A stretch of 64,000 nt of DNA, from positions 611,437 to 675,436 of the forward strand of contig NZ_BDFE01000015.1 in NCBI RefSeq assembly GCF_001748225.1. The letters are read 5' to 3'. The stretch comes from Desulfoplanes formicivorans (GTDB lineage: Bacteria > Desulfobacterota > Desulfovibrionia > Desulfovibrionales > Desulfomicrobiaceae). The position numbers and the translations under genes were made by a program. The notes beneath the pieces are model-generated. The model saw only the letters and a list, made by a program, of their open reading frames with translations. It did no database searches and was not told the origin of the DNA. Of the stretch, positions 1 to 64,000 are shown piece by piece (position 1 is the first letter of the stretch; the number at the start of each line of letters is the position of its first letter).

Positions 1-1380
1 CTTGAGATGGTCAAAACTCGAGGAGAACAGCTCGGGCATGAACCTGGCCACAATAGCGTGCATTTCGTCATAGGAGAACTTGGTTGTTCTCCCTCGGGCG
101 TAGGATTCCATGATCCGCTTGTAGATTTTGCCCACGGCCGGATGGCGTTTGTCCACCTTGCGGGTGCCTTCCAGATTCAGGGCCGTGTTGATCCAGTAGG
201 CGATTCCGGCCTTGCCCGATTTGTCGGTGATGGTGATGGGAACGGGTTTGTTGAGGATGTGCTTGGTGTCGAATATGTTGTAGATCTCTTCGTTCTTGAG
301 CAAGCCGTCCACGTGGATGCCCGCGCTGGTGGTGTTGAAATCGCGGCCCACAAAGGGGTAGTTGTGGGGGATGGCGTAGTCGAGTTCGCGGGAAAAATAC
401 GAGCCGATTTCGGAAATGGTCTGGGTGATGGCGGCATCGTCGTCACCGGTCAGGGAAATGTACTCGATGATCAGGGCCTCAATGGGGGCATTGCCGGTCC
501 GTTCGCCAAAACCGAGCAGGGTGCCGTTGGCCCCGGAGCAGCCATAGATCCATGCGGTCGTGGTATTGATGAGGGCCTTGTGAAAATCGTTGTGTCCGTG
601 CCATTCCAGCCATTCCCCGGGAACCGAGGCCTCGTCCGTAAACGCCCGGACGATCTTGCCCACGCTGCGGGGCAGGGCCGCACCCGGGTAGGGAACGCCG
701 AAACCCATGGTGTCGCAGAGCCTGATTTTCACGGGGATGCCGCTTTGACGTGACAGGCTCATGAGCTGGCGGGCAAAGGGGATGCAGAATCCGTAGATAT
801 CCGCCCGGGTGATATCCTCAAAATGGCACCGGGGGCGGATGCCATCGGCCAGGGCCTGTTCCACCACCGTGAGGTAGTCGCGCATGGCGGTTTTGCGGTC
901 CTTGCCCAGCTTCATGTAGATGTGGTAGTCCGAGACCGAGGTGAGCATGCCCGTTTCCTTGATCCCCATGGACTTGACCAGTTTGAGATCCTCGGTGTTG
1001 GCCCGTATCCAGGCCGTCACTTCGGGAAAGCGGTAGTCCTTGGACTGGCAGAGCTCCACGGCACGCTTGTCCTTGTCCGAGTACAGGAAGAATTCACTTT
1101 GACGGATCAGCCCGCTGTGTCCTCCCAGTTTGTGGAGCAGATCAAAGATGTCCCCCATCTGTTTGACCGTGTACGGGGGCCGTGCCTGCTGGCCGTCCCT
1201 GAAGGTCGTGTCCGTGATGAACAGTTCCTTGGGAAAACGGGGAAGCACAAAATTGTCGTCAAAGGGCATCCGACCGATTTTTTTGTACGGATAGATGGAA
1301 CGGTACAATTCCGGCTTGTCGCGATTGATCAAGTCGTGGTCCAGACGGGCCGGGTTGAAGTGAAGGCCGTTTTTCAGCAT
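1..1380 (-). CDS. Re-citrate synthase-like enzyme (isopropylmalate/homocitrate synthase family), 3' end outside window
   Basis: I translated this from the minus strand. It opens at an ATG at 1380 and stays open for 460 codons to the window edge. The N-terminal part contains LFITDTTFRDGQQARPPYT, the DxTxRDGxQ active-site signature of the HMGL-like/LeuA family, and later WHGHNDFHKALINTT and GAERTGNAP-like GFGERTGNAPIEALI, the metal-binding H-x-H and family motifs. The N-terminus (LKNGLHFNPARLDHDLINRDKP) matches what I remember of Re-citrate synthases of Desulfovibrio and Clostridium kluyveri, which condense oxaloacetate and acetyl-CoA with opposite stereochemistry to GltA. That subgroup assignment is from memory; homocitrate synthase or another acyl-CoA-condensing enzyme is the alternative. 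The C-terminus is outside the window. Confidence 0.72.
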   Translation of the reverse strand, partial: MLKNGLHFNPARLDHDLINRDKPELYRSIYPYKKIGRMPFDDNFVLPRFPKELFITDTTFRDGQQARPPYTVKQMGDIFDLLHKLGGHSGLIRQSEFFLYSDKDKRAVELCQSKDYRFPEVTAWIRANTEDLKLVKSMGIKETGMLTSVSDYHIYMKLGKDRKTAMRDYLTVVEQALADGIRPRCHFEDITRADIYGFCIPFARQLMSLSRQSGIPVKIRLCDTMGFGVPYPGAALPRSVGKIVRAFTDEASVPGEWLEWHGHNDFHKALINTTTAWIYGCSGANGTLLGFGERTGNAPIEALIIEYISLTGDDDAAITQTISEIGSYFSRELDYAIPHNYPFVGRDFNTTSAGIHVDGLLKNEEIYNIFDTKHILNKPVPITITDKSGKAGIAYWINTALNLEGTRKVDKRHPAVGKIYKRIMESYARGRTTKFSYDEMHAIVARFMPELFSSSFDHLK

Positions 1381-1725
1381 GGTTGCTCCCAAACGTTGTG
1401 GTTGCGACAACTTTCTGGCTGCCCGGGTGGCAGGCGTTTTTAGGTAAACAAGACACGACGCCTTTGCTCGTATTGGATCAGAAACCAAGTGGTTTCTGGG
1501 ATACGGCTTGTGTGGAAACTGTTTCCGGAAGGGGCATGCATCATCATGATGACGAGTCTGTTTGGACCGGCAACAAGGGGTCGTGTATGTCCGAAATCAT
1601 GTCAAGCCGTCTTGAGGGTTCCGTGAAGACGGCTTGATATTCATTGTCAGACACTCGCTCTCTCCTGGCGACAGCATGTCCCTTTTTACCTCAAGTTCCT
1701 TAAGCAGACATGGTCACTTGAGGCC
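1381..1725. promoter_or_regulatory. Leader region of the Re-citrate-synthase-like gene with two hairpins
   Basis: No gene is seen in this 345-base stretch. It holds two clean inverted repeats. One is at 1479-1498, 8-bp arms CAGAAACC/GGTTTCTG around AAGT. The other is at 1602-1637, 12-bp arms TCAAGCCGTCTT/AAGACGGCTTGA around a 12-base loop. Neither is followed by a T-run on either strand. They lie in the presumed 5' untranslated or promoter region of the minus-strand gene starting at 1380, so they could be operators or leader structures. I could not pick out a convincing promoter. Confidence 0.35.
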
Positions 1726-1771
1726 GCCCACAAAAAAACGCCCCGGCAAGCTGGGGCGTTTTTTTGTGGGC
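1726..1771. terminator. Bidirectional intrinsic terminator downstream of the LysM lipoprotein
   Basis: Perfect 19-bp arms (1726-1744 and 1753-1771) around the 8-base loop GGCAAGCT. The GC core CGCCCC/GGGGCG is flanked by seven A's on one side and seven T's on the other, so it can work on both strands. It lies 12 bases beyond the stop codon of the minus-strand LysM gene. Confidence 0.9.
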
Positions 1772-1782
1772 GCATGCGGTTG

Positions 1783-2280
1783 TTAGAAGCCCCAGCCGAG
1801 CTCTGCCCGCAGGTTGGCAGGAAGGTTGGCATCCTGGGGGGCGATGTATGGCTTGGCTGCCCCGGCCTGCTTGCGGCTCTGGGTCAGTTCGGTCAGGCTG
1901 AAATCCCTGGGAATGGAGAAAATCTGGTTCGGGTAGATGAGATCGGGATTGTTGATCTTGTCGCGATTGGCCTTGTAGATCAGGGGCCACATAAACGGGT
2001 CGTTGTAGATCTGCTTGAACTCGGCGATCCACCACAGGCAATCACCCTTGGCGACCTGGTACTGGGTTGGCAATTCGGCATAGTCCTTGGCGTAGAGTTC
2101 CATGGGCGTTGGCTCGGCTACGGGAACAGGAGCGGCCTCTTCCATTGCCATGGGGGCGTCCTGTGCGACCTGTTCCTGCTGCTGGGTCTGGGGTTCAGGG
2201 CAGGTCACCTTGGTCTTCTTGGCACAGCCGAAGCTGAAAAGAAGAGCACTGAGGAAAATGAGTCCGATCACGCGTTTCAT
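1783..2280 (-). CDS. LysM-domain lipoprotein
   Basis: 165 aa. The start at 2280 is chosen because AGGAGG sits 8 bases upstream and the protein then opens with a lipoprotein signal peptide ending LLFSFGC, with the lipobox Cys at residue 19. Residues 20-70 are a low-complexity P/E/A/Q-rich linker. Residues about 74-122 form one LysM domain (YQVAKGDCLWWIAEF, then NRDKINNPDLIYPNQIFSIP), a fold that binds peptidoglycan glycan chains. I infer an outer-membrane or periplasmic protein anchored to the wall. Desulfovibrio-type genomes carry similar small LysM lipoproteins, but the specific role is unknown. It appears monocistronic, with its own terminator. Confidence 0.85.
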   Translation of the reverse strand: MKRVIGLIFLSALLFSFGCAKKTKVTCPEPQTQQQEQVAQDAPMAMEEAAPVPVAEPTPMELYAKDYAELPTQYQVAKGDCLWWIAEFKQIYNDPFMWPLIYKANRDKINNPDLIYPNQIFSIPRDFSLTELTQSRKQAGAAKPYIAPQDANLPANLRAELGWGF

Positions 2281-2369
2281 GAAAAGGTTCCTCCTATTGG
2301 GTAGTTGTTGTCTTGGGTTGGGTGAAAATGTCAGGATTACGCTGAGCACGAAGAAATAGCATGTCTTGT

Positions 2370-3107
2370 TCAGGCTTGCAAGGATGAGCTGAATTCCAGG
2401 AGTTCGTTGTTTTTCCCGGCCTCCCGGGCTTCCCGTGCCTCGCGATGCCATCCTCCCTGTTCCAGGCTCTGGGCTGCCAGGGAAAACAGCCTGTCCGGGG
2501 AGTCATTGTACAGGGCCTGAATGAAGCTGTCATACCCGCTTCGAAAGACCTGGCGGACAAGGTCGTTCTGATCGTAAATGAACCGGGCCAGCAGGGCGTT
2601 TTCATGATGGGCGGGCAGGTAGATGGTCAGCATCCTGCGGCAGTGGAAAAGCAGGAATCTGACCCGTTTGATTTCCCTGTCGATGCTTTCCCTGGTCTGC
2701 TCGATGAGCATGTACAGCTCCTTGCCAATGAGCACCTCTTCGGGTTCCATGTTGGTCTTGGGCGGGAGGGATTCGAACCAGGGCTTGTAGCGGCGGCGCT
2801 GGTAGCTGTCTTCCATGAGTTTCATGCACTCGTGGAAAATGTACCCAATGGCCCAGTCCAGGTAATGGGCAATGATCGACTCTTCGGGCTCGTTTCTGAA
2901 CAGCAGGTGGGCCGTGTCTTTAAGGCGCCACAATTGCCCCTTGTTGGTGCGGGCCCCGAGAAGATCCCTGAAAAACGTGAATCGGGTGAACCCGTTGAGA
3001 TCATAATGCTTGAATTCATTTTCCAGTTGTACGCTTACCAGGCAAAAATCCCTGAGAACGTCCCTGACGAATTCATCCCGTTTCTGTTTGATCCATGATT
3101 TTGACAT
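2370..3107 (-). CDS. Conserved-looking cytoplasmic protein of unknown function
   Basis: 245 aa, start ATG at 3107 preceded by AAGGA. Upstream in-frame codons to 3206 look non-coding. I do not recognise the family. The protein has no signal peptide or membrane segment, is rich in Arg, Glu and Leu and predicted largely helical (for example EQTRESIDREIKRVRFLLFHCRRM around residues 140-165). It ends in a charged stretch with REAREAREAGKNNE. It is divergent from the ncRNA/rfaE2 side and in the same direction as the LysM lipoprotein, from which it is separated by about 90 bases. No function is proposed. Confidence 0.7.
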   Translation of the reverse strand: MSKSWIKQKRDEFVRDVLRDFCLVSVQLENEFKHYDLNGFTRFTFFRDLLGARTNKGQLWRLKDTAHLLFRNEPEESIIAHYLDWAIGYIFHECMKLMEDSYQRRRYKPWFESLPPKTNMEPEEVLIGKELYMLIEQTRESIDREIKRVRFLLFHCRRMLTIYLPAHHENALLARFIYDQNDLVRQVFRSGYDSFIQALYNDSPDRLFSLAAQSLEQGGWHREAREAREAGKNNELLEFSSSLQA

Positions 3108-3487
3108 GACAAATCCTTGTGCCGTGGTTGGAAAGGGGGCTGTCTTGCCAGGACGCATTGATCCTGATGGCGTGGACAAGAAGGACAAAGGCCCATGCAC
3201 GTACATAGGGGTGGAGAAACTATTCTCTTTGATGGTGTTGGTGTCAAGTCAATGCCAGTAACTGTTTTGTGCCAAAGCGCTATGCCGCATGACGCTGTGC
3301 ATGGCCATGGCGTGGACCGTTGTTTTTTTGTCCGCGCTGTCCATGTTCTAGGGAATGGATGTGGACAGGGATCATGCCTTGAATCACCTCCGTTTTGGAG
3401 GTGATGGGCAAGCATGGGCAGAAAACAGGACGTGCGTCTTGAAATTCGAGTGGGAATATCCAGAAGGCTTCAGATGAATACACTGGG
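3108..3487. other. Intergenic region without a recognised gene; one isolated hairpin
   Basis: No credible ORF. At 3383-3405 there is a tight hairpin with 9-bp arms (ATCACCTCC/GGAGGTGAT) around GTTTT, not followed by a T-run. TTGAAA at 3439-3444 and TACACT at 3479-3484 are weak promoter-like sequences upstream of the candidate RNA that begins near 3488. Confidence 0.4.
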
Positions 3488-3613
3488 GACCGTCTACGCT
3501 AAATGGTTACTTGGAAGGCTGCTGCGCTGTCTGCTTATTGCCTCGGGTTGCGTATTCCCGAGGAGAATGTGCGCATAAGCGGCAATCAGGCCTCCGTTGA
3601 AGCATAATCGGTC
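3488..3613 (+). ncRNA. Candidate structured small RNA (6S-like architecture, unassigned)
   Basis: Non-coding stretch that can fold into a long rod. The closing stem is GACCG 3488-3492 with CGGTC 3609-3613, plus GCT 3498-3500 with AGC 3601-3603. Next is an asymmetric bubble (3501-3512 opposite 3596-3600), then an irregular stem (3513-3521 with 3587-3595), a GCTTAT/ATAAGC stem (3533-3538 with 3575-3580) and an apical 7-bp stem CCTCGGG/CCCGAGG with a 9-base loop. A strong terminator follows 11 bases later. The closing stem, central bubble and long apical arm recall 6S RNA, but it is short for that family and I see no diagnostic sequence. It could be another regulatory RNA. Confidence 0.45.
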
Positions 3614-3623
3614 AATCTAGTCC

Positions 3624-3662
3624 GGCCATCCGTTCCCAGCAAGGCGGATGGCCTTTTTTTTT
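3624..3662 (+). terminator. Intrinsic terminator of the candidate RNA
   Basis: GGCCATCCG (3624-3632) pairs with CGGATGGCC (3645-3653) across a 12-base loop and is followed by nine T's. It ends about 140 bases before the rfaE2 start, so it closes an independent upstream transcript rather than an mRNA of a visible gene. Confidence 0.88.
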
Positions 3663-3801
3663 GTCTGGGAAAGGGGTAATCAGGGGTTGGTTGCGGGCCG
3701 GTGGCGATGCGCTGCAAGGTGCCGTCTGGTCCTTTTTCCCGGAGTGTGTACCGGACCGTGTTGACGTGTATCCCCCTTTTACCAGCAAAAACAGGATGAT
3801 C

Positions 3802-4308
3802 ATGACGTATAGCCAGAAGCTTGTTTCCTGGGCCAACATTTCAGCCCTTCGTTCGGCCTGTGCCGGGAAGCGGTTGGTCTTTACCAACGGATGTTTTGAT
3901 CTTTTGCATTTGGGCCACGTGGACTATCTGACCCGTGCCCGGCAACTGGGTGACCTGCTCGTGGTCGGGGTGAACAGCGACGCGTCCGTGCGCCGGCTCA
4001 AGGGGGAGAAGCGGCCCGTGAATCAGGAACACGACCGGGCCGGGGTTCTTGGGGCCCTGGCCTGTGTGGATCATGTGATCATTTTTGAAGAGGATACGCC
4101 CTACCGGCTGATCCAGCTGGTTCAGCCGGACATTCTGGTCAAGGGAGGGGATTGGCCCGTGGACAGGATCGTGGGCCGGGATATTGTCGAGGCCAAAGGC
4201 GGGAAGGTTTTGAGTCTGCCCGTGTTGGACGGGTACTCGACAACAGGGACCATTGAACGGATTTGCGCCCTGTACGCTTCCGGAACCGGCACGGGGTCTC
4301 GGTCATGA
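3802..4308 (+). CDS. rfaE2: D-glycero-beta-D-manno-heptose 1-phosphate adenylyltransferase (stand-alone RfaE2/HldE C-domain)
   Basis: 168 aa. The nucleotidyltransferase signature [17 protein letters not shown] (HxGH at the active site) lies near residue 27, followed by [18 protein letters not shown] and, near the C-terminus, LVKGGDW and [11 protein letters not shown], all typical of the cytidylyltransferase-like domain of HldE. The enzyme transfers AMP to heptose-1-phosphate for ADP-heptose, used in LPS inner core. The kinase half is not fused here. Two nearby ATGs (3796, 3802) are possible; 3802 has the better spacing from CAGG. It overlaps gspE by the 4-base ATGA, so the two are translationally coupled. 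Confidence 0.93.
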
Positions 4309-6095
4309 CAGCGAAGATCTGGCCCCGTCATACCTACAGCCTGTCCTTTTTGCTGCCTGTGCTTGGCCAGCAGGGCGAATTGAACCGGGAGCAGACCTCC
4401 CTGGTGGTGCGCAAGGCCCGGGAACATGGCATTGGCCGTGATGATCCCCAGGGGCTGGATTTCCTCATTCGTCTGGGGCTCACCCGGGCCAGGGCAATGG
4501 CTTCCGGTCCGGATCGCCGTCTTGACGAGGAAAGCATCCTGCGTGCCGTGGCCCAGGATGCCGGGCTTGAGTACAAGCGGATCGATCCCCTGGAGATTGA
4601 TCTCGAAGTGAGCGCCGGTCTGGTTTCCGAAAGTTTTGCCCGCAGGAATCTGCTTGTGCCCCTGTACATCCAGGACGGGGTTTTGTGCGTTGCCGTGCAC
4701 AACCCCTTTTGTCCCGAGCTGTGGGAGGATGTTGCCCGGGTGACAACCCTGCCGCACCGGGTTTTTCTGACTTCCAGGGAACAGATTACCCGGCTGATCG
4801 AGGATGTTTTCCAGTTTCGTCTTTCGGTCAGGGCGGCCGAGCGGGAAATCGAGGGCCAGGCAGGGCTCGGGGATCAGGAAGCCCGGGTGAGCATTGCCGG
4901 CCGACTGGACCCGACCTCCCAGCATCATCTGGTCAAGGCGGTGGACTATCTGCTTGCCACGGCCCTGGTGGAACGGGCCAGCGACATCCATTTCGAACCC
5001 AAGCGGGATCACAGTCTGGTCCGGTTCAGGATCGACGGTATCCTGCATCCTGTTCACCGTTTGCCCACCAGTGTGCACCAGGCCATGCTCAATCGGCTCA
5101 AGGGCATGAGCCGGCTGGATATTTCCGAAAAACGTCGGCCCCAGGATGGCCGGGTCCAGCTCGTGCTCGAGGGCACCCCAACGGATGTCCGGGTTTCGAC
5201 CATTCCCGTGGCCTTTGGGGAAAAGATGGTTTTGCGCCTGCTTTCAGGCGAGTCCATTCTCAAGCCCCTGGACGCCCTGGGCATGGGGCCTGAGCAGCTT
5301 GGGGCCTACCAGTCCCTGATCCGGCGGACCCATGGTCTGATCCTGGTCACCGGACCCACGGGAAGCGGCAAGTCCACGACCCTGTATTCGACCCTGAAGG
5401 TCATGGCCCATTCGGGTATCAATGTGGTGACCATTGAAGACCCCATTGAAATGATTGTGGAGGATTTCAATCAGATCGGCATCCAGGATCGCATTGGCGT
5501 GGGCTTTGGCAAGATGCTTCGGCACATCCTGCGTCAGGATCCGGACATTGTCATGGTGGGGGAAATGCGGGACCTGGATACGGCTGAAGAGGCCATTCAG
5601 GCCGCCCTGACCGGCCATCTGGTCCTTTCAACCCTGCATACCAACGATGCCGCGTCCACCCTGACCCGCCTCAGGGATCTGGGGGTGGAATCCTATTTGC
5701 TCAATGCCTCCCTTTTGGGAGTCATTGCCCAGCGTTTGGTGCGGACCATCTGTCCCCACTGCAGGGTTCCCAGCCATCCCCGCCAGGCAGACCTGGACGG
5801 ATGGGGGCTAGGGGAGCTCTTTACTCCGGAAGATACCCTGTACCGGGGGGTTGGGTGTGAATATTGCCGCAACACCGGCTATCTGGGACGCGAGGGGCTG
5901 TTCGAGGTGGTGCCCCTTGATGCCGGATTGGGGCAGGGTCTTGATGCGGGCATGGATGTGGAAGGATTGCGTCGGTCCATCCGTACCAGGGGCATCAAAA
6001 GCCTGTTTCAGGACGGCATGGAAAAGGTCAGGGCCGGCAAAACAACCATTGAGGAAGTTCTCCGGGTGACAGGAGGGGCAACGTCCAGGGGATGA
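4305..6095 (+). CDS. GspE/PilB-family secretion or pilus ATPase
   Basis: 596 aa from an ATG that overlaps the rfaE2 stop. Residues about 30-190 match the N-terminal MshEN/T2SSE-N region. Residues about 210-560 form the hexameric ATPase with Walker [12 protein letters not shown], Asp box TIEDPIE, Walker B-like [14 protein letters not shown], and His box [15 protein letters not shown] zinc tetracysteine follows (CPHC and CEYC). The family powers type II secretion or type IV pilus assembly at the inner membrane. No other T2SS or T4P gene is visible nearby, so its machine must be encoded elsewhere. The position after rfaE2 gives no further clue; PilB, GspE and MshE are not distinguishable here. 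Confidence 0.92.
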
Positions 6096-6155
6096 CCGGC
6101 ATGACTGGACCGGATGTGATATCCGGTCCGCGTGTGCACGGTGACTGGTTGTTGC

Positions 6156-6755
6156 TCAATAGGCAGGCAGGGATGTGGTGACACTGGGGGCGAACAGGGA
6201 TGTTCGCCCCTTTTTGTCGTTTCGAGTCAGAAGAACATTGGTGTTGGCATCTCGTGGCAGGGTCATGTGCGTCATGGCCAGGACCTCGTTGGAATCGGCT
6301 TTGAGCACCCGGATGTGAAAAAGCACCCGGTCGCTCAAGACCGTGTAGGTTCCCGTGACCAGAAGCGTTCCGCTGACCGTTGTGGTGTACAGGTCTTCCG
6401 GTTTGCGGGTCAGGCTCATTTCTCCCTGCCTTGGTGCCATAAGGATGGCGTCAGCCCGGCGGATCTCCCTGATCCTGAATCCCTGCCTCACAAGCCACAT
6501 GCTCAGATTTTCCGCGGTAAACCGTGCCAGGGGGGAGCTGCGGGTCAGATCATCCAGATTGACCGGGGTGGTGACAACAAAGGTCAGGGTGTCAAGGTCC
6601 ACACCCTGGTTGTCGGCTCTGTGTTGGAGTTGCCGCACAAGGTCCTGTCCCATGATTGCGCATGGCGACGGGGCGGCGAGGGCAAAGCAGGGACGCGCTG
6701 TCCATGCGATCAGGCAGACGGCCGAATAAAAGAGTAATAATATGGAAGTGCGCAT
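6156..6755 (-). CDS. FlgO-family exported protein
   Basis: 199 aa. ATG at 6755 with GGAG upstream gives a clear Sec signal peptide (RTSILLLFYSAVCLIAW...ALA). The mature part has the FlgO pattern: an N-terminal QDLVRQLQHRA segment, TFVVTTPVNLDDLTRSSPLARFTAENLSMWLVRQGF (compare FlgO's conserved Ser-x-LGR region), a GEMSLTR segment, then a beta-rich domain. FlgO is an outer-membrane protein needed for the stability or assembly of the flagellum in Vibrio. The gene is last in the leftward flagellar operon, which supports the call. No lipobox is obvious, unlike typical FlgO. Confidence 0.72.
   Translation of the reverse strand: MRTSILLLFYSAVCLIAWTARPCFALAAPSPCAIMGQDLVRQLQHRADNQGVDLDTLTFVVTTPVNLDDLTRSSPLARFTAENLSMWLVRQGFRIREIRRADAILMAPRQGEMSLTRKPEDLYTTTVSGTLLVTGTYTVLSDRVLFHIRVLKADSNEVLAMTHMTLPRDANTNVLLTRNDKKGRTSLFAPSVTTSLPAY
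6187..6215 (+). terminator. Terminator of rfaE2-gspE, embedded in the convergent FlgO-like gene
   Basis: GGGGCGAACA (6187-6196), loop GGGA, TGTTCGCCCC (6201-6210), then five T's. The hairpin is about 90 bases after the gspE stop but inside the 3' coding end of the minus-strand gene 6156-6755, where it encodes residues near GRTSLFAPSV. Confidence 0.85.
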
Positions 6756-6831
6756 GGCATTGATCTCCGCTTCTTGGGGCATGAACATGCTCAGGGTTTG
6801 CCTGGCGCGGTTCTGTTCTTTCCGGTCAGGG

Positions 6832-7506
6832 TTACAGGGGGTCGCGAATGGGAACAGCCGTGTTTTCCTGCAGGCTTTCATCCCGGAGCAGCCCATGGAC
6901 AAACGGTGTGGCCGCCACAATCTTGGTTGCCGCGTTCACAATCCTTGTTGTGTGCTGGTTGATTAGCCAGCCCGAGAGAGTGATGGTTCCCGCATTGACA
7001 TGATAGGTCCCCTCAATGCGGTAGCTCTCCGTTATGTTTGCCTGATCGTTGGAAACGTCAAAAACGTGTTGTTCCTGGGCGGCAAGTCCCTGTTGGGCGC
7101 AGTGGGCTGTGAGCTGCATGGCGATATAGGTGCCCAGGATGGATGTTTGTCTGGAGCCATCCAGTGGTCTGAACGGGAAAATCATGATTATCGGTTGGTT
7201 GGCGGGATCGGGCGTGGTGCCGTCGGACAGTTTGGCCACAAGTTGTTCGCCAAGCTCGTGTACCTGGCGAGCAAATGCACGGGCATCCTTGAGGCGGGCG
7301 GATTGGTGCTGTTGAGTTGCCGGTTTGTCTGAAAAGATTGCCGGCAGGTCGTCCGGTCTGGTGCGCGGGGTTTGTGATGATCCCGTGGCCGGATTGCCTT
7401 CAATGGTGGCGTTGACAGTGCAAGGGTCGTGGGATTGCAGGGATAACGCTGTTTGCTGCTGGGCGCAGCCGAGGGCGCAAAGAATCGTCAGAATGATGAT
7501 TCGCAT
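6832..7506 (-). CDS. FlgO-like lipoprotein
   Basis: 224 aa. The start at 7506 opens with a short lipoprotein signal (RIIILTILCALGC), lipobox Cys at residue 13. The mature protein contains ADKLSD-like AKLSDGTTPDPANQPIIMIFPFRPLDGSRQTSILGTYIAMQLTAHCAQQGL, which has the FlgO layout (hydrophobic strand, Ser-x-LG helix), then a beta-rich segment with NITESYRIEGTYHVNAGTITLSGWLIN. It sits between fliI and a second FlgO-family gene in the same direction, so two related outer-membrane flagellar accessory proteins are likely made together. FlgO versus an FlgP/FlgT-like role cannot be settled by eye. Confidence 0.62.
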   Translation of the reverse strand: MRIIILTILCALGCAQQQTALSLQSHDPCTVNATIEGNPATGSSQTPRTRPDDLPAIFSDKPATQQHQSARLKDARAFARQVHELGEQLVAKLSDGTTPDPANQPIIMIFPFRPLDGSRQTSILGTYIAMQLTAHCAQQGLAAQEQHVFDVSNDQANITESYRIEGTYHVNAGTITLSGWLINQHTTRIVNAATKIVAATPFVHGLLRDESLQENTAVPIRDPL

Positions 7507-7644
7507 CCTGCAGATCCCCAATGGCGCCGTGTCATGGACGCGCCTGGCTGGCTTGCCTTGATGAATGCTCATACAGACTATATCGGCCGGCAGGAGAAAA
7601 TCTTGAGGGTGGACCAGCACAGGGCAACAGTTCAATTCAGTGGA

Positions 7645-8973
7645 TCAGGTGGATTGGGTGGCGATGAGTTGCTTGAGGGCTTGAAAACTCTGCTGGAGTG
7701 TCGCCTTCTCGGCTATGGGCTGCTGGAGAAAAGATCGGATAGGATCGATCATGGTCAGGGCCGTGTCAATATTCGGATTGCTGCCTTTGGCGTAGGCCCC
7801 GATGTTCACCATGTCCTCGACCTTGTTGTATGTGGCCAGATGGCGGATGAGTCCCTGACCGGCCGCAATGATGTCCTGGGGCGAAACGTCGGAACGCAGG
7901 CGGCTGACGCTCTTGAGCACGTCGATACAGGGGTAGTGGCCCTGGTCGGCCAATTCTCGGGTAAGGACAATGTGTCCGTCCAGGATGGACCGCACGGCAT
8001 CGGCAATGGGCTCGTTGAAGTCGTCCCCCTCGACTAGGACCGTATAAATACCAGTTATGCTGCCGTTTTGATTCTTGCCTGCTCTTTCCAAAAGCTTGGG
8101 CAGGTGAGAAAATACGGTTGGCGTGTATCCCCGGGTGGTCGGCGGTTCGCCCGCAGCCAGGCCCACTTCCCGGGCGGCCATGGCAAAGCGGGTCACCGAG
8201 TCCATCATCAGGATGACGTCTTTACCCTGGTCCCGAAAGAATTCGGCCATGGCGGTTGCCGCGTAGGCCGCCCGCATGCGCACCAGGGGACCTTGATCCG
8301 AGGTGGCAATGACCAGAACCGATCTGGCCATGCCTTCAGGTCCCAGATCCTTTTCAATGAATTCGCGGACTTCCCGACCGCGTTCACCAATGAGGGCGAT
8401 GACATTGACGTCGGCTTCAGTGTATCGGGCGATCATGCCCATGAGGGTGCTCTTGCCCACACCCGACCCGGCCATGATGCCCACTCGCTGGCCTTTGCCA
8501 AGGGTGAGCAGGGAATTGATGGCCCGGACGCCCACATCCAGGGGTTCTGTGATCCTGGGTCGTTCAAGGGGATTGGGTGCTGCGGTGTACAGAGGATTGA
8601 ATCGTGCCGGAGTAATGTGTTCCCTCTTGTCCAGAGGATGGCCAAAGGCGTCCAGGGCATGGCCGAGATACCGGTTGCCCACGGGAAAGACCGGGGGAGA
8701 GGGGGCGTTGCGGATCAAACTTCCGGGTTTGATGCCGCGCATGTCATCATAGGGCATGAACAGGACCGATCCGTCCCTGAAGCCCACAACTTCGGCAGGT
8801 ATACCCTCGGCGTTGTGCCCGTATTCCGGGAGCAGTTGGCAGATGGAGCCAAGGGGTGCCTTGATACCCTGGCCTTCGGCAACAAGCCCCACAACCTTGT
8901 TCACCTTGCCGTATGACTGGGCAGGGGAAAGGTCCGACAGGAGATGCATGGCGGCCTCGGTAGACAGGTTCAC
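7645..8973 (-). CDS. fliI: Flagellar export ATPase FliI
   Basis: 442 aa, GTG start overlapping the fliH stop by 4 bases. It has Walker A MAGSGVGKSTLMGMIARYTEADV, GERGREVREFIE, Walker B VILMMDSVTRFAMAAREVGLAAGEPPTTRGYTPTVFSHLPKLLERAG, all diagnostic for FliI/type III secretion ATPases. It energises export of rod, hook and filament subunits with FliH as stator. FliJ is not visible immediately downstream; the next genes are the FlgO-like pair. Length is normal for FliI. Confidence 0.97.
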   Translation of the reverse strand: MNLSTEAAMHLLSDLSPAQSYGKVNKVVGLVAEGQGIKAPLGSICQLLPEYGHNAEGIPAEVVGFRDGSVLFMPYDDMRGIKPGSLIRNAPSPPVFPVGNRYLGHALDAFGHPLDKREHITPARFNPLYTAAPNPLERPRITEPLDVGVRAINSLLTLGKGQRVGIMAGSGVGKSTLMGMIARYTEADVNVIALIGERGREVREFIEKDLGPEGMARSVLVIATSDQGPLVRMRAAYAATAMAEFFRDQGKDVILMMDSVTRFAMAAREVGLAAGEPPTTRGYTPTVFSHLPKLLERAGKNQNGSITGIYTVLVEGDDFNEPIADAVRSILDGHIVLTRELADQGHYPCIDVLKSVSRLRSDVSPQDIIAAGQGLIRHLATYNKVEDMVNIGAYAKGSNPNIDTALTMIDPIRSFLQQPIAEKATLQQSFQALKQLIATQST

Positions 8974-9683
8974 TGTTCGTCCTCCAGGGAGATCTGATCG
9001 ACGATTTCCCTGACCAGGGCAAAGCGGGCATCAATAGTGTTGTCGACCATGCCGTTGCTGCTTTCGATTTTCAGGCCGCCTTGTCGGATTTCTGGCGAGG
9101 CCTTGACGATCCATTGTTGCAGGTCGGGAAATGTAGCGACGGACTGGGCTACAAGATCGTTCAGCAGTGACTCGTCTTCGGGTGCACAAAAAAGGGTGAT
9201 GCGTTCCCGATTGTCGATAAGGGTCAGGGCTTCATTCAGGAGATGGTCGAGAATAGGGACCCGGTCAGTGGCTATCTCCATACTTACGATTTTTTCCAGG
9301 GCCGTCTTGAGAAGTAACGACATGTCCCGGCAATATTCGGCGCGAACCGTATCCTTGTAGGCGTGTAGTTCGTGCAGGAATCCATTGAACTTGTCGGAAA
9401 GTTTCCGGCTATGGCTTGCCAGTTCTTCGTGGGCCGTGGCCATACCCTGTTCATATCCCTGCTCGTGGGCCTGTTGCTTGATGGCCTCGGCTTCGGCCAT
9501 GGCCTTGGCAATGATGTCTTTGGCAGCGGCCCTTGCCCTGCTCTTGACGCGCAGGGTGTATTCCTCTTCCATCTCCTGGGTGAACCTGGCCGAATCATGG
9601 AGAGGCGCTAAGGGATCATTGCCTTGGGCATTGAGTCCCATAACAATGCGTCCGGTCCGAAATGGTTTGGGGGTGCTAGACAA
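8970..9683 (-). CDS. fliH: Flagellar assembly protein FliH
   Basis: About 237 aa. A coiled-coil N-terminal half (QEMEEEYTLRVKSRARAAAKDII, then EAEAIKQQAHEQGYEQGM, with the G-x-x-x-G-like GYEQGMA) precedes the conserved C-terminal domain (LPILDHLLNEAL, then VKASPEIRQGGLKIESSNGMVD). FliH binds FliI and docks it on the export gate. I favour a TTG start at 9683, which overlaps the fliG stop by 8 bases and follows GGAGG. A longer frame to 9755 would overlap fliG by 80 bases and lacks FliH-like sequence. Confidence 0.9.
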   Translation of the reverse strand: MSSTPKPFRTGRIVMGLNAQGNDPLAPLHDSARFTQEMEEEYTLRVKSRARAAAKDIIAKAMAEAEAIKQQAHEQGYEQGMATAHEELASHSRKLSDKFNGFLHELHAYKDTVRAEYCRDMSLLLKTALEKIVSMEIATDRVPILDHLLNEALTLIDNRERITLFCAPEDESLLNDLVAQSVATFPDLQQWIVKASPEIRQGGLKIESSNGMVDNTIDARFALVREIVDQISLEDEQ

Positions 9684-10695
9684 GGACCTCGCCTCCTCCC
9701 TTGCCAGGGATGGCAATTCGACCTTCGGCCTCGAGCCGTCTGATGGTCTTGACAATGCTCTGCTGGGCCGATTCCACTTCAGAGAGTTTGACCGGGCCCA
9801 TGATTTCCAGGTCTTCCTGGATCATGGTGGCGGCCCGTTCGGACATGTTGCTGAAAAATTTAGTCTTGAGCTCGTCCGAAGCGGTCTTCATGGCCAGGCC
9901 CAGTTCCTCGTTACTGATTTCTTTGAGTACTTCGCGGATGGCCCTGTTGTCCAAGCTGGTGGCGTCTTCGAAAACAAACATGAGCTGTCTGATCTCATCT
10001 GCCAGGGAGGCCGAATCTTCTTCGATTTCCGTGAGGATTTCCTCTTCAGTACTATGGTCGATGGCATTGAGAATTTCGGCCACTGCCTGGACTCCACCCA
10101 CGTGTTTGCCTTCCTTGCCACCAATGGCAATAAGCTGATTTTGCAGAACCCTGTCCACTTCCAGGAGCATGTCCTCGGGAACCGCTTCGAGTTTGGCCAG
10201 GCGCATCATGACTTCGGCCCTGGCACCAGGGGACAGGTGCTGGAGAAGCTCGGCCGCATTGTCCGGGGGCAGATGCCCTGCGATGAGGGCCATTGTCTGG
10301 GGATGTTCGTTGCGCAGGATCTGGGAAAGAATCTTGGGGCTGACATTGTTCAACTCCTTGAAGGGTGTCCTGCCCAGATTCAGGTCCAGGGAGTCCAGTA
10401 CATATTTGGCCGTGTCGGGATCAAGATTTTCCGTAAGCAGTTTTTTGACCTGGGAAGGACCGGCAATGAGCATGTCCTTCTGGATGAGCATGGTTTCGTT
10501 GAATTCTTTGAGGACTTCCTGGGCCATTTCCTTGGAAATGGTATCCATTTCCACCATGGCCTTGGATATGGCCGTGATTTCATCCCGTTCAAGTTGCTTG
10601 AAGATCGTCGCCGCGAGATTTTTGCCCAGGGCTAAAAGCACGATGGCTGCTTTTTGGGGGCCGTTTAAAGCTGCAGCATTCTCCGGATTTGCCAC
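9676..10695 (-). CDS. fliG: Flagellar motor switch protein FliG
   Basis: 339 aa, GTG start with GGAGG 9 bases upstream, 3 bases after the fliF stop. N-terminal domain LNGPQKAAIVLLALGKNLAATIFKQL, middle-domain EHPQTMALIAGHLPPDNAAELLQHL (the EHPQ motif that contacts FliM), and a C-terminal torque domain with MFVFEDATSLDNRAIREVLKEI and the charged residues that contact MotA. It forms the C-ring together with FliM and FliN, which are not in this window. Length is standard. Confidence 0.97.
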   Translation of the reverse strand: MANPENAAALNGPQKAAIVLLALGKNLAATIFKQLERDEITAISKAMVEMDTISKEMAQEVLKEFNETMLIQKDMLIAGPSQVKKLLTENLDPDTAKYVLDSLDLNLGRTPFKELNNVSPKILSQILRNEHPQTMALIAGHLPPDNAAELLQHLSPGARAEVMMRLAKLEAVPEDMLLEVDRVLQNQLIAIGGKEGKHVGGVQAVAEILNAIDHSTEEEILTEIEEDSASLADEIRQLMFVFEDATSLDNRAIREVLKEISNEELGLAMKTASDELKTKFFSNMSERAATMIQEDLEIMGPVKLSEVESAQQSIVKTIRRLEAEGRIAIPGKGGGEVLV

Positions 10696-10698
10696 GGA

Positions 10699-12297
10699 TC
10701 AACCTCCCTTGGTAACCCATTTTTTGATAACCTGCACCGCCTGTTCCATGTTCTGATCAACCAATTGCGCGGCATAGGCCCTGGCATCGCTGATTTTGGT
10801 CTGATCTTCAATGTCCTGCATGACTTCATCGTCCAACCCTTCGGCTAGAGCCATACGGCCTTCACCCTGGGGCAATTCCTCGGTCACGGCCATGTCCTCG
10901 CCCGAAACCTTGGGCTTGATAATGGTCAGGATGACCGGTCTGACGATGAGCAGAAGGAACAGCAGAACCAGCAGAGCATTGAGCAGTGGCTTGCCGATCA
11001 GTTTGAAATAGGTGGAGACCGTATCACTGATGGTGGGCACAGGCTCTATTTCGGGCTTGCCAAAGGAGATGTTGGAAACCTCGATGGAGTCGGCGCGTGT
11101 TGCGTCAAAGCCCACGGCTTTTTCAACCAGGCTGCGGATGCGGTCCATTTGTGCCGCCGACAGGGGCTGATAAACGTATTCTCCCTGCTCATTGCGTTCG
11201 TAGGTTCCATCTACAATGACAGCCACGCTCAACCGGTCGATCTTTCCTAGCGGGGACACCGTGTGCTTGTCCACCTTGTTGATTTCATAGTTGATGGTCG
11301 AGGTGGTCCTTGATGTGGATTGTGAAGTGCCTGTGGCCTTGTTGGGGGCGGCCTGGTATTCGGCTTCAGGAACCCCTTGTTCGATCATGGAATTGCCCGA
11401 ACTCTCTTCCTCGCTGCGCTGTTCGCTGCGTATCACGGAACTGTCGGGGTCATAGATTTCTTCCCGGGTATTTGTCTGGCTGAAGTCAAGATCCGCAGCC
11501 ACCCGGGCAATGACTCTGTCCTGCCCCACGATGGGCGCGAGCATTTGTTCGATGCGCTGTTCCAGATTGCGTTGCAGGTTCTGCTGGTACTCGAATTGCG
11601 TGCTGGTCAGGCCGATGCCTTCTTCAGCCTTGGGCTGGTAAAGGACCTGTCCCTTGGTGGTGGATATGGTAATATGTTCGTCTGTCATGCCCTCCACGCC
11701 GGTTGTCACCAGATTGACAATGCTTTGTATTTCCTGCCTGGAAAGGGTGGTTGAGGGCTTCATTTTCAGAACTACGGATGCGGATGTGGGGGCCTGATCT
11801 TCGATGAACAGGCTTTTGTCCGGAATGACCAAGTGCACCCTGGCCGAGATGATATCCGGATATTCGGCAATGGTCCGTGCCAGTTCTCCCTGCAGGGCGC
11901 GCTGGTAGTTGATGTGCTGGATAAAGTCGGTCTGTCCGATCTGGGTTGTGTCGAAAAGTTCAAAGCCCACACCCTGGCCGTGTAGGGTACCGGCTCCGGC
12001 AAGAGCCAGACGGAGATTGTAGACCCTGTTTTCTGGGACCAGGATGGTTGATCCGTTGTTTTCCAGCTTGTATTTGACGTGTTCTTTTTCCAGAAAGGCC
12101 ACCACCCGGGAGGCATCTTCCTGGTAGAGATTGGTATAAAGAACCTTGTAGGACGTCTGGTTAAGCCAGAAAAGCATCAGCAGGAAAACGACGATGACGC
12201 TGACACACAGGCCGGTGACAAGAATCCGTTGGGCCATGGAGCTTGTGGACCAGAAGGATGTGATCTTTGATACTGTTTTTTGCGCAAGGGGATGCAT
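10699..12297 (-). CDS. fliF: Flagellar MS-ring protein FliF
   Basis: 532 aa. A transmembrane helix at residues about 24-46 (ILVTGLCVSVIVVFLLMLFWL), then the secretin/YscJ-like ring-building domains (YKVLYTNLYQEDASRVVAFLEKEHVKYKLENNGSTILVP, then GFELFDTTQIGQTDFIQHINYQRALQGELARTI). A linker with many T/S and E follows (RSEQRSEEESSGNS). A second membrane helix is near residue 445 (LLNALLVLLFLLLIVRPVI). The C-terminal tail ends at the FliG-binding segment. It forms the inner-membrane MS ring. Confidence 0.97.
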   Translation of the reverse strand: MHPLAQKTVSKITSFWSTSSMAQRILVTGLCVSVIVVFLLMLFWLNQTSYKVLYTNLYQEDASRVVAFLEKEHVKYKLENNGSTILVPENRVYNLRLALAGAGTLHGQGVGFELFDTTQIGQTDFIQHINYQRALQGELARTIAEYPDIISARVHLVIPDKSLFIEDQAPTSASVVLKMKPSTTLSRQEIQSIVNLVTTGVEGMTDEHITISTTKGQVLYQPKAEEGIGLTSTQFEYQQNLQRNLEQRIEQMLAPIVGQDRVIARVAADLDFSQTNTREEIYDPDSSVIRSEQRSEEESSGNSMIEQGVPEAEYQAAPNKATGTSQSTSRTTSTINYEINKVDKHTVSPLGKIDRLSVAVIVDGTYERNEQGEYVYQPLSAAQMDRIRSLVEKAVGFDATRADSIEVSNISFGKPEIEPVPTISDTVSTYFKLIGKPLLNALLVLLFLLLIVRPVILTIIKPKVSGEDMAVTEELPQGEGRMALAEGLDDEVMQDIEDQTKISDARAYAAQLVDQNMEQAVQVIKKWVTKGG

Positions 12298-12352
12298 GGT
12301 CTCGACTCGGTGAAAAGGGGTTCAAATGGTCATTTTCGGACGTTGCAGGCAC

Positions 12353-12679
12353 CTAGAACTGCATTTTTACGAGTTCCTTGTACCCTTCGAGGACCTTATT
12401 GCGTACCGCCGAGGTCATGCGCATGGCCATGCCTGCTTTCTGCAATGAGATCATGAGCTCATGGACGTTTTGTCGTTCTCCCGAGGCAAAGGACTTGATC
12501 ATGGCGTCCTTGGTTCCTTGCAGGTCATTGACCTTGCCCAGGGATTCTTTGATGGTATCGGAAAAAGAGCGGGTGCCGCCGGTTTTCTGGGCCATTCCCG
12601 AGGCTTGACCGGCAGTCTCCTGGGTCCCGTTGGTCAGGGGATTGGTATAGGCCTTGAGGGCCACTGGATTGATAGCCAT
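12353..12679 (-). CDS. fliE: Flagellar hook-basal body protein FliE
   Basis: 108 aa. The C-terminal half has the FliE pattern: SFSDTIKESLGKVNDLQGTKDAMIKSFASGERQNVHELMISLQKAGMAMRMTSAVRNKVLEGYKELVKMQF, i.e. the helical rod-MS-ring adaptor. It lies between flgC and fliF as in most bacterial flgBC-fliE operons. Confidence 0.95.
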   Translation of the reverse strand: MAINPVALKAYTNPLTNGTQETAGQASGMAQKTGGTRSFSDTIKESLGKVNDLQGTKDAMIKSFASGERQNVHELMISLQKAGMAMRMTSAVRNKVLEGYKELVKMQF

Positions 12680-12691
12680 GAACCATTCTCC

Positions 12692-13129
12692 TTATTTGCC
12701 CAGTTCAAGGGCCTTGTTAAACATGGTTTTTGTAGTGGAAATGGACGTTGCGCACGCTTCGTAACTGCGCATGATGGTCATCATGGAGGCCATCTCCTGG
12801 ACCACATTGATGTCCGGATAATTGACATACCCGTCTTCCCCGGCATCAGGATGCCCTGGATCATAGACACGCCTGAAGGGACGGGGATCATCGCGTATGT
12901 CATCCACTTCCACGCCATGTAATTCCCTTGTCAGGGCGTTTTTCATCTGTTTCTCAAAGGTCGGTTCAGCAGGCACTGCCTTGAAGGATATTTCCTTACG
13001 GCGATAGGGGAGCCCATCCGGCCCCTTAGTGGTATTGGCGTTGGCCAGATTCATGGACACGACGTTCAGGTGGGTTCGTTCGGCCGTGAGTCCTGAGGAG
13101 CCAATGTCTATGGCGGTCATGAAATCCAT
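12692..13129 (-). CDS. flgC: Flagellar basal-body rod protein FlgC
   Basis: 145 aa. The N-terminus ATG overlaps the flgB stop by one base (TAATG). It contains the rod/hook N-terminal signature SGLTAERTHLNVVSMNLANANTTKGPDGLPYRRK, then YDPGHPDAGEDGYVNYPDINVVQEMASMMTIMRSYEACATSI, the C-terminal helix of rod proteins. It is exported by the flagellar type III system and forms the proximal rod with FlgB. Confidence 0.96.
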   Translation of the reverse strand: MDFMTAIDIGSSGLTAERTHLNVVSMNLANANTTKGPDGLPYRRKEISFKAVPAEPTFEKQMKNALTRELHGVEVDDIRDDPRPFRRVYDPGHPDAGEDGYVNYPDINVVQEMASMMTIMRSYEACATSISTTKTMFNKALELGK

Positions 13130-13539
13130 TACTTGCTTGCCTCCTGAATAGTGGTTTCCAGTCCATCAAAGCTTTTTTTGAGCACAGTGGCCATGGCGTT
13201 GTACAAGAGTGTGTTTTTGGCCATGCGGGACATTTCCTTGTCTAGGTCAACACTGTCTTTGCCCTGGACGATCTGAGGGTTTAATTCTTTGATTAAGGTT
13301 CCCTGGCAGGACTCAAAAGCAAATGGTGTTGGCAGGTGATTGGAAGATGTCCGTGTCATGCGTTTTTGGGGGTCAATCTGAAGGGCCTCTTGGAGCTCTT
13401 TTTCAAACTCAAGTCGCCGTTCCTTGTACCCCGGGGTATCGATGTTAGCGATATTAGCAGCGACAACATTTTGACGTTGCAAACGCAGGTCAAGGACCTT
13501 TTCCGTCAGATTCATGTGTTGAGCAAAGAGTGATTTCAT
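13129..13539 (-). CDS. flgB: Flagellar basal-body rod protein FlgB
   Basis: 136 aa from ATG 13539 (KSLFAQHMNLTEKVLDLRLQRQNVVAANIANIDTPGYKERRLEF), the conserved rod N-terminus ending in ANxANxxTPGYK. The frame could extend to a TTG at 13572, but that adds residues without family similarity. It is the first gene of the leftward operon. I could not find a clear sigma-54 or sigma-28 promoter in the upstream 350 bases. Confidence 0.95.
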   Translation of the reverse strand: MKSLFAQHMNLTEKVLDLRLQRQNVVAANIANIDTPGYKERRLEFEKELQEALQIDPQKRMTRTSSNHLPTPFAFESCQGTLIKELNPQIVQGKDSVDLDKEMSRMAKNTLLYNAMATVLKKSFDGLETTIQEASK

Positions 13540-13891
13540 GGTTGTTTCGAGTAAAAAATCTTTGGATGGCAAATGGTTGCAAGGATGATACGCCTCTATT
13601 TTCCTCGCCCGGATACGCTGTATTGTTTCAGGCCAAGCAACCTTTGTTCCAGAATGTCCTGCAGTTTCTTATTTGTTTTTAATTTAAGAATAAATTGTCC
13701 GGCATGATTTGTGCATTAAGCTGGGCGCCGGTATGCTTGATCAATTCTTTGGCACAAGGTTTCTTATCCGGACAGGGGGTACCCCTGTCCGGACTGTCGG
13801 AAAATGCAAGCTGACCGGAGGAAAGGAAGTTGGCCCAACCATCATGTTCCAAGCCATGGGCAAGCGCGCAATCAGCCAGGAGGGAAAAACA
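13540..13891. other. Divergent intergenic region flgB / TPR gene
   Basis: About 350 bases separating two divergent genes. It must hold both promoters, but I see no strong consensus element. The in-frame ORF running into the TPR gene from 13709 has no similarity or codon character and is not included in that gene. Confidence 0.4.
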
Positions 13892-14461
13892 ATGAGCAGT
13901 CATTTGGATTACGAAATCAATAAGGAACTCGGCGAGTGTTACCTGTTTATGGGAGAACTCGACAAGGCTAAGGATTATTATGAAAAAGCGGCCCAGAGTA
14001 ACGGCATTCACCCTGATCCCTATCTGGGTCTGGCCACCATTGCCGTGCAACAGGGCGAGCTGGACTCGGCTATGGAGATGTACCGAAAGGCCGCATCCAT
14101 AGAGCCCGGGGACAAGGCCCTGGCAGGCATGGGACTTATTGAAATGGAAACCGGCAATACAAATCGGGCGTTTGAACTTTTTGCCCAGTCCCTGGAAAAG
14201 AATCCCGAGAATATGATAGCCCTTTTCGGGGTGGTCCAGTTGGGACATGTCTGTGACAGGCTCGAAGAAGTCATTCCCTTTCTTGAAACCTATCTGGCCA
14301 TTGACCCCGCCAAGCATGAAGTCAGATATTCCCTGGCCGGATGTTTTTTTGCCCTGGGCAAAAAGGACATGGCCGCAACGCATCTTCAGACCATTCTGGC
14401 GGCCGATGCAACCCACAAGGATGCCCGGGAGCTGCTTAATCAGCTGGAAGAAGAGGTCTAA
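13892..14461 (+). CDS. TPR-repeat protein
   Basis: 189 aa, ATG at 13892 with CAGGAGGG 7 bases upstream. About four tetratricopeptide repeats span the whole protein (for example KELGECYLFMGELDKAKDYYEKAAQ, PDPYLGLATIAVQQGELDSAMEMYRKAASIEPG, LAGMGLIEMETGNTNRAFELFAQSLEKNPEN). There is no signal peptide, so it is a cytoplasmic scaffold. It is divergent from the flagellar operon and 207 bases upstream of purH. The partner protein is unknown. Confidence 0.85.
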   Translation: MSSHLDYEINKELGECYLFMGELDKAKDYYEKAAQSNGIHPDPYLGLATIAVQQGELDSAMEMYRKAASIEPGDKALAGMGLIEMETGNTNRAFELFAQSLEKNPENMIALFGVVQLGHVCDRLEEVIPFLETYLAIDPAKHEVRYSLAGCFFALGKKDMAATHLQTILAADATHKDARELLNQLEEEV

Positions 14462-14493
14462 ACCGCCCTTTTTCGGACAGAGGACCCTTTATT

Positions 14494-14549
14494 GACAATA
14501 GGCACCATCACGTCTTGCGCGAATGTAAGACGGGATGGTGCCTATTGTC
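14494..14549. repeat. Long near-perfect inverted repeat
   Basis: Perfect 16-bp arms (GACAATAGGCACCATC at 14494-14509, complement at 14534-14549), then one A/G mismatch and a further 6-bp stem CGTCTT/AAGACG around a 10-base loop. There is no T-run, so it is a poor intrinsic terminator. It lies between the TPR gene and purH. Confidence 0.8.
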
Positions 14550-14668
14550 TTGCCTATTGCTGCGGTTTCTGGCAATCACCCCCATGATCAGTGGTCTGAT
14601 CACATGGTGCACCGGTCCGTTGGGAGCGGTGCGGTCACAACATAACAGGATGCCAAGCGAGGAATAGA

Positions 14669-15268
14669 ATGGAACTGCTTCCGATCAGGCGCGCGCTTCT
14701 CAGCGTGACGGATAAATCCGGGCTGCCCGAACTGGCCCGTTTTCTGGTGGACAATGGCGTTGAACTGGTTTCCACGGGGGGGACCAGAAAGATGCTGGCC
14801 GATGCCGGTCTTCCGGTCACCCCGGTCAGCCAGGTGACCGGATTCCCGGAGATCCTGGGCGGCCGGGTCAAGACCCTGCATCCCTGCATTCACGCCGGAA
14901 TCCTGGCCGACAAGGACAACCCGGATCATCTGGCAACCCTTGAGGACAAGAAGATAGCACCCTTTGATCTCATCTGTGTCAATCTGTACAATTTTGCCCA
15001 GGCGGTTTCCCAAACCATGGATCTCAAGTCCGCCGTGGAGCAGATCGACATTGGCGGACCCACCCTGCTTCGGGCCGGGGCCAAGAATTTTCATTCCATG
15101 ACCGTGCTTCCGGACATTGCCGATTATCCCGCCTTCATGCAGGAGCTGTCGGCCCATGACATGAAGGTTTCCCTGCCGTTCAGGCGGGCCATGGCCGTGA
15201 AGACCTTTTCCCTGATTTCCGCCTATGATCGCATGATCGCCGACTATCTGGGGAGGGACGACCTATAG
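14669..15268 (+). CDS. purH: IMP cyclohydrolase (stand-alone N-terminal half of PurH)
   Basis: 199 aa. It consists only of the MGS-like inosinicase domain: RRALLSVTDKSGLPELARFLVDNGVELVSTGGTRKMLADAG, GFPEILGGRVKTLHPCIHAGILA, FDLICVNLYNF and EQIDIGGPTLLRAGAKNF. It closes FAICAR to IMP, the last step of purine synthesis. In most bacteria it is fused to AICAR transformylase; here that half is a separate gene at 48359-49636. GAGGAA precedes the ATG. It overlaps the probable start of hflX. Confidence 0.95.
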   Translation: MELLPIRRALLSVTDKSGLPELARFLVDNGVELVSTGGTRKMLADAGLPVTPVSQVTGFPEILGGRVKTLHPCIHAGILADKDNPDHLATLEDKKIAPFDLICVNLYNFAQAVSQTMDLKSAVEQIDIGGPTLLRAGAKNFHSMTVLPDIADYPAFMQELSAHDMKVSLPFRRAMAVKTFSLISAYDRMIADYLGRDDL

Positions 15269-16887
15269 CCTCCAAACTCAAGGGAAATCTGACCGGGCTC
15301 AAGCCCGGTCAGATCAAACGGCTGACCCGGCTGTACAACCGGAGGTTTCCGCCCCGGGGAGGGTACTTGCTGGAACAGGCGCGGGAGCTGGCCCTGCTCA
15401 GCCAGGACATTTCCCGGCAGATCGGTCTGGTCATTGATCGCAAGGGACGGCCGGTCATGGTTGTCATTGGCGAGCATGATGCCATGCTCATTCCCGAACT
15501 GACCGGTTTCCGCACCAGTGCCGGCCGGCTCCGGGGGGTCAGGTTCTTGCTGACCAGGTTCGGGGACGCGGTCATCACTCCGGAAGACCTGATGGATATG
15601 GTTTTCCTGCGTCTGGACTCCTTTGCCGTGCTTTCGGTGCTGGAAGGCATGCCGTTTCGGCTGCACTGGGCCCATCTGCTCCCTCCTGGTGCGGGCGATA
15701 CCCCGTACATGGTGCATGCTCCCCGGCCCTGGGACCGGGTGGATACGGATTTTACGGCCCAGGCAGAATCCCTTGAAGAGGAATTGGCCCGTACCGGTCA
15801 GCGCATTGAGACCGGAGCCAGGGAGGGCAATGCCCTGCTTGTGAGTGTGGGCACGGAACCCAAGCCGGTCCAGAAATCCCGCCTTGATGAACTCGCGGAT
15901 CTGGCGAACACGGCCGGGCTGGAGGTGGTTGGCCGAATCGTCCAGCGGGTCGCCCGGGTCAATCCCAAGCACATTCTGGGCAAGGGCAAACTGGCCGAGC
16001 TGGAGGTTCTTGCTTTGCAGCACGGTGTGGCCGTGATCGTTTTCGAGGGGGAACTCTCACCCACCCAGATGCGCAATCTTTCCCGGTTGACCGAGCGCAA
16101 GATCCTGGACCGGACCCAGCTCATTCTGGACATCTTTGCCCAGCATGCCGTGACCAAGGCCGGCAAACTCCAAGTGGAACTGGCCCAGCTGGGATACACC
16201 CTGCCTCGGCTGGTGGGCAAAAGCCGGGCTATGAGTCGTCTGGCCGGGGGCATTGGCGGCCGTGGACCCGGTGAGACCAAGCTGGAAATGGATCGGCGCA
16301 AGATCCGCAACCGCATCTCCCTGCTCAAGGGAGAACTCAAGAGGCTTCGCAAGCACCGCCATGCCACAAGGGCCAGCCGGGCCCGGGCCGGAGTGCCCAT
16401 TGTCGCCCTGATCGGGTATACCAACGCGGGCAAGTCCACCCTGCTCAATACCCTGACCCACAGTGGAGTCCTGGCCGAGAACAAACTCTTTGCCACCCTT
16501 GATCCCACCAGCCGGCGTCTTCGCTTTCCCCGGGACCGGGAGATCATTCTCACGGACACGGTGGGCTTCATCAGGGAGCTGCCCGAGGACCTCAAGGAGG
16601 CCTTCATGGCCACCCTTGAGGAACTGGAAGTGGCCGATCTGCTTGTGCAGGTGGCCGATGCCAGCCATCCCGAGGTGGAAGCCCAGGTGGCGGCCGTGGA
16701 TGCCATCCTGGCCGAGCTGGGGGTCCACGAGATCCCGAGAATTCTGGTCATGAACAAGAACGATCTTGTGGACGATGCCCGACGGGAGGTGGTGGCCAAT
16801 ATATTTCCCCGGGCCGTGTTTGTTTCGGCCAAGCACCGGCCTTCCCTTGCTCCCCTGGTGGAGGCCGTGCTCGCGCGCCTGCCATGA
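15265..16887 (+). CDS. hflX: Ribosome-associated GTPase HflX, possible AUA start
   Basis: About 540 aa if initiated at ATA 15265, or 506 aa from TTG 15367. The G domain has GYTNAGKSTLLNTL (G1), DTVGFIRELPEDLKEAF (G3) and NKNDLVDD (G4). It follows the HflX subdomain with GRIVQRVARVNPKHILGKGKLAEL and GIGGRGPGETKLEMDRR. HflX rescues or splits stalled ribosomes. The 34 codons before the TTG read as a plausible HflX N-terminus (LTGLKPGQIKRLTRLYNRR). They begin at no ATG, GTG or TTG, but GGGAGG stands about 8 bases before ATA. A stop in this frame at 15226 excludes a start further upstream. Confidence 0.93.
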   Translation: MASKLKGNLTGLKPGQIKRLTRLYNRRFPPRGGYLLEQARELALLSQDISRQIGLVIDRKGRPVMVVIGEHDAMLIPELTGFRTSAGRLRGVRFLLTRFGDAVITPEDLMDMVFLRLDSFAVLSVLEGMPFRLHWAHLLPPGAGDTPYMVHAPRPWDRVDTDFTAQAESLEEELARTGQRIETGAREGNALLVSVGTEPKPVQKSRLDELADLANTAGLEVVGRIVQRVARVNPKHILGKGKLAELEVLALQHGVAVIVFEGELSPTQMRNLSRLTERKILDRTQLILDIFAQHAVTKAGKLQVELAQLGYTLPRLVGKSRAMSRLAGGIGGRGPGETKLEMDRRKIRNRISLLKGELKRLRKHRHATRASRARAGVPIVALIGYTNAGKSTLLNTLTHSGVLAENKLFATLDPTSRRLRFPRDREIILTDTVGFIRELPEDLKEAFMATLEELEVADLLVQVADASHPEVEAQVAAVDAILAELGVHEIPRILVMNKNDLVDDARREVVANIFPRAVFVSAKHRPSLAPLVEAVLARLP

Positions 16888-16920
16888 AAAAAGCCCGCAT
16901 GTGAGCGGGCTTTTTTCATG
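16883..16920. terminator. Bidirectional terminator between hflX and mobB
   Basis: Perfect 16-bp arms (CATGAAAAAAGCCCGC, loop ATGTGA, and the complement) with A and T runs on both sides. It begins within the hflX stop region and ends 16 bases before the mobB stop, serving both convergent genes. Confidence 0.93.
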
Positions 16921-16936
16921 CAGAACGGTTTGGTGA

Positions 16937-17641
16937 TCAGCGCAGGGTGATCTCGATTTTTGATCCGGGAACATATCCCTTGAGGGTTGCCAGCTGGGCC
17001 TTGAGGGAGCCAGCAATCATGTCTTCCACAAAGGATTTCATGGGCAGGGGATGGCCGTTGACAGTGATTTTCATGCCTGTCTTGAAGGCCTTGCACTCCC
17101 GGGGAAGGGCCTTGCCTTGCACAATTTCCCTGGCCAGGGTCAGGCAGTCGGGACGGCCGCAGGATTTGCAGTCAAGGCCAGCCAGCATGAATCCGCGAGT
17201 CAGAACTACCCGGGCCAGCTGTTCCATGGTGGTCAAGGGGAGCAGTCCCTTGGCCGTCACCTGTCCCCAGGTTCCCAGGGCCAGCCCGTTGTCCAGGGAT
17301 TCGGCTTCTTCAGGAGACCTGAGCACCAGGATTCTGGGCAGCCAGGTGAGGGATTTGCCGCCTTCCACCAGAATCACATCCGCATTGACCAGGGGCAGCA
17401 GGTCCGGAAGGTAGCTTGCTTTGGGCCAGAATATGGCTGTTTGGTCAGGGCCCATGCCAATGACCTGCTGGCAGACCTGGCTCAGGGCATGGGTATCGGT
17501 GGATGGCTGATCAAATCCTTCGTGGGAAAATTTGACACCGGCAACAGTATGGCCCGTTTGGGTGAGTTCCCTGGCCAGATCAATGGCCAGGCTGGTCTTG
17601 CCGGCGTTCTTGTAGCCGACAATGCTTATGGCGATGGGCAT
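16937..17641 (-). CDS. mobB: Molybdopterin-guanine dinucleotide biosynthesis protein MobB with C-terminal Fe-S domain
   Basis: 234 aa. N-terminal P-loop NTPase of the MobB family (ISIVGYKNAGKTSLAIDLARELTQTGHTVAGVKFSHEGFDQPSTDT), D-x-x-L-V-E-G-like VILVEGGKSL, and then a cysteine-rich domain LDCKSCGRPDCLTLAREIVQGKALPRECKAF likely to bind a 4Fe-4S cluster. MobB supports MobA in attaching GMP to the pterin. The Fe-S extension is known in Deltaproteobacteria. It follows wtpC in the same direction, 32 bases downstream. GAGGTAAG precedes the ATG. Confidence 0.88.
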   Translation of the reverse strand: MPIAISIVGYKNAGKTSLAIDLARELTQTGHTVAGVKFSHEGFDQPSTDTHALSQVCQQVIGMGPDQTAIFWPKASYLPDLLPLVNADVILVEGGKSLTWLPRILVLRSPEEAESLDNGLALGTWGQVTAKGLLPLTTMEQLARVVLTRGFMLAGLDCKSCGRPDCLTLAREIVQGKALPRECKAFKTGMKITVNGHPLPMKSFVEDMIAGSLKAQLATLKGYVPGSKIEITLR

Positions 17642-17673
17642 GGTTCTTACCTCGATGGGCTGTGGGTGGAGAT

Positions 17674-18723
17674 TTACCCCGTGTTTTCCGGGAGCACGTG
17701 GACCTTGTGGGCGTAAAAGCCGATGTCCACGCGTGTACCGGGTTCCAGATCGTGTTCAAGAACAAAATGTTTGTCCCAGACCGCTTGCAGCCTGAGTCCG
17801 GCAACATCAAGCCAGACATCGAAATAAAATCCCTGGTGGGCCATGTGGGTGATGGTCCCGGAGAGGGTATTTTCGAATCCGTTGTGGCCCGCACGCAAGG
17901 GGCAGATGTCTTCGGGCCGGATGGCCAGAAAGCCGCCCGCGGGATGGTTGCCTGCGGGAAGGATCACGGCCGGTCCCCGGGTCTGGGCCCGGTTGTCCTC
18001 TATGGTGGCTTCCAGGATGTTGCGCATGCCCACAAATCCTGCGGTGAATCGCGAATTGGGCTGGTCAAAGACCTGCTCCACCTCGCCCTGCTGGACAATG
18101 CTGCCGTCCTTGAGGATGGCCACCTTGTTGGCCAGGTAGAACACATCGGAAAAACTGTGGGAAACCATGACCATGGTTGTTCCCAGATCCCTGTGGATGG
18201 ACCTGAGCAGATCCTTGATCTCTTCGCGTAAAACCGGGTCCAGAGCCGAAAGGGGCTCGTCCAGGAGCAGGGCGGCCGGCTCAAGGATCAGGGCCCGGGC
18301 CAGGGCAACACGCTGCTTTTCACCACCGCTCAGGGTGGTGGGCTTGCGGTCGAGCAGGTGCGCGATACCCAGTTTTTCGACCAAAAATTTCAGGTGGTTC
18401 TCCACCTTGTGGGGGGCAAGGTCATGAAATGCGGTTCCATAGAGGATGTTCTTGCGCACGCTCAAATGGGGAAACAGGGCAAAGTCCTGGTATACAATAC
18501 CCAGCCCCCGTTTTTCCGGTGGCAGTCTGGTGATGTCCGTGCCGTTCAGGCTGATGGTTCCCCTGTGGACCGGGAGCATGCCCAGCATGGTTTCCAGAAT
18601 GAGTGACTTGCCCGCGCCCGTGGGCCCGATGAGGGCAAAAAAGTCGCCCTGATCAATGGTCAGGGTGATGTCCTTGAGGGAAAAATCGGGCAGGGTCAGG
18701 TACAGATGGGACAGGTGGATCAT
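17674..18723 (-). CDS. wtpC: Tungstate/molybdate ABC transporter ATP-binding protein
   Basis: 349 aa. Walker A GPTGAGKSLILETML, Q-loop IVYQDFALFPHLSV, signature LSGGEKQRVALARALI, Walker B LLLDEPLSALDP, H-loop VSHSF. A C-terminal TOBE-like oxyanion-sensing region (LEATIEDNRAQTRGPAVI, FLAIRPEDICP) follows. The ATG overlaps the wtpB stop by 4 bases. In the WtpABC/ModABC family this subunit drives import. The preceding Wtp-type binding protein suggests tungstate preference, fitting a W- or Mo-formate dehydrogenase downstream in the cluster. Confidence 0.92.
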   Translation of the reverse strand: MIHLSHLYLTLPDFSLKDITLTIDQGDFFALIGPTGAGKSLILETMLGMLPVHRGTISLNGTDITRLPPEKRGLGIVYQDFALFPHLSVRKNILYGTAFHDLAPHKVENHLKFLVEKLGIAHLLDRKPTTLSGGEKQRVALARALILEPAALLLDEPLSALDPVLREEIKDLLRSIHRDLGTTMVMVSHSFSDVFYLANKVAILKDGSIVQQGEVEQVFDQPNSRFTAGFVGMRNILEATIEDNRAQTRGPAVILPAGNHPAGGFLAIRPEDICPLRAGHNGFENTLSGTITHMAHQGFYFDVWLDVAGLRLQAVWDKHFVLEHDLEPGTRVDIGFYAHKVHVLPENTG

Positions 18724-19508
18724 GACATCTCCCGGTGTGGTCTGGAAACAAGACGCATGGCCACAAAGAGAATCAGGGACACGCCGATGAGCCACACGGA
18801 CACGGGCTGGGAGTACCTGAGACCGTAGGCCGTGAACCGCTCGTAGATGAGGACCGGAGCGGTCATGGGGTGGTAGGCCACAATGACCACGGCCCCGAAT
18901 TCGCTGATGGCTCTGGCCGTGCACATGATCATTCCAAGGACCATGCTTTGCCAGGCCAGGGGAAAGGTGACCCGGAAAAAGGTAGCGCCCATGGGCGCGC
19001 CCAGACTGCGGGACACGTTTTCCAGGCGTTTGGGAATGGCCTCGAACCCGGCCTTGGCCGTGTTGATGTAAAAAGGCATGCCCACAAAGGTCAGGACTAC
19101 AATGATTCCCGTAAGGGTGCCCATGACCTGGATGCCCATGTCGGCCAGCATGCGTCCCAGGGGATGGTTGCGTCCGGCCAGACTGAGGATGGCGATGCCA
19201 ATGACCGGATGGGGGATCATGATGGGCAGATCAATGATGGCCTCCACCAGGCTCTTGCCCGGAAAATCCCGCCTGGCCATGAGATAGGCAAGGGGAGTGC
19301 CAAAGACAAAGCATATCAGGGCCGCGGCAAGGGATGTGGTCATGCTGCGGCCAATGGCCTCAAGCACCACGGGATCGTTCAGGCTTTCCCACAGGGCGGC
19401 CCAGGTGGGGGTGAGGACCATTTTGGACAGGGGCAGGACGATCAGTCCGATAAGGGGCAGGCTGAACAGGATCAGTATCCAGGAAAAAACGCCGGGTTTG
19501 ACGGTCAT
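18720..19508 (-). CDS. wtpB: Tungstate/molybdate ABC transporter permease
   Basis: 262 aa from ATG 19508. A GTG at 19550 would add 14 residues; neither start has a strong ribosome site. Six membrane segments are visible, starting PGVFSWILILFSLPLIGLIVLPL. The binding-protein-dependent permease EAA loop is EAIPKRLENVSRSLGAPMGATFFRVTFPLAWQSMV. It belongs to the ModB/WtpB/CysT permease group. It is coupled to wtpC by a 4-base overlap and 88 bases downstream of wtpA. Confidence 0.92.
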   Translation of the reverse strand: MTVKPGVFSWILILFSLPLIGLIVLPLSKMVLTPTWAALWESLNDPVVLEAIGRSMTTSLAAALICFVFGTPLAYLMARRDFPGKSLVEAIIDLPIMIPHPVIGIAILSLAGRNHPLGRMLADMGIQVMGTLTGIIVVLTFVGMPFYINTAKAGFEAIPKRLENVSRSLGAPMGATFFRVTFPLAWQSMVLGMIMCTARAISEFGAVVIVAYHPMTAPVLIYERFTAYGLRYSQPVSVWLIGVSLILFVAMRLVSRPHREMS

Positions 19509-19596
19509 GGGTTGTGCTGCACGGGTTACGGTTGGTTCTGCCCGGGGCACCCCATGGGAGGATGCCCCAGGCAGGTATAAACGCGTGGGACCTGCC

Positions 19597-20568
19597 TTAA
19601 TTCTTGACTTCCACCAGAGGTTTCAGGCTGGCGGGGAGGCTGTCGTATTCGGCCTGGTCGGCAATGCGGCAGGGGATGAACGGGGGCTGGCCCATGTCTT
19701 TCAGAATCTTCAGACCGCCTTGGGGATCAAGCATGTACTGCAAAAAGGCGATGGTGGCTTCCTTGTTGGAGCTGTTTTTGATCATGGTAATGCCGTAGGT
19801 GCAGGACTTGCCCTTTTTGACTTTCCAGGTGCCGGGTTTTTTGCCGGTCACCTTGACCTCGGCCATCTTGTAAAAGTTGTCGTACTTGTAATTGCCCAGG
19901 TTGATATGGTCGTTCAGGGTGATGTACTTGAGCCCGTGCTGCACGGCCACGGAAAGGTATTCCCAGGCGTAGTCCATGTTCCCGGTCTTGAGCAGGTTGA
20001 CCAGTTCCACGGATTTGGGGCGAACGTTCTTCATGGGCCGGTTGTCCAGCAGCTTCTGGTTCAGGCCCTTGATGCCGTAGAATTTTTCGGCCAGCTGAAG
20101 GACCATGAGGCTCCGGTAGCCGCAGGGGTCCAGGTTGGGGTCGGAATGGCCCCAGACCACGTCTTTTTTCTGGAGGATTTCGTACCAGTTGTCGGCATTG
20201 ATCTGGTCTGCGTACCGGCTCTTGTCGGTGTAGCAGAGGACCAGCTGGTTGGTGGCAAAGCGGATGTTCCAGGCGGCATCCTTGGGGATGAGGTTGTTGT
20301 CGATGACCGTGTAGTCGGCCGAGGCCATGATGTCGGCGTACTTGCCCACCTCGGCAATGAGCCGGGCCATCTTGGTGGAGCCCCCGCCTTCGCGCAGGAT
20401 GTCCACCTTGGGGTATTTGGCTTCAAACTCCTTTTCCATCTGGGCCAGGGGCACGGTGAGGCTGCCGGCATGGAAGAGGACAACCTTGCCCGAAGGCTCG
20501 GCCCATGCCGAAGAGGAGATCAGGGTGATGCCTAGAACAAGGGCCAGGGACCAGAGAAATGATTTCAT
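19597..20568 (-). CDS. wtpA: Tungstate/molybdate ABC transporter substrate-binding protein (WtpA family)
   Basis: 323 aa. Signal peptide [22 protein letters not shown], then the WtpA opening [26 protein letters not shown], and [32 protein letters not shown], matching the oxyanion-binding lobes. [22 protein letters not shown] is another family block. It is a periplasmic receptor. WtpA proteins bind tungstate and molybdate tightly; the preference here is inferred. AAGGAG stands 9 bases before the ATG. Confidence 0.92.
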
Positions 20569-20597
20569 GGTGGTTCTCCTTGGTGTTAAGTGGTTCG

Positions 20598-20633
20598 TGT
20601 ACCTGTGCTTCCGGATCTTCGGCCAGAGGTACA
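20598..20633 (-). promoter_or_regulatory. Leader hairpin upstream of wtpA
   Basis: TGTACCT and AGGTACA form 7-bp arms about 30 bases upstream of the wtpA start, in a 240-base gap after the MoeA-PBP gene. It could be an operator or an RNA hairpin. I do not see the conserved Moco-riboswitch sequence, so this is only an observation. Confidence 0.25.
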
Positions 20634-20808
20634 GGGAGTAAACAGACGTTGTTTCGAACCGAGCCCCCTGGAGATCATGCACGCTGTTGGCGGCATCAGG
20701 TGGACCCGGCCTGCTGCATGACAGGCAGAGCCGCAAGACAAGGCACCTTTGGGTACGCTTCGGTCAAAACGGCAGGGTCCGGTTGCAGGTATTGGTTTCT
20801 GAACGGCT

Positions 20809-22758
20809 TCAGCTTGTTTGGGTTGCGTCCAGTCCCTGACCGGGCTGCATGATCTGGCCGGTGAGGGTGGTTTCATAGCCTCCAAGGGCCTGGATCTGCT
20901 GGCGGGTTGATTCCTGGCCGATCATGGCCAGCAGGGTCTGGATTTTGGGGTCGTTGTAATGGGCCCTGGGGATGAGCAGGTCGTAGCGTTCCCGGGCCAG
21001 AGGGACGAAATCCAGGTTCAGGGCCTTGGCCGCGGCATAGATGCCCAGACCGCAGTCGGCGGCTCCCGTGAGCACGTTGGCAGCCAGGGCCATGTGAGTG
21101 AACTCCTCGCTGTCATATCCCACAATATCGGCGGGAGATTTTCCTGCCTGTTTGAGGGCGTGGTCAAAAAGAATGCGTGTTCCCGCACCCCGCTGGCGGT
21201 TCACGAACCGGGCCTGTTTGGCGATCACATCCTTGATGCCGGTAATGTGCAGGGGATTGCCCGGCGCGACAATGAAACCCTGATGGCGAATGGCCAGATT
21301 GACAACGATCAGGTCCATGTCTGGCAGGTACTTGCGGATAAAGGGAAAATTGTAGTCTTCGGTTTCCGGGTCAAAGAGGTGGGCGCCAGCGATCATGGTT
21401 GATCCGGATTTGAGGGCCATGAGTCCGCCCATGGAGCCCACATGGCTGGACGCCAGGTACAAGGGGTTTTCAAGCCCCATGAGCTTGTTGGCCAGAAGGT
21501 CCACGGTGTTGTCGTGGCTGCCGATGACCAGCAGGGTTTGGTGGAGTTCGGCCTGGGGAACCAGCAGCCTAGCCTTAACGGTTGCTCCCTGTTCCACCCC
21601 TTCGCTGGTGGCTGGTATGGAGGTCATCCCGTGGGCCTTGGTCAGGGTGGTGATCATGCCCGCGCCCCTGGCCAGGGGGATGGCCACGTTCTTTTCCCCA
21701 ACCCGGCCAATGGCCAGTCTGACCCGTTCTTCAAGGCCCAGTTTGGACGGGACCTTGCGGGCCATTTCCACGGTGATTTCAGGCCGTTCCCATACCCTTG
21801 CACGTGAGAGCCAGGCCACGATCGGGCCCAGCAATTCCTCGATACAGACCACGGCACTGACCGGATAGCCCGGGGCGCCCACCACAAGCCGGCCCCTGAC
21901 CGTGCCCAGCATGGACGGCTTGCCCGGCATGACAGCAATGCCATGAACCAGAACCTCTCCCATCCTGCTGATCACTGATTTTGAATAATCCTTGCTTCCG
22001 GCCGAAGAGCCCGCCCCCACAATGACCACATGGGCGCCCTGGTCAATGGCCTGATCCACGGCTTTTTGCAGGGCTTCGGGATTGTCCGGGACCGGGGTGA
22101 CTCGCTGGGTTTCACAATTCCAGGTACTGGCAAGGGCCATGAACACCTGGGAATTGCTTTCAATGACCTGGCCCGGCTTGGGCTGGGGACGGGTGGTGAA
22201 ATCCAGGACCTCGTCACCCGTGGGGATGATGGTCATGCGCACGGGTTCCCATACCGAGACCTCCCAGATACCCGCGCTGAGCAGGGCGCCGATGTCATAG
22301 GGGGACAGGGTGCGATTCTGGGGCAAAAGCAGTTCCGTGGCCACGATGTCTTCGCCAATGCGTCGGACATGCTGCATGGGAAAGGCGCCCTTTTCAATGG
22401 TCACGCTTTCGCCCGTGTCCTCAATGACGTCTTCGATCATGATCACCGCGTCCATGTCCGCAGGCAGGGGGTTGCCCGTGTTCACGGGAATATAGTCCCT
22501 GTTGCGGACCAGCTGGATGGGCCGACCTTCCCGGGCGGCAAAGGTGGACGCTGCTTTGACCGCGATGCCGTCCATGGCTGCGGAATGAAAGGTGGGCGAC
22601 GAGGTCCTGGCGTACACGGGTCGGGCCAGAACCCTGCCTGCGGCCTCGTGGGAAGGGATGGTTTCCTGCTTGATCAATCCGTCCCGGTCCAGGGCCGCGG
22701 TGACCTTGTCTATGGCTTCGGGAATGGTCATCAAATCGAGGTAAATGTTTCGTTCCAT
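20809..22758 (-). CDS. MoeA-type molybdopterin biosynthesis protein fused to a periplasmic-binding-like (PBP) domain
   Basis: 649 aa. Residues 1-415 are MoeA (HSAAMDGIAVKA; YIPVNTGNPLPADMDAVIMIEDV; GDEVLDFTTRP with P-G-x-V-x-x-S/N; VIVGAGSSAGSKDYS; GKPSMLGTVRGRLVVGAPGYPVSAVV). Residues about 420-640 are a LysR/ModA-like ligand-binding domain (VIGSHDNTVDLLANKLM, SSHVGSMGGLMALKSGSTMIAGAHLFDPETEDYN, FVNRQRGAGTRILFDHAL). The MoeA part inserts Mo or W into the pterin. The fused domain probably senses an oxyanion or cofactor precursor. Such fusions are known in archaea and Deltaproteobacteria. It faces moeA across heptad-array elements. Confidence 0.9.
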   Translation of the reverse strand: MERNIYLDLMTIPEAIDKVTAALDRDGLIKQETIPSHEAAGRVLARPVYARTSSPTFHSAAMDGIAVKAASTFAAREGRPIQLVRNRDYIPVNTGNPLPADMDAVIMIEDVIEDTGESVTIEKGAFPMQHVRRIGEDIVATELLLPQNRTLSPYDIGALLSAGIWEVSVWEPVRMTIIPTGDEVLDFTTRPQPKPGQVIESNSQVFMALASTWNCETQRVTPVPDNPEALQKAVDQAIDQGAHVVIVGAGSSAGSKDYSKSVISRMGEVLVHGIAVMPGKPSMLGTVRGRLVVGAPGYPVSAVVCIEELLGPIVAWLSRARVWERPEITVEMARKVPSKLGLEERVRLAIGRVGEKNVAIPLARGAGMITTLTKAHGMTSIPATSEGVEQGATVKARLLVPQAELHQTLLVIGSHDNTVDLLANKLMGLENPLYLASSHVGSMGGLMALKSGSTMIAGAHLFDPETEDYNFPFIRKYLPDMDLIVVNLAIRHQGFIVAPGNPLHITGIKDVIAKQARFVNRQRGAGTRILFDHALKQAGKSPADIVGYDSEEFTHMALAANVLTGAADCGLGIYAAAKALNLDFVPLARERYDLLIPRAHYNDPKIQTLLAMIGQESTRQQIQALGGYETTLTGQIMQPGQGLDATQTS

Positions 22759-22789
22759 GGAATGATCCTTGGTTGAAATAATTTAAGTA

Positions 22790-23101
22790 CATTTAAGTAC
22801 GCAGTGCACTTAAGTACGCAGTACTCAGTACGCAGAGCGCAGTTATAAAATTTATAATGTTCATGAATCATTAAAATACATTTGTTTCGCAATATCATGT
22901 TAAATTCACAAGATGCCGAAAACCACTGCGTACTGTGTTCTGCGCACTGTGCACTCACGTGCGCAGTTATAAAAAAATCATAATGTCATTAAGTCTTTTA
23001 TATGCATTTGTTTCGCAGTATCATGTTAAATTCCCAAAATGCCGAAAACCACTGCCTCCTGTGTTCTGCGCACTGCGTACTTAAGTGCCCTGTGCACTTA
23101 A
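22790..23101. repeat. Two tandem heptad-array elements with AT-rich payloads
   Basis: The block reads forward heptads (22790-22842), a payload of about 82 bases, a mixed reverse-then-forward array (22925-22966), a related payload of about 85 bases, and reverse heptads (23052-23101) ending ACTTAA at the moeA stop. Payloads share a nearly identical right half beginning CATTTGTTTCGCA. The two copies are offset by 124 to 126 bases. Forward unit AG[T/G][G/A]C[G/A]C, reverse unit G[C/T]G[C/T][A/C]CT. It fills the 343-base gap between moeA and the MoeA-PBP gene. Confidence 0.85.
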
Positions 23102-24346
23102 TCATATTTTCCACACCATAACCTTTGTTCCCGCAAGCAGTCCTTCGCTTTCAGCTGGTATGCGCACCAGGCCGTCGCATTGGACCAGGGTCTTGAGGAG
23201 TCCTGATTTGCCGGTTCTGGGCACGGCCTGGAGGGGTTCCTGTGGTGTGGCTTGTTTGAGTTCGACCCGGACATAGTCTTCCCTGCCCTGTTTGGAAGAG
23301 ACATTGGTGGCCAGGGTGGCCGGGATCTGCGGTCGCAGGGAGGTGTCCCAGGCCTGGGTGCTGCCTCCCAGGTGGTGGATGAGGGGGCAGCCAAAAACGA
23401 GCATGATCACTTGTGCCGACGTGACCTGGCCTGGCAGTCCCATGATCGGTTTGCCGCCTACCCTGGCCAGGATGGTTGGCTTGCCCGGACTCACGGACAC
23501 GCCGTGGGCCAAAATTTCGGAATCAGGCAGGGACAAGATGGCCTCAATGGTCAGGTCCCGCGTGCCCACGGAAGATCCCCCGGAGATGAACAGGACGTCG
23601 TTTTCGGCCAGACCCTGCTTGAGCATGGCCACGATGCTGGCAAGATCGTCCTTGACCAGACCGTAGGCCTGGACATGGGCGTTTGCCTTGCCCAGAAGAC
23701 AGGCCAGGGTGGAGGTGTTCACATCCCTGACTTGGCCTGGACGCGGGGTTGTGTTGACATCCACCAGTTCGTCACCCGTGGAAATGATTCCGGCCCGGAC
23801 CCGTTTGAAAACCGTAATGGAGGTGATCCCCAAGGCCGCCAGCAGGCCGATTTCCTGGGGACGAAGGCGTTTGCCCCTGGGAAGGATGGGCGCTCCCTGG
23901 GCAACATCCTCACCCGCAAGCATGACATTGTCTCCCGGGGCCACGCTCTTGCGGATCTCAATGGTCCCGGCTCCCAGCTCCTGGGTATGCTCGACCATGA
24001 CCACGGCATTGCCGCCCGGAGGCAGGGTGCCGCCGGTGGTGATGGACATGCATTCCCCGCGCTCAAGGGGAGCTGTGCTCAGCTCGTCGATTTTGAGTTC
24101 GGCTTTGTTTTCGAGATAGGCGGGATTGGCTTCGCTGGCCCCGAAGGTGTCTTCGGCATGCACGGCAAACCCGTCCATGGATGACCGATGCACCATGGGG
24201 AGATTTTCAGGGGAGGTGATGGCTGTTGCCAGCATTCGGTCAACGCCTGTACGAAAATCAATCTGTTCCCTGGCAACAGTGGGAAAGGTTTTAAGCAGGC
24301 GGCACAATTCCCTGGAGGAAATAACGCGGAAGAAGTCCTGTTTCAT
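23102..24346 (-). CDS. moeA: Molybdopterin molybdenumtransferase MoeA
   Basis: 414 aa. HRSSMDGFAVHAED (PMDGYA-type motif), MSITTGGTLPPGGNAVVMVEHTQEL, ISTGDELVDVNTTPRPGQVRDVNTSTL, DVLFISGGSSVGTRDLTIEAI, SPGKPTILARVGGKPIMGLPGQVTSAQVIM: all the MoeA active-site blocks. It ligates molybdate or tungstate to adenylated molybdopterin. A second MoeA, fused to a PBP domain, lies just downstream. In organisms with two MoeA genes one may serve Mo and the other W; that is only inference here. AAGG precedes the start; the stop is directly followed by a heptad array. Confidence 0.95.
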   Translation of the reverse strand: MKQDFFRVISSRELCRLLKTFPTVAREQIDFRTGVDRMLATAITSPENLPMVHRSSMDGFAVHAEDTFGASEANPAYLENKAELKIDELSTAPLERGECMSITTGGTLPPGGNAVVMVEHTQELGAGTIEIRKSVAPGDNVMLAGEDVAQGAPILPRGKRLRPQEIGLLAALGITSITVFKRVRAGIISTGDELVDVNTTPRPGQVRDVNTSTLACLLGKANAHVQAYGLVKDDLASIVAMLKQGLAENDVLFISGGSSVGTRDLTIEAILSLPDSEILAHGVSVSPGKPTILARVGGKPIMGLPGQVTSAQVIMLVFGCPLIHHLGGSTQAWDTSLRPQIPATLATNVSSKQGREDYVRVELKQATPQEPLQAVPRTGKSGLLKTLVQCDGLVRIPAESEGLLAGTKVMVWKI

Positions 24347-24442
24347 GAGTATGCCTTGAATGATGTATGTCTTTTATCCCGTATGTGACTGGGAGCAGAT
24401 ACTGCATTTTTTTGTCGAGAACAAGGATGCAGGAACAAAGAT

Positions 24443-25150
24443 TCAGATCTTGGCAACGCGGGCGTGGTCTGCAGGATCACAGAACACGGTGAACCGGCTG
24501 GTCCGGGCGAATCCGAGCAGGGTGATGCCGTGGTCGGCTGCCATGTCAATAGCCGCCATGGTTGTGGCTGATTGACTCACCACCATGGGCAGGCCGGCCA
24601 GACATATTTTGGTCATCAATGAGCCGGTGACCCGTGAGGAACAGAGGAGTACCTTGTCCTTGAGGGGACAGGCCGCCTGAACGGACCATCCGGCCAACCG
24701 ATCAATGCAGTTGTGTCGGGCAATGTCCTCCACAAAATGGATGATCGTGTCCGTGTGGGGATCAAAAAGGGCCATGCGGTGAAAGCAGCCCGTGGTTTCC
24801 CACAGGCCCGTGCGGCTGAAAAACCGGTTCATGGCTCCAAGAATGGTTGGGGGAGAAACAGGTTCGAAATTCCTGCCTCCTGCCGGATACTCCCGGGGAC
24901 AGGGATCAAGATGAAAGGTGTCATGCTCGGTCTGCCTGAGGCAGGGGATCTGGTTCGGAGAACACCATTCCACCAGGGCATGGCCCAGTGCCAGATGGTC
25001 CAGATCCCGGGGAAAGGCCCACAGGGTGGTTGATCTGTTAGGCCAGGCCAGATGGATGCGGGTTTCCCGGGTCACCGTGTCTTCTATCCTATGCCAGGAA
25101 TTACCGTGAAACTTGTCATAGGGTCGGGCAGGGATGAGAGATGAAGTCAT
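24443..25150 (-). CDS. fdhD: FdhD-family protein, apparently without the CGxCG motif
   Basis: 235 aa, ATG at 25150 with AAGG upstream. The FdhD C-terminal signatures are present in diverged form: FVEDIARHNCIDRLAGW, LLCSSRVTGSLMTKICLAGLPMVVSQSATTMAAIDMAADHGITLLGFARTSRFTVF. FdhD moves sulfur from IscS to the formate-dehydrogenase cofactor through a CxxC loop. Here the region before TGCFHRMALF (about residues 75-125) has no CGxCG; the only nearby cysteines are isolated. It lies between moeA and the divergent fdhAB operon, so an FDH-maturation role is likely even if the mechanism differs. Confidence 0.8.
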   Translation of the reverse strand: MTSSLIPARPYDKFHGNSWHRIEDTVTRETRIHLAWPNRSTTLWAFPRDLDHLALGHALVEWCSPNQIPCLRQTEHDTFHLDPCPREYPAGGRNFEPVSPPTILGAMNRFFSRTGLWETTGCFHRMALFDPHTDTIIHFVEDIARHNCIDRLAGWSVQAACPLKDKVLLCSSRVTGSLMTKICLAGLPMVVSQSATTMAAIDMAADHGITLLGFARTSRFTVFCDPADHARVAKI

Positions 25151-25313
25151 ATGGTTTGTCCTTGGATGGAAAAGGGTGCGGCCTGTCTGCAATGAGCAGG
25201 GGGTTGGCAATATGTATCCGGGCGGGATGAAAAAGTCCAAGCATTCCCGGCAGGGAAGCGGAAAGAATGCCTTCAGCAGGGTGTCTCCCCAAGGAATGCA
25301 TGATTGTCTTACA

Positions 25314-25327
25314 TGTCATTTGTGACA
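25314..25327. promoter_or_regulatory. Palindrome in the fdhD/fdhA divergent region
   Basis: TGTCA-TTTG-TGACA lies in the 372-base gap between divergent fdhD and fdhA. It resembles a dyad operator, including a TGTGA half. I cannot name the regulator. The rest of the gap holds a T-rich stretch and the strong AAAGGAGG site before fdhA at 25523. Confidence 0.35.
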
Positions 25328-25522
25328 CAAAACGTTAATATCTTTCGTTTTTTTTGTAAAACCTGTTGCGATATCAAAAACGCTGTGGTACGCGAAGACA
25401 TCTTTCTACAACTCTTAGGGTAGGCATGTACATAGGCCTTATTTCGCAACTTGGGTAGTGGTCGCAATATGCCCCTTGAATAACTTGGATTCAGGTTCAC
25501 ACCTGTAACCAAAGGAGGAAAA

Positions 25523-28500
25523 ATGAAACGAAGAGCGTTCCTCAAGTTTTCGGCGATGGCCGGAACAGTCATGGCGCTGGGAGGTTTGGGCATCAGTCTC
25601 AAGCCGACGATGGCCAGGGCGCAGCTTCTGAAACTTCGCTGGGCCAAGGAAACCACGTCCATCTGCTGTTATTGTGCAGTGGGTTGCGGGCTTCTGGTCC
25701 ATACGGCCAAGGACGGGCAGAACAGGGCCATCAATGTTGAAGGAAATCCGGATCATCCCATCAACGAAGGTTCGCTGTGCGCCAAGGGTGCCTCCATCTG
25801 GCAGCTTACGGAAAACGATTCCCGTGTCCTGCAGCCCATGTACAGGGCGCCTTTCAGCGACAAGTGGGAAGCGGTTTCCTGGGATTGGGCCCTGGACCAG
25901 ATCGCGGATCGGGTCAAGAAGACCAGGGACGCGACCTTCAGCCTGAAGAACGCCAAGGGAGAAGTGGTCAACCGGTGTGACGGCATTGCCAATGTCGGGT
26001 CGGCGGCCATGGATAATGAGGAGTGCTGGGTGTATCAGGCATTCTTGCGATCATTGGGCCTGGTCTGGATCGAGCACCAGGCGCGGATCTGACACAGCGC
26101 AACTGTTGCGGCTCTGGCAGAGTCGTTCGGACGCGGTGCAATGACCAATCACTGGATCGACCTCAAGAACAGTGACGTCATTCTGGTCATGGGAAGCAAT
26201 GCGGCATCCAACCATCCCATCTCTTTCAAGTGGGTCAACAAGGCCAAGGAAAACGGGGCCAAGCTCATAAGTGTTGATCCCCGGTTCACCCAGACATCCA
26301 CCCAGGCGGACATCTATGCCCCCCTTCGCGGCGGCACGGACATCGCCTTTCTCGGCGGCATGATCAAGTACATCCTGGATAACAACCTGTATTTCAGGGA
26401 GTACATGGTCAACTACACCAATGCCTCGTTTATTGTCAGCAAGAAATTCGAATTCAAGGACGGGTTGTTTTCCGGGTACAAGGAAAACGAGCCCGGGAGC
26501 GCCTATCGCGGCAAGTATGACAAGTCCTACTGGGCCTTTGAACGGGACAAGGACGGCAATCCCAAGAAGGACCCGAGTCTTTCCAACAGCCGGTGCGTGT
26601 TCCAGCTGCTCAAGAAGCACTACTCCAGGTACACCCTTGACAAGGTGTCCGATGTCACCGGAACCCCCAAGGACAAACTTCTTGAGGTCTACAAGACCTA
26701 TGCGGCCACGGGCAAACCCGACAAGTCCGCAACCATCATGTACGCCATGGGCTGGACCCAGCATACCGTGGGTGTCCAGAACATCCGCTGCATGGCTATG
26801 ATCCAGCTTTTGCTGGGCAATATTGGTGTGGCCGGGGGCGGCGTCAATGCCCTGCGCGGCGAGTCCAATGTTCAGGGTTCCACGGACCATTGCCTGCTCT
26901 GGCACATTCTGCCGGGGTATCTCCAGGTTCCCAAGTCCAACCTGCCCACCCTCAAGGCGTATAATGAGGCCTACACCCCCCACAGCAACGATCCCAAGAG
27001 TGCCAACTGGTGGCAGAATTATCCCAAATATTCGGTCAGTCTGTTGCGGGCCATGTATCCCAACACCGATCACAACCTCTCCTATACCTGGTTGCCCAAG
27101 GCGGATACGGGCAAAACCTATACCTGGCTGCAGCTTTTTGATGCCATGGACAAGGGAGAGTTCAAGGGCTTTTTTGCCTGGGGTCAGAACCCCGCGTGTA
27201 GCGGTGCCAACTCCAACAAGACCCGACGGGCCATGACCAGGCTGGACTGGATGGTCAATGTGAACATCTTTGACAACGAGACCGGTTCCTTTTGGCGCGG
27301 TCCGGGCATGAACCCCAAGGAGATCAAGACCGAGGTCTTTTTTCTGCCCTGCTGCACCTCCATTGAAAAGGAAGGTTCCATTACCAATTCCGGGCGGTGG
27401 ATGCAGTGGCGTACGGCCGGTCCCAAACCCCTGGGGCTGACCAAATCCGACGGTCACATCATTTGCGAGCTGGCCCAGAAGATCAAAGACAAGTACAGAA
27501 AAGAAGGTGGTCTGTTTTCGGATCCCATTTTGAACCTGGATATTGCCGCCTGGCAGGATGGACACGGGTTCAGCGCCGAGAACACGGCCAAGCTGATCAA
27601 CGGGTATTTTCTCAAGGACACCACCATCAAGGGCAAAACCTACAAGAAGGGAACCCTGGTTCCCAGTTTTGCCTTTCTCCAGGACGACGGTTCCACCAAT
27701 TCCGGAAACTGGCTGTACTGCAATTCCTTTACGGAAAAGGGGAACATGGCCGCCCGCATGGACAAGACCCAGACACCGGCCCAGGCCAGGATCGGGCTCT
27801 ATCCCAATTGGGCATGGTGCTGGCCTGTCAACCGGCGGATCATCTACAACCGGGCCTCGGTGGATCTCAACGGCAAGCCGTATGCGCCTGAAAAAGCGGT
27901 CATTGCCTGGAATGCCGCTGCCAAGAAGTGGGAAGGTGATGTTCCCGATGGCGGCTGGGCTCCGGGAACCAAGTACGCGTTCATCATGCGCAAGGAAGGG
28001 TTCGGCCAGATCTTTGGTCCGGGCCGGGCAGATGGACCTTTTCCCGAGCATTACGAGCCCATGGAATGCCCCGTGGACAAGAATCCCTTTTCCAAGCGAT
28101 TGCGCAGTCCTGTTGCCATGCAGTTCTCTGTTGAAGAGAAAGCCGTTTGCGATCCCCGGTATCCCTTTGTCTGCAGCACCTACCGGGTCACGGAACACTG
28201 GCAGACAGGTCTCATGACCCGGCATACGCCGTGGTTGCTGGAAGCCCAGCCTCAGATGTTCTGCGAAATGAGCAAGGAGCTGGCCAAGCTGCGGGGCATC
28301 AAGAACGGCGACAAGGTCATCCTTGAAAGCGTTCGCGGCAAGCTGTGGGCTGTTGCCCTTGTCACTGCCCGGTTCAAGCCCTTCAAGGTCATGGGCTCCA
28401 CCGTGCATCAGGTGGGCGTTCCCTGGCATTTTGGCTGGCAGTTCCCCGAGGATGGAAGCGGTGGCGATGCCGCCAACCTGCTTACTCCGTCCGTAGGTGA

Positions 28501-28579
28501 TCCCAACACCGGAATCCCGGAAACCAAGGCGTTCATGGTCAACGTCCGCAAAGCAAAGGAGGGCGAGCTCAATGCCTAA
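25523..28579 (+). CDS. fdhA: Selenocysteine-containing formate dehydrogenase alpha subunit (periplasmic, Tat-exported)
   Basis: One gene of 1018 codons read through the in-frame TGA at 26090-26092 (residue 190). Sequence on both sides is continuous FDH: YIEHQARI-type WIEHQARI before, HSATVAALAESFGRGAMTNHW after, exactly where FdnG/FdhA carry Sec. N-terminal Tat motif KRRAFLKFS; 4Fe-4S motif CCYCAVGCGLLV...C at about residues 50-85; bis-MGD domains follow (MYAMGWTQHTVGVQNIR, GGGVNALRGESNVQGSTD, SGRWMQWRTAGPKP). It oxidises formate in the periplasm with Mo or W. Closely similar in layout to Desulfovibrio FdhA. AAAGGAGGAA precedes the start. It overlaps fdhB by 8 bases. Confidence 0.96.
26090..26124 (+). 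promoter_or_regulatory. Sec UGA codon with a SECIS-like hairpin
   Basis: TGA at 26090-26092 is followed by GGCTCT (26110-26115), loop GGC, AGAGTC (26119-26124), a 6-bp stem whose loop lies 23-25 bases downstream of the TGA, in the range used by bacterial SelB. A second short inverted repeat, CGCAAC-T-GTTGCG, lies just before it. The SECIS role is inferred from position. Confidence 0.75.
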
Positions 28580-29294
28580 AGCATTTCTTGTAGACCTCTC
28601 TCGGTGCACGGCGTGTCGGGGTTGCCAGATCGCCTGCAAACAGTGGCACAAACTTCCGGCAGAAAAAACAAAGAACATGGGAAGTTATCAGAATCCCCAG
28701 GATCTGTCTTTTGTGACCTATAAACTGGTGCGGTACACGGAACGGGAAATGGATGACGGGGTCAAATGGCTCTTCTTTCCCGAGCAGTGCCGTCACTGCA
28801 TTGATCCGCCCTGCAAGGGCATGGCCGATGATTATGACGAGCGTGCCATCATCCAGGATGCGGATACCGGGGCGGTTATCTTCACGGAGTTTTCCAGGAA
28901 GATCGACGACTTGAGCCCCGAGGAACTGTGTCCGTACAACATCCCCAGGCGTGATCCCGTCACCGGTATATGGGGCAAGTGCGACATGTGTCTGGATCGG
29001 GTGCAGAACGGTTTGCTGCCCGCATGTGTCCAGTCCTGTCCCACCGGAACCATGCACTTTGGCGAGCGGGACGAGATGCTTGAACTGGCTGAAAAACGGC
29101 TGGCTGAATTGAAAAAAACGTATCCTGATGCCCAGCTCATGGACCCCGATGATGTGAGCACGATCTATCTGTCCATCTATCCTCCGTCCTGGTATTACGA
29201 GTTTGCAACGGCTTCGGTTACGCGTCCCAAAACCATGACCAGGGCCCAGGCCCTGGCCAAAATCTTCCCGGGCCTCAAGCGCCGGGTTGGATAA
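28572..29294 (+). CDS. fdhB: Formate dehydrogenase beta subunit (Fe-S electron-transfer protein)
   Basis: 240 aa. Four ferredoxin-type cysteine groups: VDLSRCTACRGCQIACKQW near residue 8-22, EQCRHCIDPPCKG near 72, GKCDMCLDRVQNGLLPACVQSCPTGTM near 135-160. These would bind four 4Fe-4S clusters linking FdhA to a cytochrome c or membrane partner. Its ATG overlaps the fdhA stop by 8 bases. It has no signal and would be exported with FdhA by the Tat system. No cytochrome subunit follows, as in Desulfovibrio FdhAB dimers. Confidence 0.96.
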   Translation: MPKAFLVDLSRCTACRGCQIACKQWHKLPAEKTKNMGSYQNPQDLSFVTYKLVRYTEREMDDGVKWLFFPEQCRHCIDPPCKGMADDYDERAIIQDADTGAVIFTEFSRKIDDLSPEELCPYNIPRRDPVTGIWGKCDMCLDRVQNGLLPACVQSCPTGTMHFGERDEMLELAEKRLAELKKTYPDAQLMDPDDVSTIYLSIYPPSWYYEFATASVTRPKTMTRAQALAKIFPGLKRRVG

Positions 29295-29310
29295 CACCCT
29301 CCCCTTGTAC

Positions 29311-29400
29311 ATGGCCGCCCCGCTGGGGGGCGGCCATTTGAGAGATGACAGTGGAAAGAGAATAAACAAAGGGCACCCCTTGGGGTGCCCTTTGTTTATT
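29311..29400. terminator. Two hairpins between fdhB and the Mla lipoprotein, the second a bidirectional terminator
   Basis: First, 11-bp arms ATGGCCGCCCC/GGGGCGGCCAT (29311-29321, 29327-29337). Second, a palindrome with perfect 19-bp arms around TT (29361-29379, 29382-29400), whose core is GGGCACCCC/GGGGTGCCC flanked by A/T-rich sequence. It contains the stop codon of the convergent minus-strand gene. Confidence 0.85.
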
Positions 29401-30022
29401 CTGCAAGGATTGCGGCAGCCACGTCACTACGTATCCGGCGGGAGATTTCCTGCATGGCCAGGCTCATGGCCTGGGCCACGCCCTCCGGAGTTCTGGTCTG
29501 GCAGGTCCTGACGCTGGTGTAGGAGCGCTGCAAGAGAATACGCCTGCTCACATCCGGCTCATCGGCTTTTGACAGGGTCACGGTCAGTTCCAGTACGGCT
29601 TCCCAGGTCGCGGCCTTGTCCCGCTCGTAAAAGGCATCCACGCTTCCGCTGATACTATGGGTGGGCGCATGGACCATGCCCGGGTCGTTCACGGCTAGAA
29701 AAACACCCGATCGGTTGCAATCCCTGCGCAAAAACGAGGTGACCAGATCGGCCGGATCAGCGTGCCAGCGGTGGTAGGCATATTCGCTACGCCTATAGGG
29801 GCCGTCCTTGAACACCATGCGCAACGTTGCGTAGTCCGGTGCAATGCTGAAACGGGCAACTTCGATAATGGCCGGTACGGTTGCGTTTGTTTGACCCTCG
29901 GGCGGATCATATTCCAGGGTGTAGTAGTGGACAGGGGGAATGTGGTGTCTTGGAGGCAGACAGCTGCAAAGGGTCAGACTGACACTTAACAGGCAGATGG
30001 CAACGGGAAGGAAAGATCTCAT
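29396..30022 (-). CDS. ABC-type transport auxiliary lipoprotein (PqiC/YmbA-like)
   Basis: 208 aa. Lipoprotein signal RSFLPVAICLLSVSLTLCSC with a lipobox Cys at residue 19 or 21. The mature protein has HYYTLEYDPPEG at its start, IEVARFSIAPDYATLRMVFKDGPYRRSEYAYHRWHADPADLVTSFLRRD, typical of the auxiliary lipoproteins of MCE/Mla operons. It is last in the leftward mlaEFD operon, 28 bases after mlaD. It probably links the MCE complex to the outer membrane. Confidence 0.85.
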   Translation of the reverse strand: MRSFLPVAICLLSVSLTLCSCLPPRHHIPPVHYYTLEYDPPEGQTNATVPAIIEVARFSIAPDYATLRMVFKDGPYRRSEYAYHRWHADPADLVTSFLRRDCNRSGVFLAVNDPGMVHAPTHSISGSVDAFYERDKAATWEAVLELTVTLSKADEPDVSRRILLQRSYTSVRTCQTRTPEGVAQAMSLAMQEISRRIRSDVAAAILAE

Positions 30023-30049
30023 GGAAATATCCTGGTTGGTTCGGGTTCA

Positions 30050-31048
30050 TCAGGGAAGGCGACGGGGCGGAGGCGGCGGACTGGAGATGAGCCTGGAGGG
30101 CTGATCGATGAGCTCTTCCAGCAAACGGTTGAGCCCCTGACTGGCCTTGTCCAGATTGCGCAGGGTGAGCACGAGGTGCTTTTGCATGACCCCGAGATTG
30201 TCCCGGCTTCCCTCGATCATGGCGGTTCCCTGGGTCACGAGGATGGAGGTCTGCTGCACGGTCTGGTGAAGCTGGTGCAGGGTGGCGTTGAGGGTGGGCT
30301 GGTTCTGGGCGATCATCTGATCGGTCCGTGCAATAAGGGCTGAGGCCTGCGCAAGGACGGTTCCGGTTTGGTGCATGACGGCCTCAAACGCCCTGGTGGC
30401 ATTGGTGGTTGAGGTCATGGCGGTTTCCCAGCCTGGATGCTGGGTCAGGGCCGTGATGCCCTTAAGGGTTGTACGGATGTCCTGGGAAAGCTCGGGCAGG
30501 GCCAAGCCATCCAGGGCGGTATTGAAGTTGTCCAGGCTGATCTTGACCCGGTCGGCAATGCCCTTGAGATCAACTTCCAGAAGCCGGTGGTAGAGCACGG
30601 ACAGACTGTTCATGATCTGGGCGATGTTCGACGGGATGGATGGGATAACAGGATACTCGGTGGGAAAATCAACGGAGGGGGATTGCGCAGGCCGGGACGG
30701 ATCCCTGAGGTCAATATTGACGAACATGCTGCCGGTGATTCCCACGGCACTGAGTTGGGCCTGGGAATCGGGCGGAATGGTCACGCCCTTGTCAATGTCC
30801 ATGATCACCTGGATGAGACGGGAATCCGGGGCCACCTGGATGGACCTGACCCGGCCAATGGGAACGCCCCGGTATTTTACAGGGGAGTCGATACCCAGTC
30901 CCTGTACGGATTCATCAAAAAAGGTCACATAGGTTGTGCCCCGATCCAGAAATTTGGTCACGCCCAGAGCGATAATGACCACCACGCTCAGGGTGAGGCC
31001 GGCAACAACAAAGAGTCCTACGGAAAATTTGGTTCTGGCTGTGGCCAT
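30050..31048 (-). CDS. mlaD: MlaD/MCE-domain lipid-binding protein
   Basis: 332 aa, ATG 31048 with AGGATC upstream. One membrane helix at the N-terminus (VGLFVVAGLTLSVVVIIALGVT), then a single MCE domain (YVTFFDESVQGLGIDSPVKYRGVPIGRVRSIQVAPDSRLIQVIMDID). A long helical tail follows, with repeated QT/T-rich segments, and a proline-rich end. It binds phospholipid in the periplasm and works with MlaE and MlaF. A heptad array lies between it and mlaF. Confidence 0.93.
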   Translation of the reverse strand: MATARTKFSVGLFVVAGLTLSVVVIIALGVTKFLDRGTTYVTFFDESVQGLGIDSPVKYRGVPIGRVRSIQVAPDSRLIQVIMDIDKGVTIPPDSQAQLSAVGITGSMFVNIDLRDPSRPAQSPSVDFPTEYPVIPSIPSNIAQIMNSLSVLYHRLLEVDLKGIADRVKISLDNFNTALDGLALPELSQDIRTTLKGITALTQHPGWETAMTSTTNATRAFEAVMHQTGTVLAQASALIARTDQMIAQNQPTLNATLHQLHQTVQQTSILVTQGTAMIEGSRDNLGVMQKHLVLTLRNLDKASQGLNRLLEELIDQPSRLISSPPPPPRRLP

Positions 31049-31067
31049 GGAAGATCCTGTTCGATAG

Positions 31068-31098
31068 AGTGCGCAGTGCACAGGGCGCAGTGCGCAGG
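31068..31098 (+). repeat. Heptad array inside the mla operon
   Basis: Four units on the plus strand: AGTGCGC, AGTGCAC, AGGGCGC, AGTGCGC, then AGG. It lies in the 84-base gap between mlaF and mlaD, and is antisense to the operon. No reverse array is seen nearby. Confidence 0.8.
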
Positions 31099-31132
31099 GG
31101 TTCATAATCGATTACCTTCAATTTACAACCCG

Positions 31133-31897
31133 TTACCGCTTTGGGGGTTGGCGGTTGAAAAATTGCTGTACCAGCGGGTTGGGGCTGTGGTCGCGCAGGA
31201 AGCGCGGATCGCCGTCAGCAATGATGGACCGGGTGTTTTTGTCCAGCATGATGGTTCGGTGGGCAATGGCAAAGATGGACGCAAGCTCATGGGAAACAAG
31301 GACCACGGTGGTGCCCAGGTTCTTGTTGATCTCCAGGATGAGCTCGTCCAGTTCGGCCGAGGTAACGGGATCAAGCCCGGCCGAGGGCTCATCCAGAAAG
31401 AGCATGGCCGGATCAAGGGCCATGGCCCGGGCAATGGCCGCCCGTTTCTTCATGCCGCCGCTGATTTCCATGGGCAGGTGATCTTCAAATCCCTGCAGGC
31501 CCACTTGGGCAAGTTTCAGGCACGCCAGATCACGCACCGATTCCTCGGGAAGATCCGTGTACGCCTCAATGGGCAGGGCCACGTTTTGGACCAGGGTCAT
31601 GGATCCGAGCAGGGCGCCGCCCTGGTACATCACTCCAAAGGATTGCAGGAGGTTGCGGTATCCGTCTTCATCCATGGGATCCATGGGCACACCCTGAATA
31701 AAGATTTTCCCGCCCATGGGGCGGTGCAAGCCGATCAAATGTTTGAGCAGCGTGGATTTGCCGCATCCGCTTCCTCCAAGAATGGCACAGATCTCGCCGC
31801 GCTGAACCGTAAAGCTGGCCTGTTCAAGCAGGATCAGCTGGTCAAAGCCCATGGTCAGGTTGCGGACCTCAATGACCGGAGCCGATTCGTCTGCCAT
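31133..31897 (-). CDS. mlaF: MlaF-type ABC transporter ATP-binding protein
   Basis: 254 aa. Walker A GGSGCGKSTLLKHLIGL, Q-loop MYQGGALLGSMTL, signature ISGGMKKRAAIARAMAL (the MlaF-type SGGM variant), Walker B LFLDEPSAGLDPVTSAELD, H-loop VSHEL. It couples to MlaE for lipid transport. The stop lies 4 bases... the gene follows mlaE by 4 bases. Downstream, a heptad array precedes mlaD. Confidence 0.95.
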   Translation of the reverse strand: MADESAPVIEVRNLTMGFDQLILLEQASFTVQRGEICAILGGSGCGKSTLLKHLIGLHRPMGGKIFIQGVPMDPMDEDGYRNLLQSFGVMYQGGALLGSMTLVQNVALPIEAYTDLPEESVRDLACLKLAQVGLQGFEDHLPMEISGGMKKRAAIARAMALDPAMLFLDEPSAGLDPVTSAELDELILEINKNLGTTVVLVSHELASIFAIAHRTIMLDKNTRSIIADGDPRFLRDHSPNPLVQQFFNRQPPKR

Positions 31898-31901
31898 GAT
31901 C

Positions 31902-33032
31902 CTACCCCCAATACCGTTGGATAACGGCCAGAATGGAATCGGCCAGGATGATCAGGAAGATGGACGTGACAACGGACGAGGTGGTGGCCCGTCCCACACT
32001 ATCGGCCCCGCCACGAACCTGAAATCCCCGAAAACAGCCTGTTCCGGCGATGAGCAGGGCAAAGAGCATGGTTTTGAGCACGCTCCAGAGCACATCGCTC
32101 ATGGAAATGGTGTTGATGGTCTGCACCATGTAGCCGTGGGTGGTCAGATCCAGCAGGGTCACGCCCACCACCAGGCCGCCGGCAATGGCAAAAAAATCCG
32201 AAAACAACGTCAGCAAGGGCTGGACCACAAGGGTGGCCAGAAGTCGCGGCAGAACAAGAAAGGCCGTGATGTCAAAGCCCATGGTGGTCAGGGCGTCGAT
32301 CTCCTCGGCAACGCGCATGCTGCCGATTTCTGCGGCAAAGGCTGATCCCGATCGGCCGGCCACAATGATGGCGGTCATGATGGGGCCCAGTTCGCGGACC
32401 ATGGACAAACTGACCAGAGAGGCTACATAGATGTTGGCCCCGAATTGTTCCAGCTGAACAGCGGACATGAAGGCCATGATCAGTCCGAGCAAAAAGCTGA
32501 TCAGGGCGACAATGGGCAGGGCGTCGGCACCCACCCGCTGCATGTGGATGAGGGTGTCGTCCCCGCGGAGTCTGGACGGAGAACGCAGCACCGAGATCAG
32601 GGACAGGAGCACGTCGCCCACAAAGATGAGCATGTTGCGGGAATCGTGGAGCATATTCAGGGTGGTGTCGCCGAGGCGTTCCAGCCAGCAGGCAGGGCGG
32701 CATGGCGGCCGGGAGGATGAGGCCTTGCCCATGGTGCGGGCCATGTCCACGAACCGGGTCAGGTCTGGGGGAACATGTTCGAAGCGTATGGGAGAGGAGC
32801 TTTGTCGCGCCAGGTGCAGGAGAACCAGGGTGCCAAAATCATCCATGCGGGAGACTTTCTGCAGATCCACGTGCAAGGATGCGTTCTTGGGCAGATCAGC
32901 CCTGGATAGGGCCTCAATGAGGGCGCTGCCCGTGGATTTGTCAACCGGGCCGCGCAGTGTCACCCGAACGGTCCGGCCGTGTACGGCAACATGGAAATCC
33001 GGTGGGACGGAAGAAAAAACAGGCTGGCTCAT
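31902..33032 (-). CDS. mlaE: MlaE-family permease with N-terminal STAS domain
   Basis: 376 aa, ATG 33032. Residues 1-105 are a STAS-like domain (VAVHGRTVRVTLRGPVDKSTGSALIEALS, VDLQKVSRMDDFGTLVLLHLARQ), usually a separate subunit (MlaB) in E. coli. Residues about 125-376 are the MlaE permease (LPIVALISFLLGLIMAFMSAVQLEQFGANIYVASLVSLSMVRELGPIMTAIIVAGRSGSAFAAEIGSMRVAEEIDAL). The fusion is common in this phylum. It is the first gene of the leftward operon. Confidence 0.94.
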   Translation of the reverse strand: MSQPVFSSVPPDFHVAVHGRTVRVTLRGPVDKSTGSALIEALSRADLPKNASLHVDLQKVSRMDDFGTLVLLHLARQSSSPIRFEHVPPDLTRFVDMARTMGKASSSRPPCRPACWLERLGDTTLNMLHDSRNMLIFVGDVLLSLISVLRSPSRLRGDDTLIHMQRVGADALPIVALISFLLGLIMAFMSAVQLEQFGANIYVASLVSLSMVRELGPIMTAIIVAGRSGSAFAAEIGSMRVAEEIDALTTMGFDITAFLVLPRLLATLVVQPLLTLFSDFFAIAGGLVVGVTLLDLTTHGYMVQTINTISMSDVLWSVLKTMLFALLIAGTGCFRGFQVRGGADSVGRATTSSVVTSIFLIILADSILAVIQRYWG

Positions 33033-33226
33033 GGCGGACGTTTTGGGTGAACAGGGTTGGCATACAATGGAGTTATCTGCCCGAATACATGAGGAAGTTC
33101 GTTTCGTCCACCCGGTTTGGCGCCTCCAACGTGGAGACCAAGGCATTGCTTGCCTTTGGCGCTTATCTCCCCTAGGTATAAGGTTTCAGGAACTACACAG
33201 GGCTCTGGCCCGGGATACTTGTTTAT

Positions 33227-34465
33227 ATGCTCAATCGATGTACACGAAAAATCCTCCTCCTTGTCTGGGTGGGGGTTATTGCCATGTCTTCTGCGGCCTG
33301 GGGTCTGCCGCGGGCAGAGGACATGGATCTCACATACCTTGATACGGCCCTTGAGACCATGCTGGCCCAGGTGAATCCGTCGCCCGGGGATTTTGTCCAG
33401 GGAAAGGATGTTGACCTTCTGGTGGATATTGTCCGTTCCAGTACCTCCACGACCGATTTCCAGCTGCCGGACATGAATGGGCTGACCTCGGCCTATTATC
33501 CCTTTTCCCTTGAAATTTCCATGGACCGGCTCCTGCGGTACGGATACAACCCGGATCTGCCCACCTATCTGGTGGTTCCCAACACAGTTCGCCGGGGGGA
33601 GTGGACTTCGGTGAACGCCGGAGCCAATGTTCTCCCCAAATTGTGGGAACATCTTGGCCATCTGGATACCCCGGTGGTGGTGCATGGGGTGGAGCATGAA
33701 GAAATAACTCCGGATGTGTTTTCCGGGGGGTATTACAGCTATGACATGGACCGGGCCCTGATTCTGCTGGCCCATGAAGGCCGTCCCGTACTCATTTCCG
33801 TGACCCGGCAGCAGGACAGATCCGCTGTGGGCAAAAAAGGTGCGGTTGTGGGCAATGATGGTGACTGGCAGTATCTCTATTCCGGGGTCAAGGGATTGAC
33901 CAAGGGCGGACTGGGCTGGGTCAGTTCCTACATGTACGAATCCATGTCCGTAACGGTTTTTTGCGAGGTTCCCGGATCCCAGGGACCGCGTATCAAGGCC
34001 GGGGTGTTCAAATGGCTGCGTGCCGGATGGGCCGGGATCAACATGGTTCGAACCCATCACATCAAGGAAGGGTGCAAGCGGTTTGCAACGGCCATGACCG
34101 AGATCCTGGAAAGCCCCAACCTGCCTCCCGAGGATCGTTTGGTCCGGCACATTGACATGTGCAAGCGTCTGACTCCCGGGGAACTGCGGGGACTGGTCAA
34201 ACCCTATGTGGATGAGCTCAAAAAGGCTGACGACCCCGTGGTCAACAAATCTCCCTTCAAGAAACTGCTGGCCTCGGGTGAATACCTCCAGAACATGCCC
34301 AAGGAAGATATGGTCAAGGTGCTGGTGCAGGGCTATCTCAAGGATATTCTTGGCCGGGACCATGTGGTGGATGCCACGGCGTGTCAGCAGATCCTTGCCC
34401 GGCGAACAGACGGAGACCATGAAGCCGGGTCCCCGGAGCAGGGTGTTTCGCCCAACAACTCCTGA
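33227..34465 (+). CDS. Secreted protein of unknown function
   Basis: 412 aa. N-terminal signal peptide (RKILLLVWVGVIAMSSAAWG). The mature protein is hydrophilic with alternating beta and helical segments, including GEWTSVNAGANVLPKLWEHLGHLDTPVVVHGVEHEEITPDVFSGGYYSYDMDRALILLAHEGRPVLISVTRQQD and a helical C-terminal third. It contains MNGLTSAYYPFSLEISMDRLLRYGYNPDLPTYLVVPNTVRRG. I do not recognise a family. It lies 149 bases upstream of a PlsC-like acyltransferase and is divergent from the mla operon, so an envelope role is plausible but unproven. Confidence 0.75.
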   Translation: MLNRCTRKILLLVWVGVIAMSSAAWGLPRAEDMDLTYLDTALETMLAQVNPSPGDFVQGKDVDLLVDIVRSSTSTTDFQLPDMNGLTSAYYPFSLEISMDRLLRYGYNPDLPTYLVVPNTVRRGEWTSVNAGANVLPKLWEHLGHLDTPVVVHGVEHEEITPDVFSGGYYSYDMDRALILLAHEGRPVLISVTRQQDRSAVGKKGAVVGNDGDWQYLYSGVKGLTKGGLGWVSSYMYESMSVTVFCEVPGSQGPRIKAGVFKWLRAGWAGINMVRTHHIKEGCKRFATAMTEILESPNLPPEDRLVRHIDMCKRLTPGELRGLVKPYVDELKKADDPVVNKSPFKKLLASGEYLQNMPKEDMVKVLVQGYLKDILGRDHVVDATACQQILARRTDGDHEAGSPEQGVSPNNS

Positions 34466-34613
34466 GGGAACATGGTGGCAATCATCTGAAACATACCCAC
34501 TTGATCAGAAACATTGGGGGAGTACCGGTTGCGATGGGTGCTCCCTTCTTTTATGTCTGTTCAGGATGTTGCTGTGGCAGAAAGGTCAATTCATACATGG
34601 CGAGGAAGAAGAT

Positions 34614-35387
34614 ATGCATGCACCTGCTGTCAGGGATTCCTATGTTTCACCAATGGTGCGCCCGGGGTTTGTGGCGGCCCGGTTTCCCTCCCTGTGCTTT
34701 TACGTGCGGGATCTGGCACAGATAGCCCGGGCGTTTTTTCTCATCAAGCAGCGTTCCTTTACTCCTGAGCAATTCATGAACTGCAGTTACGGGATTGTTC
34801 ATGCCCTGGAGTCAGTGGGATGCCGGGTTGTGGTGGAAAATGTTTCGGCTCTGGCCATGGCGGGCGGGCCTTGCGTCATTGTGGGCAATCACATGAGCAC
34901 TTTGGAAACCTTTGTGCTGCCCTGGATGGTTTTGCAACACACCCCCATGACCTTTGTCATCAAAAAAAGTCTGTTGAAAATTCCGTTTTTTGGTGCGGTT
35001 ACAGCCGGATGGGATCCCATTGCCGTGGGCCGGAAAAATCCCAGGGAAGATCTCAGGCACGTGTTAGAGCAGGGCCAGCATAAACTCGCACAGGGGTGCT
35101 CGGTGATCGTGTTCCCCCAGAGTACGCGCATGGTCCGGTTTGATCCGTCCCGGTTCAATACCATTGGCGTGAAGTTGGCCCGGCGGGCCCAGGTTCCCGT
35201 GGTGCCTCTGGCCCTCAAAACCGATGCCTGGGGCAATGGCAAGTGGATCAAGGATTTTGGGCCCATTGACCCCGCCAAGGAGATCCGGTTCTGTTTTGGC
35301 GAACCCATGGCTATTACGGGCAACGGCAAAAACCAGCATGAACAATGCGTGGCCTTTGTCCGGGAAAAGCTCGAACAGTGGGGGTGA
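34614..35387 (+). CDS. 1-acyl-sn-glycerol-3-phosphate acyltransferase (PlsC-like)
   Basis: 257 aa, ATG 34614 with AGGAAG upstream. The acyltransferase motif NHMSTLET (H-x4-E variant of HX4D) lies near residue 93, followed by FVIKKSLLKIPFFGAVTAGWDPIAVGRK, VFPQSTRMVR (E/P-G-T-R-type block with S/T) and VPVVPLALKTD. It would transfer an acyl group to lysophosphatidic acid at the inner membrane, or to a related lipid. The acidic residue of the motif is Glu instead of the common Asp, so the exact substrate is uncertain. Confidence 0.82.
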   Translation: MHAPAVRDSYVSPMVRPGFVAARFPSLCFYVRDLAQIARAFFLIKQRSFTPEQFMNCSYGIVHALESVGCRVVVENVSALAMAGGPCVIVGNHMSTLETFVLPWMVLQHTPMTFVIKKSLLKIPFFGAVTAGWDPIAVGRKNPREDLRHVLEQGQHKLAQGCSVIVFPQSTRMVRFDPSRFNTIGVKLARRAQVPVVPLALKTDAWGNGKWIKDFGPIDPAKEIRFCFGEPMAITGNGKNQHEQCVAFVREKLEQWG

Positions 35388-35420
35388 AGGACTCACGGGT
35401 ACAAAGGGAAGGCTCTGATT

Positions 35421-35575
35421 TTTTCATAAGGAACCTGTCCCCATGTTCACGCAGAAGTGCGCAGTACACAGTGCGCAGGGCGCAGGGAAAACAACGTGCC
35501 CAATTGAACAACAACGAGCCAGGCTCTGAATCCTCTGGCTCGTGAGCAACCAAACGCGACTTTTACGCGTAAGCC
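35421..35575 (+). repeat. Repeat block A, copy 1 (REP-like site + heptad array + shared tail)
   Basis: TTTTTCATAAGGAACCTGTCC (REP-like site at 35432), AAGTGCGCAGTACACAGTGCGC heptads (35455-35487), then a tail ending ACGCGTAAG. The heptad array and the tail recur, with a few changes, at 37178-37303. Between the blocks lie the decayed RAYT remnant and the toxin-antitoxin genes. Confidence 0.82.
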
Positions 35576-35888
35576 CCCTGTGTCAGGGAAGTTGTCGCCT
35601 CTTCTGAAATTCATTTAAAGACCAACTAACCTGTCCCTATGTTCGCTTCATGGATCTAATTGATCCCAAATTGGGACCAATTTGGGACTCTTTTATGGAT
35701 CAAAATGGTACCAAAATTTTTTTATAATGGGTGGAAGTAACACCGATCATAAAAAAGCGTTACCGTTACTAATTTTCAGTTGATGTAACATACATAGTAG
35801 GAATTTTTTGAAAATTTTTAAAGTAGATGTAACACTTGGAGAAAACATCATTTTGTCAAGTGCTGGTTATGACAAAATTTTCATAAAA
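35576..35888. other. A/T-rich intergenic stretch with one REP-like site
   Basis: About 310 bases without a credible gene. It holds a REP-like AACCTGTCCC at 35628, a run of short imperfect repeats (GGGACCAATTTGGGAC), and TTTTCATAAAAAACC leading into the next REP-like site at 35889. It is clearly lower in GC than the flanking genes. Confidence 0.5.
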
Positions 35889-36091
35889 AACCTGTCCCTT
35901 TATTCCTTATTCAGTCCCCATGTTTCTTCTTCCGTTTTCCCCTTTTGTCCCGGTCTCATGCTCGCAATCTTTTCATTGAGTAGACCCCACTGGCTCCGGC
36001 CAGAGGGGTGAACGTTCTGGTATCCTTTGACTTCAGAAGGTGCCTGACCTGGTCAAAAACATCCTGCACAAATTCCTTTGAGCCCAAGATA
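35889..36091 (-). pseudogene. Remnant of a REP-associated tyrosine transposase
   Basis: About 200 bases that match the 3' end and downstream flank of the intact RAYT (37409-37614). The coding part (35956-36091) reads ILGSKEFVQDVFDQVRHLLKSKDTRT and ends YSMKRLRA, as in the intact protein. It is cut at its 5' side, where the sequence jumps to TTTTTCATAAAGAACC and a further REP-like site. So about 260 N-terminal residues, including the catalytic HxH and Tyr, are missing. Confidence 0.88.
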
Positions 36092-36100
36092 CGATTTTTC

Positions 36101-36197
36101 ATAAAGAACCTGTCCCCATGTTCGCTGAAGTACGCAGTGCGCAGGGGGAACAAATGGTTTTGGTTTATTTTTTGCGGGAGACGCTGGGGCAGTGGAT
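36101..36197 (+). repeat. Repeat block B, copy 1
   Basis: REP-like site AACCTGTCCCCATGTTCGC at 36107, short heptad array (36128-36148), then TTTATTTTTTGCGGGAGACG. The same order recurs at 38501-38600, on the 5' side of the intact RAYT. Confidence 0.85.
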
Positions 36198-36239
36198 GGT
36201 GCCAAGGTGGAGGGAGGGGCAGGGCTATGTACCCGGCTT

Positions 36240-36704
36240 CTATGCTCCTTGAAAGGGGGAAGTCCCTGGATGACATTTTTTGACCAGACTTTCCCAATCG
36301 TCTGGCGGATTTCCCTGTTCGAGCATTTTTGTGAAAACAGCGTACGGATCTGATTTGCTTCCCTGTTTGCGGAGAGAGCGTGCATCATTGACCCATGCAT
36401 AGACAATGACCTTTGATTGTGAGTCAAATCTAAAAAAGAGTCTGAATCGTCTACCGATCTTGGCACGCCGCCAGTGGCGATAGGTTGTGCCCATGGTGTT
36501 GCCCTGGCGGAAGCGATCACTGTTGGGATTCTTTGGAATTACATCCAAAACAAGGTGGGAAATGGCTGCATAAAGTTTATAGGTTGCACTGGTTTCCAGC
36601 TCGGCCGGTCTTTTTTGTTTGATGCGGTTGATGGCTTTTTCGAGATTGCAGATCTGCTCCTTGATTCCATCATGAAAGAGCAAGGTCCAGCCATGTCGTT
36701 GCAT
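36240..36704 (-). CDS. yhaV: YhaV-family type II toxin (ribosome-dependent RNase)
   Basis: 154 aa, the same length as E. coli YhaV. Contains HGWTLLFHDGIKEQICNLEKAI, YKLYAAISHLVLDVIPKNPNSDRFRQGNTMGTTYRHWRRAKIGRRFRLFFRFDSQSKVIVYAWVNDARSLRKQGSKSDPYAVFTKMLEQGNPPDDWESL, the conserved YhaV core of the RelE-like fold. It is coupled to prlF by ATGA. YhaV cleaves mRNA and rRNA and is neutralised by PrlF. The pair lies between two RAYT-type repeat units. Confidence 0.95.
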   Translation of the reverse strand: MQRHGWTLLFHDGIKEQICNLEKAINRIKQKRPAELETSATYKLYAAISHLVLDVIPKNPNSDRFRQGNTMGTTYRHWRRAKIGRRFRLFFRFDSQSKVIVYAWVNDARSLRKQGSKSDPYAVFTKMLEQGNPPDDWESLVKKCHPGTSPFQGA

Positions 36705-37024
36705 CAGAGATCAACCTCGCCATCAATGTCATTATTGAGGTCAACAGGTTGGTTGAGCATGGTAAGCATCGAATCTTGCAAATGTTTTGGCAGATCTCGG
36801 AGGTGCTTGCCCTGTCGCAAATCCTTTTCCATCAGACCGAGAAACTTGGTAATGGCAGGATCTTCATGCTCGTTTGTCCGTAGACTGCGTACAATGATTT
36901 GCTCCCCCTGGATTTCAAAGCTGAGTTTATTGCCACTGGTTAGCCCGAGTGCGGTTCGAATGGACTTGGGGAGAGTGATTTGTCCTTTAGACGTGATCGT
37001 TGCGGTTGCTCGAATGGGAATCAT
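36704..37024 (-). CDS. prlF: PrlF-family antitoxin (AbrB/SpoVT fold)
   Basis: 106 aa. ATG 37024 with AGGAGG 5 bases upstream. N-terminal swapped-hairpin DNA-binding domain (RATATITSKGQITLPKSIRTALGLTSGNKLSFEI), then the C-terminal part that neutralises YhaV (TKFLGLMEKDLRQGKHLRDLPKHLQDSMLTML). It would bind its own promoter together with YhaV. Upstream (37025-37180) is repeat-rich and must hold the promoter. Confidence 0.95.
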   Translation of the reverse strand: MIPIRATATITSKGQITLPKSIRTALGLTSGNKLSFEIQGEQIIVRSLRTNEHEDPAITKFLGLMEKDLRQGKHLRDLPKHLQDSMLTMLNQPVDLNNDIDGEVDL

Positions 37025-37095
37025 GTGAACCTCCTGGATTATGTCTTTGTAAGGATTGTTCCTTACCGCGTCAACATAAGAAGAAAGCCCATTTC

Positions 37096-37161
37096 TATAC
37101 AAAGAATATGCAACCTGTCCCTTTGTTCAATACAAAGAATATGCAACCTGTCCCTTTGTTC
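37096..37161 (+). repeat. 33-bp tandem duplication containing REP-like sites
   Basis: Unit starting ATACAAAGAATATGCAACC occurs twice without a gap (37096-37128 and 37129-37161), each with AACCTGTCCCTTTGTTC. The two are identical as read. Confidence 0.9.
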
Positions 37162-37177
37162 AGTCCCTTTGTTCACT

Positions 37178-37303
37178 CTTTAAGTGCGCAGTACGCAGTG
37201 CGCAGGGCACAGAGAAAAACAACGTGCCTAATTGAACAACAACGAACCAGGCTCTCAATTTTCTGGCTGGTGAGCAACCAAACGCGACTTTCACGCGTAA
37301 GCA
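37178..37303 (+). repeat. Repeat block A, copy 2
   Basis: Heptad array TTAAGTGCGCAGTACGCAGT... (37178-37212), then the tail shared with 35489-35575, ending ACGCGTAAG. It precedes a 105-base stretch without a gene and the REP-like site at 37409 on the 3' side of the intact RAYT. Confidence 0.85.
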
Positions 37304-37477
37304 GATAGATATCGATAAAAGTATCTCTATATCAGCCGGTTATGAGTTGAGTCTTTGTAAGACCCTCCTTGGGATTTTATGGCTGATCGTTATCGTCTTT
37401 TTACAAAGAACCTGTCCCTTTATTCCTTTATTCAGTCCCCATGTTCACTTCTTCCGTTTTCCCCTTTTGTCCCGGTC

Positions 37478-38395
37478 TCATGCTCGCAATCTTTTCATGG
37501 AATAGACCCCGCTGGTTCCGGCAAGGGGGGTGAAGACTCGGGTATCCTTTGACTTCAGAAGGTGCCTGACCTGGTCAAAAACATCCTGCACAAATTCCTT
37601 TGAACCCAGGATTCCGGCGTCGGAAAAATACCTGCTCCGGTAGCCAAAGAGCTCATATCGCTTGAGCTCAAAGTTCTTTTTGCGTTCCTGTGCCACGATC
37701 CTGGGGTCCATGGGTTTTCCCTTGCCCGTGTCCACAGCTCCTGTTTCATACACGAATTGTCTATACGCCCGCAGGACGGCGGTCTGGTCGTATTCTCCCC
37801 ATTCTTTCATGCCGAAATCCATGGAGAGGAGGTTGTCCTGATTGTTGGTCTGGACATGATAGCCCAATGTGCACCAGCGGTACTGTTCGGGGCGTTTGGC
37901 AATGTTTGCACGGATGGGATTGAGATCCACATAGGCCAGCAGGTTGATCAGAGAATGGCCGTTTTGCACGATGAGTGATTTGAACCGGTCCCCCCAGAAA
38001 TAGCCCTTGCGGTTGTGGTGCTTGTTGTAGAAGTGCGTGAATCCCTGCTTGATATCCTTGACCAATTTGGAAAGGGAGGACCACCTTTCCCTGAATTGGG
38101 CAATGGTTTTGGGAGTGATCTCCCGCCCCTTGGGAAACCAGGATTCCAAGCGTCTTTTCATGGCGTCGTCAGAAAGGTAATCGCTGGGGTGCATGCGGAC
38201 AACAAGGTGGAAGTGGTTGGACATGATGCAGAAACCAAGCACGTCGACGAAATAGAATCGACTGAAATGGCGGATGAGATGGAGAAGATAGTCCTTTTCA
38301 CTGTCTTTGAGAGGAAACCCGTCAAGAGCGGTGCGGGAAATGACATGGTACACCGTGGGAACATGGGAACGAACGAATCGGGCGATACGTGGCAT
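37478..38395 (-). CDS. REP-associated tyrosine transposase (RAYT, IS200-like Y1 family)
   Basis: 305 aa, ATG 38395 with AAGGGGG upstream. The HUH motif is IMSNHFHLVVRM near residue 58; the Y1 region is GYFWGDRFKSLIVQNGHSLINLLAYVDLNPIRANI, with a Tyr near residue 158-160 as catalytic candidate. RAYTs cut REP hairpins as single strands and are thought to spread them. It is flanked by REP-like AACCTGTCCC sites at 37409 and 38501. A decayed copy lies 1.5 kb away, so this family has moved or been duplicated here. Confidence 0.93.
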   Translation of the reverse strand: MPRIARFVRSHVPTVYHVISRTALDGFPLKDSEKDYLLHLIRHFSRFYFVDVLGFCIMSNHFHLVVRMHPSDYLSDDAMKRRLESWFPKGREITPKTIAQFRERWSSLSKLVKDIKQGFTHFYNKHHNRKGYFWGDRFKSLIVQNGHSLINLLAYVDLNPIRANIAKRPEQYRWCTLGYHVQTNNQDNLLSMDFGMKEWGEYDQTAVLRAYRQFVYETGAVDTGKGKPMDPRIVAQERKKNFELKRYELFGYRSRYFSDAGILGSKEFVQDVFDQVRHLLKSKDTRVFTPLAGTSGVYSMKRLRA

Positions 38396-38500
38396 GGGAA
38401 CCCCCTTCTTGGTAGTGGTTACAAGGCAAGGGTTTGAAAAGGAAAGATAAAGAAAAGTTTGGATTTGCCTTACCACGGGGGAGGTGTTTTTTCAACATGT

Positions 38501-38600
38501 AACCTGTCCCCATGTTCGCTGAAGTGCACAGTACGCAGTGCGCAGGGCACAGGGGAACAACTGGTTTTTGTTTATTTTTTGCGGGAGACGCTGGGGCAGA
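38501..38600 (+). repeat. Repeat block B, copy 2, at the 5' side of the intact RAYT
   Basis: REP-like AACCTGTCCCCATGTTCGC, heptads 38522-38553 (AGTGCAC, AGTACGC, AGTGCGC, AGGGCAC), then the TTTATTTTTTGCGGGAGACG tail also present at 36163-36197. Confidence 0.87.
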
Positions 38601-38660
38601 AGTTGGCGGACAGGCAGGGGAGGGCAGGCGGATCGGGTGGCGCAGGGCAGAGGAAACAAC

Positions 38661-38686
38661 AAAGGCCGGGATTGCTCCCGGCCTTT
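38661..38686 (-). terminator. Porin terminator
   Basis: AAAGGCCGGGA/TCCCGGCCTTT with a 4-base loop. On the minus strand it is followed by GTTGTTT, a weak U-tract. It is 48 bases after the porin stop. Confidence 0.75.
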
Positions 38687-38733
38687 GTCATGGGTAAGTG
38701 GCGTCAGGTCTGGCAGATCAGATAATCCAGTGA

Positions 38734-40140
38734 CTAGAAGTCGTACTTGATACCAATGGCGGCCTTGTAGATGTCTTCGGCATCGTTCGTGTGGTCTGCA
38801 GACTTGTCCCAGTCAAAGCTGGCGTAGCCGAGTTCCAGGTAGGCGGCCAGTTCGTCATAGATCTGGTACTTGGTGTCAAAGTCAACTTCAACCAGGCTGT
38901 CATCTTCGGCAAAGGTCTTGCCGTACCAACCGTCCTTGTCACTGGTACCCTGGGCGTAGTAGATGGTGAAGGTGTGGGAGAGGTCTTCAACCAAGTTGAT
39001 GTCCTTCAGCTTGAGACCAAGGGCCCACATGGGCAGGGCGGCAGGATCGTCATACAGATCTCCTTCAGTAAACGGAGAACCATCAAAGATAAGAGTGGAG
39101 AAGTTGAGGTCACCACTGATGTGCGGGAAGACGGAGATTTCGTCCTTATCATCATCAGCACCAGAGGTGTACAGGAAGAAGACTTCAGGAGTCATGAAGT
39201 CCATCTTGTAGTCAACGGCCAAGTCAAAAAAGTAACCGCGAACATCAATGTCCTGGGTGGTGCCTTCAAGGGCCAAGGAACCGTAAGCAAAATCGGTGAG
39301 AACTACAATGGGATCGAACATATCGATCTGAGCGCTGAAACCCGCATGCCACATGGTGGCATCGTCATCAACACCGCCCAGAGCTTCCCCAAGATCATCC
39401 TTTATGCCAGATTTCTTGACGGCATCGTCCAATATTTCGGCGATGGGAAGTTCTTCTACTGTATTTTTTCCGATCATGGTGTACAAGAAGTACGGAGTGA
39501 CGGAAAAGCCATCACCATTGACAGGTACCAAGAGAGCCAGGGTGTCCACTTCGTCACCGCTGGTACCCGCGATGCCGGAGGGATTGTCATCGTCCTTAGC
39601 ATCGGCGGTGTCCTTATCGTAATCATAGATACCCTTGGTATCGTCGTCGAGATCATAGGAGCGGATCCAGCCGGCGGCAACAGAGACCATGTCATTGATG
39701 GGAGCGCTGACCATGAGGGCGGCAGCGTCGTCATCCAAAATGGGAGAGCCCAGGTTGCCAGGGATGTAAATACCCTGGAGACCGGCCTTGATGTTGACCT
39801 GGGTGTTGGGGATGTTGAAGTCAAAGTAGGCGTGTTTGACTTCAATGGCCTCGTTGCTATCGGTGCCGAGTTTGCCGTTGCTGTCACCCCAAGTAATATC
39901 TCCGATTTCCAAACCAAGAACAGCCTTGAGGTTTTCATTGGCAATGAAGTCGAACCAGAGACGGGCACGCTGACGGGCGCGGAAAGTTTCGCCGTTGTTG
40001 GCGTCGTCTTTACCGTCAAAATCCCACCAGGATGCAGCAGCACGCCAAGAACCCCTTGCCTGCATTTCCACGGCAAAGGAGGGGGCCACGCTGCCGATCA
40101 CAAAGGCAATGACCAGAATTGCGAGAGCAATGCGTTTCAT
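38734..40140 (-). CDS. Desulfovibrio-type homotrimeric outer-membrane porin
   Basis: 468 aa, ATG 40140 preceded by AGGAAGGA. Sec signal KRIALAILVIAFVIGSVAPSFA. The mature protein opens VEMQARGSWRAAASWWDFDG with RARQRARLWFDFIANENLKAVLGLEIGDITWG, the family pattern, then many amphipathic beta strands and acidic D-rich loops (DDDTKGIYDYDKDTADAKDDD), ending in the porin C-terminal Phe (IGIKYDF). It forms a general diffusion channel in the outer membrane. Its leader (40141-40318) is A/T-rich. Usually very highly expressed in this group. Confidence 0.93.
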   Translation of the reverse strand: MKRIALAILVIAFVIGSVAPSFAVEMQARGSWRAAASWWDFDGKDDANNGETFRARQRARLWFDFIANENLKAVLGLEIGDITWGDSNGKLGTDSNEAIEVKHAYFDFNIPNTQVNIKAGLQGIYIPGNLGSPILDDDAAALMVSAPINDMVSVAAGWIRSYDLDDDTKGIYDYDKDTADAKDDDNPSGIAGTSGDEVDTLALLVPVNGDGFSVTPYFLYTMIGKNTVEELPIAEILDDAVKKSGIKDDLGEALGGVDDDATMWHAGFSAQIDMFDPIVVLTDFAYGSLALEGTTQDIDVRGYFFDLAVDYKMDFMTPEVFFLYTSGADDDKDEISVFPHISGDLNFSTLIFDGSPFTEGDLYDDPAALPMWALGLKLKDINLVEDLSHTFTIYYAQGTSDKDGWYGKTFAEDDSLVEVDFDTKYQIYDELAAYLELGYASFDWDKSADHTNDAEDIYKAAIGIKYDF

Positions 40141-40318
40141 AAATGTTTCCTTCCTCTTTTTGGTTGAACAGATAAAAAAACCAGCCTGACACCATGTAAC
40201 TGATCTCTGCCTAGTCGTTCCGGGCAGGGATTGCAAGGAGAAAATGGCGGGTTTTTGACAAAAGTTCAAAAATTTTTACGGTATAATTTTTTTAACTGCG
40301 GTTTTAGGAATAAAAGAA

Positions 40319-40362
40319 GGGAGACAGGAGACAGGAAGCGGGAGGCAGGAGAAGGGTAGGGA
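40319..40362 (+). repeat. Divergent heptad array, GGAGACA type
   Basis: Period-7 array with units GGAGACA, GGAGACA, GGAAGCG, GGAGGCA, GGAGAAG, GGTAGGG. The sequence differs from the AGTGCGC class but the period and purine-rich character are the same. It lies between the porin leader and the VCBS gene stop at 40419. Confidence 0.7.
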
Positions 40363-40418
40363 CCGGGCGGTAAAAGATGAGGGCCGGGGGATGCGGAGCG
40401 TCTCCCGGCCCTTTGGGG

Positions 40419-42026
40419 TTATTGGGGGGATTCCTGGTCCAGGGGGTAGGCCACCACAATGGTGCGTTTGGCCTTGAGACCGGTTGCGCCGGGGTAGGTC
40501 TGCACGCAGACCACCAGGTCGTTTTTGCCGTTGTTGTTGTAGTCGGCAATGGCGTAATCTACCAGGGTGCCCTTGATGCGCCGGGTTTTCCAGACAATAT
40601 TCAGGCCAATGCCGTCCCAGTCCAGGGAGTGGATCTCGCCCTGGGAAAAGTTTCTGTAATTGGAAAAGAAATCCGAGGCAATGGACACGGGCCGGGCCAC
40701 AATGAGCTCGTGGTGCCCCTTGTGGTCCAGGTTGGTGGGCAAGAGCCGGGTGGGCAGGTAGTGGTAGCGCATGTCCGCGTCGTTGCGGTCAACGCCCATG
40801 CCCGGGATGGTGTCCAAATCCTCCAGCTTGACTCCGGAAGCCGCGTACATCTCTTCGGTCACGGCCTGGAGGTCATTGGTGGAGGAGTTGACAATGAGGT
40901 GGTCGTTATGGGCCACAATGACCTTGTAGTCGTCGCCCTGAGGCAGGTAGGCGAAATTGAACACATTGGACTTTTCCGGCAGGGCCAAGCGCTTGGCCTG
41001 CTTGTACTCCCCGGACATGCGCACCAGCTCGTACACACCCGGATCAAAGAGTTTGCCGTGCCCTTTTTTCTGGCCCACCAGGGTGGAGATGAAGTCGGGG
41101 GGCAGCTTGACCACGTTGAAAAAGAGCTTGATGCGGTCCTGCTCCACCATGAATTTGCCCTTGGCAAAGGTGAGCACCAGGGAGGCGGGCTTTTCATCTA
41201 CCCCATCTACCGCAGAGATGAAGATTTCCGTGAGTCCGTCCCGGTTGATGTCCAGGGCGTTGATGTTCAGGTATTTGGCTGTGCGCGATCCCTGGAACAC
41301 GTCGAGCTTGGCCAGGCGGTTGTCCTGTTCCCGATAGGCATAGACCGTGTGCTCGTCCATGATAAAAATCTCGTTGGTGCCGTCGTTGTCCGCATCCACA
41401 ACAAGCATGCCCCGGCACTTGTGGGGCAGGGACTGACTGCGCCACCGGCCCGACTGGTCCTGGTCGGTGCTTTCATACCGGAACTGGGGATTGAGCACGG
41501 CCTGCTGGCCAAAGCGGGACTGGTTGAAGACCAGGTTGGGGTTCATCTGGTTGACCTGGGCGGTTTCCTGCACCGGCTTGGCCTCGGGCCGCTGGAAAAC
41601 ATCCGCATTGATCTGTTTGGCCGTGGTCTCCAGGGAAGGGATGAGCTGATCAATGGTGGTCTGGGCGGTAAAAGGCGTTGCCTTGCCGTCCTTATGGAGC
41701 AGCTGGACATCCAGACTGCATTGTTTGTCCATGATGGTCACGCTGCCGTATACCAGGTAGTCAGCACTGGTGGAAGCCAGTGCCTGTTTGGCCGCTTCCC
41801 GGTTGGCCAGGGGGGCCTTGATCAGGTCGCCGGCAAGGGGCTGGAAATGGCCGGGCCAGGTGAGGCGGGTCTGGAGCATGGAGGGGATGCCCTTTTGCAG
41901 GTAGGTGTAGGTCTGGGGCCCGTGCACGGCAAAGGGGGCCACCACAAAGGTTTTGGCCGCATCAGCCCAAGCCTGGGTGGATATGGTCAAAAGGCAGAAA
42001 AGACTCAGCGCGAGACGCAGGATCAT
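40419..42026 (-). CDS. Exported VCBS/FG-GAP repeat protein
   Basis: 535 aa. ATG 42026 with GGAGGAAC. Sec signal ILRLALSLFCLLTISTQAWA. Residues about 25-150 resemble a TolB-like N-terminal domain (FVVAPFAVHGPQTYTYLQKGIPSML, ASTSADYLVYGSVTIMDKQCSLDVQLLHK). The rest has several FG-GAP/VCBS calcium-loop motifs (VVDADNDGTNEIFIMD, DINRDGLTEIFISAVDG, DYNNNGKNDLVVCVQ), which predict a beta-propeller. It is periplasmic or surface-exposed. The function is unknown; it is upstream of the porin in the same direction. Confidence 0.85.
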   Translation of the reverse strand: MILRLALSLFCLLTISTQAWADAAKTFVVAPFAVHGPQTYTYLQKGIPSMLQTRLTWPGHFQPLAGDLIKAPLANREAAKQALASTSADYLVYGSVTIMDKQCSLDVQLLHKDGKATPFTAQTTIDQLIPSLETTAKQINADVFQRPEAKPVQETAQVNQMNPNLVFNQSRFGQQAVLNPQFRYESTDQDQSGRWRSQSLPHKCRGMLVVDADNDGTNEIFIMDEHTVYAYREQDNRLAKLDVFQGSRTAKYLNINALDINRDGLTEIFISAVDGVDEKPASLVLTFAKGKFMVEQDRIKLFFNVVKLPPDFISTLVGQKKGHGKLFDPGVYELVRMSGEYKQAKRLALPEKSNVFNFAYLPQGDDYKVIVAHNDHLIVNSSTNDLQAVTEEMYAASGVKLEDLDTIPGMGVDRNDADMRYHYLPTRLLPTNLDHKGHHELIVARPVSIASDFFSNYRNFSQGEIHSLDWDGIGLNIVWKTRRIKGTLVDYAIADYNNNGKNDLVVCVQTYPGATGLKAKRTIVVAYPLDQESPQ

Positions 42027-42127
42027 GGATGTTCCTCCAGAGATGAGTGAGCGGAGATGATTCCGCATGATTTTTTTTACATGAGAATTGGGGTGACTTT
42101 TGGTTGGGATGGGGGGGATTGTCAAGT

Positions 42128-42199
42128 TTAAGTGCACAGTACGCAGGACACAGTGCGCAGGGCACTCAAGTGCACAGTACGCAGTACGCAGTGCGCAGG
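42128..42199 (+). repeat. Double forward heptad array
   Basis: Two successive runs: TTTAAGTGCACAGTACGC... to GGGCACTCA, then AGTGCACAGTACGCAGTACGC... to GTGCGCAGG. Both in forward orientation, between the divergent VCBS and TPR genes. No reverse array is near. Confidence 0.85.
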
Positions 42200-42362
42200 A
42201 GTTGTTTCTTGGGACTCGATGGGGGAGTGGTTTTTGCGGTACCGGTTTGTGGCCGGTCTTTCGAGGAGCTTGGTGGGGTGGTTGACGCGTCTTGTGAGGG
42301 CCATTAGTCGGGGAGTTGGATTGTACGTTGATTCTTGGCCTTGGGAGGTGAAAGACAGCATC

Positions 42363-42869
42363 ATGGTTTCCAGACGAGATTTTTTATTCAGCGCGGTGCG
42401 CCGGGTGCGCCAGAATGTGGAGGAGGCGGGTTCGGTTTCTGTTTCCAAACCGGTTTCTGGCATTGGTAAAGAAATCAGGGAGGCCGACCAGTTGTTTGGC
42501 CAGGGAAAGTGGGAGCAGGCCCGGGACGCGTACAAGGAAGTTCTGGCCCGGGAACCCCATCATCTTGAGGCGCGGGTGCAGGTGATGATCTGCCACTACC
42601 GGCTGGATGAAATCAATCCGGCCAAGGTGTGCGCCCGACAGGTTCTGCAGAAAGATCCTGCAAACCATACGGCCAGGCTGTTTCTGGGGCTGGCATGGCT
42701 CAAAAAGGACAATCTGGAAAAGGCCATGGAGGCCTGGGACGGGTATTTTGACACCACCAATCCCCAGGTGCTCCGGGAAGTCAATGTGCACAAGGCCCTT
42801 TTCGAGTCAGGAGAAGAGCTCGACTGCCAGGCCGTTGCCCGGGAAATGGAGAAGGTGATATTTGTTTAA
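42363..42869 (+). CDS. TPR protein with a twin-arginine-like N-terminus
   Basis: 168 aa. ATG 42363, GGAGGTGA about 10 bases upstream. N-terminus VSRRDFLFSAVRRVRQ resembles a Tat motif (SRRDFLF) but no hydrophobic signal core follows, so export is doubtful. Residues about 40-140 hold TPR-like repeats (IREADQLFGQGKWEQARDAYKEVLAREPHHLEARVQVMICHYRLDEINPAKVCARQVL, then TARLFLGLAWLKKDNLEKAMEAW). SRR-F-L N-termini without a hydrophobic core are seen in redox-enzyme chaperones. The stop TAA lies inside the first unit of the following heptad array. Confidence 0.8.
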   Translation: MVSRRDFLFSAVRRVRQNVEEAGSVSVSKPVSGIGKEIREADQLFGQGKWEQARDAYKEVLAREPHHLEARVQVMICHYRLDEINPAKVCARQVLQKDPANHTARLFLGLAWLKKDNLEKAMEAWDGYFDTTNPQVLREVNVHKALFESGEELDCQAVAREMEKVIFV

Positions 42870-43449
42870 GTGCGCAGTACACTTAAGTGCGCAGTACGCA
42901 GGGCACAGTGCGCAGGGCACTCAAGTACGCAGGGCGCAGAAAAAATATTTTCGCGGTAAGGCAGGGAAGAGGGCGCAGAAGTGAAAGGGGTAAGTCAATG
43001 GATACGCCACGTCATGGATTTGAGAATCTTGAGGTCTGGAAAAGGGGGTGCAGGCTTGCCGTAGCCCTTCATGGGGCAATGAAAACAGGTAAAGATTTTT
43101 GTTTTCGGGATCAAATATGGCGATCTGCCCTTTCCATTCCGAGCAATATTGCAGAAGGTTATGAGCGGAAAAGCCCCAAGGATTTCATCAGATTTTTGGT
43201 CATTGCCAAGGGATCATGCGGGGAATTGAGGACGCAACTTTATATCGCACAACAGGTCGGTTTCCTAAACAAGAAACACTGTCAGGATTACATCGGGGAA
43301 ACCCAAGAAATTTCAGCCATGCTCTCCGGCCTGATCAAAACCATCCAACACAAACATTCCATCAACTAACACCTCCCATTGAGCGCAAGCACCAAGCTCT
43401 GCGCCCTGCACACTGTGCCCTGCCTACTCAAGTGCGCCCTGCGCACTTT
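42866..43449 (+). mobile_element. Heptad-array element enclosing a four-helix-bundle gene
   Basis: A forward array (42866-42939: AGTGCGC, AGTACAC, TTA, AGTGCGC, AGTACGC, AGGGCAC, AGTGCGC, AGGGCAC, TCA, AGTACGC, AGGGCGC) and a reverse array (43397-43449) enclose a payload of about 457 bases with one gene. The left end overlaps the TPR stop codon; the right end reaches the stop codon of the histidine-kinase-like gene at 43451. No transposase is visible. I infer one inserted unit; mobility is not shown. Confidence 0.65.
42998..43369 (+). CDS. Four-helix-bundle protein (23S rRNA intervening-sequence/Avd-like family)
   Basis: 123 aa, ATG 42998 with AAGGGG. GFENLEVWKRGCRLAVALHGAMKTGKDFCFRDQIWRSALSIPSNIAEGYERKSPKDFIRFLVIAKGSCGELRTQLYIAQQVGFLNKKHCQDYIGETQEISAMLSGLI is the S23/IVS four-helix-bundle pattern (W-x-x-x-x-x-L near the start, R-S-A-x-S-I-x-x-N-I-A-E-G, GSxxELxTQL). 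The family is known from intervening sequences in 23S rRNA genes and, as Avd, from diversity-generating retroelements, where it binds RNA or the reverse transcriptase. No rRNA or reverse transcriptase is near. The gene lies wholly between inverted heptad arrays. Confidence 0.92.
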   Translation: MDTPRHGFENLEVWKRGCRLAVALHGAMKTGKDFCFRDQIWRSALSIPSNIAEGYERKSPKDFIRFLVIAKGSCGELRTQLYIAQQVGFLNKKHCQDYIGETQEISAMLSGLIKTIQHKHSIN

Positions 43450-43450
43450 G

Positions 43451-44182
43451 CTACAACTCTGTTCGCTGGTTGGGTATTTCCAACCTGAAGGTGGTCTGTT
43501 CCCCGGTGGTGGTCAGGTCGAGGTTCCATCCGGCCTGGTCGGCAAAGAACTTGACCATGGGCAGGCCCAGGCCAAAGTGGTCGGGCCGGGTGGTGGCGTG
43601 TTCTTCGAACGGGGCCAGGTCATGGGGGAAGGTGGTGGGCGAGGTCAGGGTGCATACGATTCCCTGACCCAGGGGGGCCATTTCAAAACCCAGATTGTGC
43701 TGGCCGCCCGGATCCTTGTCCATGCAGGCTTCCACCGCGTTTTTCAGTGCCTCGTCCACGGTCAGGGTGAGCAGGAAGGGGGGAAGCTGCAAGGTGGGCA
43801 GGGAATCGTGGATCGCCATATCCCTGATGATCTTGTGTTTGTAGAACAGGTTGTTGGTCCAGAATCTGTCCACCCATTCCATGAACTGGCCCACATCGAT
43901 CATGGTCACTTCTTCGTCCATAAAGAAGCTGTGCAGCTCGTTGTCCCGAAGCATTTCCGCCAGTTTGTTCACGGCCTGGGTCAGCCTGTCGAATTTGGGC
44001 AGGAGATCCGCGGCCGGCATGTCCGGCTGGCGGTGGATCTTGCCCCGGAAAAGTTCCAGCTGCATTTCCAGAACGTGGCAGAAATTATTGGCGTTGTGGG
44101 TCATACCGGGGATCTGTCCGCCGGCATTGGCAAGAACGCGGGTACGGGCCAGGTGCAACCACTCATCATAGGTTCTGCTCAC
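43451..44182 (-). CDS. Histidine-kinase-like protein
   Basis: 243 aa, GTG start overlapping the PilZ-gene stop by 4 bases. A degenerate H-box (GQIPGMTHNANNFCHVLEMQLEL) near residue 30 precedes an HATPase domain: N-box VDEALKNAVEACMDKDPGG, G-box HFGLGLPMVKFFADQAGWNLDLTTTGEQTTFRLEIP. No membrane segment or sensory domain, so it is cytoplasmic and probably takes input from a partner such as the PilZ protein. The H-box is unusual; phosphorylation at His is not certain. The stop codon abuts a heptad array. Confidence 0.78.
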   Translation of the reverse strand: MSRTYDEWLHLARTRVLANAGGQIPGMTHNANNFCHVLEMQLELFRGKIHRQPDMPAADLLPKFDRLTQAVNKLAEMLRDNELHSFFMDEEVTMIDVGQFMEWVDRFWTNNLFYKHKIIRDMAIHDSLPTLQLPPFLLTLTVDEALKNAVEACMDKDPGGQHNLGFEMAPLGQGIVCTLTSPTTFPHDLAPFEEHATTRPDHFGLGLPMVKFFADQAGWNLDLTTTGEQTTFRLEIPNQRTEL

Positions 44183-44706
44183 AATTTTTCTCCCCGGATC
44201 ATTTCTCGTTGTTCCCTGAATACATACTGAATAATGGCCTCGCGATCATTGTCCCGGATAAAGGTGAATTCCACAACCCAGACAGGACCGTTTTCCCGTG
44301 TCTGCTGGCGACGGGTGATGGTGCCCACGACGTTGACCAGCCTCAGGGGAAAGCGTGACAGGGTGATCACCAGTTCAAGGTGATCGCCCTCCTGGAAGTC
44401 GTGGGGTGAGGTGAACTGCAGGCCTGCGCCGCTTATCTGGGAGATGGTGGCTTCCAGCGGGTATTCGGCCTGGATGGACGATTGGTGCAGCAGACCAAGA
44501 ATGGTGTCGAGCTTGGCGTTGATGGCCTCAAGATAGTCAAGGAGTTCATCAGGAAGGGAGGTCTGCTGCAAGGCGTCCCGCAGATGGTCCACAGGCTGGC
44601 TGAACCCGCCCCTGAGGCCGGGCTGGGTTGAGGGTGAAACCGACTTGCGCATGAAGGCCTGAAGAGCGGTTTCAATGCGGGTGTAGGTTCTGCGTTCGGT
44701 TTCCAT
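44179..44706 (-). CDS. PilZ-domain protein (probable c-di-GMP effector)
   Basis: 175 aa from ATG 44706. N-terminus ETERRTYTRIETALQAFM resembles the R-x-x-x-R arm of PilZ receptors. The PilZ barrel is near residues 85-150 (ATISQISGAGLQFTSPHDFQEGDHLELVITLSRFPLRLVNVVGTITRRQQTRENGPVWVVEFTFI), with the D/N-x-S-x-x-G element as ISQISGAGL. It is translationally coupled to the histidine-kinase-like gene, so a c-di-GMP-linked signalling pair is likely. Confidence 0.82.
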   Translation of the reverse strand: METERRTYTRIETALQAFMRKSVSPSTQPGLRGGFSQPVDHLRDALQQTSLPDELLDYLEAINAKLDTILGLLHQSSIQAEYPLEATISQISGAGLQFTSPHDFQEGDHLELVITLSRFPLRLVNVVGTITRRQQTRENGPVWVVEFTFIRDNDREAIIQYVFREQREMIRGEKL

Positions 44707-44800
44707 GGGCACTCTGGTCGGGTAGGGGATGGGAGAGCCAGGTTTTCCGGCAGGGCCTTTTCTCCCTGGTGCTGAGGCGGTCTATGTTGCCACGTTGTTC

Positions 44801-45229
44801 CTAAAATCCGTTTTCCTCCACTTCCACATGCATGGCGTGGACCGGGCAGATGCGGGTGCATTGGCCACAGGCCGTGCATTTGTCACAGTCAAATTCCACG
44901 CGCCTGGTTTCCGGGTCCAGGTACAGGGCGTGGGTTGGGCACAGGGACGTGCACACGCCGCAGTGCATGCAGGATTCCTCGTCCCGGGAAATCTGCTGGG
45001 CCACCGGGGTGACGGTGATGTCGTGTTCCTGAAGATAGGTGATGCCCTGGTTGTAGGCTTCTTCCCGGCCGGAAAGTTCCAGAACCATATGGCCTTCATG
45101 GCGGGGGTTGATGCGGGCCTTGAGGATGTTGAAGGTCAGGTCAAAAAGGGTGGCCAGATTGCAGATGACCGGCTTGCCCGAAACCATGGGCGGGAAGGAA
45201 AGGGATATGATGCGGCTGTAATTTTTCAT
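44801..45229 (-). CDS. NIL-domain ferredoxin
   Basis: 142 aa, ATG 45229. Residues 1-75 are a NIL/ACT-like domain (RIISLSFPPMVSGKPVICNLATLFDLTFNILKARINPRHEGHMVLELSG). Residues 85-140 hold two 4Fe-4S motifs, CMHCGVCTSLCP and CTACGQCTRICP. NIL-ferredoxins are frequent in methanogens and sulfate reducers; proposed roles include sulfur transfer to homocysteine. No metabolic partner is adjacent. Confidence 0.92.
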   Translation of the reverse strand: MKNYSRIISLSFPPMVSGKPVICNLATLFDLTFNILKARINPRHEGHMVLELSGREEAYNQGITYLQEHDITVTPVAQQISRDEESCMHCGVCTSLCPTHALYLDPETRRVEFDCDKCTACGQCTRICPVHAMHVEVEENGF

Positions 45230-45316
45230 GGGATTGTGGCGTGTACGCAAAGTAAGAGGACATGAAGAGGCCTCGCAACGTGGCGAGGCTGTTTGCACGG
45301 CTTTTCCTCTGGGGGA

Positions 45317-45907
45317 TTATTCCTTCTTTTTTTTCCAGGAATGCTCGTTGCCGGCGCGGAGGCGTTCAATATTGTCGCGATGCTTCCAGAAGATGAGGGC
45401 CATGAGCACCAGGGCCAGGATGAGCAGGGAAAAGTGTCCGCTGACAAGAAGGAATACGGGCAGGGCCGTGGCCAGGCACAGGGAGCCCATGGACACGTAG
45501 CCGCTGGCAATGATCACCATCGCAAAAACCACGATGGACCAGAACAGGACGCCCGGCGCCAGGGCCAGGAAGACACCCACGGTCGTGGCCACGCCCTTGC
45601 CCCCTTTGCCGTTGAGAAACACCGAATACATGTGCCCCGCCACAGCGGCCAGACCGGTCAGGGTTAGAAAGGTGGCCGAATGGGTAAAGCTGGTTGCAAC
45701 AATGATCGGAAACCATCCCTTGAAGACATCCAGAACCAGGGTCAGGATGCCGTATCCCAAACCACAGGTCCGGGCGATGTTGGTGGCTCCCGTGCTTTTG
45801 CTTCCCTGGGAAAGGGGATCTACCTTGCAGAAAACCTTGGCAATGAGCAGGCCAAAGGGAACGGCCCCCAAAAGATAACTGATTCCCAGCCAGAATATTG
45901 TTACCAT
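45317..45907 (-). CDS. plsY: Glycerol-3-phosphate acyltransferase PlsY
   Basis: 196 aa from ATG 45907 (GGAG 6 bases upstream is better than for 45919). Motifs: SYLLGAVPFGLLIAK, GSKSTGATNIARTCG (the glycerol-3-phosphate loop), and LNGKGGKGVATTVGVFLALAP (acyl-phosphate site). Five or six membrane helices. It makes lysophosphatidic acid, the substrate for the PlsC step. A PlsC-like gene lies 10 kb away. Confidence 0.96.
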   Translation of the reverse strand: MVTIFWLGISYLLGAVPFGLLIAKVFCKVDPLSQGSKSTGATNIARTCGLGYGILTLVLDVFKGWFPIIVATSFTHSATFLTLTGLAAVAGHMYSVFLNGKGGKGVATTVGVFLALAPGVLFWSIVVFAMVIIASGYVSMGSLCLATALPVFLLVSGHFSLLILALVLMALIFWKHRDNIERLRAGNEHSWKKKKE

Positions 45908-46072
45908 GATCGTCTCCATACGTTGTGTTCACTCGTGTACGTGCAACCTGCGAGGGTATGCAGGGATGTGTTTCTTCCATGACCCCCGTCCTCGAATACA
46001 TCGTGAACGATCCTTTTAGAACAAGAAAAAACCAAGCGCAACCATGTTCCGCATGTTGCGTTCCTGCGGGAT

Positions 46073-48127
46073 TCAGGCTTCCCAGGCCTCGGCAATGTGC
46101 AGCTCGTTGTTCAAGGGATCGACCTTGCCAAGGCGGATGGTGAACCGCTGGCCCAGCCGGACCTTGTCCCCGAACAGGGAGGTGGGGGCCCGGAGAAAAA
46201 GCTGTTCCTGGGTCAGGGCCAGGGTGACCATGCGTTCGTTGTGTTCCACGACTTCTCCTGTCCAGTTCCGTTGTTTGGCCTGCTGCCGGAAAAAGAGATA
46301 TTTCCAGTATCGGGGGCGGAAGCGCTGGATCCTGCCTACGGCCTGGGCCCGGGCGCTGATCCGGGGAAGGACCGCCTTGATGGATTCGCTGGTCCAGGGG
46401 AACTGGTCCGAGGTGAGGGCTGCCAGAATCTGGGCCGAATTGATGAAATCAGCGTACCGCCTCAAGGGGGAGGTAATGGGCGCGTAGGCATCCACACCCA
46501 GGGCTGCGTGCCGTTTGGGCGTTGCCTCCATGATGGAGGGCCCCATGCACTTGATGAGTCTGAAGATGTCGCACGGGGCCGACCAGATGCCCGCGCTTTC
46601 CTTGGGCAGGGAAATATTCTGGGTCCTGAAGATGAGGGGAATGTCGTGGTCCATGGCCCAGAGGGCGGCCTGGGAGTTGGCCAGGATCATGAACTCGCTG
46701 ACCAGTACCTGGGCCCGGTTTTCCGGCGGTCCCGGTTCCATGACCACTTCGACGTCCTCATGCGTGTGGTTGAGCATGATCCGGGGATCAGGCTGCTGCA
46801 TGATCACGGCGCCCTGTTGGATCCGGTTGGTCCGCAACATCTGAGCCAGCTCGTCGGCTGCCTGAAGCATGGGATCGGGATGATCGGAAACCAGATTTTC
46901 CTGAACCTCGTCATAGGTCAGATTGTGTTGCAGCCGCACCCATTGGTGTCGGGGCCTGCACGCAAGGGGGTTGCCCAGGTGGTCCAGGTGGATTTCGAAA
47001 AGCAGGGCCGGCCTGTCCTTGCCCGCATGCAGACTGAAAAAATCATTGCCCAGATCCCGGGGGAGCATGTTGGCGGTTCCCTCGGGCAGGTAGATGGATG
47101 AGAACCGTTCCATGACTGCTTTGTCCAGGGAGGACCCGAATTCCCATGCCAGACCGGGGCAGGCCAACACGATTTCCAGATGAAAGCCGTCTTTGGTCCG
47201 CTCGATAAAGAACCCGTCGTCAATGTCTCTGGTGGAGGCCGAGTCAATGCTCACCGCTCGGGTATGGGTGACTGGTTGGGCCATGGTCAGGACCCGGGCT
47301 CGCAGGTTGTCGATGTCCCGGGCAAAAGGCGCTGACCATATTTCGTCTTCCCACTCGTACCCTGCTTGGTCCAGCAGATAATTGTAATGGGGGGGCACTA
47401 TTCCCCACGCCTGGGCAAGATGCAGGGCCAGAAAGGGAATGTCCGGAATCCCCGCGGTCATCTTTTTCCAGACGGCCTCGGTTTCGCCGTGTTCGCGCAA
47501 CCCGATGCGATCTATGAGAATCTGTCGGAGTTGTCGGGCGGTTTCCGCATCCGGGGTGGTGGACAGAACCGCGCTGTTTTGATGCACCTTCCATAATTGT
47601 TTGAAAAAGGCCTGGCCTTCGGCCACCAGACGCTCCCGTTCCTGGGTCCTGCGCATTTCCTCGGTCCGTCTGGTGACTGTTTCCTGCGAATAGATCTCGA
47701 AATGGGGCGGGGAAAATTTGAAATGGGTCTTGGTGGCAAGGAGCTTTCGTCCCAGGGCCGCCTTTTCATTGGCGCCGGGGTCTTCCCAGAGGAGCCCGGC
47801 CAGCCAGGCAATGGAGGCCTGACTGATCTCTCCCTGGGCCAGTTCCCACAGTTCCATGGGATCGATATCCCGGCCCAGTTCCTGGCGTTGGGCCTCCAGG
47901 GCCTTCATGGTCTGCAATATGTCGGATCTGCTGGAGGCCTCGGGCAGACTCGGTCCTGTCCACGGCAGAATCCTGGCCAGGGGGAGTTTCATTTCCCGCT
48001 GGTTGATGTTCACGAGTTTGACTCGGGCGGCGCGCAGTTCCTGAACACATCCCATGACGGTCTGGTTGTTCTGGATGTATTCGACGATTGTCCCGGGGTG
48101 AAGGGGGGAGAGAGAAGAAAGGGGCAT
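46073..48127 (-). CDS. RNB-domain exoribonuclease (RNase II/R family)
   Basis: 684 aa. The N-terminal third is a helical/SH3-like region typical of the deltaproteobacterial RNB subgroup (TIVEYIQNNQTVMGCVQELRAARVKLVNINQREMKLPLARIL). The RNB catalytic domain follows from about residue 250: SIDSASTRDIDDGFFIE (the D-x-x-x-x-x-D-I-D-D metal site), YLPEGTANMLPRDLG, RTQNISLPKESAGIW, PITSPLRRYADFIN. It degrades RNA 3' to 5'. A heptad-array element precedes its start. Confidence 0.92.
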   Translation of the reverse strand: MPLSSLSPLHPGTIVEYIQNNQTVMGCVQELRAARVKLVNINQREMKLPLARILPWTGPSLPEASSRSDILQTMKALEAQRQELGRDIDPMELWELAQGEISQASIAWLAGLLWEDPGANEKAALGRKLLATKTHFKFSPPHFEIYSQETVTRRTEEMRRTQERERLVAEGQAFFKQLWKVHQNSAVLSTTPDAETARQLRQILIDRIGLREHGETEAVWKKMTAGIPDIPFLALHLAQAWGIVPPHYNYLLDQAGYEWEDEIWSAPFARDIDNLRARVLTMAQPVTHTRAVSIDSASTRDIDDGFFIERTKDGFHLEIVLACPGLAWEFGSSLDKAVMERFSSIYLPEGTANMLPRDLGNDFFSLHAGKDRPALLFEIHLDHLGNPLACRPRHQWVRLQHNLTYDEVQENLVSDHPDPMLQAADELAQMLRTNRIQQGAVIMQQPDPRIMLNHTHEDVEVVMEPGPPENRAQVLVSEFMILANSQAALWAMDHDIPLIFRTQNISLPKESAGIWSAPCDIFRLIKCMGPSIMEATPKRHAALGVDAYAPITSPLRRYADFINSAQILAALTSDQFPWTSESIKAVLPRISARAQAVGRIQRFRPRYWKYLFFRQQAKQRNWTGEVVEHNERMVTLALTQEQLFLRAPTSLFGDKVRLGQRFTIRLGKVDPLNNELHIAEAWEA

Positions 48128-48161
48128 GAGTACCTGGGCAAAAAAGGTTGAGAATTATTGA

Positions 48162-48358
48162 GAGTGCACAGGGCACAGGAGTGCACAGTACTTCAGAGTG
48201 CGCAGTACACAGTACACAGTGCACAGGGAAAAAGGCGTCTCGAATCGATTGATGAAGGTGTCCTGCCTTCCAATGTGCTTTACATGGCCATTGCAAAAAG
48301 AAGTGATCGCCCCGGGATTATGATTCTGTGCCCTGCGTACTGCGTACTGTGTACTTTT
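48162..48358. repeat. Heptad-array inverted pair with a non-coding payload
   Basis: Forward array 48162-48227 (AGTGCAC, AGGGCAC, then AGTGCAC, AGTACTT, and AGTGCGC, AGTACAC, AGTACAC, AGTGCAC, AGGG) and reverse array 48326-48358 ending GTACTTTTTT at the purH stop. The payload of about 98 bases carries no ORF. The element fills the gap between the RNB gene start and the AICAR-transformylase stop. Confidence 0.82.
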
Positions 48359-49636
48359 TTAATGCTTGAACGAGCGCTGGCCCGTGAAGACCATGGCTAC
48401 CTGGGGCACGGCCTGATTGACGGCCTGGATGACCTCGTGATCGCGGATGGACCCGCCGGGCTGGGCAATGGCCGTGATGCCCTGGGCCAGGGCCACGTCA
48501 ACGCCGTCGCGAAAGGGGAAGAAGCCGTCGGAGACCATGACTGATCCGGGCAATCCGCCCTTGGCCTTGTTTGTACGGGCCATGATGTCCTCAAGGAGCG
48601 TTCGGGCGTTTTCATCCTGGAGGGCCTTTTCCTTGAGCTCGTACAGGGAGCAGCTCTGTTCCTCAAAGGCCAGGTTGTCGGCATACTTGGTATAAGCCTT
48701 GTGGATGGCCAGTTCCACGCATCCCACCCGGTCCTGTTCACCCGTGCCGATGGCCGTGGTCACCCCGTTCTTGGCCATGATCACGGAGTTGGACGTGACC
48801 CCGGCCTCAACAGCCCAGGCAAATACGAGATCGTCGGCTTCTTGCTTGGAAGGACCCCGGGCGATGAAGGTGGAACCGTCTTTGGACGTGGCTTCGGCAG
48901 GCAGGAAATCGTCGGCTGCAAGGATCTTGTTGCGGAAGGAAAACTGGGCAATGATCCCGCCGTCGGTGAGGGACTTGAGGTCCAGAAAGGGAGTGTTCAC
49001 CAGGGTTTCCAGCTTGGCCAGGCCGGGGATTTCCAGGATGCGCAGGTTTTTACGCGATTTGAGGGTGTCCACGGTGCCGGGTTCAAAAGAGGGGGCCGCA
49101 ACCACCTCAAAATATCCCGAGGCAATGATCTCGGCGGCCTTGGCATTGAGGGGCCGGTTGACCACAATGGCCCCGCCAAAGGCGGCAATGCGGTCGGCCC
49201 AGAAGGCCTTGAACAGGGCCGTGTCTATGCCCTCGTCGGACCAGGCCGCGCCACAGGGGTTGTTGTGTTTGAGGATGACGGCAGCGGGTTTGGCGGTGAG
49301 ATACTGGAGGATATTGATGCCGTTGTCCACGTCGGTCAGATTGATCTTGCCGGGATGCTTGCCCGCCTGGATCATCTGTTCTTCGGTCATGCCGGAAACC
49401 AGAGCCTCCCCGCCCTGGCGCAGGGTGACCCCGCCCAGTTGGAGAACGCCCTGTTTGAGTTCGTACAGGGCGGCGGGCTGGTCGGGATTTTCTCCATAGC
49501 GCAGCCCCTGTTCCTGGCCGTTGATGGTCCAGGTTCTCTTGTGAAAGGTCAGGGTGGTCTCTCCCAGGGTTACGGTCATGGTGGGGGGAAAGGGATCGGA
49601 TTGAATGGTCTTGTACATGGTTTTCAAATCGCTCAC
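48359..49636 (-). CDS. purH: AICAR transformylase (stand-alone C-terminal half of PurH)
   Basis: 425 aa, GTG start with AAGGAG upstream. AICAR-transformylase blocks: LRYGENPDQPAALYE, INLTDVDNGINILQYL, AVILKHNNPCGAAW, AFGGAIVVNRPLNAKAAEII, EVVAAPSFEPGTVDTL, VSDGFFPFRDGVDVALAQGITAIAQPGGSIRDHEVI. It formylates AICAR with 10-formyl-THF to give FAICAR for the cyclohydrolase at 14669-15268. Both activities therefore exist but are split over two distant genes, as in other Desulfovibrio relatives. Confidence 0.97.
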   Translation of the reverse strand: MSDLKTMYKTIQSDPFPPTMTVTLGETTLTFHKRTWTINGQEQGLRYGENPDQPAALYELKQGVLQLGGVTLRQGGEALVSGMTEEQMIQAGKHPGKINLTDVDNGINILQYLTAKPAAVILKHNNPCGAAWSDEGIDTALFKAFWADRIAAFGGAIVVNRPLNAKAAEIIASGYFEVVAAPSFEPGTVDTLKSRKNLRILEIPGLAKLETLVNTPFLDLKSLTDGGIIAQFSFRNKILAADDFLPAEATSKDGSTFIARGPSKQEADDLVFAWAVEAGVTSNSVIMAKNGVTTAIGTGEQDRVGCVELAIHKAYTKYADNLAFEEQSCSLYELKEKALQDENARTLLEDIMARTNKAKGGLPGSVMVSDGFFPFRDGVDVALAQGITAIAQPGGSIRDHEVIQAVNQAVPQVAMVFTGQRSFKH

Positions 49637-49811
49637 AAAGGACTCCTTGGATGGGCTTGGAAAAACGGATATTTTCTAACGGATGGGAAACGCTGTGAAG
49701 AACAGGGTTTCTAGCACATGCCAAATCAGGGGGCAAATGGGCCGGACCGCTTGCAATCGGCGCTTCAACTGGTGGTCGCCGGAGGGGTGTTCGGCAACAT
49801 GATGCAGGCTG

Positions 49812-51242
49812 TCAGGTGGAAGAATCGGGTGGTTCATTCCCCTTTTCCTGCCCGGCAAGAAGGGCCAGATGCGCGCCTTCGGGGCGCTCAAGCCTGACTA
49901 GTCCGGTCAGGTAATAATAGTAGTAGCGAATTGAATCCACGTAATCCACGACTTCGATGCCGCGACAATACCCGTGGGCAGCTTCCTGGTAGTATTTGCG
50001 GTAGCTGAGCAGGGGGAAGACTTCCTTGACGTCCCGCCAGGAATGTTTGTTTCTGCCCCGTTGCTCGGCAAGGGTCATGGCGTCGCGCAGGTGTCCCATG
50101 CCCTGGTTGTAGGCGGCCAGGGCAAAAAACAGGGTGTTCCAGGCATCAAGTCCAAGGGGCTGCAGCCGATCCACCAGACTTCGCAGATACCTGACCCCGC
50201 CCTCGATGCTTTGCAGGGGGTCCAGCCGGTTGGAAATGCCCAGTTCAGCCGCTGTGTTCTGACTGATCTGCAGCAATCCGCGCACGCCGGTTTTGCTTGT
50301 GGCCCGGGCATTGAAATGGGATTCCTGATAGATGAGGGCCGTCACCAGCAGGGGATCAAGGTCGTTTTCCCGGGCAACCTGGGCAATGGTCGGGCCATAG
50401 CGGGGCAGCTTGCTGTTCAGAACACCGGCCAGGTGGGAGAGTTCATAAAAATCCGTTGTTTGGGGAAAGAATCCGAAATAGCGCGCCTTGAGCTCCCGGA
50501 AAAAGGACGAATGGGGAAGATCCGCCCACAAGGCCGCAAGTGCCTTGGCCCTGCTGCCGGTTCGGGTATTCCATATCCATCGGGTGGCAATGTGATGGTG
50601 CAGTTCCAGGGAGGTCCTGATCTCCGGGAAAAAGGGCTGCCAGAGCTTGAACGCGGTGGCCCCCACCAGACCGAAGCGAAGTCGTTCTCTGGTCATTGTT
50701 TCCAGCAGGTTATGCATGGTCAGACTTGATGCCCGGCGGTCCATGTCCGGACAACCGAGAACATCGGTCAGGGATGCCAGGGCCGGAAGCATGTGGGGAT
50801 TGCGGGCAACGGGCAGGGAGTAGGCGCAGATGTCCTCGGGATGGAGCAGATCCTGCTTCCATTTGTTGTGGATGAGTACCGGGTGGCTTCCCCGGTAGGC
50901 CGGGCCGGCGGCAAGGTGGTCGCCGTGACTGGCAAGGTCCGGCTCCCCGGTATGGATGAACATGTCGGCGTGCCCGTTTTCCACGGCGTCCAAGCCTGCC
51001 CTGGGCGATTCCACCGGAATCCATTTCGGCACGAGCCGGTGCTTGCGGCAGAAGTGTTCCACCAGTTCCCGGTCGAATCCCGGGCCATACGGGGAAAGCC
51101 GGGAGATGGTCGTCTCGTCGGGCACATAGGCCACCCGAAAACCGTCCGAACGGATTTTCGGCTCGAAAAGTTGGCTGACCAGAAAGGCCTGGATGGCCAC
51201 GAGGACCAGTATGTGCAGGATGGTTGTCAGAGAAGTACGCAT
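49812..51242 (-). CDS. mltF: MltF-like membrane-bound lytic transglycosylase
   Basis: 476 aa, ATG 51242 with AGGAGG. N-terminal anchor SLTTILHILVLVAIQAFLVSQLF. Residues about 30-270 are a periplasmic binding-protein-like domain (GFRVAYVPDETTISRLSPYGPGFDRELVEHFCRKHRLVPKWIP). Residues about 290-440 are the SLT domain: LVTALIYQESHFNARATSKTGVRGLLQISQNTAAELG, with catalytic Glu in YQESHFN, and ALAAYNQGMGHLRDA. It cleaves the glycan strand to 1,6-anhydro ends. The C-terminal tail is hydrophilic. Confidence 0.92.
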   Translation of the reverse strand: MRTSLTTILHILVLVAIQAFLVSQLFEPKIRSDGFRVAYVPDETTISRLSPYGPGFDRELVEHFCRKHRLVPKWIPVESPRAGLDAVENGHADMFIHTGEPDLASHGDHLAAGPAYRGSHPVLIHNKWKQDLLHPEDICAYSLPVARNPHMLPALASLTDVLGCPDMDRRASSLTMHNLLETMTRERLRFGLVGATAFKLWQPFFPEIRTSLELHHHIATRWIWNTRTGSRAKALAALWADLPHSSFFRELKARYFGFFPQTTDFYELSHLAGVLNSKLPRYGPTIAQVARENDLDPLLVTALIYQESHFNARATSKTGVRGLLQISQNTAAELGISNRLDPLQSIEGGVRYLRSLVDRLQPLGLDAWNTLFFALAAYNQGMGHLRDAMTLAEQRGRNKHSWRDVKEVFPLLSYRKYYQEAAHGYCRGIEVVDYVDSIRYYYYYLTGLVRLERPEGAHLALLAGQEKGNEPPDSST

Positions 51243-51296
51243 ACGTTGGAAACCTCCTAGAGAAGGGGGCGGCGTTTGGCAAGGGCGGGGAAACTC

Positions 51297-51338
51297 ATCA
51301 AGTGCGCAAGGCACTTGAGTAGGCAGTGCGCAGGGGGC
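51297..51338 (+). repeat. Heptad array upstream of purA
   Basis: TCAAGTGCGCAAGGCACTTG followed by AGTAGGC, AGTGCGC, AGGGGGC. It lies in the divergent gap between mltF and purA. No array was seen from here to the right end of the window. Confidence 0.75.
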
Positions 51339-51503
51339 AGTGGGGGCTGGAAAAAGTGGCCGGTTTGCTCCACGAGGTGATGGATTGCTGGTGCTTGTGA
51401 AAGGTTTGTCTTGCTCATTGACTTTGCACCGCCGGTTTTTTAAGCAAAGTTGCTATTTGCCGTCCGCATGGGGACTGCGATCATTTTCAAGGAGAAATGG
51501 AAT

Positions 51504-52784
51504 ATGTCGAATACCGTGGTGATGGGAGCGCAATGGGGTGACGAGGGCAAGGGCAAGATCGTCGATCTGCTCACCCGGGAAGCGGACCTCATTGTTCGTT
51601 TTCAGGGAGGGAACAATGCCGGCCACACCCTGGTCGTGGGTGATACAAAATGCATCCTGCATCTCATCCCGTCGGGCATCCTGCATGCCGACAAGATCTG
51701 CTGCATCGGCAACGGGGTGGTCCTTGATCCCGAAGTTTTCTGCAACGAGTTGGACGGATTGGTGAAACACGGCCGAACCATTGGCCCGGATCATCTGATG
51801 ATCAGCAAGAAAACCCATGTGATCATGCCGTACCACAAGATACTGGATGCCGCCAGGGAAGCCCACAAGTCCGGCAAGGACAAGATCGGAACCACCGGCC
51901 GGGGCATAGGACCCTGTTACGAAGACAAAGCCTCGCGCATAGGCATACGGGCCGGAGATTTGGCCGACATGGATCTGTTGCGCACGAAGATTCAAAAGGC
52001 CCTTGTGGAAAAGAACGCCCTGTTCAAGAATCTGTATGGCCTTGAGCCCCTGATGGCCGATGAGGTGCTTGAGCAGATCCGCCCCTTTGCCCAGCGTACG
52101 GCCACGTATCTGGGCGACGTGTCCGCAGCCATTCAGGAAACCGTTTCCAGGGGCCGTTCCATCCTGTTTGAGGGCGCCCAGGGAACCCATCTGGACATAG
52201 ATCACGGCACCTATCCTTTTGTGACCTCATCCAATACGGTTGCCGGCAATGCGGCTGCAGGTGGCGGTTGTGCCTGTAAGGTGCTCGATCGCATCGTGGC
52301 CGTGGTCAAGGCCTATACAACAAGGGTGGGCAGCGGCCCGTTTCCCGTTGAACTCGACGACCACGCCGGAACCTTTCTCCAGGAAAAGGGCGGGGAATTC
52401 GGGGCGACCACGGGTCGACCCCGTCGGTGCGGCTGGCTTGATCTGGTCATCCTTCGGGAATCGGTTCGTCTCAACGGGCCCACGGATATCGCCCTGACCA
52501 AACTGGATGTTCTGGGCGGGCTGGACGAAATCAAGCTGTGCACCTCCTACAGGTACGATGGTCGCGAGATCCTGTACCCCCCCCAGGAAGAAAACAGCCT
52601 GGCCCGGGTCGAACCGGTGTACGAATCCATGCCGGGATGGCACGAGGACATCAGCGGCTGTTCGGATTTCCAGTCCCTGCCCCAGGCGGCCCGGAATTAT
52701 GTCCTTCGGGTGGAGGAACTTTTGGGAGTTCCCATCTCCCTGGTTTCGGTGGGTCCTGACCGGGATCAGACCATCAGACGATAA
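51504..52784 (+). CDS. purA: Adenylosuccinate synthetase
   Basis: 426 aa, ATG 51504 with [23 protein letters not shown] (N-terminal phosphate-binding Gly loop with catalytic Asp), [84 protein letters not shown]. It joins IMP and aspartate with GTP. Length is normal. It forms a transcript with its own terminator. Confidence 0.98.
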
Positions 52785-52813
52785 TCCGATTTCGTTTGCA
52801 TGTGATGTTTACC

Positions 52814-52849
52814 AAGAAGACGGCTGATACCTGTATCAGCCGTCTTCTT
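52814..52849 (+). terminator. purA terminator hairpin
   Basis: AAGAAGACGGCTGATAC (52814-52830), CT, and the perfect complement (52833-52849). There is no clean T-run, so efficiency is uncertain. It begins 29 bases after the purA stop. Confidence 0.75.
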
Positions 52850-53131
52850 GTATAATGCAACGGCAGCCTCTGCCCCACCGTTCGATTCAGATTGTCATGG
52901 CAGGTCCGACTTATAATGTCATACCTTTTATGTCGAGTTCGACTGCAGCCAGGAGTGGTAACGGACTTTACCGCAGGTAGGCCGCGCCGACAATTGTCAT
53001 ACATCTCCCTCCCCAAAAGACGTTGCTTCCCATTGTTTTCTTGTGTTACCCCCCTTCTCTGTCATCATTAATTGCGCAGCCATTTGGCCTGCCCTTGTAG
53101 CACTTTGGATGACAACGTGTCGTTGATACGT

Positions 53132-54556
53132 ATGGCAGGCCTGGAAGGTCTGCTGACAGGCATAGCGTATGAACCCTTTTGCAATGGAAATGTGATGCAT
53201 TGTAACGAAGTTCTTGGTTGTCGTACCTCTTCTAGCCCGGGGGAACAGGATGGAGGCGCCAACCTGGGTGACGAGGGAAACATCTTGCTCCGCGTTGTTC
53301 AGCTTTTATCCCGCAATGATCTGCCTTTTGGCGAGAAACTCCAACAAGGATTGTTGATCCTGCTCCAGCGCATGGGCGCCGAAAGGGGATCTATTATGCT
53401 TTTGACCGATGACCAAACGCGGCTTGAAGTCATGGCCTCGTCCAAGCCGTCCCTGGTCGGTCTGGTTCAGGATATTCGGGAGGATACTGTTTCTGGGCAT
53501 GTTCTGGCCACGGGTGAACCTTTATTAATTCGTGACATCTTGGGCGATGAGCGGTTCAAGCCCCGGGGTGTGTCCTACAAGACGACCTCTCTGATATCCG
53601 TGCCCCTGCGTTCAGCCCAAGGGGGGCATGTTCTCGGGGTGGTCAATGTTTCCGACAGGCAGGACGGGATCAGTTTTGATTCGGATGATGCGAACCTGCT
53701 CCAAACCTATGCCGGATGGATATCCCCCCTGTTGGAGAACTGCCGTTTATTCGAGCAGGTTCGACAGGAAAAGGACAGGTACAAGGTGCTTGCCCGGGAA
53801 CTGGAGCACAAGCGCAACGAGCTGCTGGTGTCCACAATGGAACGGGCTGATCTTGTGCAGATGGTGGTGCATGATTTTAAAAGTCCCTTATCCGCCATCA
53901 TTGCCACCTATGATCTGCTTCTCTACATGGGGGTGAATGCAAAACAGCGGCGTATTATTGCCAACGGACTTGAGGGCGCCAAAAACCTGCGTAAGATGAT
54001 CAATGATTTTCTGGAAACCGCCCGGGTTCAGGAACTCCAGAGCGATGTCTTCCGTCTGGCTCCCGTGGATATTTCTCTGGTGATCCAGCAGGAGGTGGAA
54101 CGCATTCAGATTGTTCTCAAACAAAGGAATCTTATTCTCCAGGTCTCGACTGGAAGCAACGTTCTAGTGAGCGGAGATTCTTCCCTGCTGGCCCATCTCT
54201 TTCAAAATCTGCTTTCTAATGCGGTCAAGTATACACCAGCTGGGGGGCAGATCCGGGTTCAACTGGTCCGCGGTAAGGGCCATCGAGGGACAGATCGTCA
54301 GGGGAGTTATGTCAAATTCTGGGTGGAGGATTCGGGCATGGGCGTGCCCGATGTCTCCAAACACCACGTTTTTGAACGGTTTGCCCGGGCGTCCCAGGCC
54401 GTTGATCAGGGCATCCAGGGGGCGGGAGTGGGGCTGTATATGTGCAGGAAGATAGTCCGGCTTCTCGGGGGATCCATTTGGGTCGAGGATTCCGAACTGG
54501 GCGGGGCGAAATTTTGTGTGGAGTTGCCAGCCATTGCAGGATGCGAAAATGATTGA
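53132..54556 (+). CDS. GAF-domain histidine kinase
   Basis: About 474 aa; the start is uncertain (TTG 53072, ATG 53132 or GTG/ATG near 53195 are possible and none has a strong ribosome site). GAF domain at about residues 60-205 (QLLSRNDLPFGEKLQQGLLILLQRMGAERGSIMLLTDD, RDILGDERFKPRGVSYKTTSLISVPLRS). A coiled coil leads into HisKA (VVHDFKSPLSAIIATYDLLL, with the phospho-accepting His) and HATPase (LFQNLLSNAVKYTPAGGQI, EDSGMGVPDVSKHHVFERFARA, GAGVGLYMCRKIVRLLGG). No membrane segment. It overlaps the response-regulator gene by 8 bases and forms a two-component pair. Confidence 0.9.
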   Translation: MAGLEGLLTGIAYEPFCNGNVMHCNEVLGCRTSSSPGEQDGGANLGDEGNILLRVVQLLSRNDLPFGEKLQQGLLILLQRMGAERGSIMLLTDDQTRLEVMASSKPSLVGLVQDIREDTVSGHVLATGEPLLIRDILGDERFKPRGVSYKTTSLISVPLRSAQGGHVLGVVNVSDRQDGISFDSDDANLLQTYAGWISPLLENCRLFEQVRQEKDRYKVLARELEHKRNELLVSTMERADLVQMVVHDFKSPLSAIIATYDLLLYMGVNAKQRRIIANGLEGAKNLRKMINDFLETARVQELQSDVFRLAPVDISLVIQQEVERIQIVLKQRNLILQVSTGSNVLVSGDSSLLAHLFQNLLSNAVKYTPAGGQIRVQLVRGKGHRGTDRQGSYVKFWVEDSGMGVPDVSKHHVFERFARASQAVDQGIQGAGVGLYMCRKIVRLLGGSIWVEDSELGGAKFCVELPAIAGCEND

Positions 54557-55718
54557 TGCCCATGCTCCGATCCTTGTGGTTGACGATGTGGGTCCCTCCC
54601 GGCAGGCAGTGGTCAATGTTCTTGATGTGCTGGGTTTTTCCCACATTCTTGAGGCGGCCAACGGGGCAGAGGCCTGGCAGCTCATGCGTGATGGACAGGA
54701 TCAGCTCGGACTGGTCATTTCCGATTGGAAAATGCCCCGCATGTCAGGCATTGAGCTGCTCAAAAGGGTACGAACCCATGCTTCTTTGTGCGAGATTCCT
54801 TTTTTACTGTTTACTTCCAAGGTCGAACCCGGTGATTTGGCCTTGGCCGCGGATATGGGGGTGAGCGGCTACCTGGTCAAGCCATTGGATATCAGTGTCC
54901 TGCAGCATAAGCTTTACATTTTGAGCCGCGAGGTCTCGACACGGGGAAATACGGCTGTCCTCACGCTTGAAACCCTTGTTCGTGAGGGGCGGCTCCCTGA
55001 AGCCCGGGAGCTTGTGGTTCGGATGATCAGGTCGGCCGGAGAGGAGCCGGACAGTTTTTCCCTTTACGGGCAGGCGTTGCTGGCGCGTCTTGACGGTGAT
55101 CTGGAACGGGCCGGAACGCTGATCGATGCATGCCTACGCCACGCACCCCTCATGGGGCGGGCCTGGCTGTTGCGGGCCAGGATTCTGCATGAGGCAGGAG
55201 ACATGGATCAGGCCCGAAGCAGCGTGGACAAGGCCATGCAGCTCAGTCCGGACAACGTGGAATACGTGCTTTTCCGGGGCAAGCTGGAGCTGGACGATCA
55301 CAATATCCCCCAGTCCCGACTGTTTTTTATGACCGCTCTGAACATGGCCCCGGGGGACGACAAGGTCAGGGAGAAGGTCTGGAGGATGCACATCGAGGCG
55401 GACCAGGTGCATGAGGCCATGCAGGAGTTTGGCCCCTATCTGTGGGCATTTTTGTCTTCGGAAGTCCTGAACGATACGGCCCTGGCCCTGAGAAAAAAGG
55501 GAAAAACAGAGGTTGCGGTCAGGGTGTATCGCGAAGCCCTGCGCAAGGACCCTGCCAACACCCGGTTGCTTTTCAACCTGGCCATGGCCGAGGTGCGTTT
55601 ATCGGATACCAGGAACGCCCTCAAGCATTTGCAACGGGTCGTGGATATGGATCCTGATTTTCATGCCGCTCACAACGTGCTGGACAAGATGAGGTCCAGA
55701 AACAAGAAGCCCCTGTGA
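54549..55718 (+). CDS. Response regulator with C-terminal TPR repeats
   Basis: 389 aa, ATG inside the kinase stop region. Receiver domain at residues 1-125: ILVVDDVGPSRQ (acidic pocket), VISDWKMPRMSGIELL (phospho-Asp), LLFTSK, GVSGYLVKPLD. From about residue 150 the protein is TPR-like (LTLETLVREGRLPEARELVVRMI, GRAWLLRARILHEAGDMDQARSSVDKAMQLSPDN, TRLLFNLAMAEVRLSDTRNALKHLQRVVDMDPDF). No DNA-binding domain, so output is through protein contacts. Confidence 0.92.
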   Translation: MIDAHAPILVVDDVGPSRQAVVNVLDVLGFSHILEAANGAEAWQLMRDGQDQLGLVISDWKMPRMSGIELLKRVRTHASLCEIPFLLFTSKVEPGDLALAADMGVSGYLVKPLDISVLQHKLYILSREVSTRGNTAVLTLETLVREGRLPEARELVVRMIRSAGEEPDSFSLYGQALLARLDGDLERAGTLIDACLRHAPLMGRAWLLRARILHEAGDMDQARSSVDKAMQLSPDNVEYVLFRGKLELDDHNIPQSRLFFMTALNMAPGDDKVREKVWRMHIEADQVHEAMQEFGPYLWAFLSSEVLNDTALALRKKGKTEVAVRVYREALRKDPANTRLLFNLAMAEVRLSDTRNALKHLQRVVDMDPDFHAAHNVLDKMRSRNKKPL

Positions 55719-55925
55719 ATTCTGGCCACGGCAGGCATTGGCAGTCCCTGTCCGTGGTGATTTGTTCCTTCCCCTGCCTGCTGCGTTGCCTTGTTTCCCC
55801 TCCCTTCCCTTTCCTGCTGCATTGCTTCCCAGCGCACTTTTGAGTAGGTACTTGGCTGAAGACTTTCGAAAACCATGTTTTCGGGTACCTGTGTTTGTTT
55901 TTCCTTCAAAGTGTGTCTGCCAATC
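55719..55925. other. Intergenic, C/T-rich direct repeat
   Basis: Between the response regulator and ftsE. It has an imperfect direct repeat (CCTGCTGCGTTGC... and CCTGCTGCATTGC...) in a C/T-rich tract at 55775-55830. No gene or clear promoter was found. Confidence 0.4.
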
Positions 55926-56654
55926 ATGATCCACGTCAAATCCCTTTCCCATTCCTTTGGCTCCCACTGGGCGCTCAAGGACGTTTCCTTTTCCCTGCGT
56001 CAGGGGGAATTCCTGTTTCTTGTGGGCCCTTCGGGCGCGGGCAAGACCACGCTCATGCGTATTTTGCACGGTGCTCTGCCTGTTCAGCGGGGGCGGGTCA
56101 ATGTGGCCGGCATGGATCTGGGCACCTTGCGTGCCAGCCGATTGCACCGCCTGCGCCGCCAGATCGGGGTGGTTTTTCAGGATTTCAAGGTTCTGCCCGG
56201 GCGTACGGTTTTTGACAATGTGGCCCTGCCCCTGCGGGTTCAGGGGCAAAAGGCCCAGGTTGTCCAGCACCGTGTCCGGGCGGTTCTCCGGAGTCTCGAA
56301 CTGGACACCAAGGCCCGCTGCCTGTGCCAGGAGCTTTCCGGAGGCGAGCAGCAGCGGGTGGCCATTGCCCGTTCCGTGGTGGTCAAACCCAAGATTATCC
56401 TGGCCGATGAACCTACCGGCAATCTGGACCCTGATCTGGGCAGGCGGCTCATGAATGTCTTTCACCAGTTCAACCGGCACGGCACAACCATTGTCTTTGC
56501 CACCCACAATCGGGACATCCTGGCCAATACGCCCATGGCGAACATCCTGTACCTGCGCGACGGAGCGCCTGTTGCCCTGGAAAGCCCGTCGGGCCAGGGA
56601 CTTCGCCGGGAGCTTTGGGCCAGACGAACCACAGGCAGTTGCGAGGAGGGATGA
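55926..56654 (+). CDS. ftsE: Cell-division ATP-binding protein FtsE
   Basis: 242 aa, ATG 55926. Walker [18 protein letters not shown]-loop [24 protein letters not shown], signature [16 protein letters not shown], Walker [17 protein letters not shown]-loop FATHNRD. FtsEX activates septal peptidoglycan hydrolases. The gene overlaps closely with ftsX (1-base gap). Confidence 0.96.
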
Positions 56655-56655
56655 G

Positions 56656-57531
56656 GTGATCGCATTGGGGGGATTGTTCACCCAGGGAATCAGGGATATT
56701 TTCCGCACACCGTGGGCCTTGTGTCTGACGGTGGCCGCCGTTGGTCTGGTTGCGTTTTTGGCGGGCATGTTTCTCATGCTGGTCAACACCATCGAAGATC
56801 AGATTGTGCGACGGCAGGCCGAGGTGCAGTTCCAGGTCTACTGGCAGCAGGGGGCCGATCTCGAGCGGGTCAGGGCAGCATGGCAATCCATGGAACAACT
56901 TCCCGATCTGGTGGGGACCACGACCTTTACCCCGGATGGAGGACTGGACGTTCTGGCCCAGGCCTTTGCCGACCAGGTTGATCTGACGGGATTCAAGCAG
57001 GCCAGCCCGTTGCCGGCGACGGCCCTGCTGACCTTTACCCTGCCCTCCAGGGATCAGAATCAATGGGTCCAATCCATGCTTGCCAGACTGCAATCCCTGC
57101 CCCTTGTGGCCTCGGTCCACTACAATCCGCTCAGGATCGATGTTGTCCATTCCTGGATGCGGGTGAGCCATGCCATGTTCTGGCCGGTCATCTGTTTTCT
57201 GATTCTGGTGGTGGGGCTGGTGGTGGGCAACACCATCAAGCTGGCTCTTTTCCAGAGGCAAGACGAGATCGAGATTCTTCGCCTGGTGGGGGCCAGTCGC
57301 TTGTACATCCGGCTTCCCCTTGTGGTGGGCGGGGCGGTTCAGGGACTTCTGGGAGGCCTTTTGGCCCTGGGCCTGCTGGGCCTTGTTCACCTGGGGCTGC
57401 AGGACATGCTGTATTTTCCGCCTTTGTGGATCGAAGTGCCCTTTTTGTCCGTACAGGAGATTCTGGGCATGCTCGGGATGCTCATGGGCGTGGGGATTGT
57501 CAGCAGTTTTGTGGCCGTGAAGGAAGGGTGA
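56656..57531 (+). CDS. ftsX: Cell-division permease-like protein FtsX
   Basis: 291 aa, GTG 56656 with AGGAGGG upstream. N-terminal helix (WALCLTVAAVGLVAFLAGMFLMLV), periplasmic domain about residues 45-165, then three membrane segments (FWPVICFLILVVGLVVGNTIKLALF, with the QRQDEIEILRLVGASRLYIRLPLVVGGAVQGLLGGLLALGLLGLV motif of FtsX). It transmits FtsE ATPase state to periplasmic hydrolases. The stop touches the stop of the convergent racemase-like gene with no gap. Confidence 0.95.
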   Translation: MIALGGLFTQGIRDIFRTPWALCLTVAAVGLVAFLAGMFLMLVNTIEDQIVRRQAEVQFQVYWQQGADLERVRAAWQSMEQLPDLVGTTTFTPDGGLDVLAQAFADQVDLTGFKQASPLPATALLTFTLPSRDQNQWVQSMLARLQSLPLVASVHYNPLRIDVVHSWMRVSHAMFWPVICFLILVVGLVVGNTIKLALFQRQDEIEILRLVGASRLYIRLPLVVGGAVQGLLGGLLALGLLGLVHLGLQDMLYFPPLWIEVPFLSVQEILGMLGMLMGVGIVSSFVAVKEG

Positions 57532-58179
57532 TCATGTCAGGGAGGCCTTGACCATTTCGGCCATGATGGTGCCCGTGTCCATGACCGGCAAGGGGGTGAT
57601 GGCCCGGATATGGTCAAAAATCTTCGTGAGGTGGGTGCATCCCAGAACAATGGCTTCAAGGTTTTGCTGCCGGGTCAGGGCAAGCAGGTGGTTCAGGGGA
57701 TAGTCGGCCATGACCTGACGGGCCTCCTGGTGTTCAATGCGTTTGATCAGGTCAAGGCTGGAAAATCCGGTGATCTCCATGTGCGCGTTTCGGGCCAGGA
57801 GCAGGGCCTCGATCGTCCCCAGGGTATGGGCGTTGGCCGTCATGAGCAGGATCCGTTGCCACTGGTCCGGCATGTTCTGGTAGACATCAAGGGGAGTGAT
57901 AATGGGCAGGGAGGTTTGCTGTCTGAGCTGGTCCATATTGATGCTGGAGGCCAGGGAGTTGCAAAAGACCATGACACCTTGAAAGCCCCTGTGTTCCAGC
58001 CGGTTAACAGCCTCTTCCATGGTTTGTTGCAGGCCGTTGGTGTTTGTGTACTGGAGGAGGTTCTGTTCTTCCGGCGTCCTGGCCATGGGTATGGGATGAC
58101 AAAGAATTCCGGAGCGCTCCAGCAGGGAACAGCCCAGGGCCGTGTCAAACCGGGTTCCGGCAATAACGGCGATTTTCAC
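57532..58179 (-). CDS. Aspartate/glutamate racemase-family protein
   Basis: 215 aa, GTG 58179 with AAGGAG upstream. Both family cysteines are present: VMVFCNSLASSINMDQL (first) and EAIVLGCTHLTKIFDHI (second). KIAVIAGTRFDTALGC marks the N-terminus, PVMDTGTIMAEMV the C-terminus. It would interconvert D and L amino acids without PLP, or act on a related substrate; hydantoin racemase or arylmalonate decarboxylase-type enzymes share the fold. Glutamate racemase MurI is usually longer, so the substrate is unsettled. Confidence 0.8.
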   Translation of the reverse strand: MKIAVIAGTRFDTALGCSLLERSGILCHPIPMARTPEEQNLLQYTNTNGLQQTMEEAVNRLEHRGFQGVMVFCNSLASSINMDQLRQQTSLPIITPLDVYQNMPDQWQRILLMTANAHTLGTIEALLLARNAHMEITGFSSLDLIKRIEHQEARQVMADYPLNHLLALTRQQNLEAIVLGCTHLTKIFDHIRAITPLPVMDTGTIMAEMVKASLT

Positions 58180-58311
58180 GAATACAGCTCCTTGGCATGG
58201 GTGGGGTGTTGTAGTACATTCTTGGCCAATGCACATTGGTAATACCTGTGTTTTACAGTGGCCAATTACCGTAAAACCTTTCCTGTCCGCAACATAAAAG
58301 CATGGGAAATC

Positions 58312-59472
58312 ATGAAAAAAATTTATTATTGCCTGCTGGTGTGTCTGGTTCTCTGGGGAATTCCTGCCCTGGCTGCCCGGGATGACGGATATAATCCCCG
58401 TCCCGAGCCGGGGTACAATGGCCCCCTTTTTCGGATCGCCTATTTGGAAGGTGGTCCGTACATGGATTATCAGAAGAGTTTTAGGGGAACCATTGCTGCC
58501 CTGGCCGATCTGGGATGGATTGAGCCCATTGAACTGCCCCCGACCAGCGACCCCAACGAAACCAGGGCCCTTTGGGACTATGTGGCCGAGCACGCCAAGA
58601 GCAGATATATCCGGTTTTTGAAGGATGGTTTCTATACCTCGGGCTGGAATGCGGCCATCCGCCCCCAAACCCGGGAAACGCTGATCACCAGGATGAACAG
58701 GGACAAGGATATTGATCTGGTCATGGCCATGGGCACCTGGGCGGGTCAGGACCTGGCTAATGATCGTCACCATGTACCCACCATTGTCATTTCAACGAGC
58801 AATCCTCTTCAGGCAGGGATCATCAAGAGCCCTCAGGATTCGGGGTTTGATCACCTGCATGCCCAGATAGATCCGACCCGCTATGAACGGCAGGTTCGCC
58901 TGTTCCACGATGTCATCGGCTTTCAGCGTCTTGGCCTTGTGTATGAGAATACCCCGGCAGGCCGGGGGTATGCGGCTGTGGATGATGTGGAAAAGGTGGC
59001 CCGGGAGGAGGGGTTCGAGGTGGTTCACTACGAGGACACCTTTGACATTGATGATCTGGATCTGGCGTACACGCGGCTGGTCAAGGCCATGAATGCTCTG
59101 GCTCCCAAGGTGGACGCCTTTTACATAACTGCCAATCGGGGGATTCAGGAGTCCAGGATGGACAGCATCCTGGCCCCGGTTTTCAAGTACAAACTGCCCA
59201 CCTTTTCCCAGTCGGGTTCACGCGAGGTGGAATTGGGCGTGCTCATGAGCATTTCCCAGGCCGGGCACAAGTACATCGGGGCGTTCTACGCCTCCACCAT
59301 AGGCAAGATTATCAATGGGGCGGTTCCCAGGTATCTGACCCAGATTTATGAAGAACCACCCAAGATCGCGTTGAATCTGGAAACCGCCAAAAGAATCGAC
59401 TACAATCCGCCTTTTGATATCCTGCTTTCGGCAGATGAAATTTACGAAAAGATCGAGCACGTCCACAACTAG
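58312..59472 (+). CDS. Periplasmic substrate-binding protein (ABC transporter, TrpX/DUF534-like fold)
   Basis: 386 aa, ATG 58312. Sec signal KKIYYCLLVCLVLWGIPALA. The mature protein has two alpha/beta lobes (LFRIAYLEGGPYMDYQKSFRGTIAALADLGWIEP; DIDLVMAMGTWAGQDLANDRHHVPTIVISTSNPLQAGI; RLGLVYENTPAGRGYAAVDDVEKVAREEGFEVVHY; KVDAFYITANRGIQESRMDSILAPVFKYKLPTFSQSGSREVELGVLMSISQAGHKYIGAFYA). No permease or ATPase gene is adjacent, so it is an orphan receptor here. Ligand unknown. Confidence 0.85.
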   Translation: MKKIYYCLLVCLVLWGIPALAARDDGYNPRPEPGYNGPLFRIAYLEGGPYMDYQKSFRGTIAALADLGWIEPIELPPTSDPNETRALWDYVAEHAKSRYIRFLKDGFYTSGWNAAIRPQTRETLITRMNRDKDIDLVMAMGTWAGQDLANDRHHVPTIVISTSNPLQAGIIKSPQDSGFDHLHAQIDPTRYERQVRLFHDVIGFQRLGLVYENTPAGRGYAAVDDVEKVAREEGFEVVHYEDTFDIDDLDLAYTRLVKAMNALAPKVDAFYITANRGIQESRMDSILAPVFKYKLPTFSQSGSREVELGVLMSISQAGHKYIGAFYASTIGKIINGAVPRYLTQIYEEPPKIALNLETAKRIDYNPPFDILLSADEIYEKIEHVHN

Positions 59473-59596
59473 GCGGCTGAAATTTTTGGGGATGTTACGC
59501 GGACTTTGAGAGCGTCAGGTGGCAGGAGAAGTTGTCGGGGAAAATCTTCTGTACCCATACCCCTGGACGTGATGGCCAGAAGGCGCTGCACACTGC

Positions 59597-59633
59597 GGGC
59601 AATGCATGAAACTTGATGCATTGCCCTTTTTTT
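59597..59633 (+). terminator. Terminator of the binding-protein gene
   Basis: GGGCAATGCAT (59597-59607), 8-base loop, ATGCATTGCCC (59616-59626), seven T's. It is 124 bases after the stop. Confidence 0.92.
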
Positions 59634-59742
59634 GTCCTCAACGCGGAGGGGTACACGGGGATGGGCACTGCAGGCGGGTGGCCTTCCCATGGATCCGGTT
59701 TGTGCAAAGCTCTTGGCGTGATTCAGGATCCGGCAAAGCTTG

Positions 59743-61329
59743 CTAGCTGATGGCAAAACACGGGAGTTTGTCTTGCAATCGCTGGTAAACCAGATGGGTG
59801 AGCTCCCCATATCCTGCATGGGATTGCCAGCGGGCCGGCAAAAAGGGAGCAAAGGTTTCCGGCAGGGATGCCAGGCTGGCCTGTTCAAGGGTCAGGTTGG
59901 CCATTTGTTCGAGGTGGCGGGGCGTGATCCCGCCTCCGGCCATGAATTCAATACGTCCGGCCGGAACCATCGTGCCATCAGCATAGTGTGCCATGGCCAG
60001 GTTGTGGCCCGCGCACAGGGCGTTGGTGCGTACCGTGTCGGCGTGGTCGGCCTGCTGGGCATGGCCGGTCCGACGCAGGGCCCGAGAGACCCCTGCCTGC
60101 ATGGCGGGAAGGTATTCTGTCTGATAGATTCCCCCATGGCAGACAATCCCTCGTACCAGGGCCAGAAGTGTATAGCAGGTGAACAGGGACGGCAGGATGC
60201 GGTGGTGTTCCAGGGCGTGCATAATGCCCGCTGGCGTCCACTTTTCGCCGCGTGTTTGCGGTGTGGTTCGCAGGGGAACCAGTTGATGCGTGCTGCCGGT
60301 TTTGACCAGATTCATGGGCATTTTGCATCCCTTGTGGTCCACGGTCCAGAAAAAGAGGGTTCCGGCGCGCTGGTTGTGTACGGATATGCTGGACGCACCC
60401 AGATCATTCAGTTTTTCTAGGGACCAGCAGCCTACTGCTCCGTCCAGTGCGTGCATGAGTTCTCTGCGCACGCAGGGATCAAACAAAAGGGTGTGCAGGA
60501 GGGACTTCGTGCTGGTGAGATCAGCCATGGCCAGTCGCGTACAGATGGTTTCCAGCTCCAGGTACACGGGTTGGGGAAAGATGGCGGCAAGATCCCGGGA
60601 GAACATGCTGTGCCAGGCACGGGCATTGATGGCCGTGCACTGGTCGGAAAAACATGCATGGTCCAGGGCCTGGGGATAGACGTGATCCAGCAGGTGGAGG
60701 ACGGCCTGCTGTTCCGAGGGCAGCAGCCCCAAGGACGTGGACAGGGCCAGGGATCTGGCCTTGTGGAGCATGGCCGGGGTGTAGGCGGCCAGTTTGCTGG
60801 CCAGGGCGTGCTGCTGGCGACGGGGAAAGACCGGAATTTTGGCCGGAACCCACCTGGAAACGTTGCGTCCGCTCGGGGTCTTGATTTTGCGGGCCAGCAC
60901 AATCCCTTGCGGGTAGGTCAGGTTGTTCAGGGAGACATTGCCGCAGGCCAGGACCGGGAAGCACGAGGATATTTGGGCGTCTTGATGAAATCGGGCCAGG
61001 GCAAAAAGCAATGTGCCCTGCAGGGTTTGGGCATAGCAGTCCAGGCCGTGGTGGTTGGCCGTGAGGACATGGGGCGAGTGTTCCAGATGACTGGTCAGGC
61101 GGGAGGCGGTTTTGCTGCCCAGAAGACGCGCGGTATGGCCGTACACGGTATCAAAAAGGGAATCGCTGGTGGGCAGGGGCTGGGACCAGGGCGTACACAG
61201 GCTCGTGCACCAATCCCTCAGACGGGTCGTGCCCCGGGTACGGATCAGTTCACCCAGATGGCGCCGTTGGCCAAGCACCTGCTGATGCAGGGTGTCCAGG
61301 AGATGGCAGGGAGGGGTGTTCGTGGTCAT
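59743..61329 (-). CDS. Large protein of unknown function
   Basis: 528 aa, ATG 61329. I do not recognise a family. There is no signal peptide and no clear membrane segment. It is rich in His, Leu and Thr with scattered Cys. Distinctive blocks are FPVLACGNVSLNNLTYPQG (near residue 125), MFSRDLAAIFPQPVYLELETI (near 250), VHNQRAGTLFFWTVDHKGCKM (near 325) and CHGGIYQTEYLPAMQAGVSRAL (near 420). It is 75 bases downstream of a sensor-MFS fusion in the same direction, so a joint function is likely, for example synthesis or handling of the exported compound. Speculative. Confidence 0.75.
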   Translation of the reverse strand: MTTNTPPCHLLDTLHQQVLGQRRHLGELIRTRGTTRLRDWCTSLCTPWSQPLPTSDSLFDTVYGHTARLLGSKTASRLTSHLEHSPHVLTANHHGLDCYAQTLQGTLLFALARFHQDAQISSCFPVLACGNVSLNNLTYPQGIVLARKIKTPSGRNVSRWVPAKIPVFPRRQQHALASKLAAYTPAMLHKARSLALSTSLGLLPSEQQAVLHLLDHVYPQALDHACFSDQCTAINARAWHSMFSRDLAAIFPQPVYLELETICTRLAMADLTSTKSLLHTLLFDPCVRRELMHALDGAVGCWSLEKLNDLGASSISVHNQRAGTLFFWTVDHKGCKMPMNLVKTGSTHQLVPLRTTPQTRGEKWTPAGIMHALEHHRILPSLFTCYTLLALVRGIVCHGGIYQTEYLPAMQAGVSRALRRTGHAQQADHADTVRTNALCAGHNLAMAHYADGTMVPAGRIEFMAGGGITPRHLEQMANLTLEQASLASLPETFAPFLPARWQSHAGYGELTHLVYQRLQDKLPCFAIS

Positions 61330-61404
61330 GCAAAGACGTCCTCCATGGGGACCCACCCTCGCAAAGGTTGATGGGTGCGACCACGATCGGGCCATGTCCC
61401 CTGG

Positions 61405-63831
61405 TTATGCATGCTTGTTGGATGTGATGGTTGTTTCGTGTCCGTCTGCCTCGGCAAACACGAAAAAGACGGCCGTGACCAGCAGATAGATCATGCCGGC
61501 CGTGACAATGGCCTTGTTCATCCCGACCAGGGTAATCAGCCCCCCCAGAACAAGGGGGCCCAGGACCTGGCCGATCCGTTCCGTGGCGCTGCACAAACCC
61601 ATGGCCTTGTTTTCGCCGAATTGCCGGGTGGCCTTGAGACCCAGGGCATAGGCATTCTGGGAGGCAAAGCCCACACTGCTGGACAGGCCCAGGAGAAAGA
61701 CCGCGCAGGTGGCTGCGGTGAGACCGTCCAGAAAAAGATAGCAGCCCATGGCCGCGGCCCCCAGCACACCGGCCAGAAAAACAAAGGGCTTTCTGCTTCC
61801 GGCACGTTCGATGATCCGGCTGATCGTGGGGGCCAGATAGACCAGGCAGATGCCGTACACCATGATGATGCGCCCGATATCGGCCTGGGAAGCGCCCACC
61901 AGATGGAGATACACGGGCAGGGCGTAATTGATGAACCCGATGAGCACCAGGGCGCTGGGCACAATGCTGAACAAAAGCAGGATGCGTACGTTTTTGTTGC
62001 CCACATAGGCCATGATGTCTGTGGATACATGGGATTTGGCGGCAGGCGCGGGCACCGTGCCCGATGTCTTGAACAGGGGGCGGAAGAAAACAAAAACAAG
62101 GATCATGGTGACAATGAAAAGGAAGCCGGCAATCAGAAAGACCGGTCCGTAGCCCAGCCGGTCGGCCATCATGGCCCCGGCCGCACTGCCGCAGATGTTG
62201 CCGGCATAGACCCCGGCAAAAAACGTGGCCAGGCCCGAGGCCTTGCGGGTCGGCTCTGCATGCTTGAGCACGAATCCCTGGGAACCCATGAACGCCAGGC
62301 CGAATCCCAGACCGCACAGGCCAAGAGATAGGATGTAGCCCAGCTGATGACTGGTGAGTCCGGCGCAGGAAAAGCCCACACTCATGGCCGCCAGCCCCAG
62401 CATCAGGGGCCTGTGCCACCCCTGTCTGTCAATCCAGAATCCGGCCAGAACAATGGCCAGCCCGGCCCCGGCCATCTGCATGGAAACGGGCAGACCCATG
62501 ATCATTTCCCTGGAAAGGCCGAGCATGGGTTCATACAGCTGGTCCATGCGCAGGGGGATGAAGGTAAAGCAGAGGCTCATGGAAAAAATGATCACAAAGC
62601 CCACCGGCCGGATCAGGGCGCAGGTAAATCCGGGTGAGGTCCCCGGGGAAACGGCCATGGACTGGTGATTTTCCAGATACAGGGACAGGAGCATGATCAT
62701 CTCCAAAAGGAAGAGCAGGGAGATGACGGCCACGGTGAGTGTGTCCATGACAATGGACCGGGTGCGCTGATCAATGGTCGCATGCGACAGGGAGAGTCTG
62801 ATGTGTCCCTGGACCCGTGATGAGCCAGATGGCTGGACGGGGATGTCGATATCATATCCCGGGTCCGCCTTCCCAAGGGTGCTTTCTTCCTCAAGGGGAA
62901 CCGGTCCCAGGGCGTCGCCCGCGAACAAGACACGGCCTTGTCCGTCTGCCAGGCTGATGGAGGCTATTTCCGGGGTCACGGCAACAATGTCGTGGAAAAA
63001 GCGATCCACCCCGTGCATCTGTTCCAGATGGACGCCCTTGGTCAGGAGACTGTCGATGTCCTGCTTGACCAGACTGATCACGGTTGTTGCGTTGCGTTTG
63101 ACAAAGGACTGGGTCTGGCCCTTGAAGAAAACGATGTTGGACATGCTGTAAAAGAGCTGGGCGCATCCAAAGGCCAGGATGAGGATGGTGTACAGACGGC
63201 GTTTGAAAGAAGGATGTTCCGCACGGGCCGGGACCACGAAGATCATGCCCGCAATCAGGATCAGGGCCGCCCCCGAGGTGGCCAGGAGCAGTGTCTTGAT
63301 GTTGGCTACAATGGCGAGATGGAGGGCCTGCTTGATTTTCTGTTTGGACAGGATCAGGGCCAGTCGACCTACTGGCCGTTTTTCGATGGTAATAGGCAAA
63401 AGCAGGTAGATGCTGGAAGACGATTCCAGGGTTTCCGTTTGATCCCTGGAATCTGGCGAGATCTGCGTGACTTTGCCTCTTGTATCCAGGTAGGCTTGCC
63501 AGGTGGATGCGGTCGTGTCGGGGTTCATAGCCTGGGTCACGGTGCCGTCGGGAAGCAGAACCAGGATATCGGTGATGCCGGGCGCGTGTTCCCGGATGGT
63601 TGCAAACAGCCGATCCATGCCCACGAATCGTTCCAGGGGTTTGCCCAGGCGGATGGCCCGTTCGATCTTGCGGACCATGTCGCCTCCTGCCACCCGGTGC
63701 CTGGACAAGGTTCCCTGGATGTACATCTTTTCCAGGGAGGAGATGGTCAGCCCGGCATTGAATATCTGGGAAAGGGTCAGGATGGCCAGGGTGAACAGGG
63801 CGAGGCGTGTGGTGAGACCGATTCGTTGCAT
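61405..63831 (-). CDS. MFS transporter fused to a two-part N-terminal extracytoplasmic sensor
   Basis: 808 aa. Residues 1-400 look like two Cache-type sensor modules: membrane helix (LALFTLAILTLSQIFNAGL), periplasmic domain about 30-175, helices about 180-230, second periplasmic domain about 240-360 (QDIDSLLTKGVHLEQMHGVDRFFHDIVAVTPEIASISLADGQGRVLF), helix about 368-390. Residues about 410-800 are an MFS domain with about 12 helices (MQMAGAGLAIVLAGFWIDRQGWHRPL, the MFS loop-2 region). So substrate sensing and transport are in one chain. Ligand unknown. Confidence 0.82.
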   Translation of the reverse strand: MQRIGLTTRLALFTLAILTLSQIFNAGLTISSLEKMYIQGTLSRHRVAGGDMVRKIERAIRLGKPLERFVGMDRLFATIREHAPGITDILVLLPDGTVTQAMNPDTTASTWQAYLDTRGKVTQISPDSRDQTETLESSSSIYLLLPITIEKRPVGRLALILSKQKIKQALHLAIVANIKTLLLATSGAALILIAGMIFVVPARAEHPSFKRRLYTILILAFGCAQLFYSMSNIVFFKGQTQSFVKRNATTVISLVKQDIDSLLTKGVHLEQMHGVDRFFHDIVAVTPEIASISLADGQGRVLFAGDALGPVPLEEESTLGKADPGYDIDIPVQPSGSSRVQGHIRLSLSHATIDQRTRSIVMDTLTVAVISLLFLLEMIMLLSLYLENHQSMAVSPGTSPGFTCALIRPVGFVIIFSMSLCFTFIPLRMDQLYEPMLGLSREMIMGLPVSMQMAGAGLAIVLAGFWIDRQGWHRPLMLGLAAMSVGFSCAGLTSHQLGYILSLGLCGLGFGLAFMGSQGFVLKHAEPTRKASGLATFFAGVYAGNICGSAAGAMMADRLGYGPVFLIAGFLFIVTMILVFVFFRPLFKTSGTVPAPAAKSHVSTDIMAYVGNKNVRILLLFSIVPSALVLIGFINYALPVYLHLVGASQADIGRIIMVYGICLVYLAPTISRIIERAGSRKPFVFLAGVLGAAAMGCYLFLDGLTAATCAVFLLGLSSSVGFASQNAYALGLKATRQFGENKAMGLCSATERIGQVLGPLVLGGLITLVGMNKAIVTAGMIYLLVTAVFFVFAEADGHETTITSNKHA

Positions 63832-63970
63832 GCGGATACAAGGGGTTCGGGTTGAACGGTTCAGCTCCTCCAGGGGACAACGTCTGTCGCGCCATGGAAA
63901 TGCCTTGCCCGTGTTGTCAGGTGCGTTTCATGTCCGTCACGGGGCAGGGGCCCTGGAACGGTCTGCCGGA
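63832..63970. other. Gap between the MFS fusion and a partial gene
   Basis: 139 bases with no gene seen. It presumably holds the promoter or linker region for the MFS gene. Confidence 0.4.
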
Positions 63971-64000
63971 TCATCCCTTGAAGCGCAGGGCCAGCATGGT
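63971..64000 (-). CDS. C-terminal end of a probable SpoIIE/PP2C-type phosphatase
   Basis: Only the last nine codons are in the window, reading TMLALRFKG then TGA. This matches the usual C-terminus of SpoIIE-like Ser/Thr phosphatases (DDMT-L-L-A-L-R-x-x). Too short to be sure. It lies upstream of the sensor-MFS gene in the same direction. Confidence 0.35.
   Translation of the reverse strand, partial: TMLALRFKG

Follow-up and report, generated by a model that had tools for sequence, protein, structure and literature searches.

The window, a stretch of 64,000 nucleotides from contig NZ_BDFE01000015.1 of Desulfoplanes formicivorans (contig C15 of the 3.0-Mb genome G000), carries a non-coding block of heptad arrays and payload sequence between the genes moeA and moeA-PBP. 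The unit of the block's arrays is CAGTRCR, as it is in a second non-coding heptad pair and at an S23-type four-helix gene located further along the window (Table 1).

Table 1. Features of the block at 22793-23101, its neighbouring genes and other paired arrays of the window
Feature	Position	Strand	Remarks
moeA-PBP gene (MoeA domains and PBP_like)	20809..22758	-	downstream of the block
Left forward heptad array	22793..22843	+	TTAA-bounded palindromic outer end TTAAGTACGCAGTGCACTTAA at 22793-22813
Payload copy 1	22844..22923		80 bp, AT-rich (24% GC), non-coding, genome-unique
Reverse heptad array, copy 1	22924..22955	-	array scan
One-heptad remnant GTGCGCAG, where a second forward array would be	22959..22966	+	direct reading
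Payload copy 2	about 22968..23049		84% identity to copy 1
Right reverse heptad array	23050..23101	-	palindromic outer end TTAAGTGCCCTGTGCACTTAA at 23081-23101
moeA gene	23102..24346	-	stop codon directly abutted by the block
S23/IVP four-helix gene element	42869..43451	+	forward array 42869-42939, reverse array 43396-43451
S23/IVP four-helix gene (PF05635, TIGR02436)	42998-43369	+	PF05635 E 4.3e-32
Non-coding heptad pair	48163..48355		unrelated 97-bp payload

Architecture and site of the block

The three arrays of the block score 42-46 bits, whereas three Markov controls generated for the complete window peak at 22. Direct reading reveals that the outer ends are mirror images, each consisting of TTAA, 13 nt and TTAA followed by heptads, and the outer arms (51 nt) are 80% complementary. 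The block is predicted to form one long hairpin, both as RNA (z -7.1) and as DNA (z -6.3). Rfam gave no structured-RNA match in the region 20500-44500, and the counts of promoter- and terminator-like sites were near those of shuffles.

An initial annotation, made from the letters alone, had described the locus as two tandem elements, each with a forward array, a payload and a reverse array, and as a head-to-tail duplication of one such element. Alignment confirmed that the payloads, 84% identical over 81 nt at a spacing of 126, are nearly identical in their right halves, starting from CATTTGTTTCGCA, and divergent in their left halves. The arrays and both payloads are indeed located at 22793-23101 in the order described, except that the second forward array is reduced to one heptad, GTGCGCAG, at a position where the array scans of the window do not detect an array. 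As the middle forward array comprises one heptad only, the block does not represent two complete elements, and the duplication is confined to a local 126-bp copy of payload and right array. In summary, the block is a single outer inverted array pair enclosing a tandem duplication of the payload and the right array.

We then compared the spacer between moeA and moeA-PBP with that of relatives, 16 of which were fetched and 15 of which were comparable (G020 was left out because its match is too distant). Named MoeA-PBP relatives of the genome are MAGs that carry the labels Desulfohalobiaceae, Desulfovibrio, Desulfonauticus, Desulfobacterales and other deltaproteobacteria. The spacer spans 343 bp in D. 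formicivorans, but only 15-26 nt in 13 of the comparable relatives, and in the other two the genes overlap; none of the 15 has an array at this site. On the coding strand the site reads GGATGATTTAACAATTATT in G001, a genome of the same genus, as opposed to TATGATTAA, the block and TTAAATTATT in D. formicivorans. Judged from these sequences, the block is an insertion into the moeA/moeA-PBP spacer, in line with the empty site that the initial annotation had proposed to look for in relatives. The finding it had named as fatal to its reading, the payload residing at the same site in heptad-free relatives, is excluded, since the 15 comparable relatives offer no space for it, and the payload as a conserved regulator of moeA-PBP is ruled out by the same 15 sites. 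TTAA is present at both block ends but also belongs to the palindromic ends, so that a target-site duplication is at most a candidate.

Dispersed CAGTRCR arrays and the payloads they enclose

The heptad pattern is dispersed throughout the D. formicivorans genome, which contains 58 exact 17-mers of it versus none of the reversed control, and 215 16-mers with at most one mismatch versus one in the control. Among 41 genomes searched, the heptad 17-mer is present in two, D. formicivorans and G001. In the window and 21 further stretches chosen at pattern matches we counted 49 arrays, and of the 17 neighbouring pairs separated by 350 nt or less, 15 are convergent and none divergent, one pair each being oriented ++ and --. 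CAGTRCR arrays hence exhibit the convergent proximity (15/17) by which Xanthomonas-type heptamer pairs are recognised. The arrays of the four-helix element also converge but lie too far apart to be included in the 17. Single arrays lie in the window at 31068, 35456, 36129, 37183, 38523 and 42131. The region 35400-38640 contains a Y1/RAYT-type transposase gene and a YhaV/PrlF-like toxin-antitoxin pair among partly duplicated segments, with single heptad arrays of differing length within otherwise similar sequence. At another locus (L048, 1588-2022) the 3' end of the upstream gene and the adjoining array region are duplicated beside a reverse array of 166 nt, the longest observed.

The enclosed payloads range from 49 to 239 bp and are mostly unrelated to each other, the exceptions being those of L035, L035b and L052, which have a second repeat in common. 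This second repeat is of the CTTCGCG/ACCACGAAGG kind and occurs in both orientations in the three payloads. Payload copy 1 of the block and the payload of L036 share 15 nt. The genome-wide search for the block's payload, a check suggested with the initial annotation, returned one place only and no dispersed copies, and the payload as a dispersed repeat or MITE interior is ruled out by this single location and by the mostly unrelated payloads of the other pairs. A relic of a four-helix gene is likewise ruled out, as all payload frames gave E values of at least 3 against an S23 profile of 16 proteins. The proposed kinship with the four-helix element is supported in so far as the block is a heptad-ended insertion whose CAGTRCR ends recur at the PF05635 gene, but not in the sense of a payload derived from S23.

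To compare occupied sites, one-sided flanks of 21 elements of D. formicivorans were searched in G001 (77% complete), yielding 13 matches; 12 pairs were compared and nine sites were resolved on both sides. At L049 the G001 site has a heptad pair with a different payload, and at L048 and L038 it retains an array on one side. Where D. formicivorans has the four-helix gene, the heptad pair of G001 encloses about 106 bp of unrelated non-coding payload. Because six of the nine resolved G001 sites are occupied by other DNA, which at L036 is by eye another type of inverted repeat, there is only one clean empty site. A site common to G009 and G012, two other genomes of the family (loci L203 and L211), has facing ATTCAC-type arrays with payloads that differ in length by eye, and array lengths differ between copies. 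The payload thus differs within a kept array pair at two orthologous sites, indicating that payload and arrays can part, although independent insertions at one hot spot may also account for such differences. The initial claim that arrays and payload move or copy as one unit is not supported, given these two sites, the single location of the payload and the mostly unrelated payloads of other pairs; the two copies in the block, which had been taken as proof of it, amount to a local 126-bp duplication. The ATTCAC-type arrays of G009 and G012 were found within a stretch of about 50 kb around the PF05635 gene, as opposed to the genome-wide scatter of CAGTRCR (L193-L215 in G009, G012 and G028).

Arrays at S23 genes of the class and of plasmids

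PF05635 matches were obtained in 39 of 297 genomes of the class, and D. formicivorans has a second, weaker one elsewhere in its genome. For 29 other genomes the best PF05635 locus was examined, and both flanks could be scored in 27 of these loci. Arrays are found on both sides in 18 of these 27 loci and on at least one side in 23 (score of at least 13; shuffles 0.00 and 0.10, respectively), the loci not all being independent because the sample includes related genomes; several lack arrays on one flank or on both. At a score of at least 16, the PF05635 loci contain 48 arrays in 87 kb, 20 of them with period 7, whereas MoeA loci contain two in 84 kb. Around PF05635 genes the nearest 300 nt contain 3.4 arrays per kb, and the sequence farther out 0.3. 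As controls we used 12 MoeA-PBP loci, which have no arrays on either side, and ParE-toxin loci (28 of 30 with full flanks), none of which has arrays on both sides and one of which has an array on one side. By eye, the left and right units often agree in inverted orientation, yet the unit varies from locus to locus, examples being GGTCGGT/GGTCAGT, AGTGTC, CGTAATG, GTCACGG and TGAGAGC/TGAGTGC. Inverted 6-mer sharing between the two sides amounts to 843, versus 536 ± 38 with permuted partners (reached in 0 of 2000 permutations); direct sharing is likewise raised (694 versus 473 ± 32), so that part of the 6-mer signal reflects composition.

A tblastn search with the 123-aa four-helix protein of D. 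formicivorans identified 21 plasmid records, mostly cyanobacterial, ten of which were examined (nine cyanobacterial, one from Azospirillum). Eight of the ten loci have arrays on both sides (score of at least 12). In L219 and L225 the left array is below the threshold and the inverted arms score above shuffles, as they do in nine of the ten loci, the exception being L221. In L220 the left array adjacent to the gene runs in the same direction as the right-hand array, and an outer left array is inverted. The complete Geminocystis plasmid (49.7 kb) has its sole inverted heptad pair at the four-helix gene, plus one single heptad array. In three cyanobacterial plasmids (L220, L222 and L225) the heptad-flanked four-helix genes lie within CRISPR operons, flanked by cas6 and cas4 in two and by cas10 and a cmr3-type gene in the third, and the two cas6-cas4 loci have different array units. 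Taken together, short tandem arrays in inverted orientation, most of them with period 7, flank S23 genes both in the class and on plasmids of cyanobacteria, with a locus-specific unit that usually matches across the gene.

Comparison with known systems and origin of the block

It has been suspected for decades that the intervening sequences (IVS) of rRNA, with their S23 proteins, are mobile, no mechanism being known. The 23S rRNA IVS of Coxiella burnetii carries tandem GACAGAT heptamers in variable number at its 5' end by the S23 ORF, RNase III cuts at the first heptamer, and an origin from a mobile element has been proposed (PMC4990558). S23 proteins are similar to Avd of diversity-generating retroelements (PMC10053308). 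The block resembles S23/IVS elements in its heptamers and in its terminal inverted repeats, which are predicted to pair into a long, stable stem; it differs in lying between moeA and moeA-PBP rather than in 23S rRNA, in the lack of an S23 ORF and in having longer heptad arrays at both ends. Among the titles and abstract openings listed by searches of an open-access library, none connects S23/PF05635 genes in general with heptad arrays.

In two Xanthomonas species 186 and 183 GGGAATC arrays have been described, with 70 and 75 pairs in convergent orientation; they lie close to stop codons and in stable regions and are as a rule unlinked to mobile elements (PMC4692102). Like these, the CAGTRCR arrays are convergent, intergenic, close to stop codons and capable of forming stem-loops; in contrast, the Xanthomonas unit is a different one, the emphasis of that report is on G-quadruplexes, array positions are mostly conserved between the two species, and the report draws no link to S23 (PMC4692102). 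Among proteins of solved structure, the four-helix protein of the window is most closely related to XCC0516, an S23 protein of Xanthomonas campestris (PDB 2gsc), which goes unmentioned in the main text of that report. TAACTGA heptamers of Beggiatoaceae, cyanobacteria and Bacteroidetes are similarly intergenic arrays dispersed genome-wide, described as direct repeats located mostly just 5' of start codons, one case being inverted (PMC4679880). With REPINs and RAYTs the arrays share dispersed non-coding inverted hairpin pairs and a protein gene bearing the ends of these pairs, but they are tandem heptads instead of a conserved 16-mer REP, enclose long unrelated payloads and are associated with a four-helix protein instead of a tyrosine transposase (PMC3116915). 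Where REPINs have an inverted REP pair, the block has an inverted pair and a hairpin whose ends are variable heptad arrays. A model for dispersed non-coding hairpins accompanied by a like-ended protein gene is best provided by REPINs.

Foldback transposons of eukaryotes possess inverted ends composed of short tandem units, the middle being variable or missing. The block matches this definition in its inverted ends of short tandem units and its variable middle, and differs in its bacterial host, in an unproven target duplication and in having no sequence in common with them. With somewhat more confidence than doubt we regard the block as a foldback-type insertion from the dispersed heptad-hairpin set, a non-coding relative of S23 elements, which are free-standing kin of 23S rRNA intervening sequences. 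Inverted CAGTRCR arrays around a short, exchangeable non-coding payload would have inserted between moeA and moeA-PBP in the lineage of D. formicivorans, followed by tandem duplication of payload and right array. When transcribed, the arrays would form a long stem that, by analogy with the Coxiella IVS, RNase III could cleave, so that the insert may be tolerated within an operon such as moeA/moeA-PBP or cas6-cas4. As DNA, the arrays would favour cruciforms, slippage and recombination between arrays, thereby changing array length, causing local duplication and allowing payloads to be exchanged; slippage would lengthen or shorten arrays, and array-to-array recombination or repair would swap payloads. 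Spreading might proceed via single-stranded or cruciform hairpins, the likely recognition factor being the S23 protein, the relative of Avd. That S23 would recognise the arrays and aid their spread is the bold part of this mechanism: the matched units flanking S23 genes fit such recognition, and also fit hairpin repair alone. Against the foldback-type insertion stand the facts that no transposition has been observed, that no transposase has been identified for the heptad pairs, and that the block's payload is unrelated to the S23 gene and occurs at one genomic place only. The other DNA at six of nine resolved G001 sites, the TTAA shared with the palindromic ends, the raised direct 6-mer sharing at S23 genes and the position of the Xanthomonas heptamers in stable regions apart from mobile elements (PMC4692102) also speak against it.

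It is also conceivable, if doubtful, that the arrays are simple repeats made by the host, slippage generating the arrays and template switching at hairpins their inverted partners, which would be retained near stop codons to terminate transcription in both directions or to form mRNA ends, with the S23 genes as bystanders. Heptamers have been reported as the most abundant among long 5-11-nt repeats in most genomes (citing Mrazek 2007), the Xanthomonas pairs are similar (PMC4692102), many D. formicivorans elements lie about 10 nt or less from a stop codon, and array lengths differ from copy to copy. Slippage, however, fails to explain how a 0.3-kb block with a payload arose in a spacer of 15-26 nt, and the block lies within a co-directional gene pair, where a terminator would be harmful; a host origin also leaves unexplained why unit-matched arrays are concentrated at S23 genes in several phyla and absent at ParE and MoeA-PBP genes.

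That a Y1 transposase of the RAYT type moves the heptad pairs in a REPIN-like manner appears improbable. A candidate gene at 37478-38476, whose best model is a REP-associated transposase with a score below the cut-off, is flanked by heptad arrays at 37183-37212 and 38523-38554, and REPINs are likewise built as dispersed, hairpin-forming inverted pairs (PMC3116915). Both arrays, however, are single and in the same orientation, heptads are present at 0 of 11 fetched G001 loci matching the Y1 gene even though G001 has heptads elsewhere, and S23 loci with other units have bracketing arrays of their own. Least credible of all is that the payload serves as a conserved regulatory leader of moeA-PBP, be it a non-coding RNA or an attenuator: the block ends about 35 bp 5' of the start codon and has a strong predicted fold, but it is missing in all 15 comparable relatives, matches nothing in Rfam, and its sole match with E < 0.001 among 40 relatives comprises 26 bases of a heptad array (G001). 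A lineage-specific recruitment of the block as leader may nevertheless have occurred.

In a possible though rather unlikely extension, S23 genes and non-coding hairpins might constitute one unrecognised foldback class that crosses phyla. Through recognition of heptad stems, S23 would spread hairpins that lack a gene as well as its own gene. The unit would drift as a lineage-specific address, with the ends kept alike by hairpin repair and the payloads exchangeable, and 23S rRNA IVS would be members that landed in rRNA. With locus-specific paired arrays, the limits of S23 elements outside rRNA would become recognisable; the arrays would also account for convergent heptamer pairs in unrelated bacteria and would provide an experimental handle, namely RNase III acting on heptad stems and S23 binding to them. 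The payload differences at fixed sites suggest a form of exchange of intergenic cargo in bacteria.

Two G001 sites orthologous to heptad arrays carry other period-7-like repeats, GGGAGGC/GGGAGAC in L131 (approximately 590-675) and GTTAGGT/TTTAAGG in L153 (approximately 870-930), and look as if array families were replacing each other.

Follow-up and report, generated by a model that had tools for sequence, protein, structure and literature searches.

Inverted heptanucleotide arrays around an IVP-family gene of Desulfoplanes formicivorans: a probable copy of a minimal mobile element

Between two convergent protein genes of Desulfoplanes formicivorans, and not within an rRNA gene, lies a small gene of the family known from 23S rRNA intervening sequences (IVS; 23S_rRNA_IVP or S23, hereafter IVP), enclosed by two arrays of heptanucleotide units in inverted orientation. 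Are these arrays the ends of a mobile element, repeats that move by other means and have picked up a gene, or regulatory sites at the ends of genes? The locus was studied within a stretch of 64,000 nucleotides (the window), together with its counterparts in a congener, in other Desulfobacterota and in many other phyla. On the whole of the evidence, we consider it probable that the locus represents one copy of a minimal mobile element, in which an IVP gene sits between inverted arrays of 7-bp units.

The putative window element and its heptad family

The features discussed below are, in window coordinates:
22796..23098, strand not assigned: tandem of two inverted-pair units that have a related spacer of about 85 bp, IVP absent; a stop codon lies 4 bp from the right edge
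42131..42198, plus strand: single forward array of the CAGKRCR family, upstream of the TPR gene
42363..42869, plus strand: TPR gene, ending in the stop codon that forms the left edge of the element (context)
42867..43450, plus strand: whole putative element (heptad array, IVP gene, inverted heptad array), with limits set by analogy with empty and filled sites elsewhere
42868..42939, plus strand: forward heptad array, CAGKRCR family
42998..43369, plus strand: IVP gene (four-helix-bundle family)
43399..43448, minus strand: reverse heptad array, more degenerate
43451..44182, minus strand: convergent gene, weakly similar to HATPase_c and ending in the stop codon that forms the right edge of the element (context)
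48163..48356, strand not assigned: inverted heptad pair of the CAGKRCR family, IVP absent; the gene at 48359-49636(-) has its stop codon 4 bp from the right edge

The element fills exactly the gap from the stop codon of the TPR gene to that of the convergent HATPase-like gene. A preliminary description of this DNA, made from the letters alone, had a forward array starting in the TPR stop codon, a reverse array reaching the stop of the convergent gene and a lone ORF of the IVS family between them, and all three points are borne out. The forward array reads (A)AGTGCGC AGTACAC TTAAGTGCGCAGTACGC AGGGCAC AGTGCGC AGGGCAC TCAAGTACGC AGGGCGC AG, with two 10-base steps inside (TTAAGT/TCAAGT), and starts inside the TPR stop TAA (42867-42869). 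The reverse array, the outer edge of which lies 2-4 bp from the HATPase-like stop at 43451, is weaker (CAGKRCR is matched by four units at 1-2 mismatches), and this degeneracy counts against the reading as a mobile-element copy. The window copy is placed in the mobile class because of its anatomy, not by an empty site of its own.

ORF and profile searches of the element identified the PF05635 gene as the sole gene between the arrays, and revealed no transposase or recombinase; its ORF content likewise holds no reverse transcriptase, and no template or variable repeat lies within it. The IVP gene likely starts at ATG 42998, giving a protein of 123 aa; the GTG at 42887, which opens the longest ORF, was rejected because it sits within the array and the ATG suits the family better. 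The protein matches PF05635 (E 4e-32, 110.9 bits against a cut-off of 33.8, profile positions 1-106 of 106), TIGR02436 (E 8e-34, 116.2 bits against a cut-off of 24) and NF008912 (E 7e-47). Its structural model (pLDDT 94.6) is a predicted four-helix bundle like the solved family members 2GSC (TM 0.84) and 2RLD (TM 0.78). Modelled similarity extends to Avd of diversity-generating retroelements (4DWL: TM 0.73, Foldseek E about 0.1, probability 1.00, 14% identity; TM 0.73 also to the Avd chains of the DGR ribonucleoprotein), a likeness reported earlier for PF05635 (PMC10053308).

This is the single strong IVP gene of the genome, the second match being weak and in a 218-aa frame. Weak IVP-like matches that have no flanking arrays were noted at G000:C16:181843-182061 (L002) and in similar frames of 190-270 aa in relatives; these longer proteins are perhaps a resident branch of the fold. 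Elsewhere (L110 11415-11801), an inverted array pair surrounds a divergent minus-strand IVP-like frame that hmmsearch detected (E 2e-7) and tblastn missed. A single query of 50,697 phage records at E 1e-5 returned no IVP, and phages were set aside as carriers.

The heptads themselves are not a product of chance, since the window contains 49 two-heptad matches against 0.6 expected; the genome contains 192 matches to the two-unit pattern (at most one mismatch), with none for the reversed control. The CAGKRCR family is confined to the genus: exact heptad matches number 94 in this genome, 9 in the incomplete genome of a congener (G001) and 1 in 39 other genomes. The arrays, about 15 in the window and dozens genome-wide, are not exclusive to the IVP gene. 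Many of them form inverted pairs spaced 80-250 bp apart with no gene inside, and most arrays of this genome are without IVP, which counts against the preferred explanation. Such gene-less units seem to have a body of their own, as suggested by the similar spacer (TTTGTTTCGCA.TATCATGTTAAATTC) of the two tandem pairs at 22796-23098. In another genome (G040), the unit GTGGTCG (at most one mismatch) has 25 matches, and 40 further genomes have 0-8 each; it is mostly limited to G040, with a noisier background than for CAGKRCR.

Several other repeats were observed in and around the window. At 35456-35560 and 37183-37290, two arrays are followed by a similar sequence of about 90 bp that contains short inverted repeats (GAGCCAG..CTGGCTC, ACGCG..CGCGT); CCTGTCCC..TGTTC motifs recur nearby. 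A 33-bp tandem repeat (TTCAATACAAAGAATATGCAACCTGTCCCTTTG) adjoins a heptad array at 37093-37175. The heptads GGAGACA/GGGAGAC make up a second family, seen once in the window (40312-40360) and, in the congener, upstream of the TPR gene (L113 600-670), with no cognate IVP identified for it.

In the congener, the orthologues of the TPR and HATPase-like neighbours (62% and 58% identical, respectively) enclose a pair of arrays of the family seen in the window, separated by about 100 bp, and no IVP. Arrays and gene are thus separable at the window site. The IVP may have been lost there, the pair may be older, or two independent insertions may have hit a favoured place. An IVP of another subfamily is found elsewhere in this congener, with a different heptad.

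Arrays beside IVP genes across phyla

The preliminary description had named in advance what would tell against it, namely that most homologues lack flanking heptads. Arrays of 7- or 8-bp units were found on at least one side of 124 of 157 IVP loci from many phyla, and the idea survived, with about a fifth of IVP loci lacking a clear array. In twenty 20-kb regions of Desulfobacterota, strong 7-bp periodicity takes in 6.6% of positions up to 150 bp from an IVP gene, 1.1% between 150 and 300 bp and 0.1-0.4% further out than 500 bp; periods of 4, 5, 10, 11 and 13 are essentially zero. A set of 80 loci from many phyla (within 320 bp) gave period-7 arrays at 40 and period-8 arrays at 24, overlap being possible, and periods of 4, 5, 10, 11 and 13 at 0-1 loci. 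Under the same threshold, 31/47, 91/156 and 36/56 IVP flanks carried 7- or 8-bp arrays, against 2/57 for ParE toxin genes taken from the same relatives. These sets are not random samples of the family, as the 80 loci were picked by a conserved motif (collected with an 8-sequence alignment and biased towards AVSIPSNIA) and the others by score.

The repeat unit follows the protein. The period (7 or 8) tracks the IVP tree with 13 changes, where 200 shuffles gave a mean of 25.9 and a minimum of 21, and unit similarity climbs with protein identity (0.50 below 50% identity, 0.79 above 75%), the units being strongly different between lineages. The two arrays of a locus are also cognate: at 95 loci with same-period arrays on both sides, identity of the 5' unit to the reverse complement of the 3' unit is 0.81 within a locus, 0.52 between loci and 0.50 in direct orientation. 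RNA duplexes of a locus's own 5' and 3' arrays have a predicted mean of -35.6 kcal/mol, against -13.7 for mismatched loci, and the transcripts of the window element and of the element at site A (see below) are predicted to fold better than shuffled sequences (z -4.2 and -3.2, respectively). The earlier suggestion that the inverted arrays could form a stem around the ORF with no rRNA involved is therefore upheld as a structural prediction. A quick exact scan with 23S oligonucleotides, on a partial set of the sampled loci, gave no match that would place them in rRNA.

Arrays usually start just past a stop codon, in the sense orientation. The array start falls between -15 and +10 bp relative to the stop that closes an upstream frame on the same strand at 44 of 62 loci, and between -3 and +10 at 37, the -15 to -4 class being perhaps inflated because arrays can contain stops themselves; of 80 loci, 63 have their longest upstream frame in the same orientation and 12 in the opposite one. 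In the window, four outer array edges have a stop codon at a distance of 0-4 bp. This preference may in part be a survival bias in tight operons. Selection of the unit for stops in all frames was considered and rejected, since forward units contain a stop at a frequency of 0.47 against 0.44 for shuffled ones, as expected from composition.

Filled and empty sites in cyanobacterial plasmids

The comparison of empty and filled sites called for at the outset could be made in cyanobacterial plasmids that are 90-98% identical, where array, IVP gene and array are missing from empty sites as one unit. As empty and filled sites differ by the whole block, the arrays are the ends of the inserted unit. 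Site A is filled in Trichormus variabilis and Scytonema plasmids and empty in Aulosira, Nostoc linckia and four others (97-98% identical), with a shortened IVP in Nostoc sp. C052. The empty site reads ...AAAAAGTAATTAACAAATAA and the filled one ...AAAAAGTAAT[element]GTAATTAACAAATAA, for a net insert of 428 bp and a 5-bp duplication containing the stop codon of the upstream gene. Site B, at a TraM-like gene, is filled in two plasmids, clearly empty in two and occupied by an inverted pair without IVP in one, its right edge not being a clean join; site C, in an integrase operon, is filled in two and empty in three. At site D (empty GGTTCTAGGTTATGC; filled GGTTCTA-AATCAGG...TTCT-GATTATGC) there is no duplication and the stop is restored as TAA; at site D2, which involves a different IVP family, the start codon ATG is present on both sides (3 bp); and at site E the insertion falls within a gene, about eleven codons before its 3' end, the left-edge sequence supplying a new TAA. 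With duplications of 5, 0 and 3 bp at sites A, D and D2, no constant target-site duplication is seen, and the idea of a classical transposon with a fixed duplication was rejected. This inconsistency points to no known transposition chemistry, and some of the sites may reflect recombination or deletion.

The same element recurs at new sites. That of site A is found again at sites D and E, with DNA similarity (78-82%) that stops at the arrays. Between copies at three unrelated loci, dS is 0.9-1.3 and dN/dS 0.10-0.15, so that the protein is conserved as the element moves between sites. Gene-less pairs are inserted as well: at site F, inverted pairs without a gene are present in three plasmids and absent from two, one pair being nested in another, and an additional pair has inserted into an IVP ORF. 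The earlier view of a self-contained element is partly supported: in these plasmids the block inserts whole, but gene-less pairs are polymorphic insertions too, and the congener's pair at the window site lacks the gene.

Gene-less GAGTCAG pairs with a recurrent spacer sequence (ATTAGTGG..CCCCCACTAATTG) were observed at L269 2130-2280 and 2920-3130 and at L270 1440-1616; one pair of this set breaks an IVP ORF.

Driver of the movement and relation to known systems

We infer that the IVP protein drives the movement. In the transcript, the two arrays would pair into a long stem and leave the IVP ORF in its loop, as in rRNA intervening sequences; an IVP oligomer would recognise the repeat stem, as RNA or DNA, and carry the ends to the target; and gene-less pairs would be mobilised in trans, as REP sequences are with RAYT. 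Cutting and joining of DNA could be performed by IVP itself or by a host enzyme, for instance a reverse transcriptase by analogy with Avd. As Avd partners a reverse transcriptase, an RNA route would be attractive, as a guess. Against this explanation, no catalytic domain was recognised in the protein of the element.

It is unlikely, if worth keeping in mind, that the heptad pairs themselves are the mobile unit, moved by a host or transposon factor, with IVP genes as passengers that gain expression from the operons they enter. Gene-less pairs do outnumber IVP copies in this genome, the insertions at site F and the solo pair within an IVP ORF are gene-less, and so is the pair at the window site in the congener. 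Passengers should vary, however, and in 27 regions (551 kb) the cognate inverted pairs lying less than about 450 bp apart enclosed IVP-type genes or none, with two exceptions in which array pairs surround parts of other genes. The association across phyla with different units, and a period that tracks the IVP tree, also argue against passengers.

We regard as still less probable that the arrays are regulatory or structural sites (for mRNA stability or transcription ends) bound by IVP to control host operons, the insertions being a by-product of recombination between repeats. The placement of arrays at gene ends would suit such a role, as would the function of Avd-fold proteins in ribonucleoproteins and, in the congener, a spacer with a terminator-like hairpin followed by T (judged by eye). 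Against it are the precise-edged insertions in 90-98% identical plasmids and the empty sites, which are free of repeats, so that recombination between existing repeats cannot start the insertions. Replication slippage at gene ends, with a gene in between by chance, is hardly credible: over-represented heptanucleotide repeats of many genomes are ascribed to slippage in work cited by two studies (PMC4692102, PMC4679880), but the controls with other periods and with ParE, the inverted cognate units and the array-free empty sites all contradict it here.

The preferred reading is then a new kind of minimal mobile element of about 430 bases, with an Avd-fold protein and dispersed non-autonomous copies. 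The closest known system is the IVS of 23S rRNA (Leptospira, Coxiella; PF05635/S23p), which shares an IVP-family ORF between terminal inverted repeats and a similar size, that of Coxiella being 428 nt with a 28-bp stem (PMC4990558) and thus comparable to the 428 bp of site A. The mobility of IVS, with the ORF serving it, was suggested earlier (Ralph and McClelland 1993, as cited in PMC4990558) rather than demonstrated there, and IVP ORFs are known from rRNA insertions of CPR bacteria (PMC11270868). Unlike IVS, the present elements lie outside rRNA, end in tandem 7- or 8-bp arrays, follow stop codons of protein genes and have dispersed gene-less copies. Avd appears to have a fold in common with the modelled window IVP, the window element differing from Avd systems in what it lacks inside.

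REP/REPIN sequences and RAYT are arranged in a similar way, a single coding copy being accompanied by many non-coding inverted copies scattered between genes; here the gene encodes a four-helix bundle instead of a Y1 (HUH) transposase, and the repeat is a tandem heptad array. Intergenic heptad arrays resembling ours are described in the accessible parts of two papers, for the heptamer GGGAATC of Xanthomonas and Nostoc (70-75 convergent pairs per Xanthomonas genome, with no association with mobile elements found; PMC4692102) and for TAACTGA of Calothrix and Beggiatoaceae (PMC4679880). In those parts a link to IVP is unreported, whereas the link, the cognate inversion and mobility are found here. 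The open-access literature yielded no paper linking heptad arrays with IVP genes, subscription papers lying outside that search, and the link is provisionally regarded as new.

A wider proposal, which seems to us evenly balanced, is that a new class of single-gene minimal elements spans bacterial phyla and has IVP as its mobility protein, each lineage with its own 7- or 8-bp end repeat, with gene-less copies mobilised in trans, insertion aimed at stop codons, perhaps via RNA, and the rRNA IVS as an rRNA-resident branch. If true, this would be one of the smallest single-gene mobile elements, widespread in bacteria and moving without a recognised recombinase. The finding joins three puzzles, the role of S23/IVP proteins, the mobility of rRNA IVS and the origin of intergenic heptanucleotide repeats, and the filled and empty sites make mobility directly testable.

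IVP elements were also observed in a CRISPR context, as assigned by reading repeats and sequence; in one genome (G250) an element lies within a CRISPR array. An IVP element and truncated copies in tandem occupy two CRISPR arrays with related repeats (L249, G250:C1:1928000-1940000, about 7820-8540; L242, about 4700-6560), where the right array joins a partial CRISPR repeat directly. An IVP element with GAGCCGT/GAGCCGG arrays is found between apparent cas genes (L249 4230-5000, 6045-6180), with more such arrays past the following gene.
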